Positions 1 to 36,775 of a stretch of DNA of 36,775 nucleotides are shown in pieces. Position 1 is the first letter of the stretch. Each line of letters begins with the position of its first letter. The position numbers were made by a program, and so were the translations under genes. The notes beneath the pieces were generated by a model. It was not told the origin of the DNA and made no database searches. It saw only the letters and a program-made list of their open reading frames with translations. This stretch comes from an archaeon 13_2_20CM_2_53_6 (lineage in GTDB: Archaea; Thermoproteota; Bathyarchaeia; 40CM-2-53-6): NCBI GenBank assembly GCA_001915065.1, contig MNDT01000059.1, positions 1 through 36,775 on the forward strand. Reading direction: 5' to 3'.

Positions 1-44
1 AGTTCGCATGCGACAAGATTCTCTTTGGTTCCGAGAGTAGGCCA

Positions 45-521
45 CTAGTCCTTCTGATGCTTATGACTCGTCATCCATTTCTTCTCTTCGCGATTGGGAG
101 TCAGCTTGCACCCTGAAGACCAGAGGAAGGTTCTCGCGGTCGATGGTCCAACATGCTGAAACCGTTCTTGTACAGCCTCCAGCATGCGCTCCTCGTTCTT
201 TCCAAACTTGTCAAGGTACTTCTGGAATGAGCCGAACTCTTTCTCTAACTTCAAGAACTCGCCCGCATTATGCACTGTGGCCTGGATCTTTTTCTCGTTC
301 CTCACGATTCCCGCGTCGGACATGAGCTTCTCCACGTCTTTGTCAGAGAGTCGTGCTACCTTGCTTATCGAGAAATCGGCGAAGGCTTTCTGGAAGTTAG
401 GCCACTTTTTCTCTATTACCTTCCAGTTGAGGCCTGCAGTGAAGAGTGATCTTGTCATCCGTTCGAAGTATTCATCGTCGTTCTTAGGCGGTTTAACGTT
501 CCAGCTAGGAGACACAGACAA
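45..521 (-). CDS. tag: DNA-3-methyladenine glycosylase I (Tag family)
   Basis: This 158-residue protein resembles the Tag/HhH-GPD glycosylase family, which removes alkylated adenine from DNA to start base excision repair in the cytosol. The family pattern is visible: an N-terminal DDEYFERMTRSLF helix, then AGLNWKVIEKKWP, FADFSISKVARL and GIVRNEKKIQATVHNA, the typical alternation in this family. The C-terminal third (GPSTARTFLWSSG) keeps the Gly-Pro turn. It is somewhat shorter than bacterial Tag (about 190 aa), and I do not see the full set of C-terminal zinc ligands of enterobacterial Tag, so substrate range is inferred. An A/T-rich TATA-like element lies about 20 nt upstream of the ATG, suggesting a leaderless transcript. 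Confidence 0.82.
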   Translation of the reverse strand: MSVSPSWNVKPPKNDDEYFERMTRSLFTAGLNWKVIEKKWPNFQKAFADFSISKVARLSDKDVEKLMSDAGIVRNEKKIQATVHNAGEFLKLEKEFGSFQKYLDKFGKNEERMLEAVQERFQHVGPSTARTFLWSSGCKLTPNREEKKWMTSHKHQKD

Positions 522-536
522 TGTTGAGGCATTCTA

Positions 537-547
537 CATATTTATGG
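537..547 (-). promoter_or_regulatory. TATA box of the glycosylase gene
   Basis: On the minus strand this reads CCATAAATATG, about 20 nt upstream of the glycosylase ATG at 521. That is close to the spacing expected for an archaeal TATA box on a leaderless or nearly leaderless mRNA. Confidence 0.45.
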
Positions 548-618
548 ACTTTGAATTCGCCTCGTTCCGGGGGGCTCCAAGGCTTTTCTACCTGAAGGCA
601 ACCTAGGACCTTTCGAGT

Positions 619-1062
619 ATGTCAGTCACAAAATTTCCTAGTACAACCGTTTCCCCAAGAGAGGTTCTGAGAAAGTACAAGACTATAGCGGTGGTAGGAG
701 CTAGTAAGAACCCTCAGAAAGACGCCTGCACTGTTCCTCTGTTCATGAAGGATCACGGTTACAAGATTATTCCGATAAATCCGACAGCAGATGAGGTCGT
801 TGGTGAGAAAGCGTATCCAAGCCTCATGGACCTGCCCTCAGATCTGGCGAGCAAGGTAGAACTTGTGGATGTCTTCCGCCCAAGCGAGGAACTCCCTCAG
901 GTAGCTCAACAGGTGGTGGATATGCACCGGAAGTATGGGAGACCCTTTGTCTTTTGGGCCCAATTGGGGCTGGAGAACGAGGAGGCGAAGCAGATCCTAT
1001 CGAAGAGCAAGATTCCATACATTATGAACGCCTGCCTCAGGATCGTTCAAAGAACGTTATAG
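619..1062 (+). CDS. CoA-binding domain protein (YccU type)
   Basis: This 147-residue protein is a single Rossmann CoA-binding domain (CoA_binding_2 family). The nucleotide-binding loop is visible as IAVVGASKNPQKD (residues 23-35), followed by GYKIIPINP and VDVFRPSEELPQV, all characteristic of YccU-like proteins. These small proteins bind CoA but their physiological role is poorly defined. The ATG at 619 gives the family length. It stands alone, divergent from the glycosylase gene, so no pathway can be read from the neighbours. Confidence 0.85.
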   Translation: MSVTKFPSTTVSPREVLRKYKTIAVVGASKNPQKDACTVPLFMKDHGYKIIPINPTADEVVGEKAYPSLMDLPSDLASKVELVDVFRPSEELPQVAQQVVDMHRKYGRPFVFWAQLGLENEEAKQILSKSKIPYIMNACLRIVQRTL

Positions 1063-1128
1063 CCCCGATTCAGATGACCAAGAAATCCGAGAACTAGATT
1101 TATCTTCACAGTCGAATAGCATTCAGGT

Positions 1129-1323
1129 GTGAACAAACTCTCTCCACCAAACGGTGTATATGTTGTCACCGTCATAGCGCTAATACTCGGCATTAATTCT
1201 GTTCTCGGAGGGGAAAGCTGGATCACGAACTTGGGTAGGGAGTCATCATCGGCATTCGCGTTGTTCGGAGTCGTGTCCTTACTCGTCGGCATCCTAGATG
1301 TCAATCACTCTCAACTGGCTTAG
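1129..1323 (+). CDS. Small two-helix membrane protein
   Basis: This 64-residue protein has a GTG start. Two hydrophobic stretches, about residues 10-28 and 41-57, look like membrane helices joined by a short polar loop. No family is recognised. A TATA-like element (TTTATCTT, near 1097-1105) lies about 27 nt upstream, which fits a leaderless transcript and supports the GTG start. Its stop codon is separated by only 2 nt from the start of a still smaller membrane ORF, suggesting a two-gene unit. Confidence 0.5.
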   Translation: MNKLSPPNGVYVVTVIALILGINSVLGGESWITNLGRESSSAFALFGVVSLLVGILDVNHSQLA

Positions 1324-1325
1324 GA

Positions 1326-1430
1326 GTGAACGCTGTAAACATCGCCTGGATGATACTTCCATTAGTAATCGTCTACTACCTAACTAGGACCACTGTCAAA
1401 GCTTACCTCAGGCAGTCTATCGGTTGTTAG
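1326..1430 (+). CDS. Very small single-helix membrane protein (34 aa)
   Basis: GTG start two nucleotides after the preceding stop, preceded by a TAGGAG sequence that could act as a ribosome binding site. The predicted peptide begins MNAVNIAWMILPLVIVYYL and has one membrane helix followed by a basic tail ending in QSIGC. The tight coupling to the preceding small membrane ORF is the main support. There is no homology evidence, so it could be a chance ORF. Confidence 0.4.
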   Translation: MNAVNIAWMILPLVIVYYLTRTTVKAYLRQSIGC

Positions 1431-1536
1431 CATATTGAGTAGCTATCAGAGCTAGGTTAGGAAACGTTCTCCAACAACCCACATCGTAGTCGCTAGTGGA
1501 CTAACCCAATACTAACATTCATGATCTCGGCCCGAG

Positions 1537-2637
1537 CTACGCTATTCCCATCGTGTTGCCTATGCCGGCAACGATCACCGTGTCTCCAGGCTTTGTCCGA
1601 GCTTCGATCGTGTTCTTGACGCGGCGAATAGTCTCGTCTACCGCTAGTCGGATTTGTTGGGTCATCTGCGAGATAGCTTCCTTGTTCGACATCTTCACCA
1701 CGATGGCGATCATCGGAATTCGCCGTTTGGAAGCGCTCTGTTCGATGTGGTACCGGTCTACTCCGGGACCGCCAATTGCCGCGCCGACTCCTTCGGCTAC
1801 TTCTCCGCTTGCTTCTCCTTCGAACTTGAGAGCGGCATCGACCGTGACAATTAACGATGGTGACTTTTCCTCTATCAGCTTCTCGACCGCGACGCCCGGC
1901 TTCCCAACGCTCCCTCCAGGACCCTTGGCCCGTACTAGGACCAGGGTTCTCCCGTCGACGCCAGTCTCGTACATGATAGTGTCTTGTTCGATCTCCCGGG
2001 GTTGAACGCCCTCGGCCATCTTGCTCGCTATGAGAGGTCCAATACCATCACCTATCGGTTCGCCTTTCTCAAACGCGTTGATTGCTGAGCTGTAAGCCTC
2101 AGCCTCCTCCATTATCTGGGGCATGGCCATCTGCAGCTGGTAGAGCGCAAGGATTCCTCCCTGCTTTCTCGCGAGGAGGTAGAAGTGGCGAACAACTCGG
2201 TACATCTGGTCGAGTCCAATTGAGATCTCCATCTGATTGGATAGGGTATTGACTTCAGCGTCATTCGCTCCTGTGGCGATGGTCTTTACCTCAGTTCTCA
2301 GATTGTCATCGTAGGTGTCAAGTACATGCTCAAGTTTCCCGACTATTCCGGCTGGGTCCATGTTCACTGGTTGGATAGCGAATGAGCCTGTCAGGCGATC
2401 TATGCGTGTCTCGACGGCCTTTCTGTCTCCCTTGAACCTCAGGGCAGAGTTTAGTACGCTGTTGTGGGCTGTTGTGCGAAGTTTCTCAAGCTTGCCCAGG
2501 TTCCTCTTTACGCTTACCAGCATCATACTCATCTGAATGCGCTGGCCGTAGAACATTAGGATGAAGAATGATGCAAAGTATGCCAGTTGGATGATGCTGC
2601 TGAGATTGCCGCTTAGATCGATACCGATAAGCGCCAT
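1537..2637 (-). CDS. DUF1512 family archaeal membrane-anchored protein
   Basis: This 366-residue protein matches my recollection of DUF1512, a conserved archaeal family of unknown function. Residues about 12-34 form one hydrophobic N-terminal helix. The rest is soluble, with an alpha-helical middle (YRVVRHFYLLARKQGG) and a C-terminal alpha/beta part rich in Gly (GPGGSVGKPG, GAAIGGPGVDRYH, GDTVIVAGIGNTMG). No catalytic motif is evident. A TATA box lies about 28 nt upstream of the ATG, so the transcript is probably leaderless and starts a single-gene unit. Confidence 0.75.
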   Translation of the reverse strand: MALIGIDLSGNLSSIIQLAYFASFFILMFYGQRIQMSMMLVSVKRNLGKLEKLRTTAHNSVLNSALRFKGDRKAVETRIDRLTGSFAIQPVNMDPAGIVGKLEHVLDTYDDNLRTEVKTIATGANDAEVNTLSNQMEISIGLDQMYRVVRHFYLLARKQGGILALYQLQMAMPQIMEEAEAYSSAINAFEKGEPIGDGIGPLIASKMAEGVQPREIEQDTIMYETGVDGRTLVLVRAKGPGGSVGKPGVAVEKLIEEKSPSLIVTVDAALKFEGEASGEVAEGVGAAIGGPGVDRYHIEQSASKRRIPMIAIVVKMSNKEAISQMTQQIRLAVDETIRRVKNTIEARTKPGDTVIVAGIGNTMGIA

Positions 2638-2661
2638 TAATTGATCAATAGCCCTGTGTAA

Positions 2662-2668
2662 GATATAC
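2662..2668 (-). promoter_or_regulatory. TATA box of the DUF1512 gene
   Basis: The minus strand reads GTATATC centred about 28 nt upstream of the ATG at 2637, the expected archaeal position for a leaderless message. Confidence 0.45.
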
Positions 2669-2724
2669 GCGTTGCTCCGGCAGGAGTCATCTCAAAAAGT
2701 GACGGATTATCCGGGTTTATCATC

Positions 2725-3687
2725 TTATCGCCTTGAAATTGCGGGAATTGGAGACTCTCTGAGAAGTAGCCTTGTAGCTCGTTTGTTTGTCATCCGGATG
2801 AACCGGATTTCAACCTCTTCTCTTATCGCATGTTTCGAGAGGGCTGCAAGCACATCTTTCATCTGATTGATCTCTTGGGATCCAATGCCGATTATCACGT
2901 CTCCAACTCTTAACCCCGACTCGTAGGCTGGTCCTCGGGCATCTACCTCGACGATCAGGACGCCAGAGTCCGCAGGTAGGTCATACCTCCGTGCCAAGGC
3001 TTCGTTGAGTGTTGTCCCGTAGATTCCCAGCCAGGGTCTAACTACACGGCCCTTCTCGAGTAGCTGCTGCATCACCCATTTGATCGTGTTGACGGGGATC
3101 GCGAACCCTACGCCCTGGGCGTATGGGATCATGGCTGTGTTCATCCCGATGACGTTCCCGCTGATATCAGCGAGGGGTCCGCCACTGTTTCCGGGATTAA
3201 TCGCCGTATCTGTCTGGATCAGTCCTTCGAAGATGAAGTCGGCTCCGGGTAGCGGTCTTCCTAAGGCGCTTACAACACCGAGAGACACGGTTGGTGCCCC
3301 CTGAAACCCGAGGGTGTTTCCTATAGCCAATGCGAACTGTCCGACCTTCAGTTTCTCAGAGTCGCCTAGAGAGGCGGCGGGCAGATTCTCAGCTTCTATC
3401 CTCACTACTGCTATGTCGGTTGAGGGATCGGTTCCTACAACTTCTCCTACGAACGACCGTCCGTCCTTGAGGTGAACCTGAACCCTGGTCGCACCATCGA
3501 TCACGTGATTGTTGGTAACGACATAGCCCCTAGGGTCGATGATGACCCCGGAGCCTTTTCCTTCGATTGGCACGACACCGTATGCAAAGTTGCGAGTTAC
3601 CCTCACGCTGTCGATGCTGACTACACTTTCGCTTAGCTTCTCGACTGCTCCAGTTATCTGACCTTCAAGTGATGTTAGTGTAGACAT
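2725..3687 (-). CDS. HtrA/DegP-type serine protease with one PDZ domain
   Basis: This 320-residue trypsin-like protease has a complete catalytic triad: His61 in TNNHVI, Asp91 in TDIAVV and Ser168 in the GNSGGPL motif. Residues about 20-205 form the protease domain. A single PDZ domain follows (about 215-310), with the carboxylate-binding loop region near GVLIVEVDARGPAYESGL. No signal peptide or membrane helix precedes the protease domain, so it is probably cytosolic, unlike bacterial DegP. It lies 3 nt downstream of the FMN split-barrel gene and is probably co-transcribed with it from the promoter near 4095. Role in protein quality control is inferred from the family. Confidence 0.92.
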   Translation of the reverse strand: MSTLTSLEGQITGAVEKLSESVVSIDSVRVTRNFAYGVVPIEGKGSGVIIDPRGYVVTNNHVIDGATRVQVHLKDGRSFVGEVVGTDPSTDIAVVRIEAENLPAASLGDSEKLKVGQFALAIGNTLGFQGAPTVSLGVVSALGRPLPGADFIFEGLIQTDTAINPGNSGGPLADISGNVIGMNTAMIPYAQGVGFAIPVNTIKWVMQQLLEKGRVVRPWLGIYGTTLNEALARRYDLPADSGVLIVEVDARGPAYESGLRVGDVIIGIGSQEINQMKDVLAALSKHAIREEVEIRFIRMTNKRATRLLLRESPIPAISRR

Positions 3688-3690
3688 TGT

Positions 3691-4059
3691 CTAAAGCCCC
3701 CAGCTCGTCTTTGCGACGGGCTTAATCCTGACATACAGATAGTCATCTTCCTCTCGTGATTCTGCTTTCCCGGTAATTTCTACTCCTCTTGGAGCCCATC
3801 TGATAGGAGAGTCCACGTCGTCCACTAGAAGGGTTACCCGGCTGTTTTCCGGGATTTCTTTGAATCGTTGGCTGTACCTGAGGTTCCAGCCGCTTAGATA
3901 GAAGTAGGATCCGTCGAATTCGAAGAGAACCGGCATTATGTGAGCTTGCATGTCTGAGCAGACAAACGCGAGCCTGCCAAGGCTCCTCTCCATCAAATAT
4001 CTGAGTTCTTTCTCGCTGAACCCTGAGGCTGAGGGCTTTCTCGTCCTCTGTGTCATCAC
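3691..4059 (-). CDS. Pyridoxamine-phosphate-oxidase-like FMN/F420 split-barrel protein
   Basis: This 122-residue protein has the fold signature of the PPOX-like split barrel: a strand-rich core with GRLAFVCSD, HIMPVLFEFDG, FYLSGWN and NSRVTLLVDD, ending in a short strand RGVEITGKAE. Such proteins bind FMN, F420 or haem as dimers; the cofactor cannot be told from the sequence. The start has two adjacent ATG codons (4059 and 4056). It is divergent from the HxlR gene and shares its promoter region, so the HxlR protein may control it. Confidence 0.75.
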   Translation of the reverse strand: MMTQRTRKPSASGFSEKELRYLMERSLGRLAFVCSDMQAHIMPVLFEFDGSYFYLSGWNLRYSQRFKEIPENSRVTLLVDDVDSPIRWAPRGVEITGKAESREEDDYLYVRIKPVAKTSWGL

Positions 4060-4090
4060 ATTTCTCTAAAAGACAATTTGACTGGTCATG

Positions 4091-4099
4091 CTTATATAC
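4091..4099. promoter_or_regulatory. Shared near-palindromic TATA box of a divergent gene pair
   Basis: CTTATATAC can be read as a TATA box on either strand. On the minus strand it lies about 36 nt before the ATG at 4059. On the plus strand it would set a transcription start near 4120. It overlaps the left arm of the dyad at 4097-4123. Confidence 0.5.
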
Positions 4100-4123
4100 T
4101 TGGTAGTCGCCGTGAACCAAGTA
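4097..4123. promoter_or_regulatory. Perfect 8-bp inverted repeat, candidate HxlR operator
   Basis: TACTTGGT and ACCAAGTA are separated by 11 bp and form a perfect dyad. It covers the end of the TATA box and the expected start site of the HxlR gene, the usual place for an autoregulatory operator. The TACT...AGTA ends resemble the symmetric sites bound by dimeric winged-helix HxlR regulators. Confidence 0.6.
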
Positions 4124-4546
4124 GGTGCCGATTACTTGAGTAAGTTAACCCAGGTTGACCAAGACCTTACGAAGGAGCAGACGGAAGAATGTCTTCTCGT
4201 TCACTCTGCATGGAATGACCTTACCAAGGTTTGGACCCTTCCTGTTATTCACGCTCTGGGCCTCAAACAGCCTGCACGTTTCAACGAGCTGAAACGCAGA
4301 ATTCACGGCATCAGCGCCACCAGCCTCGCTGAGAGGCTGGCAGAACTGGATCAGCGGAAGGTGGTAGAGAGGAAGGTCTATCCTGAGACCCCACCTCGGG
4401 TCGAATATGCTCTGACGAAGAAAGGGCTGGAACTATTGATTATCCTCGACGGCCTCGCAAAGTGGGTCGTGAAATGGGACAAACCGTCAAACAACTTTGC
4501 TCGTACCAGCGATGAAAGGGTCCGACCCGTAGCCCGAGCAAAGTAA
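4112..4546 (+). CDS. HxlR-family winged-helix transcriptional regulator
   Basis: This protein carries the HxlR winged-helix domain: a Cys-containing start (EECLLVHSAWNDLTKVWTLP), recognition region RFNELKRRIHGISATSLAERLAELDQRKVVER, and the wing YPETPPRVEYALTKKG followed by a dimerisation helix. Many HxlR proteins sense quinones or electrophiles through the N-terminal Cys. The longest frame begins with an ATG at 4088, but that codon abuts the TATA box. I therefore prefer the GTG at 4112 (144 aa) or the TTG at 4136 (136 aa). The perfect dyad upstream suggests autoregulation and control of the divergent FMN protein and protease genes. Confidence 0.85.
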   Translation: MNQVGADYLSKLTQVDQDLTKEQTEECLLVHSAWNDLTKVWTLPVIHALGLKQPARFNELKRRIHGISATSLAERLAELDQRKVVERKVYPETPPRVEYALTKKGLELLIILDGLAKWVVKWDKPSNNFARTSDERVRPVARAK

Positions 4547-4612
4547 GGCGCTAATTCGATCCGTCACTCAGACTTTTTCGGCTGTCCGACCAAATCAGAG
4601 AGCCGGTTGGCC

Positions 4613-4903
4613 CTAGTAGATTTCTATGTGGTCTTCTTTGAATCCCATCTTGACCAGCTCGTCCTTGATTCTGGTCCGATGGTCGCCTTGGAGCATTATC
4701 AAACCCTCTTTCGCTGTACCTCCTGTGGCTAGTCGTCCTTTCAGTCTGTGAGCCACCTCGTCCAGAGAGCGGCCTGTCTCGGGCAGTCCTTGGATAATGG
4801 TCATTGGTTTTCCCCATCGACGAAATTCGACCCTTACAACGAGGTGTGTCTCGCTCTTGTCCAGCTCCTTTAGAGCTGCATCAAAGTCGAAATCTTCGCT
4901 CAA
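4613..4903 (-). CDS. Translation initiation factor aIF1 (SUI1/eIF1 homolog)
   Basis: This 96-residue protein is a SUI1-domain protein. The family signature is visible as VRVEFRRWGKPMTIIQGL, then LDEVAHRLKGRLATGGTAKEG and IMLQGDHRTRIKDELVKMGF. In archaea aIF1 binds the small ribosomal subunit and monitors start-codon selection. This is relevant here because several genes in the window seem to lack standard start codons. The length is normal for the family. A short frame in another register of the same stretch is a shadow. Confidence 0.9.
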   Translation of the reverse strand: MSEDFDFDAALKELDKSETHLVVRVEFRRWGKPMTIIQGLPETGRSLDEVAHRLKGRLATGGTAKEGLIMLQGDHRTRIKDELVKMGFKEDHIEIY

Positions 4904-4935
4904 ACTCTCCCATCTTTGCCAACGCGGATGATGGA

Positions 4936-5742
4936 TTAGTCTTTTTCGGCCACTTCTAGAAACTTGTTCAGATACTCAGCTAAGAGCGCTCTGTACTCGT
5001 CTTCAGTGACGCCCTCTCGGAGGTTCGCTAGCAGATTTCGGAAGAAGTCGAACTTCTCCGCGATGTCCGGAGAGACTTGAGCAAGGAATCTCTGATTGGC
5101 GCCATCAGCCTTGTCCCCCGTATCCTCAACTCGATGCCTTGCCATCTGGGCAACCGCTCTGGCATTATGGACCATGATCGATGTGTTGACCCACCTGTCT
5201 TTCATTCGGTCCCCTGACTTGACGGATTTGTCCGTCACCATACCCTGTAAAAAGTCGGTCACTCGGTCGAGGACCGGTGCACGTGCGGTACGGAAGACTT
5301 GGAAGGCTATGTCGTCTGCGTAGAGGTCTTGGATGTCGTTCAAGAGATCATGGACTATCTTCTGCTGGTAGTCAGAGTGGATGCGTTTCTTCCCTAATCT
5401 CTGAACAGCCTGTTCTAGTATCTCGGCGTTGTGCGACGGGTGGTTGGTCTGTATTCTGTAGATGTGTGACATCTCATGCACGAGAAGACCTTCAAGCATC
5501 TCGGAGGCGACCGCTCCTCCAGAAACAACGATAGTGAAGCTCTGTCCCTGAGGCATGGTGTACCCCATGAAAGGAAGCTGTGGATCAACCGTGACCTTGA
5601 CATCGTCTCTAATCTTGAAGCCTGCATTCGCCATCATCTGAATTGCATCACTTTGATACTTGTTGACAATGTCTGCAACTGCCTCGCCGGTCTTTCTGCT
5701 GGTTTGAATGCTGGAAGCGGTGGCTCTGGACGGCATTTGCAT
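4936..5742 (-). CDS. HExxH metalloprotease-like protein (DUF5781-like)
   Basis: This 268-residue soluble protein has a zinc-peptidase motif in LLVHEMSHIYR. Upstream is a strand-rich part (GQSFTIVVSGGAVASE) and downstream a long helical region (LLNDIQDLYADDIAFQVF) that could supply the third, acidic zinc ligand. The frame is open up to 5880, but that extension lies inside the DoxX gene and has a non-protein-like composition, so I place the start at the ATG at 5742, just after the DoxX stop. Peptidase activity is inferred from the motif only. It is probably co-transcribed with doxX. Confidence 0.72.
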   Translation of the reverse strand: MQMPSRATASSIQTSRKTGEAVADIVNKYQSDAIQMMANAGFKIRDDVKVTVDPQLPFMGYTMPQGQSFTIVVSGGAVASEMLEGLLVHEMSHIYRIQTNHPSHNAEILEQAVQRLGKKRIHSDYQQKIVHDLLNDIQDLYADDIAFQVFRTARAPVLDRVTDFLQGMVTDKSVKSGDRMKDRWVNTSIMVHNARAVAQMARHRVEDTGDKADGANQRFLAQVSPDIAEKFDFFRNLLANLREGVTEDEYRALLAEYLNKFLEVAEKD

Positions 5743-5744
5743 TA

Positions 5745-6131
5745 TCAGAGTCCGATTAGATGGTCGATGGAGAATGTTCCGCCACCGAGGAATGTCAGGG
5801 CGAGTGCGGCTAGGAGTAGTGTTATGTCCAGTTCGTAGCCTCCCATGTATTTCTTCTTCAGCTTGGTTGTTGCGAACCATGTGGTGGATAGCATCCAGAG
5901 TGCTGACAAGAGCGCGATGATCGGGGTCAGTAGTCCGAGGAGTAGTCCCAGGCCACCGAAGAATTCGACAAACCCTGCAAACGGAACTATTGCCGTAGGC
6001 ATTCCCATGTTCTTCATCCAGCTTCCCTGCCTCTGCGAGGTCAGTTTCGGATATCCATGTATCATGAACAGGGTTCCTACTGCAAGTCTCAGAAGTATCG
6101 ACGAGATGTCCACATACGAGGCGAACAGCAC
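5745..6131 (-). CDS. DoxX-family membrane protein
   Basis: This 128-residue protein has four predicted membrane helices, with the DoxX signature LLRLAVGTLFMIHGYPKL, the FAGFVEFFGGLGLLLGL helix and a final helix in LLLAALALTFLGGG. DoxX-like proteins are small quinone- or thiosulfate-linked membrane proteins of mostly unknown role. The stop codon is immediately followed by the start of the HExxH gene, so the two form an operon. A TATA box and a perfect 7-bp dyad lie about 70-100 nt upstream. Confidence 0.88.
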   Translation of the reverse strand: MLFASYVDISSILLRLAVGTLFMIHGYPKLTSQRQGSWMKNMGMPTAIVPFAGFVEFFGGLGLLLGLLTPIIALLSALWMLSTTWFATTKLKKKYMGGYELDITLLLAALALTFLGGGTFSIDHLIGL

Positions 6132-6199
6132 TATCGGGGTTCCTCCCTTCCTAATTGCGCGGGGTAGTTCATCATTGCACAGATACGCATATGGTATCC

Positions 6200-6229
6200 G
6201 ATATAAGGTTAGTAGTCAACTGCTACTAA
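6200..6229 (-). promoter_or_regulatory. TATA box and perfect dyad upstream of doxX
   Basis: On the minus strand the TATA-like CTTATATC (6200-6207) is preceded by a perfect inverted repeat TTAGTAG-N7-CTACTAA (6209-6229). The dyad sits where an archaeal repressor or activator next to the BRE/TATA would bind. The transcript would carry a leader of about 45 nt before the doxX ATG at 6131. Confidence 0.5.
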
Positions 6230-6297
6230 GTAGGTCAGACGAATCATATCAGGTAAACCCACGTTAACTTTGCTCAGACCAGCCCAGAACTAGAGAG

Positions 6298-6516
6298 TCA
6301 GAGTTCTACGAAGACTCCCTCGATAGTCGCCTTGACCTTGAAGGTCTTGACCTTCAGAGTAGGAATCATCGAGAAAGAACCATCAAGTAAATTATACTTC
6401 CAGCCATGCCATGGGCACGTTACCTCGTAGTCCCTGACTTCTCCCTCTCCGAGAGGTCCTCCGCGATGGAGGCACGCGTTGGCGATAGCAAGGCCCACTG
6501 ACTCGTTCTCAGTCAA
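6298..6516 (-). CDS. Rieske-type [2Fe-2S] protein, unusually short
   Basis: The 72-residue product holds both Rieske ligand pairs: Cys15-x-His17 in ACLHRGG and Cys34/His37 in CPWHGW, with a C-terminal strand pattern (VKTFKVKATIEGVFVEL) typical of Rieske ferredoxins. It lacks most of the N-terminal strands found in the usual protein of about 100 residues. The only start is a TTG at 6516 overlapping the preceding gene's stop. The frame stays open for about 10 more codons upstream without an ATG/GTG/TTG and then meets a TGA. It is either a minimal Rieske protein or a truncated or frameshifted one. It is coupled to the membrane protein at 6513-7172. Confidence 0.72.
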   Translation of the reverse strand: MTENESVGLAIANACLHRGGPLGEGEVRDYEVTCPWHGWKYNLLDGSFSMIPTLKVKTFKVKATIEGVFVEL

Positions 6517-7172
6517 GATATTGTATGCCCTCCTCTCACCTCAATCGGCTGTTCTCTCTTCTGAACCGGTCTACGTTCTTTCGTGTACACCGTAAGCCAG
6601 TCCTCTAGAGCCCGAATCTGCTGATTATCCGTGCCGAGCGCAATCAGCTCCTCTTTTGTCAAATGGACTGTTCGGAGCAGTAGCTGTTCGATGTGTGATG
6701 CGTGCGATTCGGTAGGCGGCCTCTGCGGGATCTCCGCTAGATATTCGAAGTCTTCTTGGAGGTGTTCTATCTGGAGGATCACGTCGCTGGTGAGAAGTTC
6801 GATCTCAATGTCGAGAACGTTGTTGTAGATCCCGAGTAGGACCTCTAGATCCGATTGTGCGGTCTTCAGCTTCTCGATGTGGAGTAGCAAGACTTCTCTC
6901 GGGATAGGAACCTGTTCGCGCACTGCGCTTGTAACATCGATAACGAGAGTGATCAGGAAGGTCGTAAGGAATCCGACCCCAAGCTTAGATCTGAGACGTT
7001 CCTTTGCAAGCCGTTCCACGGGTCCAAGCCTTTTCTTCTCATTATTGGCCACAACCCGGTCGACAATAAGGTATGTGACTGGAAGAGTTACTGCGAGTCC
7101 CATCAAGGCTGCGATGAAACTCAGCGTGATATCGTCCGCAGTGATGGGCAAAGGCTCAGCAAGTCGTCTCAA
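6513..7172 (-). CDS. Membrane protein with coiled-coil cytosolic part, unknown function
   Basis: The 219-residue protein has two predicted membrane helices (about 16-38 and 67-82), separated by a charged loop (ANNEKKRLGPVERLAKERLR). A long helical domain with heptad-like leucines follows (LLHIEKLKTAQSDLEVLLGIYN, IEHLQEDFEYLAEI). I recognise no family. It overlaps the start of the Rieske gene by 4 nt, so the two are translationally coupled; a membrane anchor for a redox partner is a guess from context only. Confidence 0.6.
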   Translation of the reverse strand: MRRLAEPLPITADDITLSFIAALMGLAVTLPVTYLIVDRVVANNEKKRLGPVERLAKERLRSKLGVGFLTTFLITLVIDVTSAVREQVPIPREVLLLHIEKLKTAQSDLEVLLGIYNNVLDIEIELLTSDVILQIEHLQEDFEYLAEIPQRPPTESHASHIEQLLLRTVHLTKEELIALGTDNQQIRALEDWLTVYTKERRPVQKREQPIEVRGGHTIS

Positions 7173-7269
7173 CCATCCGTATTTGTGATTTCGAGAATAG
7201 CCATCGGACCCAATGGGTTCGAAGCTTTCGTTGGGGAGTATCCAGTATCCTTAGAAAAATCGTTCTTGA

Positions 7270-7686
7270 CTAGGGTTCTGTGATCTTGATCGCTTGGACC
7301 GGGCATTGTATCTCGCATGCTCTGCAGAAGATGCAGTCGTTCTCCCTAGCCGGATCAGCCTTCCAGGTTGCCAAGGGTGCTTTTCCACTGTCATTCGTCA
7401 CTCCCTTGTCCATCTTCTCCTGCTCGCCCGGCAACTCCATACGGTCGAAGACGTTGACAGGACATACCGTAATGCAGATCCCGTCGGCGATGCAGATGTC
7501 AAAATCCACACCAACAGCCGACCCGTGTACACCGTACTCTTTGCTAACTCCACTCTTCCACTTTACCTGGTGGTCGATGTGCTTCTCTTTGTTTGGCCAT
7601 CCGTTCGGGAAGCTCGGATCCTCGATTAGCTTTCTCACTTCTGTCATGGGCCGCGTCTTCTTCTCCTCAGCGGAGAGGCTTGGCAT
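7270..7686 (-). CDS. zfx: Zinc-containing seven-iron ferredoxin (Sulfolobus type)
   Basis: The 138-residue protein matches the archaeal zinc ferredoxin: an N-terminal extension with His36, His39 and His54 that, with Asp111, would hold a zinc ion, then the ferredoxin core. Cluster ligands are Cys65-IADGI-Cys71-ITV-Cys75-Pro and Cys118-x2-Cys121-x2-Cys124-x3-Cys128-Pro. Asp68 replaces the second Cys in the first motif, which is the [3Fe-4S] arrangement of this family. It is the likely electron carrier for 2-oxoacid:ferredoxin oxidoreductases. A TATA box lies about 30 nt upstream. Confidence 0.92.
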   Translation of the reverse strand: MPSLSAEEKKTRPMTEVRKLIEDPSFPNGWPNKEKHIDHQVKWKSGVSKEYGVHGSAVGVDFDICIADGICITVCPVNVFDRMELPGEQEKMDKGVTNDSGKAPLATWKADPARENDCIFCRACEIQCPVQAIKITEP

Positions 7687-7711
7687 ATAAAATCGTTGAA
7701 TACCGACTCTA

Positions 7712-7720
7712 CATTAATAC
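7712..7720 (-). promoter_or_regulatory. TATA box of the zinc ferredoxin gene
   Basis: GTATTAATG on the minus strand is centred about 30 nt before the ATG at 7686, consistent with a leaderless transcript. Confidence 0.4.
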
Positions 7721-7755
7721 GCCACAGGGCTTCTCGGATCCACGATCAATCAGGA

Positions 7756-9165
7756 CTATTGATGCTTCTTCAAGAATTCGGGACCATAGAAGGATGCTGC
7801 AGAACCCAGCTCTTCTTCGATCTGGATTAGACGGTTGTACTTACAGGTCCTCTCTCCTCTTGCAGGTGCTCCGGTCTTGATTTGCCCAGTGGCGAGACCG
7901 ACTGAGATATCCGCGATCGAAGTGTCTTCCGTCTCTCCTGACCTGTGGCTCATGACAAGTCCATAGCCCGCTCGTCGCGCCTTCTCCACTGCTTCGATAG
8001 TCTCAGTCAGCGTGCCTATCTGGTTGACCTTGACTAGGAGTGCGTTTGCGGCTCCGAGGCGTATTCCCATCTCTACTCGTTTGATATTTGTGACAAACAG
8101 GTCGTCTCCGACGATCTGGAATCTGGAACCGAGCTTCTTCGTAATTCTTGCGAAATTATCAAAATCCTCTTCGTGGAACGGGTCCTCGATCGACTTTAAT
8201 GGAAAACTTCGTCCGAGCTCATCATAGAGCCCGAACAGGTCTCCGCTGCTGATCTGTTTTCCATCAACCAAGTAAGTCTGTTTATCCTCTTTGTAGAAGC
8301 TGTCTGCGGCAGCGTCCACTCCCAACACTACATTCTGGCCTGGCGAATAGCCCGCTTCCTCGACCGCATCGTTGATCTGCCCCAACGCTGCCTCGACGCT
8401 GTTGATGTTCGGCGCGAATCCACCCTCATCGCCCACATTGATCGCGCTCTTCCCATACTTTGCCTCAAGTCTCGCTTTCAAGGCGTGGTAGACTTCTGTG
8501 CCGCATCGTAGCGCTTCGTGGAACGTTTTGAACCCTGCGGGAATAACCATGAATTCCTGAAATGATAGATCGTTGCCCGCGTGTTTTCCTCCGTTTATGA
8601 TGTTCATCATAGGTAGAGGCAGTACAAGTTTTCGTCCATCAGCTACCGTCCGATAGAGAGGGGAATTGGCCGTGTCCGCTGAAGCCCTCGCGAGCGCAAT
8701 CGAGATTCCAAGAATGGCGTTGGCTCCGAGCCTGCTCTTGTTCTCGGTTCCATCCAGCTCGTTGAGCAGTTGGTCGATCTTAGGCTGGTCCCGTGAGTCC
8801 AGACCCAGAATCTTTGGCGCGATAACTCTGCTGATGTTCTCTAACGCTTTCTGAACGCCCAGACCATTGTAGCGTTGTCTCTCGCCATCCCGTAGCTCTA
8901 GTGCCTCAAGATGGCCTTTCGATGCTCCAGAGGGTACTGAGAATCGACCAAAGCCGCTCTTCGTGTGCAGGTCGACCTGAACGGTAGGGTTCCCGCGAGA
9001 ATCAAGGATTTCCCTAGATACAATCTTCTCGACTCTGAACGCTGAGGCTTCCAAGATATTCCGACAGTCGGACAGTTGTACTGGCGCTTTTACCAGTTTC
9101 TCATCTTTCCTAGATTCGGACTTAGCCGCTGCTTTGCCTGTCCAGTTTCTGTGGGCTAATGTCAC
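7756..9165 (-). CDS. eno: Enolase
   Basis: Phosphopyruvate hydratase of glycolysis/gluconeogenesis (2-phosphoglycerate to phosphoenolpyruvate). Family motifs are plain: EILDSRGNPTVQVDL near the N-terminus, GASKGHLEALELRDG, GGKHAGND, the metal ligands in GVDAAADSF, EDPFHEED and GDDLFVTN, the catalytic Lys region LLVKVNQIG, and SHRSGETEDT. From the GTG at 9165 the protein has 469 residues with a Lys/Ser-rich N-terminal extension of about 38 residues not seen in typical enolases (about 425-435 aa). A TTG at 9051 would give the normal 431 residues and leave room for divergent promoters, so that start is more likely biologically. Confidence 0.95.
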   Translation of the reverse strand: MTLAHRNWTGKAAAKSESRKDEKLVKAPVQLSDCRNILEASAFRVEKIVSREILDSRGNPTVQVDLHTKSGFGRFSVPSGASKGHLEALELRDGERQRYNGLGVQKALENISRVIAPKILGLDSRDQPKIDQLLNELDGTENKSRLGANAILGISIALARASADTANSPLYRTVADGRKLVLPLPMMNIINGGKHAGNDLSFQEFMVIPAGFKTFHEALRCGTEVYHALKARLEAKYGKSAINVGDEGGFAPNINSVEAALGQINDAVEEAGYSPGQNVVLGVDAAADSFYKEDKQTYLVDGKQISSGDLFGLYDELGRSFPLKSIEDPFHEEDFDNFARITKKLGSRFQIVGDDLFVTNIKRVEMGIRLGAANALLVKVNQIGTLTETIEAVEKARRAGYGLVMSHRSGETEDTSIADISVGLATGQIKTGAPARGERTCKYNRLIQIEEELGSAASFYGPEFLKKHQ

Positions 9166-9225
9166 TTGTTACAACAAGCGTATTCGCGCGATCGGTGGCC
9201 TCTCTATCAGAGAGGGTTATTCCCC

Positions 9226-9639
9226 GTGAGAGCGGCACTCGTCACCACGTTCCATGACACCGTCAACTACTGCTTCAACTCGGTATTGGAGACTATGGGA
9301 ACAAGCGTTCGCGACGTCGTCTACGGACGCTTGACCAACAGGGGAATTCCACCATCCGATATCTCGACTCGATTCGACGACATGGTGGAGATCTTGTACG
9401 AATCCTTTGGTGGAGCCGCCCGTGTTATAGTCTACAAGACAATGGTTGAGCTCTGCCAGCAGTATTCGATGCGTCTCGACTTCACGTATCAGGATTCTCT
9501 GAAGGATCACATGGCTCTCCTTAGGGAAAGAGTTGTGACGGATCACATAGTCCCCAAGAGGGTTCAGCGAGATGATAGTAGCCTTTCCAGTGGATTGCTA
9601 CTCATACAGTCTTCAAAACCAGGGTACAGATATCACTAA
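9226..9639 (+). CDS. Conserved-looking hypothetical protein
   Basis: From the GTG at 9226 this is a soluble, mostly helical protein of 137 residues (TTFHDTVNYCFNSVLETMG, TRFDDMVEILYESFGGAARV). No family is recognised. A longer frame from a TTG at 9166 exists, but its first 20 residues look unlike the rest, so the GTG is preferred. It is divergent from enolase and ends about 70 nt before the tRNA-Ser gene. Confidence 0.55.
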   Translation: MRAALVTTFHDTVNYCFNSVLETMGTSVRDVVYGRLTNRGIPPSDISTRFDDMVEILYESFGGAARVIVYKTMVELCQQYSMRLDFTYQDSLKDHMALLRERVVTDHIVPKRVQRDDSSLSSGLLLIQSSKPGYRYH

Positions 9640-9675
9640 TCTAGACGGAACTACCGCGACCTCCAGCCGGAAATG

Positions 9676-9682
9676 GTTTTAG
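9676..9682 (+). promoter_or_regulatory. TATA box of the tRNA-Ser gene
   Basis: GTTTTAG lies about 30 nt upstream of the first base of the tRNA, the normal archaeal spacing. Confidence 0.4.
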
Positions 9683-9708
9683 ACCCATTCTGTCATGCTC
9701 GCGGTTGC

Positions 9709-9825
9709 GCCGGGATGGCTGAGTGGTTAAAGCGACGGCCTCGAGATCCCGCAAGGGCATGTTGGCCATTGACATGATAGCCGTTGGGCGTCACGCCCTC
9801 GTGGGTTCGAATCCCACTCCCGGCG
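9709..9825 (+). tRNA. tRNA-Ser(CGA) with a 33-nt canonical intron
   Basis: A class II tRNA. The acceptor stem is GCCGGGA/TCCCGGC with discriminator G at 9825 and no encoded CCA. The anticodon stem is ACGGC/GCCGT, the anticodon CGA is at 9742-9744, there is a long variable arm GGGCG-TCA-CGCCC, and the T arm is GTGGG-TTCGAAT-CCCAC. The 33 bases at 9746-9778 separate position 37 from 38 and must be an intron at the usual archaeal site; they can form a hairpin (CATGT...ACATG). Removing them leaves 84 nt, right for tRNA-Ser. Confidence 0.95.
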
Positions 9826-10650
9826 CCTAGAACGCACTAGATTCTAATCGGAGAATAAGGTCTATACCTCTCGGAATCAGAATGGCTTGGCGAGTGTCAG
9901 GAGGCACTCTCTCGTATGTCTAAGGACCCAAACATGGCAAAACTAACCATCGCAGTAGCCACCTCCAACCTAGCGATCGATGGCTAGTGGCGTACTGATT
10001 CAAACTCCCCACTTTGTTTTCCAAATAGACGGAAAGTCCTGGTTCTTGACGATTGGAGCTTTCGCCCAGTAAATCGGCTAGATCAAGCCTGGAATGCAAA
10101 TCTGACCACGCGGTTTACTTTGCAAAGGTCTCACGCTTGGGCTAAGGGCATCGCGCAACTCAGAAAATCTTGGTTGTGCCCATTCTGTGGGGAGACTGTG
10201 ACAATTCGCCGGAAAGCGGTTCGTCCATCGGGAGCTCAGAAAAATAGGCATGGCATTTAAGATGGGTCCGATGACATGAAAGACCTCTGTGGCACTAGCG
10301 GTGCACTAACTCGCCCAGAATAAGCCCGGATTACGAATCTAGATCGGCATGTCAAGAATCGATGGTCTGCCGCGCTTGGACCTGTTAGAATCCTAGGCGA
10401 ATCTCACGGTTTCTGTGATCCCCTTAGAGCCCGTTCTGCGCCCTGAACCGCGGGACAAGCCCAGAAAACATGTTACGTGGCCACCGAAAAAGGGGGGATA
10501 GCATTTGAGCCTGGTGCCGTGAGAGTGGGTTTTTCCCGGCCAGACTGTTTCTTCCTCGGGTTCTCTTGAAGCATCCAACTCGCGGTGCCTACAAACATAC
10601 GCCAGGATTCCTTTTGACGAGCGCATCCTAGGCGAGGTCATGATACGAGT
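9826..10650. other. About 0.8 kb without a convincing gene
   Basis: No reading frame here has family-like composition. The plus strand holds an 88-codon open stretch (about 9988-10254) without a start codon that ends in a lone CPFCG knuckle. The minus strand holds an 82-codon ATG frame (10393-10641) with no recognisable domain. An 11-bp direct repeat (ATCCTAGGCGA) occurs at 10390-10400 and 10625-10635 and brackets 224 bp. The minus strand of that segment can form nested and crossing helices, so a structured RNA is possible but unproven. Confidence 0.5.
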
Positions 10651-11217
10651 CTACCTCTTGAACAGGTCTGCGAGGCGCTGACGCAAACCCTTCCTCCCCT
10701 TCTCCTTTCTCTTCTCAAACAACAGTTTGAGGAAAGAAGTGAACAATGCAGCAAGTCCCAAGTTCACGATACTAGTTGGAAGAGCGGGGAGAGTTCCGCC
10801 GGAGAAGAGAAGACCTGCTACGAGCGCAAAACCGAGGAGGATGGTCGCCACGACGTTGAGAGTAACAGATATCCTGCTCTGTAAGTGGCGCTCGTAGATC
10901 GACGCGCACGCACCGGCGAGAGTTAGCATGAACGCCCAGCCGAATGTAAACCCCCATCGGGAAAGAAGCACGCTAGTCCCATACGAGGCTCCAAGCCCGA
11001 CCATCACAGGCCCCAACAACGCTCCAATAAGGAGACCACCGAAGACCAGGGCACCTAGTTCGTAGAAAGCACCGTATCTGTACCCACGGCTGAGATAGCC
11101 AACGTAGTTCACCAAGAGCAGGGTAAAGGTGAGAACGGTGATTGTGATGAAGACTAGAAAGTCTAGGGGAAGCGGCGTGCCGACGGTCGAAGCTTGTTCT
11201 GAGAGAGTAGGACCCAT
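10651..11217 (-). CDS. Polytopic membrane protein, last gene of the PKD-ParA-V4R operon
   Basis: The 188-residue protein has about five or six membrane helices (roughly residues 18-42, 52-80, 84-106, 117-140 and 147-166) and a strongly basic C-terminal tail (KRKEKGRKGLRQRL), placing the C-terminus in the cytosol. No family recognised. It begins 6 nt after the V4R gene, so it is the distal gene of the operon that runs from the surface protein at 14705. A membrane partner of the upstream ATPase is plausible from context only. Confidence 0.65.
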   Translation of the reverse strand: MGPTLSEQASTVGTPLPLDFLVFITITVLTFTLLLVNYVGYLSRGYRYGAFYELGALVFGGLLIGALLGPVMVGLGASYGTSVLLSRWGFTFGWAFMLTLAGACASIYERHLQSRISVTLNVVATILLGFALVAGLLFSGGTLPALPTSIVNLGLAALFTSFLKLLFEKRKEKGRKGLRQRLADLFKR

Positions 11218-11223
11218 CGCCTA

Positions 11224-12093
11224 CTATTTCTTCTTGAGGTGTCTCTCCCAGAACCCCTGCTTACGCTTCGCGATTCGGCTGGCTGTTTCAACGCCCACGT
11301 CCATGTCCGCCTGACTGGCCCCCGGCTCTTGAACTGGCGTCTTCGGCTCCTCGACGGAGGCCGTGGGTTTCTGGATAGGCTTGTTCTCGCTCGACTTGAG
11401 AGGCTTGGCCGGCTTCGTCGATTCAACGCTAGGCTTCGCATTCTCACCCATCGGTTCTACAGCCGCCTCCTTCTCCTCAGCCCCGGCTCCTTCTCCATCT
11501 TCCGAGTCCGCCAGTGATATTTCGAACTCGCACTCCGTCTGGCCCTGCGAGATGCACTTGGTCTCTCTCGCCTGAACTGTCTTGTCGAGAACCTCTGCGA
11601 AAAGTCCTGCTAGAAACCCGCTCGTGAACATGCAGTTCGGCTCTTCAGACTGACCATTCTCCATCGCCTCGAAACAGTTGCCGATAGCCACACTCGCACT
11701 CGCCCTGTCAAAATCTATCGCTCGAATCCTGACCTTGCCCAGTCCCAAGTTCGTGTCCTCGAAGGCTGAGTGGACCAGATTCTCGAGTGCCGCTCTCTGC
11801 TCTGGGCCTGTTGCCGTTATGCTGTCCCGGAAGATACTCCCCTCGTGAATCCCGATCCCGCTGGCCAGGTAGGATAAGAAGGGAGCCGCCTGGTCTGCGA
11901 CGAGACGTTCTAGAGCGTCTCGCATGACTCTCACCACATCCCGTCGTAGTATGATCATCTTCTGGCCAAAAAACGATATCTCGCCCTTGTTGTCGTTGAA
12001 TCGTACTTGGTTAACGGACCCGACGAGCCTCCGCAGGTCCCACGCGTTCGGCCGGTTCTTAGGACTAGTTTGCAGTTGCTGGTGCCTCCGCAA
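11224..12093 (-). CDS. V4R-domain protein with disordered acidic/Pro-rich tail
   Basis: Residues about 40-190 resemble the V4R (4-vinyl reductase) domain, a small-molecule-binding domain of regulators and bacteriochlorophyll/phenol proteins. The diagnostic C-terminal Cys pair sits in ETKCISQGQTECEFEI, with a third Cys in NCMFTSGFLAGL. Residues about 195-275 are low-complexity Glu/Lys/Pro/Ser, ending in a basic KKK tail. The frame overlaps the end of the ParA gene by 29 nt, so the start may be internal. The first 25 residues do not look domain-like. The ligand is unknown; in the operon it could be a sensor for the ATPase. Confidence 0.72.
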   Translation of the reverse strand: MRRHQQLQTSPKNRPNAWDLRRLVGSVNQVRFNDNKGEISFFGQKMIILRRDVVRVMRDALERLVADQAAPFLSYLASGIGIHEGSIFRDSITATGPEQRAALENLVHSAFEDTNLGLGKVRIRAIDFDRASASVAIGNCFEAMENGQSEEPNCMFTSGFLAGLFAEVLDKTVQARETKCISQGQTECEFEISLADSEDGEGAGAEEKEAAVEPMGENAKPSVESTKPAKPLKSSENKPIQKPTASVEEPKTPVQEPGASQADMDVGVETASRIAKRKQGFWERHLKKK

Positions 12094-12850
12094 GTTCTTT
12101 CGTCAAGAGTTCTGCCGCCTCGTTCACTTTGTGAGCGAAGGCTGAATCAGGGTTGTCTATTACGAAGACTGATCTGCTCAGGTTGTTTATGACGTCCATC
12201 TGAAAGTCGAAAGCCTGGAGGAATCTGGACCTGAAGAGTACCGCCAGCTCCTTGCCAACCTTGACCGCGTCCTTGATCCTCACCCCTGGGGGTACCATGT
12301 TGAGAGTGAGGAATGTCGGCTTCCCAAATGTCTCGGCCAGGAGCACCATAACGGCCGTTCCGAACAGGTCCTGCTGGTCGACCCGTGATACCAGCACCAG
12401 TGCGTCGCAGCATCCCATCGCGAGAACCGTATCATTCTCCACTCCAGGGTGCGTGTCGACTATGATGTAGTCGAGGTTGCACTGTTCGCCGACCTTCTGC
12501 AGCGTGTCCTGGAACAGGGTCACCTCAAGCCCCGCCTTCAATAAACGTAGCATGTCCTCGACCTTGTTGCTCGCAGGACAGAAGTAGAGGCCGCCCTTCA
12601 GCTTAGGGAACCTCGGAGTGAGATCTATAATCACATCAGCAGGATTTGCATCTCCGAGAAATATGTCTGTGAGTGTCGCCTTGACCTCGCCTTTCTTGAG
12701 ACCAAAAAGAACATGAAGCCCTGGTCCGGAGAGATCCAAGTCCATCACGCCGACCCGATGGTGCATCGCGAGGATAGCAGCCAAATTTGCGGTGAGGGTC
12801 GTCTTTCCCGTTCCGCCCTTGAACGAGTGGACGGCGATTACCTTAGTCAT
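12065..12850 (-). CDS. ParA/MinD-family ATPase
   Basis: The 261-residue protein has a deviant Walker A motif KGGTGKTT (Lys11 to Thr18, including the signature Lys11), MDLDLSGPGLH as the A' region and IIVDTHPGVENDTV as Walker B. This is the MinD/ParA/Mrp class of dimerising ATPases that position cargo at membranes or on DNA, or load Fe-S clusters. No ParB gene, membrane-targeting helix or Fe-S scaffold Cys pair is seen. It is sandwiched between a surface protein and a V4R protein with overlapping ends, so a role in localising or regulating that surface system is the best contextual inference. Confidence 0.9.
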   Translation of the reverse strand: MTKVIAVHSFKGGTGKTTLTANLAAILAMHHRVGVMDLDLSGPGLHVLFGLKKGEVKATLTDIFLGDANPADVIIDLTPRFPKLKGGLYFCPASNKVEDMLRLLKAGLEVTLFQDTLQKVGEQCNLDYIIVDTHPGVENDTVLAMGCCDALVLVSRVDQQDLFGTAVMVLLAETFGKPTFLTLNMVPPGVRIKDAVKVGKELAVLFRSRFLQAFDFQMDVINNLSRSVFVIDNPDSAFAHKVNEAAELLTKELAEAPATAN

Positions 12851-14705
12851 CCTTATCCTTCCTAAGCTGATCCTTCACCGACTGGAAGAACTCCTGGTTC
12901 TCGATCCTGCCAGCCTCCGACTTGACTGCCTCCAAGTCGATCTTCAACTTCGCGTGTGTCACCCTATGTCTTCTAAATGCGAAGAATCCTCCTGCAAGAA
13001 GTGCTGCGATTACAGCCGCTAGAATTCCAAAGTAGTAGAGGGGGAGAGAGAGGGTCCCGCCCGGCGGGGACGGAGGAGCAAGTACTGTAATGTTGGAAGT
13101 GCTCCAGGCTGATTGTCCGCCATTGTCTATAGCAGTGGCATTTACTGTGTAGGTCTTTGAGCTAGCGCCTCCCGATGAAGTATAGCTGTGGCTAGCGGTA
13201 GTGGCTGTTCCTGACAGGCTGTCGATAGTTCCATCTCCCCAATCAATCTTGATCGTGCTTACTGTCCCGTCTGAGTCGGAAGCAGTAAGGGTGAGAGTGA
13301 CAGACTCTCCAATATTGGCAGATGTCGTGGAGAGGGAAAGAACCACGGTTGGAGGCTTGTCTTGGAATGTTATCACGCGTGTCGATGATGCGTTGTTGGC
13401 AGGGGAGGCATTGTCCGATGCCCTGATGACGAGGGACCAGAGCCCTGCTGGGTCAGTGGTCTGAGGGGTGTAGGATCCAATCCAGATCTGCAAGGTGGTG
13501 TCGAAAATCACCGGGACTGTATCGTTCACGACCGGGGTTCCACTGAACAAGAGATAACCTCCAATGGAGCCTGATTGGAGGCCTGTTCCATCCGGATAAG
13601 TTATCGTGGCGTTCAGCTTGAATTGTCCGCCTACGGGGACATATGTCGTCACGTTCGCGTCGATTCTCAGTATTGCAGGAACCAGTTGGGGCGTGTTGAC
13701 GAGCCCGCTCTTTGGACCGGCATTCCCGTAGGCGTCTGCATATGCGTTGGCAGCCAGTGAGCCTGTCCATGTGCCAGTCTGGTTATACATTGAGGTCTTG
13801 TAGGTCGCGTTGAAAGTCTGGCTCGCGCTTGAGTATGTTGTGGTCAAGGTCAGGTTCGTACCGCCGGGTCTGGCTAGGTTCAGTAGAGCCACTCCGGTTG
13901 AAGCGATGGTTCCGTCTGGATAAACAGGCTGGAACGAGAAGCTCATCGTCTCGGTTCTTTGATAGATGCTCCTCGCAGAGCCAAGCGTGGAGATAGACAT
14001 CACGGCGGGCCGCACATTGAAGCCCTGGACATCAGCTGGAGTCTTGATTGTGCTAGTACCGTTAATTGTTAGCACGTATCCGTTGTTGTCGATCGTCGCG
14101 TTCCTCGGAATCTTCCAGTTGGCAACCACTACTCCTGTTCCCGATGCTGCCAGCGTCTGGGTGAAGACGGTTGTAGATGTCGTATATGTTGCGATCTTCA
14201 CGTTGACCTGCTCTGATGGACCATAACCGGTCGCATGAATGTTGACGGTTTGTGTTCTCTGATACTCCGTGTTGTCTGTCAGGATGATGAGAAAGTAGGT
14301 TGCAGCAACGGGGTTCGAGGCTAGTAGGGGTCTAACTTGGTCGGCCCAGGTGACATATTGGCCCACCAGTGAGTTAGGGCCTGGGAAAGACGAGGTTGGA
14401 TAGTAGAAGGGAGGTAGGGTGAACTGTGTCTGGCCTGGAAGTGTGGTATAGTTCTGGAGGACAGACTGATGAGTGATCGAGGCCGGATCTCGCACGGAGA
14501 ATCTGAATTGGTAGAGTGTGTTTCCTGTCGCCCCTGAAACTGAGAATACAAGGGTGATCGTGGAGCCCTCTTGGGTAAGGAACGGTATGGTCCCCAGGCT
14601 GTACGTTACAGCATGTGCTCTCGGAACGAGATTTGTGAATAGTGCCGGGGCTAGAACCGCAAGAGCGATGAGAAGAACATAGCGTGTCGCTCTCTTGTAT
14701 CGCAC
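12843..14705 (-). CDS. Secreted PKD-domain surface protein with C-terminal membrane anchor
   Basis: The 620-residue protein starts with a signal peptide (Arg/Lys-rich start, hydrophobic residues 10-25, cleavage plausible after HAVT or nearby). The ectodomain is Ser/Thr/Asn-rich beta-sandwich sequence. A PKD domain is recognisable at about 450-540 by ASDSDGTVSTIKIDWGDG and later HSYTSSG...YTVNATAIDNGG. A Pro-rich linker, one membrane helix (LYYFGILAAVIAALLAGGFFAF) and a charged cytosolic tail of about 45 residues follow. Such proteins act in adhesion or as S-layer partners. Its end overlaps the ParA start, and the cytosolic tail could contact the ATPase. Confidence 0.88.
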   Translation of the reverse strand: MRYKRATRYVLLIALAVLAPALFTNLVPRAHAVTYSLGTIPFLTQEGSTITLVFSVSGATGNTLYQFRFSVRDPASITHQSVLQNYTTLPGQTQFTLPPFYYPTSSFPGPNSLVGQYVTWADQVRPLLASNPVAATYFLIILTDNTEYQRTQTVNIHATGYGPSEQVNVKIATYTTSTTVFTQTLAASGTGVVVANWKIPRNATIDNNGYVLTINGTSTIKTPADVQGFNVRPAVMSISTLGSARSIYQRTETMSFSFQPVYPDGTIASTGVALLNLARPGGTNLTLTTTYSSASQTFNATYKTSMYNQTGTWTGSLAANAYADAYGNAGPKSGLVNTPQLVPAILRIDANVTTYVPVGGQFKLNATITYPDGTGLQSGSIGGYLLFSGTPVVNDTVPVIFDTTLQIWIGSYTPQTTDPAGLWSLVIRASDNASPANNASSTRVITFQDKPPTVVLSLSTTSANIGESVTLTLTASDSDGTVSTIKIDWGDGTIDSLSGTATTASHSYTSSGGASSKTYTVNATAIDNGGQSAWSTSNITVLAPPSPPGGTLSLPLYYFGILAAVIAALLAGGFFAFRRHRVTHAKLKIDLEAVKSEAGRIENQEFFQSVKDQLRKDKDD

Positions 14706-14926
14706 GACGTGCCTCCCCGTAGCCAGAACTGTGAACCACGAAACTCTCGCATTGGACTAAAGTGTCGCGTAACTCGAAGTCTAACAGTGAGGTATCCAGT
14801 CGCGTCGGTAATTTCAGACTTGGGCATCACACATGTTCATCATGTGGCTCCTGTTCGTTTGCGGGCTTCGACGACAAATTTCCATGGGAGAAACCAATAA
14901 GAAGTCGAAGACCCGGTCCAGCGACG

Positions 14927-15328
14927 ATGAACATGTCAAAGTTGACTGAAAGCGCAAGAAAGATGCTCGAAGGCAAGAACTTCGTATACTTAGCCACCGT
15001 CAATCCTGACGGAACGCCACAGGTCACTCCTACATGGGTGGACACTGATGGACACTTCGTTCTCATCAACACCGCGGTTGGTCGTGTTAAGCACCGCAAT
15101 GTGAAGAAGAATCCCCACGTTGCCCTTGCAATAACCGACCAGACGAATCCCTACAACTTGGTTCTGATACGAGGCAAGGTTGTGGAGCATGTGACTGGCC
15201 AGGTTGCGGAGGAGCATATTGACAAGATGGCGAAGAAGTACAGGGGCCTTGACAAGTACCCGAACCGGAGCCCAGGCGAGCAGCGGGTCTTGATCAAGAT
15301 TGAACCTGTAAAGGTTATCGTCCGATAG
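14927..15328 (+). CDS. PPOX-class F420/FMN-dependent enzyme
   Basis: A 133-residue split-barrel protein with the signature NFVYLATVNPDGTPQVTPTWVD, then RVKHRNVKKNPHVALAI and LVLIRGKVVEH, typical of F420-dependent PPOX-class proteins such as Rv1155-like reductases. The frame is open from 14762, but the first 55 residues look unlike coding sequence and contain a Cys-rich stretch absent from the family. I therefore start at ATG 14927 (or 14933). The presence of an F420-linked operon nearby makes F420 the likely cofactor, but this is inference. Confidence 0.85.
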   Translation: MNMSKLTESARKMLEGKNFVYLATVNPDGTPQVTPTWVDTDGHFVLINTAVGRVKHRNVKKNPHVALAITDQTNPYNLVLIRGKVVEHVTGQVAEEHIDKMAKKYRGLDKYPNRSPGEQRVLIKIEPVKVIVR

Positions 15329-15397
15329 CGAGCCAGACCCAATTTTTCCCCGATCAATTTGCAATAATCCCAGCGACGAGAATGGGCCGGTTCCGGC

Positions 15398-15799
15398 TTA
15401 CTCGTCTTCGTCTAGTTCTTTCTTGGACGATTGCTTGTTTGGAAGAGGAGGGGTTTCTCGGCCTGTCGGTTTGAAGCTTTCAGATATCAGTGTCTGGAAT
15501 CCTTCCAGCGCACTGTCGATGACTCCCTTTAGTTCTTCTCCTGCTGAAATGTCTCGGCTCACTGCGCCGCGCTGGTTGACGATCCGTGACTTTTTGAGGA
15601 CCTTTGCCATGTCCGCCTCTGCCAGTCCGCAGAGCTTCATGAGGCTGATGAGGTAGAACGAGGTCTTCCCGTCGAGTGACTCTTTCGATGCGCCTATCAT
15701 TTTGGCGAGTTCACCTCTGTAGATGCGGCCCTGTTTCAGAATGGCTTTACTGACTAGGTCCTCTAGGACCTGCGGTGGGACTCTGACCAGTATGGCCAT
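15398..15799 (-). CDS. Hypothetical helical protein with acidic tail
   Basis: The 133-residue protein starts MAILVRVPPQVLEDLV and contains a possible helix-turn-helix-like stretch (RIYRGELAKMIGASKESL), then helical segments, ending with a Lys/Glu/Asp-rich tail (KKELDEDE). No family is recognised. It is monocistronic and convergent with the split-barrel gene. Confidence 0.55.
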   Translation of the reverse strand: MAILVRVPPQVLEDLVSKAILKQGRIYRGELAKMIGASKESLDGKTSFYLISLMKLCGLAEADMAKVLKKSRIVNQRGAVSRDISAGEELKGVIDSALEGFQTLISESFKPTGRETPPLPNKQSSKKELDEDE

Positions 15800-15923
15800 T
15801 TTCTATCGACGCCTCATGGGTTTGGACAGTGCGACTGGACCTTTTTGGACCGTGAGAGCAGAGTAGAAAAGAGGATTGTATTAGCCTGCTCTTACCCGAA
15901 TCTTCAGCCCTGAAACATACGCT

Positions 15924-16391
15924 CTGATTGTTTCGGAGGATGGAGTTATTAGTTTCATTTATCCTCTAGAATCTTGGGACTGGTCCCCGGTAGGCGCATC
16001 GATACTGCCAAAGCTTGAAACGGCGTGCTCCTTGGAGTCATTCCGGAGATTCATGATCACGAGCACCTGCCGCTCGTTTATCCCGAGCGACTACCAGTTG
16101 GACATGTCAGTTTTTCCGGAGAGGTCGAGGGATCTCGGAACAATGTACGTGGAGGCGGAGGATAAGGAGACGCTGGGCCGGGTCAACGAGATCAGCTTTG
16201 TCAGAGTCAACTATGTTCTGGGAATAATCTACAATTCGAAGAGTGGGCATACGCAGCTAAAGTGGCGGCACATCCGGGGTGACCAGGGTCGTCTATCGGG
16301 TGAGGCGAGCACGAACACGATGGTGAACCTTTACGAGGCGGGCGCATTGGACAGGTCGTTTATCCGAACAATCGCTCCACGAATCCAGTGA
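15924..16391 (+). CDS. Hypothetical protein with no standard start codon
   Basis: A soluble protein with a strand-rich pattern (MYVEAEDKETLGRVNEISFVRVNYVLGIIYNSK). The first standard start in frame is a TTG at 16032 (119 aa). The frame remains open back to 15885, and the translated upstream part reads like protein (SEDGVISFIYPLESWDWSPVG, ILPKLETACSLESFRRFMITS). A CTG at 15924 (followed by IVSEDGV) would be a natural N-terminus of a 155-residue protein. No family recognised. Either CTG initiation or a sequence error could explain this. Confidence 0.45.
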   Translation: MIVSEDGVISFIYPLESWDWSPVGASILPKLETACSLESFRRFMITSTCRSFIPSDYQLDMSVFPERSRDLGTMYVEAEDKETLGRVNEISFVRVNYVLGIIYNSKSGHTQLKWRHIRGDQGRLSGEASTNTMVNLYEAGALDRSFIRTIAPRIQ

Positions 16392-16950
16392 GAACGCTCT
16401 AGAAATCCCCAGATCTCCTTACTTGGGTGGCGACCAGTTTCACCCTGGCCCAGTATCGTGCCGACGTTAAACCTCCGATATCCAACCAAAACCTGCGCAG
16501 GATGGCCATAAGAGATCCAAGGCCTCTTTCCGTGACCGTCCGGCTCAACAGCCACAAAACAAGCCCAGATCTCAGATCCGAGCATGCGATCTGACCTCGC
16601 GCACTTTTCACGCTGACCTGCACGTTGACCTCCACGATCTCCAATACGCCTGACTCGGCGAATCTTCGCGACAAACCGGAATCCAAGCCCAGACCGGGTT
16701 CAACTGGCGGGACCCTATCCAGAAAATCTCAAAAACGTTGATCCTCGCGACTCAAGAGCGGTTTTCCAAGCAAGGCCAGCGGCAGGAGGCATCTGTTTCA
16801 CTCCGAATTCTGAGAATCGTCCAGTTTGGGAACTCCGAGCTTGGAACAGAAATCTCGGCCGCGAGCCGATGATCGGATCTCCGGCACGGATGGTTAGACA
16901 TGCTTTATCACTTGTAGACCAGCTTCAATTAACGGGAGTCTGAGCCAATA
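16392..16950. other. About 0.56 kb intergenic stretch
   Basis: No gene is supported. A 95-codon minus-strand frame (16399-16686) has no recognisable domain, start signal or neighbour coupling. A TATA-like CTTTATCA at 16903-16910 is the probable promoter of the KaiC-like gene. Confidence 0.5.
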
Positions 16951-17754
16951 TTGCCGACGCTCTTCTCGACTGGGATAGAAGCTCTCGACAAGGTTCTCCC
17001 CAAGGGGATCCCGAGGAACAGCATGATGATCCTCGCCGGAGAACTGGGCACCGGCAAGTCTGTGCTGATGAGCCAGCTTCTCTATGGCGTGTTGAAGAGG
17101 CGAAAGGAGCCGTGTATCTACATGACCTTCGAGGGGCCGCCGCTCGCCGTCGAACAGGATATGGAGTCTTTCGGCTGGGACATCGCGCCTTTTCTCGAAT
17201 CCGGCCAGTTGCGGTTCATAGATTGCTTCTCGTTCAGAATGGAGCCCGTCGAGGTTCCTTCCTACGTTCACTATGTGAAGGATCCACGAGATCTTCACTC
17301 GGTAACGAGTGCTCTCTTCAACATGATGGAAGAGATGAAGATGTCTGGTCGAGGAGCCGTCTTCGTCGACTCTCTAACAGAAATGTTCACTCTCGTCCAG
17401 GAGGAGCGTCCCCTCGTATTCCACATGCTCGACGGTGTGAAATCATGGAGGGCGAAGGGGCCCAAAGAGAAGCTTGTTCCATTCTTCTGCTCCCACCACA
17501 CTCCACTCCGGGCTTATGTGGAGCTTGATGATCTTCTCTTCTACGTGGTTGACGGGATACTCGACGTCAGGTTCAATCCGGACTTCGCGGAGCGAGGACT
17601 CTTGGTCAAACAGTTCAGGGTCCGCAGGATGAAAGGCGCTCCCCACGAGACCTACTGGGTCACCTTCTCGGTCACCTCGAAAGGCGTGACCGAGGTAGAG
17701 TTGCCCGTGCCTGTCCTATCGACCGAGAGGTCGCGTACCAGCAGGAAGAAGTAG
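16951..17754 (+). CDS. KaiC-like RecA-superfamily ATPase
   Basis: The 267-residue protein has a single RecA/KaiC domain. It shows STGIEALDKVLPKGIPRNS typical of the KaiC N-terminus, Walker A GELGTGKS, a glutamate after a beta strand in YMTFEGPP, and Walker B AVFVDSLTE. Single-domain KaiC-like proteins are abundant in archaea and are generally thought to work in signalling or archaellum control, not a clock. The start is a TTG at 16951. The zinc-ribbon gene follows 31 nt downstream and then, about 170 nt later, the fpo operon. Confidence 0.85.
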   Translation: MPTLFSTGIEALDKVLPKGIPRNSMMILAGELGTGKSVLMSQLLYGVLKRRKEPCIYMTFEGPPLAVEQDMESFGWDIAPFLESGQLRFIDCFSFRMEPVEVPSYVHYVKDPRDLHSVTSALFNMMEEMKMSGRGAVFVDSLTEMFTLVQEERPLVFHMLDGVKSWRAKGPKEKLVPFFCSHHTPLRAYVELDDLLFYVVDGILDVRFNPDFAERGLLVKQFRVRRMKGAPHETYWVTFSVTSKGVTEVELPVPVLSTERSRTSRKK

Positions 17755-17785
17755 CCCATTCCACACCGGCCTCAACGGAAGGGCT

Positions 17786-18229
17786 GTGGCCGTTAATCAC
17801 GGAAGCCATAACGAACATCAGGCCTACGGCGGCCATCCCGCTGTCCACACGGGCCCTCCTCGCATCAAAGTTCCCTACTCAAAGAACCCCGTGTTCGTAG
17901 CCGAAGGCTACAAGCCGCCCGTGGTGGCGGGTCGAAGCTTCGAATACGAGACAACTCCAGAGAACGCGGAATACTGGCAGACACTTAGCCTCGCCTATCG
18001 TCAGTATTTGAAGAAGGAGGCAGACACGCGAATGATAGACCTACGACTCTTATTGGACGAGAGGCGGAGCGGAGCCTTCCGGTGCGTAGGATGCGGCAAA
18101 CCGATGGTCATGCGAGAGCTGTTCGCTAACGGCGACCGGGTCTACCAGTGTCTCAACGGCGACTGCGTAAAGAGGATCATCCGATACCAGTACCAAGCAT
18201 ATACGGGGCGCATAGCGGAAGTAGCCTAG
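17786..18229 (+). CDS. Zinc-ribbon hypothetical protein
   Basis: The 147-residue protein has a GTG start, a His/Gly/Pro-rich N-terminus (GSHNEHQAYGGHPAVHTG), a helical middle (YRQYLKKEADTRMIDLRLLLDE) and a C-terminal treble-clef-like zinc site with CVGCGKP and, 18 residues on, QCLNGDC. No family recognised. It follows the KaiC-like gene closely and is likely co-transcribed. Its function cannot be inferred. Confidence 0.6.
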   Translation: MAVNHGSHNEHQAYGGHPAVHTGPPRIKVPYSKNPVFVAEGYKPPVVAGRSFEYETTPENAEYWQTLSLAYRQYLKKEADTRMIDLRLLLDERRSGAFRCVGCGKPMVMRELFANGDRVYQCLNGDCVKRIIRYQYQAYTGRIAEVA

Positions 18230-18401
18230 CCCGAGACACCTTCAAGGTGCCGGTCCATAGACCGCCCAAGAGGCCCTCTTACAGAGAATCTATTCAACGC
18301 GTTTATCCATCAGGAAGACCGGGCCTTAGTCACCCTTCTATCAGTATAGTCAGAAGATGCGGATAAATAGGAACAAGACCAGAAATAGTATGTGACGAAT
18401 C

Positions 18402-18953
18402 ATGTCCGCCCAGAAGTCTGCACAATCCGACGACCCTATAGAGCTCCTTGCAGACTCTCTCAACGTCTGGGTCGGGAAGCTCAGCGACCTTGTTCACAAG
18501 GTGATAGATACTGAGCCGATAAGGAACGTGATCAACTGGGCCCGCATGTACTCGCTCTGGCCCGTCAACATCACCACCGCCTGCTGTAGCGCCGAGTTCG
18601 GCGCGGCCAGCGGGGCTCGGCATGACCTAGAACGTTTCGGAGTCCTCCCGATCGGATCTCTACGCCAGTCCGATCTCATAGTGATAGAGGGAACGATCAC
18701 GAAGAAGATGGCGAAGAGGCTTCGCACGATATACGACCAGATGGCGGTTCCACGATATGTGATCGCGATGGGCGACTGTGCCATATCAGGCGGACTCTTC
18801 CACGACTCGTATAGCATCGTCAACGGGGCCCACGAATTCCTACCCGTCGACGTCTTCGTCCCCGGATGCCCTCCGAGGCCTGAAGCACTGGAGCACGGGA
18901 TCATCATGCTTCAAGAGAAGATACGAAAGTCGAAGGTGTACCCGGAAGGATGA
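18402..18953 (+). CDS. fpoB: F420H2 dehydrogenase/complex I subunit B
   Basis: The 183-residue protein carries the N2-type [4Fe-4S] ligands of NuoB/FpoB: tandem Cys61-Cys62 in TTACCSAEFGAA, Cys126 in MGDCAISGG and Cys156 in VPGCPPRPEAL. This subunit is the last Fe-S carrier before the quinone or methanophenazine site and contacts subunit D. It is the first gene of the operon. An AT-rich stretch (GATAAATAG, near 18360) is a possible promoter. The stop overlaps the subunit C start by 4 nt. Confidence 0.95.
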   Translation: MSAQKSAQSDDPIELLADSLNVWVGKLSDLVHKVIDTEPIRNVINWARMYSLWPVNITTACCSAEFGAASGARHDLERFGVLPIGSLRQSDLIVIEGTITKKMAKRLRTIYDQMAVPRYVIAMGDCAISGGLFHDSYSIVNGAHEFLPVDVFVPGCPPRPEALEHGIIMLQEKIRKSKVYPEG

Positions 18954-19432
18954 GCCTCTCACAGGAAAGGGAAGAGAGCCTCGTCAAAACACTGAAAGAG
19001 AACTCCCCCGCCGACATCAAGGACGCAACGGTCGTTCGTCGATCGCGGATAGACGTGACTGTCGCTCCTGACAGAATGGTCGAGATCGCGACTTTCTTCC
19101 GCGACAAGCTTGGATTCGATCACCCCAGCGGGGTCTCGGCCGTTGACTACAACAGAGAGGCACGCTTCGAAATAGTCTACCATCTATCCTCGATCCGAAA
19201 TGTCGGACAGCGGGATATTATTGTCAATCTGAAGGAATCTGTGCCCCGAAATAGTCCACGAGCTACCTCACTCGTCAAAATATGGCCCGGGGTAGAGAAT
19301 TACGAGCGAGAGTCTCTAGAAATGTTCGGAATACAGTTCGACGGCCACCCGCGTCCAGAGAAACTCTTTCTCAACGACAACTGGGACGGACCTCCGCCCA
19401 TGCGAAAGGAGATCAGATTCCCAACGGACTGA
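18950..19432 (+). CDS. fpoC: F420H2 dehydrogenase/complex I subunit C
   Basis: The 160-residue subunit has the NuoC/30-kDa signature: [12 protein letters not shown] early, YHLSSIRN, and near the C-terminus [23 protein letters not shown], the conserved E-R-E-x4-FGI-x-F-x-GHP pattern. It forms the connecting arm with subunits B, D and I. It begins inside the end of fpoB and ends 5 nt before fpoD, so translation is tightly coupled. Confidence 0.95.
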
Positions 19433-19437
19433 CAGGC

Positions 19438-20434
19438 ATGACGACAAGCGACAAGCCTGCGCAGACGACCGATCTCCCATCGATGAGCCCTACAGAACCT
19501 GGGGCTCAGACTATGACTCTCAGCGTTGGCCCACAGCATTCAGGCTCGGGGCACATGAGACTCATCGTCGAACTTGATGGCGATATCATCATCAACGCCA
19601 TGCCCGACCCGGGCTATGTTCACCGAGGCAAGATCGGAAGAGCGGAACGAGATGAACAGGATAATGAGCCACCTCTACTGGCTCTCCATCTACGGCGTCT
19701 TCCTCGGCCACACAACCATGTTCATGTGGCCCCTTGGGGACAGGGAACTTTTCATCGACCTCGCCGAACGCCTCACAGGCGCTCGAATCACATACTCCTA
19801 CCTGGTCCCAGGCGGCGTGAGACGAGATCTGCCGGCCGGGTTTGCCGAAGAAGCTGTGAAGCGGACGGAGTATTTCGAGAAACGGCTTGACGAATACGAG
19901 AACATATTCTTCAAGAATCCACTCTTCACATCCAGAGCAAAAGGGGTCGGCATACTCTCGAGCGAGAGGGCTATCGCCCTCGGCTCCACAGGACCAACCT
20001 TACGCGGGTCTGGCGTCGACAGGGACCTGCGCAAGGACGAGCCCTACGCGGCATATGGAGAGTTGGACTTCAAGGTCCGTACCCGGCCTGACGGCGACTC
20101 ATACTCGCGCGCCATGGTCCACATGGACGAGATGAGAGAGAGCAGCCAGCTAATCCGCCAGATACTAGAGAAACTACCCACAGGACCAGTTAGACGAAAA
20201 GCCCCCATCGTCGTCCCGCGAGGCGAAGCCTACGGCCGAGTCGAGTCCGCACGCGGAGAATGCAGCTTTTACATGATCGGAGAAGGCGGAGACAAGCCCT
20301 ACAGGGCGAGATTCATAACCGGATCCTACCGGAACATGGCCGCCATCTCCGAGGTATTGAAAGGGGTCCGACTGGCTGACATGCCAACGTCTTGGTGGAG
20401 CATCGACTACTGGCCAGTGGAGGCAGATAGGTAG
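19438..20434 (+). CDS. fpoD: F420H2 dehydrogenase/complex I subunit D, frameshifted and internally deleted
   Basis: The 49-kDa subunit family is certain. The first frame (from ATG 19438) reads [21 protein letters not shown] and [10 protein letters not shown] different frame then carries [36 protein letters not shown] and a normal C-terminus ending at 20434. Between HRG and NEMNRI, homologs such as Thermus Nqo4 have about 50-60 residues, including the quinone-site loop with its key Tyr; here they are missing and the frame shifts by one. The junction at 19631-19644 equals the start of an Illumina adapter, so the lesion is probably artificial. Downstream genes look intact, which also argues against true decay. 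Confidence 0.9.
19631..19644 (+). other. 14-nt match to Illumina TruSeq adapter at the fpoD lesion
   Basis: AGATCGGAAGAGCG is identical to the first 14 nt of the TruSeq read-2 adapter (the first 13 are common to both reads). It lies exactly where fpoD loses about 50-60 codons and changes frame. Confidence 0.8.
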
Positions 20435-20440
20435 AGAGTC

Positions 20441-22030
20441 TTGGCGCCCATAGTTGGAAAGGTCAAGGCCGCGGCCAACAGCTGGATAGCCTACGCCACG
20501 GGACTCAGACACCTCTTCCACAAGCCCTACACACTAAAGTTCCCACAACAACGATACGCCGTCGAGGCAGGTTACCGCGGAAGACACCTGCTGCACCTCG
20601 ACCGTTGCACGGGCTGTGGAATATGCGCCTGGATCTGCCCAGAAAAATGCATCACCATCGTCCAAAGAGGAGATCGATGGTATCCACAATACTTCTACGG
20701 ACGCTGCTGTTTCTGCCACTTCTGTGTGACCCCGGACACGCTGGTCACGACGAATCCATCGGTAACGCCGATCAGCCATGTAAAAGTTGGCGACAGAGTT
20801 CTAACTCATACAGGGCAATATCGTACAGTCCGCCAGATCCTGACCAGAAAATACTCAGGGAGGCTCTACTCGATCAAACCCCTTGGGGCTCCCTATCCAC
20901 TGAAAGTAACAGCCGACCACCCATTGCTAGTTGCTCCAAGACGATTTGTCAAGAAGAGGAGGTTGGAGAAGAAGCCAGGACACCTCGTCTGGAAGACGCC
21001 TACTCAGCTAAAACGGGGCGACTATCTAACAATCCCGATCGCAAAAGAGACTCGCGATACTGACCTTTACGAGCAAGACGTCGTCGTAGGGCAGCCAAGT
21101 ACCGGGAAACGGCTCGTCAGAAAATTGAAGCTCAAAGCCGAGCCCGACTTGTTTAGGCTCGTTGGATACTACCTAGCCGAGGGGCACACAATCCGAAGAA
21201 CAGTCGGGCTCACGTTTGGAGAGCATGAAACAGAGTATATCACCGACGCCTCCCAGCTTCTAGAAAAATTCTTTAACACACAATCAAAGAGATCCAACGT
21301 CCATAACTCGACTCAAGTACTGCTCCACTCCGTAGTAGCTGTTCAGTTCTTTGAGAACTTCGGTCGAGGAGCGGAGAACAAGAGACTGCCAGACTGGCTT
21401 ATGTTTGCGCCTCCGGAGAAACAGAGGCAGCTCGTCAAAGGCGCTTGGAGAGGGGACGGATACTTCCACCATCCAACCAAGGGCAACAGAGCGACATTCT
21501 TTGAATACGTAACCATATCGAGAACTTTGGCATTCCAGCTTCAACAAGTCCTCTTCAGACTCGGCATAATGGGACAAGTATTTTTCACGCAACACAAGAA
21601 CAGAAAGCCAGCCTACGTTGTCACCGTGCGGGGACGTTTTGTGGGGGCTATGGCCGCACTCATGGGACAAAGCTTCAACGACTCTAGGACCAAGTCATTC
21701 TCACGCTTCGAGATGGACGACAATTATGTCTATGCGCCTATTCAGAAGATTGCAGCATCGGATGTAAGCGACCAACCTGTGGTCAACCTCTCCGTTGAGG
21801 GAGATGAGTCATATGTTGCTGGCAACGTCACAGCCCACAATTGTACGGATTATTGTCCTGAGTTTGCGCTGGAAGAGACTGTAGAGTATGATATCGCCGA
21901 GTACACGAGGGAGTTGCTGGTCTGGTCACCTGAGAGATTGGCTAAGCCTCCTGTCAAGAAGGAGGACAAGTATGTCTTCAGCGTCGATGGTCCTAGAGGG
22001 GCTTCGCAGGTCGTGGAGCAGGAGCACTAG
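20441..22030 (+). CDS. fpoI: F420H2 dehydrogenase/complex I subunit I with an in-frame intein
   Basis: The 529-residue precursor starts at TTG 20441, 6 nt after fpoD. Residues 1-94 and 468-529 are a NuoI/FpoI-type 2x[4Fe-4S] ferredoxin. The first cluster motif is CTGCGICAWICP. The second is interrupted after RCCFCHF and resumes as CTDYCPEF. Splicing out residues 95-467 gives a 156-residue protein with CCFCHFCTDYCP, which restores the CxxCxxCxxxCP cluster motif, its third Cys being Cys468. The mature protein would relay electrons from F420H2/FpoF to subunit B. Without splicing the second cluster site is split by 373 residues. Confidence 0.95.
   Translation: MAPIVGKVKAAANSWIAYATGLRHLFHKPYTLKFPQQRYAVEAGYRGRHLLHLDRCTGCGICAWICPEKCITIVQRGDRWYPQYFYGRCCFCHFCVTPDTLVTTNPSVTPISHVKVGDRVLTHTGQYRTVRQILTRKYSGRLYSIKPLGAPYPLKVTADHPLLVAPRRFVKKRRLEKKPGHLVWKTPTQLKRGDYLTIPIAKETRDTDLYEQDVVVGQPSTGKRLVRKLKLKAEPDLFRLVGYYLAEGHTIRRTVGLTFGEHETEYITDASQLLEKFFNTQSKRSNVHNSTQVLLHSVVAVQFFENFGRGAENKRLPDWLMFAPPEKQRQLVKGAWRGDGYFHHPTKGNRATFFEYVTISRTLAFQLQQVLFRLGIMGQVFFTQHKNRKPAYVVTVRGRFVGAMAALMGQSFNDSRTKSFSRFEMDDNYVYAPIQKIAASDVSDQPVVNLSVEGDESYVAGNVTAHNCTDYCPEFALEETVEYDIAEYTRELLVWSPERLAKPPVKKEDKYVFSVDGPRGASQVVEQEH
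20723..21841 (+). mobile_element. Intein with LAGLIDADG homing endonuclease in FpoI
   Basis: A 373-residue intein (precursor residues 95-467). Splicing blocks are all present: block A CVTPDTLVTT with nucleophile Cys95, block B VTADHPLLV with the TxxH histidine His160, block F VVNLSVEGDESYVAGN, and block G TAHN followed by Cys468 as the +1 residue. Two LAGLIDADG motifs lie in the middle, LVGYYLAEG (240-248) and LVKGAWRGDG (331-340), each with its acidic residue, so the endonuclease may be active. The insertion point is a conserved cluster-ligand Cys, typical of inteins targeting invariant active-site codons. Confidence 0.96.
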
Positions 22031-22033
22031 CTG

Positions 22034-23251
22034 ATGACTCAGGTAGCGACTCCTCCGCAGACGTTGAAGCCGAGCGCTGAGGGTGAGGGCTGGAAGGCCC
22101 GCCCGATAAAGCTGAAGATTTTCGGGAATCTGATCGCGGAGGTTGTGCACAAGGGGATCTGCATGTACTGTGGCGCGTGCATAGCATCATGCCCGATCGA
22201 TATTCTATTCCACAGCGAGAGCGAAGAGCCGATTATGCGTGGCACCTGTGCTGCCTGCCAGGTCTGCTACTACAGCTGTCCACGTATCGAACTTCCCGTT
22301 GCAGAGGTCGAGCGTCGGGTCTTCGGCAGAGAACGGACCCCTGAGGAGACTATCCTCGGCATCCACATCGGTTCGTACTCTGTCCGGGCGGAGGACCCTG
22401 ACATTCAGAAACGTGCACAGGACGGTGGCGCTGTTAGTGCTCTGATGCTGTACGCGTTGGAGAATAAGATCATCGACTATGCGCTCGTCTCCGGATTCAC
22501 GTCTCAGCAGCCGTGGAAGCCCGGTCCGAGAGTTGCCCGGACGAAGCAGGAACTGGTCGACAACGCCGGTTCCCAGTATACACCCGGTGGTCAGGTCGGC
22601 GGCATGGCGGAGATCGCGGTCCCTAACCGGTCCGTCGTGAACTTCCAGGAGGATCGAATGGCTCTCGTCGGACTGCCCTGCGAGTTACAGGGTTTCTGGA
22701 GGATGAACACGCACTGGATAGCCGCGCCCAAGCTGGGGCGGAACCTAGTCTTCACCATCGGACTATTCTGTTCGAAAGTCTTCGACTATCAGAAAATGAT
22801 GGTTGACTATGTTCAGGGAGCTCGCGGCGTCGACCTCAGGACAGTAACCAAGGTGAACATCAAGAAAAACAGACTACTCATCTACACAGGCGACCGGCTC
22901 GCGATCGACGAGCCAGTCGAGGTTATCGCTCACGCAGCCCGGGAAGAGTGCAACATATGTGTCGATTACTCGGCTGAGCTTGCCGACATCGCAGTAGGAG
23001 CGATAGGCTCGGCGAGCGGATGGAGCACTGTCCTGACGCGGACGCCACGCGGAGAAGACATACTCAACGGCGCGGTCGAAGCAGGATACGTGGAGATGAA
23101 GAGGCTTGATCCTCTTGGCAAGGGAATGAAATTCTTGGAGACGCTCTGCGAGAGGAAGAGGCTCCGAGACCCCTCAGCCTATATTCGCCACACGAGCGCT
23201 TATCCCAGACCCGACCCTAAGCTCGTGCCTATAGAAGTCCCTCTTAAGTAG
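22034..23251 (+). CDS. fpoF: F420H2 dehydrogenase electron-input subunit (FpoF/FrhB-like)
   Basis: The 405-residue protein combines two N-terminal [4Fe-4S] motifs (CMYCGACIASCP and CAACQVCYYSCP) with the FrhB/FdhB flavin- and F420-binding domain: DGGAVSALMLYALE, GSQYTPGGQVGG, LVGLPCELQGFWRM and GLFCSKVF, plus a further Cys pair in EECNICVDYSAELADI. It would oxidise F420H2 and pass electrons to subunit I. It starts 3 nt after fpoI, making it the last gene of the operon. Its last 78 nt overlap the end of a convergent gene. Confidence 0.93.
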   Translation: MTQVATPPQTLKPSAEGEGWKARPIKLKIFGNLIAEVVHKGICMYCGACIASCPIDILFHSESEEPIMRGTCAACQVCYYSCPRIELPVAEVERRVFGRERTPEETILGIHIGSYSVRAEDPDIQKRAQDGGAVSALMLYALENKIIDYALVSGFTSQQPWKPGPRVARTKQELVDNAGSQYTPGGQVGGMAEIAVPNRSVVNFQEDRMALVGLPCELQGFWRMNTHWIAAPKLGRNLVFTIGLFCSKVFDYQKMMVDYVQGARGVDLRTVTKVNIKKNRLLIYTGDRLAIDEPVEVIAHAAREECNICVDYSAELADIAVGAIGSASGWSTVLTRTPRGEDILNGAVEAGYVEMKRLDPLGKGMKFLETLCERKRLRDPSAYIRHTSAYPRPDPKLVPIEVPLK

Positions 23252-23752
23252 CCGCTCCATCACGTTCAGAGTCTGCAGTAGATCGCCGAGCGACGTTCTA
23301 TCATTCTCTTCTTCAACCGGACGGGCTACAGTCTGGAATCCAGTGCTGACAATGGTCACAGGTAATGGTTTGGAAGTCCTGTACTCGTGAATGGGGCTTC
23401 CCATGAAATGCTCCCTCATCAACTTCTCAGGAGCTTGCAGTCCGCAGGTAGGACAGTTCAGGGAGACCAGTGTCCCAGAAAGGAAGCTAGACAGGACGAC
23501 TGGTCCGCTCGCCATCGCGAGAGGTTGGGCAGTTACCTGTGTTATGGTGGGAGTCGTAGGCTGGCTTGTTTCTTGAAGACTGCTTATGAAGAGGAGTTTC
23601 TCCACTGTTCGACGTTCCATAGTTGTGGGCGATGGTCGATGAGGAGCCAGAGCAGCCAATACAGAGATCCAGCTTACTCGTGCTACCGTCAGAGCGAACC
23701 CTATGACGGCCATACTGATCCAGCCAACCAAGAAGAGGAATAGGGGTTCCAA
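23174..23752 (-). CDS. Membrane protein with a zinc knuckle, unknown function
   Basis: The 192-residue product has a TTG start 12 nt after the stop of a small zinc-ribbon gene. Residues about 3-38 hold hydrophobic membrane segments, then a Ser/Thr/Pro-rich region, another weak hydrophobic stretch (GPVVLSSFLSGTLVSL) and one CPTCG knuckle. The C-terminal 26 residues are read from sequence antisense to fpoF, so the true end may be earlier in evolution or reflect stop-codon drift. No family recognised. Confidence 0.5.
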   Translation of the reverse strand: MEPLFLFLVGWISMAVIGFALTVARVSWISVLAALAPHRPSPTTMERRTVEKLLFISSLQETSQPTTPTITQVTAQPLAMASGPVVLSSFLSGTLVSLNCPTCGLQAPEKLMREHFMGSPIHEYRTSKPLPVTIVSTGFQTVARPVEEENDRTSLGDLLQTLNVMERLLKRDFYRHELRVGSGISARVANIG

Positions 23753-23764
23753 TCTTGAGTTCTC

Positions 23765-23902
23765 CTAGTTTAGAGGAATATCCGTGTAAGTCTCTTGAGC
23801 GCAGCCATTGCAGATCACTCTACCCTGAGGAGTTCGCCTAACATCGTCAAACATGAGGATCTCACGCCCACAGTCAAAGCAGACAACCACGCACTGGCTC
23901 AT
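23765..23902 (-). CDS. Small double-CxxC zinc-ribbon protein (45 aa)
   Basis: Starts with an ATG at 23902 and encodes MSQCVVVCFDCGREI, then about 17 residues later VICNGCAQE, ending TDIPLN. Two CxxC knuckles (CFDC and CNGC) spaced as in a rubredoxin-like zinc ribbon make this a believable small gene. It lies 12 nt upstream of the membrane protein gene, so they are probably co-transcribed. The function is unknown. Confidence 0.65.
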   Translation of the reverse strand: MSQCVVVCFDCGREILMFDDVRRTPQGRVICNGCAQETYTDIPLN

Positions 23903-23954
23903 TCGCTCAAACCGTCAATAGTCAGGCTAGACCCTGACCGTTGATTCCCCGCTT

Positions 23955-24000
23955 GTTACCAATCCCGAAGGACGGTGGTAACAGTCCCTTTAAATACGGT
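23955..24000 (+). promoter_or_regulatory. Perfect dyad followed by a TATA box
   Basis: GTTACCA (23955-23961) and TGGTAAC (23976-23982) are a perfect 7-bp inverted repeat with a 14-bp spacer. A TATA-like TTTAAATAC follows at 23991-23999. A start near 24022 would give the next gene a leader of about 135 nt, so a small untranslated or unrecognised product in between is possible. Confidence 0.45.
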
Positions 24001-24158
24001 CGCAAGGGGACGCGGAAAATCTTTCGCGGAATCATATTCAACAATATCTGGTTTCACCGTCAAGTGCTCGATAGAACCATCGAACTTGGAGAAGTTTACT
24101 TTTGGGCTGTTCTCTCAGATATGAGCAGAGGTGTAAGGGCCCTGTCAGGGGAGTCTCG

Positions 24159-24317
24159 ATGGAGAAGGTCGGGAATCACGTCTGTCCCAGATGCGGCCAG
24201 GTCGCGATGAACGTTTACTATTCTGATCAGACTGATAACCGAGTAGGGGCATGGTGTGAATACTGCAACATGAAGGCCTACTACCACGGCGAAGAGCTCG
24301 TGCAAATAAACTCGTAA
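24159..24317 (+). CDS. Small zinc-ribbon protein (52 aa)
   Basis: From ATG 24159 the protein reads MEKVGNHVCPRCGQVAMNV, then GAWCEYCNMKAYY, ending in VQINS. Two CxxC knuckles about 20 residues apart form a zinc ribbon, as in small archaeal transcription or ribosome-associated proteins. A longer frame opens at 24102, but the ATG at 24159 with a nearby CAGGGGA purine-rich sequence is the better start. Specific function unknown. Confidence 0.7.
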   Translation: MEKVGNHVCPRCGQVAMNVYYSDQTDNRVGAWCEYCNMKAYYHGEELVQINS

Positions 24318-24338
24318 GAAAAACGTCAGCTTTTCTTA
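24315..24338. terminator. Candidate bidirectional terminator between convergent genes
   Basis: TAAGAAAA and TTTTCTTA form a perfect 8-bp inverted repeat with a T-rich run on both strands, between the zinc-ribbon stop codon (24315-24317) and the end of the convergent gene at 24336. T-rich tracts are the main archaeal termination signal. Confidence 0.45.
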
Positions 24339-24680
24339 TTCGGGTGGCGTCGCGCCTTCAGGAATGTTGACCGTCATCTCGCCCTCTACGAGTTTTCGTT
24401 GGAGCCGGGCCGTAAACAGCTCGAGATCAACATGAAGCTCCTCTAGCCGTTTCATCGATTCCGGTGTAAGTGTGGGCTTTACGTTCTGGCCTCCGATGCG
24501 CCCGTAGGCGACGGCTTCGAATAGGAACTTTTCGCCTTTGTATAATGTGTATCCACTCAGGAAGTTGGCGACCCCGCCGCCCACTCCGCTTGCCTCGTCC
24601 ATCGCATCGACGAACACGTCCATCTCATATTCGAGAGTTGCGTCTTCTTCTTTACGAAACGGGTTGGTCGTCTTGCTCAA
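24336..24680 (-). CDS. Hypothetical small soluble protein
   Basis: The 114-residue protein contains DATLEYEMDVFVDAMDEASGVGGGVANFLSGY and a C-terminal helical part (PESMKRLEELHVDLELFTARLQRKLVEGEM). No family is recognised. It follows the membrane/zinc protein gene by about 6 nt and is probably in an operon with it. Confidence 0.6.
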   Translation of the reverse strand: MSKTTNPFRKEEDATLEYEMDVFVDAMDEASGVGGGVANFLSGYTLYKGEKFLFEAVAYGRIGGQNVKPTLTPESMKRLEELHVDLELFTARLQRKLVEGEMTVNIPEGATPPE

Positions 24681-24686
24681 AGTCTG

Positions 24687-25607
24687 TCACCCGTAGGCGG
24701 GCATGTCTAGCGGATGCCACTGACGCTCGATCATTCCCTTGATCCTTTGCCGGGCCAACCATCCTGCGCCAATATCAGCCACTAGCAGAACGGCCAGCGC
24801 ATAGTCGGCGACTCCAAACCCAAAAGAGGACCGGGAGATCCCATACACAACTAATCCAGCTGCTGCCACTACGGCTCCGAGGATCGGAGCCCAGATTCTC
24901 CTCTTTGAGAGGAGGTAGGTGCTCGCGAGTGTGCCCACAGCGACCAGCCCGAATAATGCTCTGACCATGACGGCTATGCTCGGGGGAACCCCTAATGCAC
25001 CGAAGGCTATGACAATCGACCATACAGCTGTGGCTATCAGTAGGATGCTTGCTATGTTTAGAATGTTGTAGCGTGATGGTTCGATCACTGCCGCTGATAG
25101 CGGCGGTGTGTATGAGAAGGGCTTGCCGAGTGCTTGGTAGGCGTTTGTTGTTGTGGTGTGTGGTTTGCCCGACTGGACATCGACCGCCGAGTTGACGAAT
25201 TTCTCGATTAGGATTAGCCGATGCTGTCCGATTCCGCGCGCGGGTCCTGGCTCCAGATCATAGCCTGGTCCCACTGTAAGTTCTACCTTTGTGTCTGGAG
25301 TGCAGGAGTGTGTAAGGGTCATTCCGGGGCCCGTCTGGGTTAGGGTCCAGTCGGACCCTTTGTCGCGAGTGCAAATGAGTGCAGCCCACTTCGTATCGGG
25401 CACTATCTTGGGAAGACCGACTTCGGGGGCGAGGTCTGTCATGCCGTATCGTTTGTCTTCGCAGAAGAGCTGGTTGCAGGATCGACATCGCCATACGTCC
25501 ACTGCGCCCATGATGTAGCTATCGTGGACGAGGTTGACGACGCCATAATAGACGACATCATGCTGATGAGCCTGCAAGACCCGGGTCTGAACAGAGCCAT
25601 GTTCCAA
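24687..25607 (-). CDS. Membrane protein with N-terminal zinc-finger-like Cys cluster
   Basis: The 306-residue protein has an early Cys cluster (WRCRSCNQLFCED), a soluble part of about 120 residues, then four membrane helices (about 183-206, 211-236, 242-264, 268-290) and a short tail ending in PLDMPAYG. The Cys cluster and soluble domain would face the cytosol. An internal ATG at 25511 (MGAVDVWRCRSC) could be the true start, because the first 32 residues are less protein-like. No family recognised. Confidence 0.6.
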   Translation of the reverse strand: MEHGSVQTRVLQAHQHDVVYYGVVNLVHDSYIMGAVDVWRCRSCNQLFCEDKRYGMTDLAPEVGLPKIVPDTKWAALICTRDKGSDWTLTQTGPGMTLTHSCTPDTKVELTVGPGYDLEPGPARGIGQHRLILIEKFVNSAVDVQSGKPHTTTTNAYQALGKPFSYTPPLSAAVIEPSRYNILNIASILLIATAVWSIVIAFGALGVPPSIAVMVRALFGLVAVGTLASTYLLSKRRIWAPILGAVVAAAGLVVYGISRSSFGFGVADYALAVLLVADIGAGWLARQRIKGMIERQWHPLDMPAYG

Positions 25608-25699
25608 GGCCTAGAAAAGGGTTAGTATCTCTTGACGCACTGGCTCTTGGAAAAGCCCTTTCATCTACCCCTGTGCATGGCTGAGCGGAGAGTGCCAGG

Positions 25700-27067
25700 T
25701 TGCTGGAGATCAGACTGGTCCGTGAGACTCCCGAACGCGTGAAGGAGAACCTGCGACACCGTGGTATGCCGGAGAAGATTCAGGACGTAGACCAGCTCAT
25801 TCGGCTGGACGCGGACTGGAGAAGAGGCTTGGCCGAGGTTGAACAGCTTCGGAGGAGAAGGAACGAAATCACACAGGGGATAGCCGAGGCTAGGAAGAAG
25901 GGACAAGATGCTTCAGATCTAATGAAAGAGGCTGAGATGATTCCGGGGCAGATCAAGAGTCTCGAAGAGAAGGTCGACGAAAATGGGAAACAGGCAGAAC
26001 AGATACTGCTCAATCTCCCGAACCTCGTCCACGAGAGCGTCCCTGTAGGGAAGGACGAGAATGACAACGTCGAAGTGAGAAAGTGGGGAACGATTCCAAG
26101 CTTCCAGTTCAAACCCCTAGACCATATTGACCTGGGATTGAAGCATGGTCTGGTAGACATCGAGAAGGCGGGCAAGGTTGCTGGAGCACGCTTCTACTAC
26201 CTCAGAAAAGATCTTGTTAGGCTCAACTACGCACTCATACAATACGGGCTCGACTTTATTCTGAAAAAGAGCTACGAGCTTTACCAGCCCCCGTATCTTC
26301 TACACCGAGACGTCGTGGCAGGAGCCGTCGCCCTCGCCGATTTTGAAGATGTGATCTACAAAGTTGAAGGAGAGGATCTGTACTTGCTAGCCACCGCCGA
26401 ACACGCGCTCTTGGCATTTCATGCCGACGAGATCTTGGACGGTGAGAAGCTTCCTCTCCGATACTCAGGCATCAGTCCCTGTTTCAGGAAAGAGGCAGGA
26501 GCCCACGGAAGGGACACCAAAGGGATCTTTCGGGTCCACCAGTTCGAGAAGGTTGAGCAGTTCATCTACTCAGCTCCAGGAGAGTCTTGGAACCTACATG
26601 AAGAATTGTTGCGGAACTTGGAAGAGTTCTGGCAGAGCCTCAAAATACCCTATAGAATCGTGAATGTGTGTACTGGCGACTTGGGGACGGTTGCAGCAAA
26701 GAAATACGACCTGGAGGCTTGGCTACCGGGACAGGGAAAATATCGAGAAATGGCGTCCTGCAGCAACTGCACCAGCTACCAGGCAGTCAGGTCAAAGATT
26801 CGATATCGGGAGAAACCGAACGAGCCAACCAAATATCTCCACACGCTGAACAGCACACTAGTCGCCACGGAACGCGCAATCGTGGCAATTCTCGAAAACT
26901 TCCAGAGGCCAGATGGAATGATAGAGATTCCCCTCGTGCTCCAGAAATATATGGGGGGACAAGAGATCATCCCGGGACCGAAGATCGTAATGATCTCGGA
27001 TCAGGGCATGATACAGAAGATGGCGACCCCGACCCGTGCACATCATCTAGACAAAAACAAGCCTTAG
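25700..27067 (+). CDS. serS: Seryl-tRNA synthetase
   Basis: The 455-residue class II synthetase attaches Ser to tRNA-Ser, including the tRNA-Ser(CGA) encoded in this window. The N-terminal coiled-coil arm (residues about 35-105) is followed by the catalytic domain with motif 2 (SPCFRKEAGAHGRDTKGIFRVHQFEKVE) and motif 3 (NSTLVATERAIVAILENFQ, then IEIPLVLQKYMGG). This is the common bacterial/eukaryal-like form, not the zinc-dependent rare methanogen type. The start is a TTG at 25700. Its 3' end overlaps the convergent VIT1 gene by 21 nt. Confidence 0.96.
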   Translation: MLEIRLVRETPERVKENLRHRGMPEKIQDVDQLIRLDADWRRGLAEVEQLRRRRNEITQGIAEARKKGQDASDLMKEAEMIPGQIKSLEEKVDENGKQAEQILLNLPNLVHESVPVGKDENDNVEVRKWGTIPSFQFKPLDHIDLGLKHGLVDIEKAGKVAGARFYYLRKDLVRLNYALIQYGLDFILKKSYELYQPPYLLHRDVVAGAVALADFEDVIYKVEGEDLYLLATAEHALLAFHADEILDGEKLPLRYSGISPCFRKEAGAHGRDTKGIFRVHQFEKVEQFIYSAPGESWNLHEELLRNLEEFWQSLKIPYRIVNVCTGDLGTVAAKKYDLEAWLPGQGKYREMASCSNCTSYQAVRSKIRYREKPNEPTKYLHTLNSTLVATERAIVAILENFQRPDGMIEIPLVLQKYMGGQEIIPGPKIVMISDQGMIQKMATPTRAHHLDKNKP

Positions 27068-27781
27068 GCCGATCAAGTAGAGGATAAAAGACGCGGATAC
27101 GCCAATCAGCAGAGTCTCTAGCCCCGTCCTCCAGAACTTTCGTCCAACAACACGCCCGCGCCATGCTCCCACTGAGAACAAGAAGGTCGGGGACAGTAGC
27201 GCAGCGCCGATAAGTGACTCAATCCTTGTCTGAAGAAACAGGAATGGTGCGAGGGGAATCAGAGCACCTACAAGGAACGAGAGGCCTATCACACTCCCCA
27301 TTTTGATGGGATTTGCAAGTTTTGCCCGATGAACATGCAGCTCGTGCATGAGAATGTCTTCGAGAAACTTTGCCTTGTTGGAAGCTATCTGGTCAACAAC
27401 CCTGTCCGCTTGGTCTCGTGTCAGTCCCTTGGCGACATAGAAGTTCCTCAACTCTGTCTTCTCCTCCTCGGGCTCCTGTTCTATCTCGCCCGCCTCTCTT
27501 CTTGCATCGGCCTGGAACAGCTCGTACTCAGAGCGCCCTGCTAGGACGCCGCCGAAGAACATGCTGATTGCTCCCGCAAGCATGGAGGCGATTCCCGCTA
27601 TCTGGATCAAATGAAATTGAGAATCTGATGCGGCTCCGGCGAATCCGCTTAAGAACGCGAGGTTTGTAACTAGTCCATCAGAGACGCCCAAGGCTGAGCT
27701 GCCGATATAGCTGCGGGCTCGAATGTGCTTGTGAATCTCCCTTGGTAGCTGCTTCAGCTCGGAAATCATCACCAGGACCAC
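27047..27781 (-). CDS. VIT1/CCC1-family Fe/Mn transporter
   Basis: The 244-residue protein has the VIT1/CCC1 pattern: SSALGVSDGLVTNLAFLSGFAGA at the first helix, ISMFFGGVLAGRSEYELF at the second, a charged cytosolic segment (about 95-150, rich in Glu and including the metal-binding region ERNFYVAKG-like, HELHVHRA), then helices three to five. These transporters move Fe2+ or Mn2+ out of the cytosol. The ATG at 27769 (MISELK) may be the real start rather than 27781. Confidence 0.88.
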   Translation of the reverse strand: MVLVMISELKQLPREIHKHIRARSYIGSSALGVSDGLVTNLAFLSGFAGAASDSQFHLIQIAGIASMLAGAISMFFGGVLAGRSEYELFQADARREAGEIEQEPEEEKTELRNFYVAKGLTRDQADRVVDQIASNKAKFLEDILMHELHVHRAKLANPIKMGSVIGLSFLVGALIPLAPFLFLQTRIESLIGAALLSPTFLFSVGAWRGRVVGRKFWRTGLETLLIGVSASFILYLIGLRLVFV

Positions 27782-27901
27782 CAGGAAATCGCAATTAGGT
27801 GTTATTCAGTCTGACTTCCCCACCTTGAATTGAGGCTGAGGGGAGCCCGACCAAAGGTAAATATTGACTCTTGACCCCCTGACCGCGTAGAGGAGTGTAG
27901 A

Positions 27902-28546
27902 TTGGGCAGGAGAAGACGTCGGGTAATCCGGATTGTGAAGAAGAAACTCCCCACGGTATTCATCTGCCCACGATGTGGAGAAGAAGCGGTTAGAGTAACG
28001 ATAGCAAAAGACACGGGACACGCAACCGTCCTTTGCGCCTTGTGTAATTTGAAGGACGAGTTCCCCGCCCATCCCGCGGCCCAAGCCATAGACGTCTATT
28101 CATTCTTCACCGACAGATTCTACGGCGTGAAGGAACCCCGTGCCATCATTCCTCACGAAAGAGAGTTTGAACATGCTCCAAGTGAGGAGGGACCGGCTGA
28201 AGAGGAAGTCGAGGCTCAGCCTCCTGAAGCTGAAATGGCTTCTGAACCGTCACTCCGTAATGCTGTACCTGAGAAGCTGGAACTGGAAGCTGAGCAACCA
28301 TTGACGGAAAGGATCCCGCGCCCAGAACTGTCTGAACCGCCTGCCCCTGAACAGGGTCCTGCTGAGCCATCGCAACAGACAACGACTCAAGAAGCTCAGT
28401 CTGAGACACCAGCGGAGACGACAACTGAGTCTGGGAAAGAGTCAGAGGAAGAGAGCGAGCCGTTCGCAGACATTCTCGAGAATAAGGACAAGAAGAGATA
28501 CAGCTCGACCCCGTTGCCTCAACAAACCTCGGACCAGACCAGCTAG
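27902..28546 (+). CDS. Elf1-like zinc-ribbon transcription elongation factor with long acidic tail
   Basis: Residues 1-80 match the archaeal/eukaryal Elf1 zinc-ribbon: a basic start MGRRRRRVIRIVKKKLPTVF, then CPRCGEEAVRVTI and CALCNLKDEF (zinc ligands Cys22, Cys25, Cys45, Cys48), followed by DVYSFFTDRFYG. Elf1 travels with RNA polymerase. Normal Elf1 is about 80-110 residues; here about 130 extra residues follow, dominated by Glu, Pro, Ser, Thr and Gln, with no evident fold. The start is TTG 27902. The tail may be a disordered interaction region. Confidence 0.82.
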   Translation: MGRRRRRVIRIVKKKLPTVFICPRCGEEAVRVTIAKDTGHATVLCALCNLKDEFPAHPAAQAIDVYSFFTDRFYGVKEPRAIIPHEREFEHAPSEEGPAEEEVEAQPPEAEMASEPSLRNAVPEKLELEAEQPLTERIPRPELSEPPAPEQGPAEPSQQTTTQEAQSETPAETTTESGKESEEESEPFADILENKDKKRYSSTPLPQQTSDQTS

Positions 28547-28550
28547 CGCT

Positions 28551-28952
28551 TTAGCCGGTGCGGATTTTTCTCTCCTCGTAGATCGGCGTAAGCAAGTTTA
28601 CTACACGGTCGACCGTTGCCCTATGGTCACGGAGAGCATCGACCACCTCCTTCTCATAGACCTTGAAAATATTCGTCATCGTCATTCTTGGATGAAGCGG
28701 GGCAAACCTGACGTCTGGGCCAGTAGCTCTTATGATAAGCCCGCTCGATATCATACGTTCCGCGAGTGCTTGACCTTCATCTAGAGGAAGGTCCAGTACA
28801 TGCGCTAGTTCTTGCAGTGTCATGTCATTTTTCTCAAGAAGATTCAGATAAGCCCGAGTCTCAATGGTTTTGATCTTGAACTGACGCTCCAAGAGGTCAG
28901 CTAGTTCTTTCTCATCCACCGGTCTTCGCTTGAGCGAGCCTGGCACAGGCAT
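28551..28952 (-). CDS. Winged-helix (TrmB-like) DNA-binding protein
   Basis: The 133-residue protein has a winged-helix pattern: KTIETRAYLNLLEKNDMTLQELAHVLDLPLDEGQALAERMISSGLIIRATG, resembling TrmB/MarR-type helices. A helical C-terminal part follows (VDALRDHRATVDRVVNLL). It is a probable transcriptional regulator; target unknown. The gene stands just downstream of, and convergent with, the Elf1 gene. Confidence 0.72.
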   Translation of the reverse strand: MPVPGSLKRRPVDEKELADLLERQFKIKTIETRAYLNLLEKNDMTLQELAHVLDLPLDEGQALAERMISSGLIIRATGPDVRFAPLHPRMTMTNIFKVYEKEVVDALRDHRATVDRVVNLLTPIYEERKIRTG

Positions 28953-29076
28953 AGAACGAGGTTTGCCGGTCTAGTATTTCATCTTGAGGGCTTCGCATGA
29001 GACCGATTTACGGGAACTAATGGCTCGAAATTCTAGAGAAAGCAAGAACCTTCTCGAATCTGCATCTTCTCCGGAT

Positions 29077-29625
29077 CTAGTTGCAGTGAAGGCAGGTCGC
29101 TGAATGCTTCTCGACAGGAGGCAGGAGTTTCAGAATGAGAGAGATCGCTTCGGACATGGTGAAGTTGGACGGTTTCGAAGAATAGTTCTGGGTCCAAGCA
29201 AGAGTCTGCACGAATGCGACATGCTTTGTCATCAGCTGCCATGACCTGTGCATGACTCCCGCCAGCTCTTGAGATTCCCACATGCTCGTCTTGAGGAACG
29301 GGGCTATGAGCCTCAGAATTCCCGGCATCTCAGACCGATGCAACAGACTTGGCGCTTTGATCGTAAACGCGAGTCCCACCGCGGATCCGGCGGTCAGCCC
29401 AACCCCAAGCAATACCGAGTCGAGAGTCAGACCGAGCAGTTGCACAGGAGTCTCGAGATTGAGCGCTCGGAACAGTCCAAGGAACGCTAAGACTAGAACA
29501 GGAGCGAGGAAGGCCAGAACGGATAGCGCTTTGTTTGCATTGAACCACGAGGGTAGATTGGACCCTGCCGATACTGTTCGAGAGTCACCCTTCACCATTG
29601 TTGTCATTGTTCGCTCGCGTGTCAC
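29077..29625 (-). CDS. Membrane protein, third gene of the second surface operon
   Basis: The 182-residue protein has about three membrane helices (ALSVLAFLAPVLVLAFLGLF, LTLDSVLLGVGLTAGSAVGLAF and a weaker one) and a Cys pair near the C-terminus (CLHC). No family recognised. It overlaps the previous gene by 4 nt, so it belongs to the operon that begins with the surface protein at 31408. Confidence 0.58.
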   Translation of the reverse strand: MTRERTMTTMVKGDSRTVSAGSNLPSWFNANKALSVLAFLAPVLVLAFLGLFRALNLETPVQLLGLTLDSVLLGVGLTAGSAVGLAFTIKAPSLLHRSEMPGILRLIAPFLKTSMWESQELAGVMHRSWQLMTKHVAFVQTLAWTQNYSSKPSNFTMSEAISLILKLLPPVEKHSATCLHCN

Positions 29626-30218
29626 CCCGATGTACTCATGTGCAGACCGATGCTTGCGAGATCTCCCGCAACGACTGAGCTTGCTCCTCTAATGCTGATC
29701 TGTATCAAGTAGTCCGTTTGAGCAGTGGCTATGAATGTCTGGTCTGGTGTCGGCAGAGCATCTCCTCCCGTCCAGCTCATTCTTGCAACTTGCTGTGTTC
29801 CGTCTTGAGAAAGGATTGTGAGCGTGACATTCGCCACTTTGCCAGTGTTGGTGATGGACCCGATCTTCAGGATTACCGTAATCGCCTTTCCAGCGGTGTT
29901 CGCAATTCCGTAAGTGGCGTTGGAGTCATAGGTTGTCACGTCAGCGTAAATATTGTAGTTCAGAGAGACTGTGTTGGAGAATGTTCCATCGGACCAGTGA
30001 ACGAACCGAACATTCATACCTGCTCCAGATGCGTTCAGTCCAAAATCATAGGCGTAGAGCGGCGAAGAATAGACGAGGAACGCAACGCCCAGGGTTACGC
30101 CGACTATCAGAAGTGCTTGCGTGATCTTGAGTAATGGTAGCGTCGAGAGTTGGCCCGGTCTATTTTGTGTCAAGTCTTTGGCTTCCTTTTTGCGGCGTTG
30201 TCTGGTGCTGTTGGCCAT
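29622..30218 (-). CDS. Signal-anchored secreted protein
   Basis: A 198-residue product from the ATG at 30218 (MANSTRQRRKK). A basic N-terminus is followed by one hydrophobic helix (LLIVGVTLGVAFLVYSSPL) and a beta-rich Ser/Thr/Gly-rich ectodomain (VRFVHWSDGTFSNTVSLNYNIY), typical of archaeal surface or pilus-like proteins. The frame is open to 30257, but this part overlaps the upstream gene. It overlaps that gene's end by 49 nt and the next gene's start by 4 nt, so all three are in one operon. Function unknown. Confidence 0.65.
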   Translation of the reverse strand: MANSTRQRRKKEAKDLTQNRPGQLSTLPLLKITQALLIVGVTLGVAFLVYSSPLYAYDFGLNASGAGMNVRFVHWSDGTFSNTVSLNYNIYADVTTYDSNATYGIANTAGKAITVILKIGSITNTGKVANVTLTILSQDGTQQVARMSWTGGDALPTPDQTFIATAQTDYLIQISIRGASSVVAGDLASIGLHMSTSG

Positions 30219-31408
30219 CGCGAGAGAACAAAGGAGGCGATGAAGAAGACCTCCCAAGGCAGAGTCGCTGTGCCGGCGTTCTGATCCGCGATGAGCGATA
30301 TTGACTGACCGTTAGTCGAAACCGTCTGAGAAAACTCTGAAATCAAAATGGAATAGTCTGACTTTGCGTAGCTCGTGAAGAACAGTGTGCCGTTGGGCAC
30401 ATCCTGGAATGACACTCGGCCATTCGCGTCTGTTATTCCTGTCGCGATCTTGCTAGATGACCCGTACTGGGTGGAGTTGTATGCTGTTACGTTGACGGAC
30501 TGGAGTACTCCCTCTTGATTTGCGGGCCTAACCGTCACAGTGATGTTGTATATGTTTGCTCGAATGTCCAGTGTCTTGTTGGAATCGAGGGTGACAGGAA
30601 ATGTTCCATTGACCCAGTACCCGAAATATTGGACCTTGATCTGGACTATGCCGCCCACGTTCGTCCAGTTTGCCCATCCGTTTGAGCTTGAAACCTGTAT
30701 TTGTGAATCCTTGTAGACTATGGCTCCCGGGATCGTATCTGTGAGACTCCAGTTTCTCACTCGCAGGTTCAGCGAGCAGTTAGTGAAGGATACGGTTGTG
30801 GAGAGTCTCGTTTCTGAACCAACGGTCTCGCTTCCATAACCGTCGTAGATGATGTTCATGTGACTATCGTTGGCGCCTCCTCCTTCAGGAAGTAGTGTCA
30901 GCCGGAACCTGTCATTGGTCTGTAGGCCAATCCCAGATCCTGCAATGCTGATCGTGTAGAGAGTCGGTGTGAGAGCGTTGATTGTCTTTCCTATGAAGGC
31001 CCCTATCGATCTACTGTTGCCGCCGCTAGAACTCGTCAAGTCGAGGCGGACATCCAGAGTGGACAGTGTAGTAGCGGTGTCCGCCCAGACATAGAATGTC
31101 CACGTTCCGCTTGCCGCGCACCCAGGCGTTAGAGGATCAGAATACCAGTAGTAATTGGTGCCTTTGTTGAATTGTAGGGTTGTTTCTGTCTGCCCTGAGG
31201 GAGGAGCCGTGGTGTTCATGCGCAGTCCAAAGGGAACAGGTATAGGTGTCTGAGGCAGTGTTCTGTGCAGATAGTATGTCGGATCTATGGCCGGGGCCAT
31301 GTCGACCGGATTCTTCCCAGGTGGGACCACTGAGAAACTGCCAAGGAACATGTAAGCCAAGACTATCAGCATGCAGAGGCCGCCCACCCTTCGAGGCGCA
31401 GCCAGCAT
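30170..31408 (-). CDS. Secreted surface protein with C-terminal hydrophobic tail
   Basis: From ATG 31408 (the frame is open to 31450) the protein has about 412 residues. A signal peptide (hydrophobic LCMLIVLAYMFLGSFSVV) leads a Ser/Thr/Asn/Gly-rich beta ectodomain (GTWTFYVWADTATTLSTLDVRLDL, RVSFQDVPNGTLFFTSYAK, the latter resembling a small carboxypeptidase-regulatory or Ig-like domain), and a final hydrophobic stretch near the C-terminus (PWEVFFIASFVL) with a basic end. It heads the operon of surface/membrane proteins. Confidence 0.72.
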   Translation of the reverse strand: MLAAPRRVGGLCMLIVLAYMFLGSFSVVPPGKNPVDMAPAIDPTYYLHRTLPQTPIPVPFGLRMNTTAPPSGQTETTLQFNKGTNYYWYSDPLTPGCAASGTWTFYVWADTATTLSTLDVRLDLTSSSGGNSRSIGAFIGKTINALTPTLYTISIAGSGIGLQTNDRFRLTLLPEGGGANDSHMNIIYDGYGSETVGSETRLSTTVSFTNCSLNLRVRNWSLTDTIPGAIVYKDSQIQVSSSNGWANWTNVGGIVQIKVQYFGYWVNGTFPVTLDSNKTLDIRANIYNITVTVRPANQEGVLQSVNVTAYNSTQYGSSSKIATGITDANGRVSFQDVPNGTLFFTSYAKSDYSILISEFSQTVSTNGQSISLIADQNAGTATLPWEVFFIASFVLSRWPTAPDNAAKRKPKT

Positions 31409-31468
31409 GGTATCATGTATCCTGCCTGAACAGCGCCGTGCGACTCTCAAGATTGAGAATAAGAGTTC

Positions 31469-31562
31469 CGTAACATTACGCGTCCTCGACCGGTTACGTG
31501 ATTATGAAGAATGACTCCGTCCTGTACGTTAACAGCACTTACGAGGGGAGTTTACTGTTACG
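31469..31562. promoter_or_regulatory. Repeated GTTACG motif in the tes upstream region
   Basis: The 230-bp gap between the divergent surface gene and tes holds CGTAAC (31469-31474) and GTTACG (31493-31498, 31557-31562), so the same hexamer occurs three times. TTACGCGTC also repeats directly at 31476-31484 and 31558-31566 (82 bp apart). A TATA-like TTAATAGTAAT lies near 31593-31603. These may bind a regulator of tes or of the divergent gene. Confidence 0.35.
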
Positions 31563-31638
31563 CGTCTTCCCGCGGTGATTAGTGTCAGAAGGCTTAATAG
31601 TAATACAGCTCGCGTATTCACTACTGATAGTGGTATAA

Positions 31639-33300
31639 TTGGCACTGCTTGAAATCGAGTTACCAGAGGAACTACAGCCGCAGCTGAAGCAGGTAGGGCG
31701 CTTCATTCGTCGAACCCAGAGCGTCTGCCCTGAATGCAACCGGATACTCCCGAGCACCGTTTTCGAGCGGGACAACAAGGTCTTCATGACCAAGACTTGT
31801 CCAGAGCACGGTGAGACTGAGGAGCTCTATTTTGGATCATATGACATGTACCAGAAGTTCGCGACCTACTGGAGCGATGGTAAGGGAACTCATGCCCCCA
31901 ACGTTCCAATAGAGAGCTGCGCTTGCCCTGCAAACTGTGGCCTATGCTCTAACCACCTTAGCCACACTGGTCTGGCCAACATCATAGTTACCAACCGTTG
32001 CGACCTCACATGCTGGTACTGTTTCTTCTATGTGAAGAAGGGTCTCGAAGGGGCATACGTCTACGAGCCCAGCATGGACCAGGTCCGAGAAATGGTCCGA
32101 GCTCTCAAAGCCGAGAGACCCGTACCGGGGAACAGTCTCCAGATAACCGGTGGAGAACCAACCCTACGCCCAGAGCTTCCTGAGATTGTCAAGATCATCA
32201 AGGAAGAAGGCGTCGACCATATCCAGCTCAATACCAACGGTATCAACCTAGCACTCAACCCTAACCTCGCCGCGGAACTTAGGGATGCGGGTCTCAGTAA
32301 CCTCTACATGAGCTTCGATGGAGTAAGCCCCAGGACCAACCCCAAGAACCATTGGGAAGCACCATACACTATCGAGACCTGCCGCAAGGCAAACCTAGGG
32401 GTTGTGTTGGTTCCGACAGTAATCAAGTCGATCAACGACCACGAGCTAGGCGGAATACTCCGCTTCGCGCAACGGAACATCGACATCGTGCGGGCCATCA
32501 GCTACCAGCCAGTCTCGCTCACCGGAAGAATGAAGAAACAGGAACGCGAGAAATACAGGATCACGATACCCGATTGCATAGAGAGGATCGAGGAACAGAC
32601 AAACGGAGAGATTCCACGCGACGCATGGTTCCCAGTTCCCAGCTGCTCGCCAGTAACACACTTCGTTGAAGCCTTCACCAAACGGCCACAGTACGAGCTG
32701 TCGATACACTTCGCATGTGGAGCAGGCACATACGTCTTCGAGGACAAGAGCACGAAGAAGCTCGTCCCGATAACCAGCTTCGTAGACCTCAAAGGGCTAT
32801 TCGAATACCTGGACGAGAAGACTGACGAACTCAACTCAGGCACCAACAAGTACCTAGTAGCCGCGAAGTTCATCAGCAAACTCAACAGCTTCATCGAGAA
32901 AGACAAACAACCCGCCGGCCTCAACCTATCCAAGCTCCTGGTCGGAGCACTGCTCAAGCACGACTACAGCTCAGTAGGGCAATTCCACATCCGAAGCATG
33001 TTCCTCGGAATGATGCACTTCCAGGACAAGTACAACCAGGACGAAGAGAGATTGCAACGCTGCGACATACACTACCTCACACCGGACATGAGGATCATAC
33101 CCTTCTGCTCGTTCAACGTCATACCCGAATGGTACCGCGACAGGATCCAGAAGAAATACGGCATCACAGTTGACGAGTGGGAGAAGAAGAACGGCGAGAA
33201 ACTCGAAGCGAGGCTCTACAGGGGAACACTCCGAAGAGGAAAGCACGCCGACGGCTGCGGATGCAGCAGCGTACACATCGAGCCAATAACCGGCACCTAG
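31639..33300 (+). CDS. tes: Radical SAM tetraether lipid synthase (Tes/GDGT-MAS)
   Basis: The 553-residue protein has a rubredoxin-like N-terminal Cys set (Cys30, Cys33 in CPEC; Cys54 in CPEHG), extra cysteines (CACPANCGLC, 94-103) and the radical SAM motif Cys121-x3-Cys125-x2-Cys128 in NRCDLTCWYCFF. Downstream are GGEPTLRPELPEI and a C-terminal Cys region (RCDIHYLTPDMRIIPFCSFNV). This matches Tes, which joins two archaeol chains through their tails to make GDGT membrane-spanning lipids. TTG start. The family length is about 500-560 residues, so it is complete. It implies tetraether lipids in this organism. Confidence 0.93.
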   Translation: MALLEIELPEELQPQLKQVGRFIRRTQSVCPECNRILPSTVFERDNKVFMTKTCPEHGETEELYFGSYDMYQKFATYWSDGKGTHAPNVPIESCACPANCGLCSNHLSHTGLANIIVTNRCDLTCWYCFFYVKKGLEGAYVYEPSMDQVREMVRALKAERPVPGNSLQITGGEPTLRPELPEIVKIIKEEGVDHIQLNTNGINLALNPNLAAELRDAGLSNLYMSFDGVSPRTNPKNHWEAPYTIETCRKANLGVVLVPTVIKSINDHELGGILRFAQRNIDIVRAISYQPVSLTGRMKKQEREKYRITIPDCIERIEEQTNGEIPRDAWFPVPSCSPVTHFVEAFTKRPQYELSIHFACGAGTYVFEDKSTKKLVPITSFVDLKGLFEYLDEKTDELNSGTNKYLVAAKFISKLNSFIEKDKQPAGLNLSKLLVGALLKHDYSSVGQFHIRSMFLGMMHFQDKYNQDEERLQRCDIHYLTPDMRIIPFCSFNVIPEWYRDRIQKKYGITVDEWEKKNGEKLEARLYRGTLRRGKHADGCGCSSVHIEPITGT

Positions 33301-33320
33301 GGACACTTCCCACCAAAGAC

Positions 33321-33332
33321 CTTTTTTTATCT
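33321..33332 (+). promoter_or_regulatory. T-tract/TATA-like element downstream of tes
   Basis: CCTTTTTTTATC is placed 21 nt after the tes stop. The T run suits termination of tes, while TTTATC also suits a TATA box for the following gene, about 40 nt before its TTG. Confidence 0.35.
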
Positions 33333-33367
33333 CTCTGGAGTACCGGAGGAACCGAACAAGGGAGCGT

Positions 33368-33935
33368 TTGAGGATTACAGTCATCTCTGCAGAGACCAAA
33401 AGGCGAGCAGTGGGCCATCATCCAGGAAGCAACGATAACAGCATCGCCCGAGAAAGCGAAACTAGACGATAATCTCGCGTTCACGGTAAGCTTCAAACTT
33501 AACGGGGGAATAAGGCGCAACTTCGTCCGACGGCTCTGGGAAGCCGCCTACGACGAACACGATCTAGGATTAAGGATGGCCTACCGAGTCGATCTGTCGA
33601 AGCAACGATCCAAGCTCTTGCTCCCGTCTGAGCTGAAGCGGGATAGATTCGTGCGCAGGGGTGTCTTCTTCTGGACCAGAAACCCCGAACTACCCTACAG
33701 GGTCTGGGCGACGATCGCAACAGAGTTCGAGACGATTCTCTACCCAAAGACAGAGGAAGAAGCCCAGAAAATGCTCTTCGACGTGACCCGAAGCTTCGAA
33801 CTTCCAGCCTCCAAACTAAGCAAGGGACAACACACGCTGGAAGCAAAGGTCCATGCAAAATGGGGCAAACATATCTTTACAGAACGGGGAGAAGCAACTG
33901 CGAAGACACCGGGAATCAAGATCCGCATCGAATAA
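33368..33935 (+). CDS. Hypothetical protein with a probable 1-nt frameshift near its start
   Basis: The intact-looking frame from ATG 33576 encodes 119 residues (MAYRVDLSKQRSK). The same frame reads as protein upstream (ITASPEKAKLDDNLAFTVSFKLNGG and NFVRRLWEAAYDEHDLGLR), but ends in a TGA without a start. A neighbouring frame starts at TTG 33368 with MRITVISAETK. Removing one A from the AAAA run at 33398-33401 joins them into a protein of about 188 residues with a likely beta-sandwich N-terminus. No family recognised. The frameshift could be a sequencing indel or real. Confidence 0.5.
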
Positions 33936-33990
33936 TCGTCAAGTATTAAGGAAGGAAATCTGAGAACGAGAAAAATTGGAAGCGATCTAA

Positions 33991-34137
33991 GTGGCAAAAT
34001 ATGACGGAATCATAGGACAGGACATCCTAACAATCACGGAGGGTGAAAACGAGCTCACCATAATACTGCGAGACAACCGATACCTGTTTGTAAAGGTCAT
34101 CAATGGAAAACTGGTAACGGAATCAGTCCCCGAATAG
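33991..34137 (+). CDS. Small hypothetical protein (48 aa)
   Basis: A GTG-started frame encodes MAKYDGIIGQDILTITEG, a beta-strand-rich body (NELTIILRDNRYLFVKVINGK) and ends in ESVPE. The alternation of hydrophobic and polar residues suggests a small beta protein. There is no recognised family. It lies 55 nt after the preceding gene on the same strand. Confidence 0.55.
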   Translation: MAKYDGIIGQDILTITEGENELTIILRDNRYLFVKVINGKLVTESVPE

Positions 34138-34254
34138 TGTGGCACACCATCTAAGTCAACTGCCAATCAGCCCTTTCGACAACCAAGTCACCGTCGCCGA
34201 AGGCATTTCGCAAGCTCATCCAGGCCGGGTCTCGAATCCTTCTTTGTTCTCAGC

Positions 34255-35292
34255 TTACGATTCGGAGACCTTCAATACTATCTTTCCAAAGTGTTCGCTC
34301 TTTTCCATCTTAGTCTGAGCGGCGGCCGCCTCTTTCAATGGGAATACGGAGTCCACCACAGGTTTGAGCCTGCCGTCCTCGAAAAATGTCATGACCTTGA
34401 GCAATTCGCCTCTTCCACCCATAAAGGAGCCCATCAGAGAGAATTGGCGTACGAAGATGAAGCGTATGTCGATCTCTGTCTTTCCTCCAGATGTCACGCC
34501 GCAGTTGACCAGTCGTCCCGCTGGGGCCATTGAACGCATGCTCTTCTCCCATGTAGCCTGGCCCACGTGGTCGAAGACGACATTCGCTTTCTTACCATTC
34601 GTGAATCGTTTGACTTCATCCGGGACATCTTGGCTGCGGTGGTTGACCACATAGTCGGCTCCCAATCTCCGAGCCTTCTCCAACTTCTCGTCATTTCCCG
34701 CCGTGGCGATCACCTTTGCACCGAGGACCTTGGCGACCTGAACTGCGGCACTCCCGACTCCGCTTCCCGCCCCCCAGACGAGTATAGTTTCTCCGGCTGT
34801 GAGGTGTGCGCGAGTTGTTAGCATGTGCCAGGCTGTCAGAAATACGAGTGGGACGGAGGCCGCTTCTACAAAGCTTAGGTTGTTGGGAATTGGGAGGATG
34901 TTGTTTACCGGGACGGAGACGTATTCCGCGTATCCTCCCTGGGTCTCATAGCCTATGATCTTGTAGTTCTCGCAGAGGCTGTCCCAGCCGGAGGCGCAGT
35001 ATTCACACGTGCCATCACTGATTCCCGGAGCGATCAGAACTTTGTCACCCGGTTTGTGGTCTTTGACGAGGGCTCCTACTCTTGCCACTTCACCGGAGAT
35101 GTCGCTGCCTGAGATGTGGGGGATTGGTACTCTCTCCCTCCGTGTCCCTTCCCTAGCCCAGATGTCGAGATGGTTGAGGGCGACAGCTCTTACTTTGATG
35201 AGAGCTTCTGACTCGCTAGTCCTAGGCTCAGGAACGTCCTCGTAACGAAGCTTGTCTGGCCCTCCGAACTCGTGAAAGGTGACGGCCTTCAA
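34255..35292 (-). CDS. Zinc-type MDR alcohol dehydrogenase/quinone reductase family protein
   Basis: The 345-residue protein is an MDR enzyme: GroES-like N-terminal domain (VRAVALNHLDIW), HISGSDISGEVARVG, a structural zinc loop with CEYC and a third Cys in DSLCENY (the first of the usual four appears replaced), and the NAD(P)H Rossmann fold GAGSGVGSAAVQVAKVLGA. The catalytic zinc Cys near residue 40 is absent (LNHLD), as in quinone-oxidoreductase-type members. Substrate is unknown. Convergent with the 48-residue gene, monocistronic. Confidence 0.88.
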   Translation of the reverse strand: MKAVTFHEFGGPDKLRYEDVPEPRTSESEALIKVRAVALNHLDIWAREGTRRERVPIPHISGSDISGEVARVGALVKDHKPGDKVLIAPGISDGTCEYCASGWDSLCENYKIIGYETQGGYAEYVSVPVNNILPIPNNLSFVEAASVPLVFLTAWHMLTTRAHLTAGETILVWGAGSGVGSAAVQVAKVLGAKVIATAGNDEKLEKARRLGADYVVNHRSQDVPDEVKRFTNGKKANVVFDHVGQATWEKSMRSMAPAGRLVNCGVTSGGKTEIDIRFIFVRQFSLMGSFMGGRGELLKVMTFFEDGRLKPVVDSVFPLKEAAAAQTKMEKSEHFGKIVLKVSES

Positions 35293-35413
35293 TTCTGTTC
35301 TTTACTCCTAGGCAATACCCCGGTTTGAGGCCACATCGCTCTCCACTCGACCAACATGTCCTTATTTAGTCAGAACCCGTTCTAAACATCACTTTCTAGA
35401 GGTTACCCAATCC

Positions 35414-35860
35414 CTGAACTCGCAAGAACAGGCGGAGTCGGAAAAGGTTGCTGCCGAGCTTAAGGGGAACACGCTCAGAGTTTACTGGTATGTCATGAAC
35501 GCGAACAAACAGACGGTTGGTGTTCGCGAGGTCCAGAGAGCCTTAGATTTCTCCAGCCCAACTCTGGCGTTGTATCATCTCGACAAGCTAAAGGACCTAG
35601 GTCTGGTCTCTAAAGAGTCTGGAGAATATCGGCTCATCAAGGAGGTCAAGGTGGACGTTCTCAAACAGTTCCTCCGAGTCGGAAGAGTGTTCGTTCCAAG
35701 ATTCGCCCTTTATGCTGCGCTCTTTACGGTACTATTCGTATACTATGTGCTCATTATTCCCGACCTGAACCTCTTCACCTTCTTCGGGTTAATCTTCGGA
35801 GGATTAGGCTCAGCCATCTTCTGGTTTGAGACTTGGAAGGCTTGGAGGCAACAGCCCTGA
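35414..35860 (+). CDS. Membrane-anchored winged-helix regulator, start codon unclear
   Basis: The domain reads ELKGNTLRVYWYVMNANKQTVGVREVQRALDFSSPTLALYHLDKLKDLGLVSK, an archaeal winged-helix, followed by two membrane helices (RFALYAALFTVLFVYYVLII, FFGLIFGGLGSAIFWF). The first standard start is ATG 35495, which would remove the first helix. The frame is open upstream and reads as protein; CTG 35414 is the best near-cognate start (148 aa), about 50 nt after a TATA-like CTTATTTAG (35361-35369). A membrane-bound transcription regulator is the likely role. Confidence 0.75.
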   Translation: MNSQEQAESEKVAAELKGNTLRVYWYVMNANKQTVGVREVQRALDFSSPTLALYHLDKLKDLGLVSKESGEYRLIKEVKVDVLKQFLRVGRVFVPRFALYAALFTVLFVYYVLIIPDLNLFTFFGLIFGGLGSAIFWFETWKAWRQQP

Positions 35861-35944
35861 GCGTGAGCGTACAACGCTTGAACAAACCGTTCAAAATTGT
35901 AGGTCTATGTGTAAGATAGCCCCTATTAGACGAGGCGAGAAAGG

Positions 35945-36511
35945 ACGAATCCAGCCACCAAGAGGCTAGCCCAGTACGGCATCGTAGGGCTCGCGATTGC
36001 AGCATCAATCATCGCTGGACTACGGATCATACCCCAGAACTTTCTCCCATCAACAGGGATACTACAAATATCTATCCAAAGCGATCCGGTGACAGTATCG
36101 TGTCATGGAATGCGCCCAGAAAATGTCACGCTTACGAGTCTTGTTATGAACATCAGCTCGGTTAGGGTTCACAGAACAGGGGCATTGAACTTGACCGGAG
36201 AGTGGATTACGTTGAACGACACTCCAAGAACGCTGGACATATTCCAGCTCAATAGCATCACTCAACTCAGCTCGAGAAGCCTACCAGAAGGAACGATAAA
36301 TGTTGTCCGAATAGATGTCGCATCTGTCACAGCTAATGGGTCAGTCAACCTCATCGTTCCACCCGGCCATCTGCAAGCTGAACCAAATGCGCAAGTGATT
36401 GGAGGAATGACTACTAGCATCGTTGTAATGCCCCACGTCGTGTGTACAGGAAACGGCAAGTTCCTACTGACCCCAGACCTTACTGCAAGCTCCATGACCT
36501 CCAAAGATTAG
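35945..36511 (+). CDS. Secreted DUF4382-like protein, probable non-ATG start
   Basis: From a standard GTG at 36089 the protein has 140 residues of beta-rich sequence (NVTLTSLVMNISSVRVHRTG, INVVRIDVASVTANGSV, VVMPHVVCTGNGKF) that resembles DUF4382 surface domains. The in-frame upstream sequence encodes a clear signal peptide or anchor (QYGIVGLAIAASIIAGLRIIP), but no ATG/GTG/TTG. The codon just before NPATKRLAQ is ACG (35945), one base from ATG. Starting there gives 188 residues. I take this as an ACG-initiated gene or a sequence error. Confidence 0.65.
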   Translation, partial: TNPATKRLAQYGIVGLAIAASIIAGLRIIPQNFLPSTGILQISIQSDPVTVSCHGMRPENVTLTSLVMNISSVRVHRTGALNLTGEWITLNDTPRTLDIFQLNSITQLSSRSLPEGTINVVRIDVASVTANGSVNLIVPPGHLQAEPNAQVIGGMTTSIVVMPHVVCTGNGKFLLTPDLTASSMTSKD

Positions 36512-36553
36512 AAGCATTATTGCGCAAAGATCCATTGGGAGTATTTTCAAAGG

Positions 36554-36698
36554 TAGCGGGGGGTGGAGTTTCGGGTCCCACTCGGGCCCTTCGAACCACC
36601 GCTTGAGGATCGAGCTCTTCGATCAATCTCAGGGTTATGAGCCCTGCGGGTTAAACCTGGCGAGGCTTCTCCGATTAGAGAATCTACCCCACCCCGCT
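36554..36698 (-). tRNA. Initiator tRNA-Met(CAT) with three non-canonical introns
   Basis: The minus strand folds as an initiator tRNA: acceptor AGCGGGG/CCCCGCT (A1-T72), D stem GGGT/ACCC, anticodon arm CAGGG-CTCATAA-CCCTG with the three G-C pairs of initiators, T arm GGTGG-TTCGAAT-CCACC, discriminator A. To obtain this, three segments must be removed: 23 nt in the D loop (36661-36683), 24 nt in the variable loop (36604-36627) and 22 nt in the T loop (36568-36589, near position 59/60). This leaves a normal 76-nt tRNA. No intron is present at the usual 37/38 site. Each segment forms its own hairpin. Exact splice points may shift by a few bases. Confidence 0.93.
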
Positions 36699-36722
36699 AC
36701 AAGGTCGAAGCGGGCTGGATGG

Positions 36723-36732
36723 CTTTTAAAAG
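36723..36732 (-). promoter_or_regulatory. TATA box of the initiator tRNA gene
   Basis: CTTTTAAAAG is centred about 30 nt upstream of the tRNA 5' end at 36698, the normal spacing for an archaeal promoter. Confidence 0.5.
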
Positions 36733-36775
36733 TCTTTCAAAAGAAAACGGGTCTTTACGCACAAACGTCAGACCT

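What the first reader, a model, noticed from the sequence alone, without database searches (positions are those of the whole stretch)
36554..36698. Initiator tRNA-Met interrupted by three introns, all at non-canonical sites
Seen: a clean initiator tRNA appears only after removing segments in the D loop, the variable loop and the T loop; the anticodon loop is uninterrupted. Known: multiple introns per tRNA occur in Thermoproteales and a few other TACK archaea, but three in the single essential initiator gene, with none at 37/38, is unusual and bears on the lineage and its splicing-endonuclease type.
Basis: partly seen in the sequence, partly recalled or inferred. Interest (0 to 1): 0.85.

Follow-up and report, generated by a model that had tools for sequence, protein, structure and literature searches.

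The report
Initiator tRNA gene with three introns
In a soil archaeon (Bathyarchaeia) the only start-codon tRNA gene found is broken by three small introns that must be cut out before the tRNA can work; relatives carry up to four, one more than the published maximum I could find for one tRNA gene.

Summary
Confirmed. The gene is on the minus strand, 36698 to 36554 (145 nt). Removing introns of 23, 24 and 22 nt at tRNA positions 15/16 (D loop), 47/48 (variable loop) and 59/60 (T loop) leaves a perfect 76-nt initiator tRNA-Met(CAU). ARAGORN recognises it only after splicing. All three junctions form bulge-helix-bulge (BHB) splicing motifs with 4/4 central pairs.

Relatives support the introns. 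Within the genus the exons are identical (one substitution in one species), some species lack the D-loop intron exactly, and intron stems covary. No second initiator gene was found (assembly 80% complete). The genome encodes a catalytic and a structural splicing-endonuclease subunit, the catalytic one with the broad-specificity loop lysine.

The lineage is soil Bathyarchaeia; nearly all its readable tRNA genes have introns. Across the order, initiator genes use seven intron sites; five species carry four introns, against three in the literature I could read (PMC8450103). The mechanism is known (BHB introns, EndA); new are the lineage, the load on the initiator tRNA and four introns per gene. 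RNA evidence is lacking.

The parts
36724..36731 (-). TATA-box-like TTTTAAAA, 26-33 nt upstream of tRNA position 1; putative promoter element
   Evidence: A TTTAAA motif starts at -32 or -33 in 15 of the 18 genus and family genes that have upstream sequence comparable to this one; G003, G009 and G013 have different upstream DNA
36684..36698 (-). Exon 1, tRNA positions 1-15
   Evidence: Template alignment with identical exons in relatives
36661..36683 (-). Intron 1 (D loop, 15/16), 23 nt
   Evidence: BHB 4/4 central, 2/3 outer, 4/4 inner; empty site in eight same-genus species
36626..36660 (-). Exon 2, positions 16-47, with the uninterrupted anticodon arm (CAU)
36602..36625 (-). Intron 2 (variable loop, 47/48), 24 nt
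   Evidence: BHB 4/4, 2/3, 4/4; 222 of 225 cells paired with 39 double-sided changes across relatives
36590..36601 (-). Exon 3, positions 48-59
36568..36589 (-). Intron 3 (T loop, 59/60), 22 nt
   Evidence: BHB 4/4, 3/3, 3/4; 143 of 162 cells paired across relatives
36554..36567 (-). Exon 4, positions 60-73; followed by CCT, so CCA is not encoded in full

Best explanation
This is the apparently single-copy initiator tRNA-Met gene of a soil Bathyarchaeia species, interrupted by three archaeal protein-spliced introns at 15/16, 47/48 and 59/60. Shown here: the gene anatomy, the BHB motifs, conservation of exons and intron stems, and genes for a heteromeric EndA with the broad-specificity lysine. 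Inferred: after transcription, an (alpha-beta)2 EndA cuts each intron at its two bulges, the exons are ligated (by RtcB, which I did not look for), the introns leave probably as circles, and CCA is added. From base-pair geometry, the D-loop BHB uses nt 10-13 of the D stem, and the variable-loop BHB uses nt 40-45 and 49-50 of the anticodon and T stems; those folds exclude the mature stems, so splicing is probably stepwise. The T-loop BHB fits an intact T stem. The introns most likely have no essential function of their own: they are one outcome of lineage-wide tRNA intron gain and loss that a permissive endonuclease tolerates.
For: Perfect cloverleaf only after splicing. BHB at all junctions, rare in shuffles. 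Near-identical exons with variable, covarying introns across the genus and order. Exact empty sites in the genus and intronless genes elsewhere in the class. One initiator gene found, in an orthologous neighbourhood. EndA catalytic subunit with triad and loop lysine conserved in the order, plus a second subunit without the triad. Introns in 20 of 21 parsed tRNA genes of this genome. TATA-like box at -32 conserved in most of the genus.
Against: No RNA data: neither splicing nor ligation has been seen. Each D-loop and variable-loop BHB has only two of three outer pairs, and the D-loop central helix includes two G-U pairs. The genome is an 80% complete assembly, so a second initiator gene cannot be excluded. 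RtcB was not searched for.
Confidence: 0.93

Rival explanations
1. It is a decayed pseudogene with insertions; the working initiator gene lies in the unassembled 20% of the genome.
For: Assembly about 80% complete. Truncated 3' copies of this gene exist in two relatives, G008 and G010.
Against: Exons identical across the genus while introns vary with paired changes; relatives at 92-95% completeness also have only one, equally interrupted gene.
Confidence: 0.03
2. The introns have a selected role, such as guiding modification of the pre-tRNA or gating the supply of initiator tRNA.
For: 59/60 and 47/48 introns are kept in nearly all of the family and change state only once and three times on the tree.
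Against: The 15/16 intron comes and goes between close species, at least eight changes, and intron loops vary freely. No guide-like or other RNA family was matched.
Confidence: 0.1
3. The insertions are assembly errors.
For: All close relatives are also metagenome assemblies.
Against: The same introns at the same sites recur in many independent assemblies, with paired changes in the stems.
Confidence: 0.01

Closest known systems
Multi-intron tRNA genes of Thermoproteales, e.g. Pyrobaculum calidifontis (71 introns in 46 tRNA genes; PMC8450103, PMC4033280)
   Same: Short BHB introns at non-canonical sites, up to three per gene, with an (alpha-beta)2 EndA
   Different: Hyperthermophiles of another class; here soil Bathyarchaeia, three introns in the initiator gene and none at 37/38, and four in relatives. 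In the sampled phylum genomes outside the order, initiator genes had 0-2 introns except G288
Intron-rich tRNA genes of soil Asgard archaea, Atabeyarchaeia and Freyarchaeia (PMC11291895)
   Same: Soil archaea; 92-95% of tRNA genes interrupted, over half with several introns, often non-canonical
   Different: Another phylum; initiator gene and number of introns per gene not given in the text I could read (supplement closed)
Permuted (Thermofilum pendens) and split (Nanoarchaeum equitans) initiator tRNA genes (PMC3218864)
   Same: Essential initiator tRNA that needs EndA; the Thermofilum joint is at 59/60, one of the sites used here
   Different: Here all exons are in order in one gene, with three introns and no permutation or trans-splicing
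tRNA-Thr locus heterogeneity in Caldiarchaeum (PMC3293823)
   Same: Intron presence differs among close relatives at one tRNA locus, with displaced tRNA fragments
   Different: Different tRNA and lineage; there a recombinase element was linked to the change, here no element was identified

Membership tests
Archaeal BHB (EndA-spliced) tRNA introns | BHB motif at both splice sites: 3-nt bulges separated by a 4-bp helix | tested here: met
   4/4 central pairs at all three junctions; shuffles rarely match
Archaeal BHB (EndA-spliced) tRNA introns | Removal gives a complete functional-looking tRNA | tested here: met
   ARAGORN tRNA-Met(cat) only after splicing
Archaeal BHB (EndA-spliced) tRNA introns | Splicing endonuclease EndA in the genome | tested here: met
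   Two PF01974 proteins, catalytic triad in one
Archaeal BHB (EndA-spliced) tRNA introns | RtcB-type ligase in the genome | not tested
Archaeal BHB (EndA-spliced) tRNA introns | Cutting and ligation seen in RNA | not testable with these tools
   No RNA data available
Initiator tRNA-Met | CAU anticodon, A1-U72, three G-C pairs at 29-31:39-41 | tested here: met
   Read directly from the spliced sequence
(alpha-beta)2 EndA with crenarchaea-specific loop | Separate catalytic and structural subunits, loop lysine equivalent to A. pernix Lys44 | tested here: met
   Lys42 aligned to A. pernix Lys44 and conserved in the order; quaternary structure inferred, not measured
Group I self-splicing tRNA introns | Catalytic RNA core, usually over 200 nt | tested here: not met
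   Introns are 22-24 nt; no Rfam intron match
Permuted or split tRNA genes | Exons out of order or at separate loci | tested here: not met
   Four exons in order within 145 nt

The most novel reading that the evidence does not exclude
Making the only initiator tRNA in this order needs three or four splicing steps in a forced order, because BHBs at 15/16 and 47/48 cannot coexist with the mature D, anticodon and T stems. Initiator-tRNA splicing would then be a rate-limiting, possibly regulated step of translation.
Probability: 0.15. Interest if true: 0.78.

Novelty: new member of a known kind. Interest (0 to 1): 0.55.

Why it matters
The initiator tRNA is essential and here appears single-copy, so intron load on it shows how far a permissive splicing endonuclease lets tRNA genes be broken. 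The genus offers a natural series: near-identical exons, with a D-loop intron present, absent or different between close species, so intron gain and loss can be studied directly. Five species of the order carry four introns in this gene, above the maximum of three stated in the literature I could read. In practice, ARAGORN and Rfam both missed the gene, so tRNA counts in Bathyarchaeia assemblies may be too low.

Tried and rejected
Rfam at a loose threshold on the gene gave only one weak, irrelevant hit. The first version of my BHB-guided parser gave some implausible variable loops, one run crashed and a stricter version followed; loci that stayed unresolved were not counted. Enolase was unsuitable as a tree marker (own-genus copies split into 52-54% and 78-93% identity), so SerRS plus EndA was used. 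I considered an integrated element as the cause of the displaced 3' copies, but saw no obvious integrase among nearby ORFs, which were read by eye and not searched. Whether the D-loop intron moved in from another tRNA gene was not tested.

Full report
WHAT IS THERE. The window's right end carries an initiator tRNA-Met gene on the minus strand, from 36698 to 36554. Read straight through it is not a tRNA: ARAGORN finds none in the window and Rfam finds only another tRNA at 9709-9825. Aligned to the intronless homologues, it splits into four exons and three introns: 36683-36661 at position 15/16, 36625-36602 at 47/48 and 36589-36568 at 59/60. The joined exons give AGCGGGGTGGGGTAGCCAGGTTTAACCCGCAGGGCTCATAACCCTGAGATCGGTGGTTCGAATCCACCCCCCGCTA, which ARAGORN draws as a complete tRNA-Met(cat). 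A1-U72 and the three G-C pairs 29-31:39-41 mark it as an initiator (established knowledge).

ARE THE INTRONS REAL. Three lines say yes. First, each junction forms the bulge-helix-bulge with all four central pairs; shuffling each intron reaches all observed pair counts with frequency 0.0027, 0.0006 and 0.012. Second, relatives of the same genus carry the same exons (identical apart from one T-loop substitution in G012), and eight of them (G003, G008, G009, G012, G013, G015, G016, G017) lack the 15/16 intron, showing the empty site TAG^CCAGG; the register is fixed by G011, whose intron ends in T. Class-level relatives G047 and G059 have no intron in this gene. Third, covariation: for 47/48, 222 of 225 cells are paired across 25 distinct sequences with 39 double-sided changes, against 74-111 of 225 when the partner is slid; for 15/16, 99 of 99 against 59-72; for 59/60, 143 of 162 against 67-103. 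The register of these counts comes from the splice sites, not from an alignment fitted to the structure; cells count sequences, not independent events.

IS IT THE ONLY INITIATOR GENE. Searching the assembly with the mature sequence returns pieces of this gene plus weak matches to other tRNA-like loci; exon 1 occurs once. The assembly is about 80% complete, but six relatives at 92-95% (G004, G012, G014, G016, G017, G018) also show one copy each. The locus is orthologous across the genus: the same neighbouring proteins lie beside it in nearly all.

WHO IS IT. A scan of named genomes with a pattern for the conserved core finds 22 records, most of them 'Candidatus Bathyarchaeota' assemblies, many of them labelled by soil depth.

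THE ORDER-WIDE PICTURE. Of 38 genomes held for the order, I parsed 33 initiator genes: 3 with one intron, 8 with two, 17 with three and 5 with four, at seven sites: 4/5, 15/16, 22/23, 29/30, 37/38, 47/48 and 59/60. All 90 introns have at least 3/4 central pairs and 78 have 4/4. The four-intron genes are G019 (29/30, 37/38, 47/48, 59/60), three species of one genus (G023, G028, G031: 4/5, 22/23, 37/38, 59/60) and G021 (4/5, 22/23, 37/38, 47/48). Most of the 33 splice to the same 76-nt sequence. In the sampled genomes of other orders and classes, well-aligned initiator genes have 0-2 introns (part of the output was cut), with one further four-intron gene in G288 (22/23, 37/38, 47/48, 59/60). Most genomes outside the order were reached through a pattern on exon 1, so genes interrupted within it are under-sampled. 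On a SerRS plus EndA tree the 15/16 intron changes state at least eight times, 47/48 three times and 59/60 once; seven forks are poorly supported, so the eight is approximate. The D-loop intron of G014 is 44 nt and looks unlike its neighbours', which would fit loss and regain.

THE REST OF THE GENOME. A BHB-guided parser on the tRNA-model hits of this genome gives usable models for 20 further tRNA genes; with the initiator gene I count about 41 introns in 21 genes, 20 of the 21 interrupted, 15 with two or more and six with three. That is close to two per gene, against an average of 0.84 in Thermoproteales and 71 in 46 genes for Pyrobaculum calidifontis (PMC8450103). The parser chooses cuts that complete a cloverleaf, so individual triple calls are provisional; tRNAs too broken for the model, and loci left unresolved, are missing.

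HOW IT PROBABLY WORKS. The genome has two EndA proteins. One (189 aa) has Tyr126, His134 and Lys165, matching the catalytic triad, and Lys42 aligned to Lys44 of the crenarchaea-specific loop of Aeropyrum pernix EndA; that lysine is needed for broad substrate range (PMC6379350). These residues are conserved in every relative whose sequence covers them. The other protein (181 aa) matches the same domains but lacks the triad. This fits an (alpha-beta)2 enzyme able to cut non-canonical sites. The geometry of the BHBs (inference) sets limits: 59/60 uses the intact T stem as outer helix, while 15/16 borrows nt 10-13 of the D stem and 47/48 borrows nt 40-45 and 49-50, so these two cannot form in a fully folded tRNA. 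Predicted energies are close (-67.8 kcal/mol free, -63.3 with all three central helices enforced). Stepwise splicing is therefore likely but not shown. Ligation by RtcB and CCA addition follow from general archaeal biology; neither gene was looked for.

COMPARISON. Introns of this kind, even three per gene, are known in Thermoproteales: the tRNAscan-SE 2.0 paper states 'up to three' (PMC8450103) and a review gives a maximum of three (PMC4033280). Soil Asgard archaea with 92-95% interrupted tRNA genes are published (PMC11291895). Disrupted initiator genes are known as permuted (Thermofilum, joint at 59/60, with a 37/38 intron) and split (Nanoarchaeum) genes (PMC3218864). I found no report on tRNA introns of Bathyarchaeia and none of four introns in an archaeal tRNA, within openly licensed papers.

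VERDICT. The window gene is a real, well-supported new member of a known kind. Its wider family extends the known range: four introns, seven sites in one tRNA, and fast turnover at 15/16. Lack of RNA data is the main gap.

Noticed in passing
L102 (G019 C17:7433-7579); L113, L114, L115 (G028, G031, G023); L290 (G021); L251 (G288): Initiator tRNA genes with four introns each, more than the three per gene stated in the literature I could read.
   Followed up: yes
G008 C31:16589-16656 (L043) and G010 C60:15942-16001 (L050): Displaced 3' copies of the initiator gene that include intron sequence: 60 nt downstream of the intact gene in G008, and at the orthologous site without the 5' half in G010. 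They look like scars of recombination or integration at this gene; no element was identified.
   Followed up: partly
L040, L042, L044 (G013, G009, G003), upstream of the initiator gene: These genes lack both the D-loop intron and the TATA-like box at -32; in G013 extra DNA with a pilin-like ORF lies between a TiaS-like gene and the tRNA gene.
   Followed up: partly
window 20441-22030 (+): A 4Fe-4S ferredoxin-type protein beside NADH dehydrogenase-like subunits contains an intein-like insert with a LAGLIDADG domain.
   Followed up: no
window 9709-9825 (+): Second tRNA gene of the window, Ser(CGA)-like, with an insert in the anticodon loop; my parser gave no convincing splice for it.
   Followed up: partly
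G000 tRNA loci, e.g. L023 (Asp-GTC), L022 (Pro-GGG), L026 (Ala-GGC), L019 (Cys): Other tRNA genes of this genome also parse with three introns; about 41 introns in 21 parsed genes.
   Followed up: partly
L080 (JAUQYT010000360.1, 3775-3822): A contig filed under Candidatus Njordarchaeum guaymaensis has the same 76-nt initiator exons with introns at 29/30, 47/48 and 59/60, like G025; possibly a misbinned Bathyarchaeia contig.
   Followed up: no
window 7756-9165 (-): Enolase: same-genus copies fall into two groups (78-93% against 52-54% identity to this one), suggesting replacement or paralogy within the genus.
   Followed up: no
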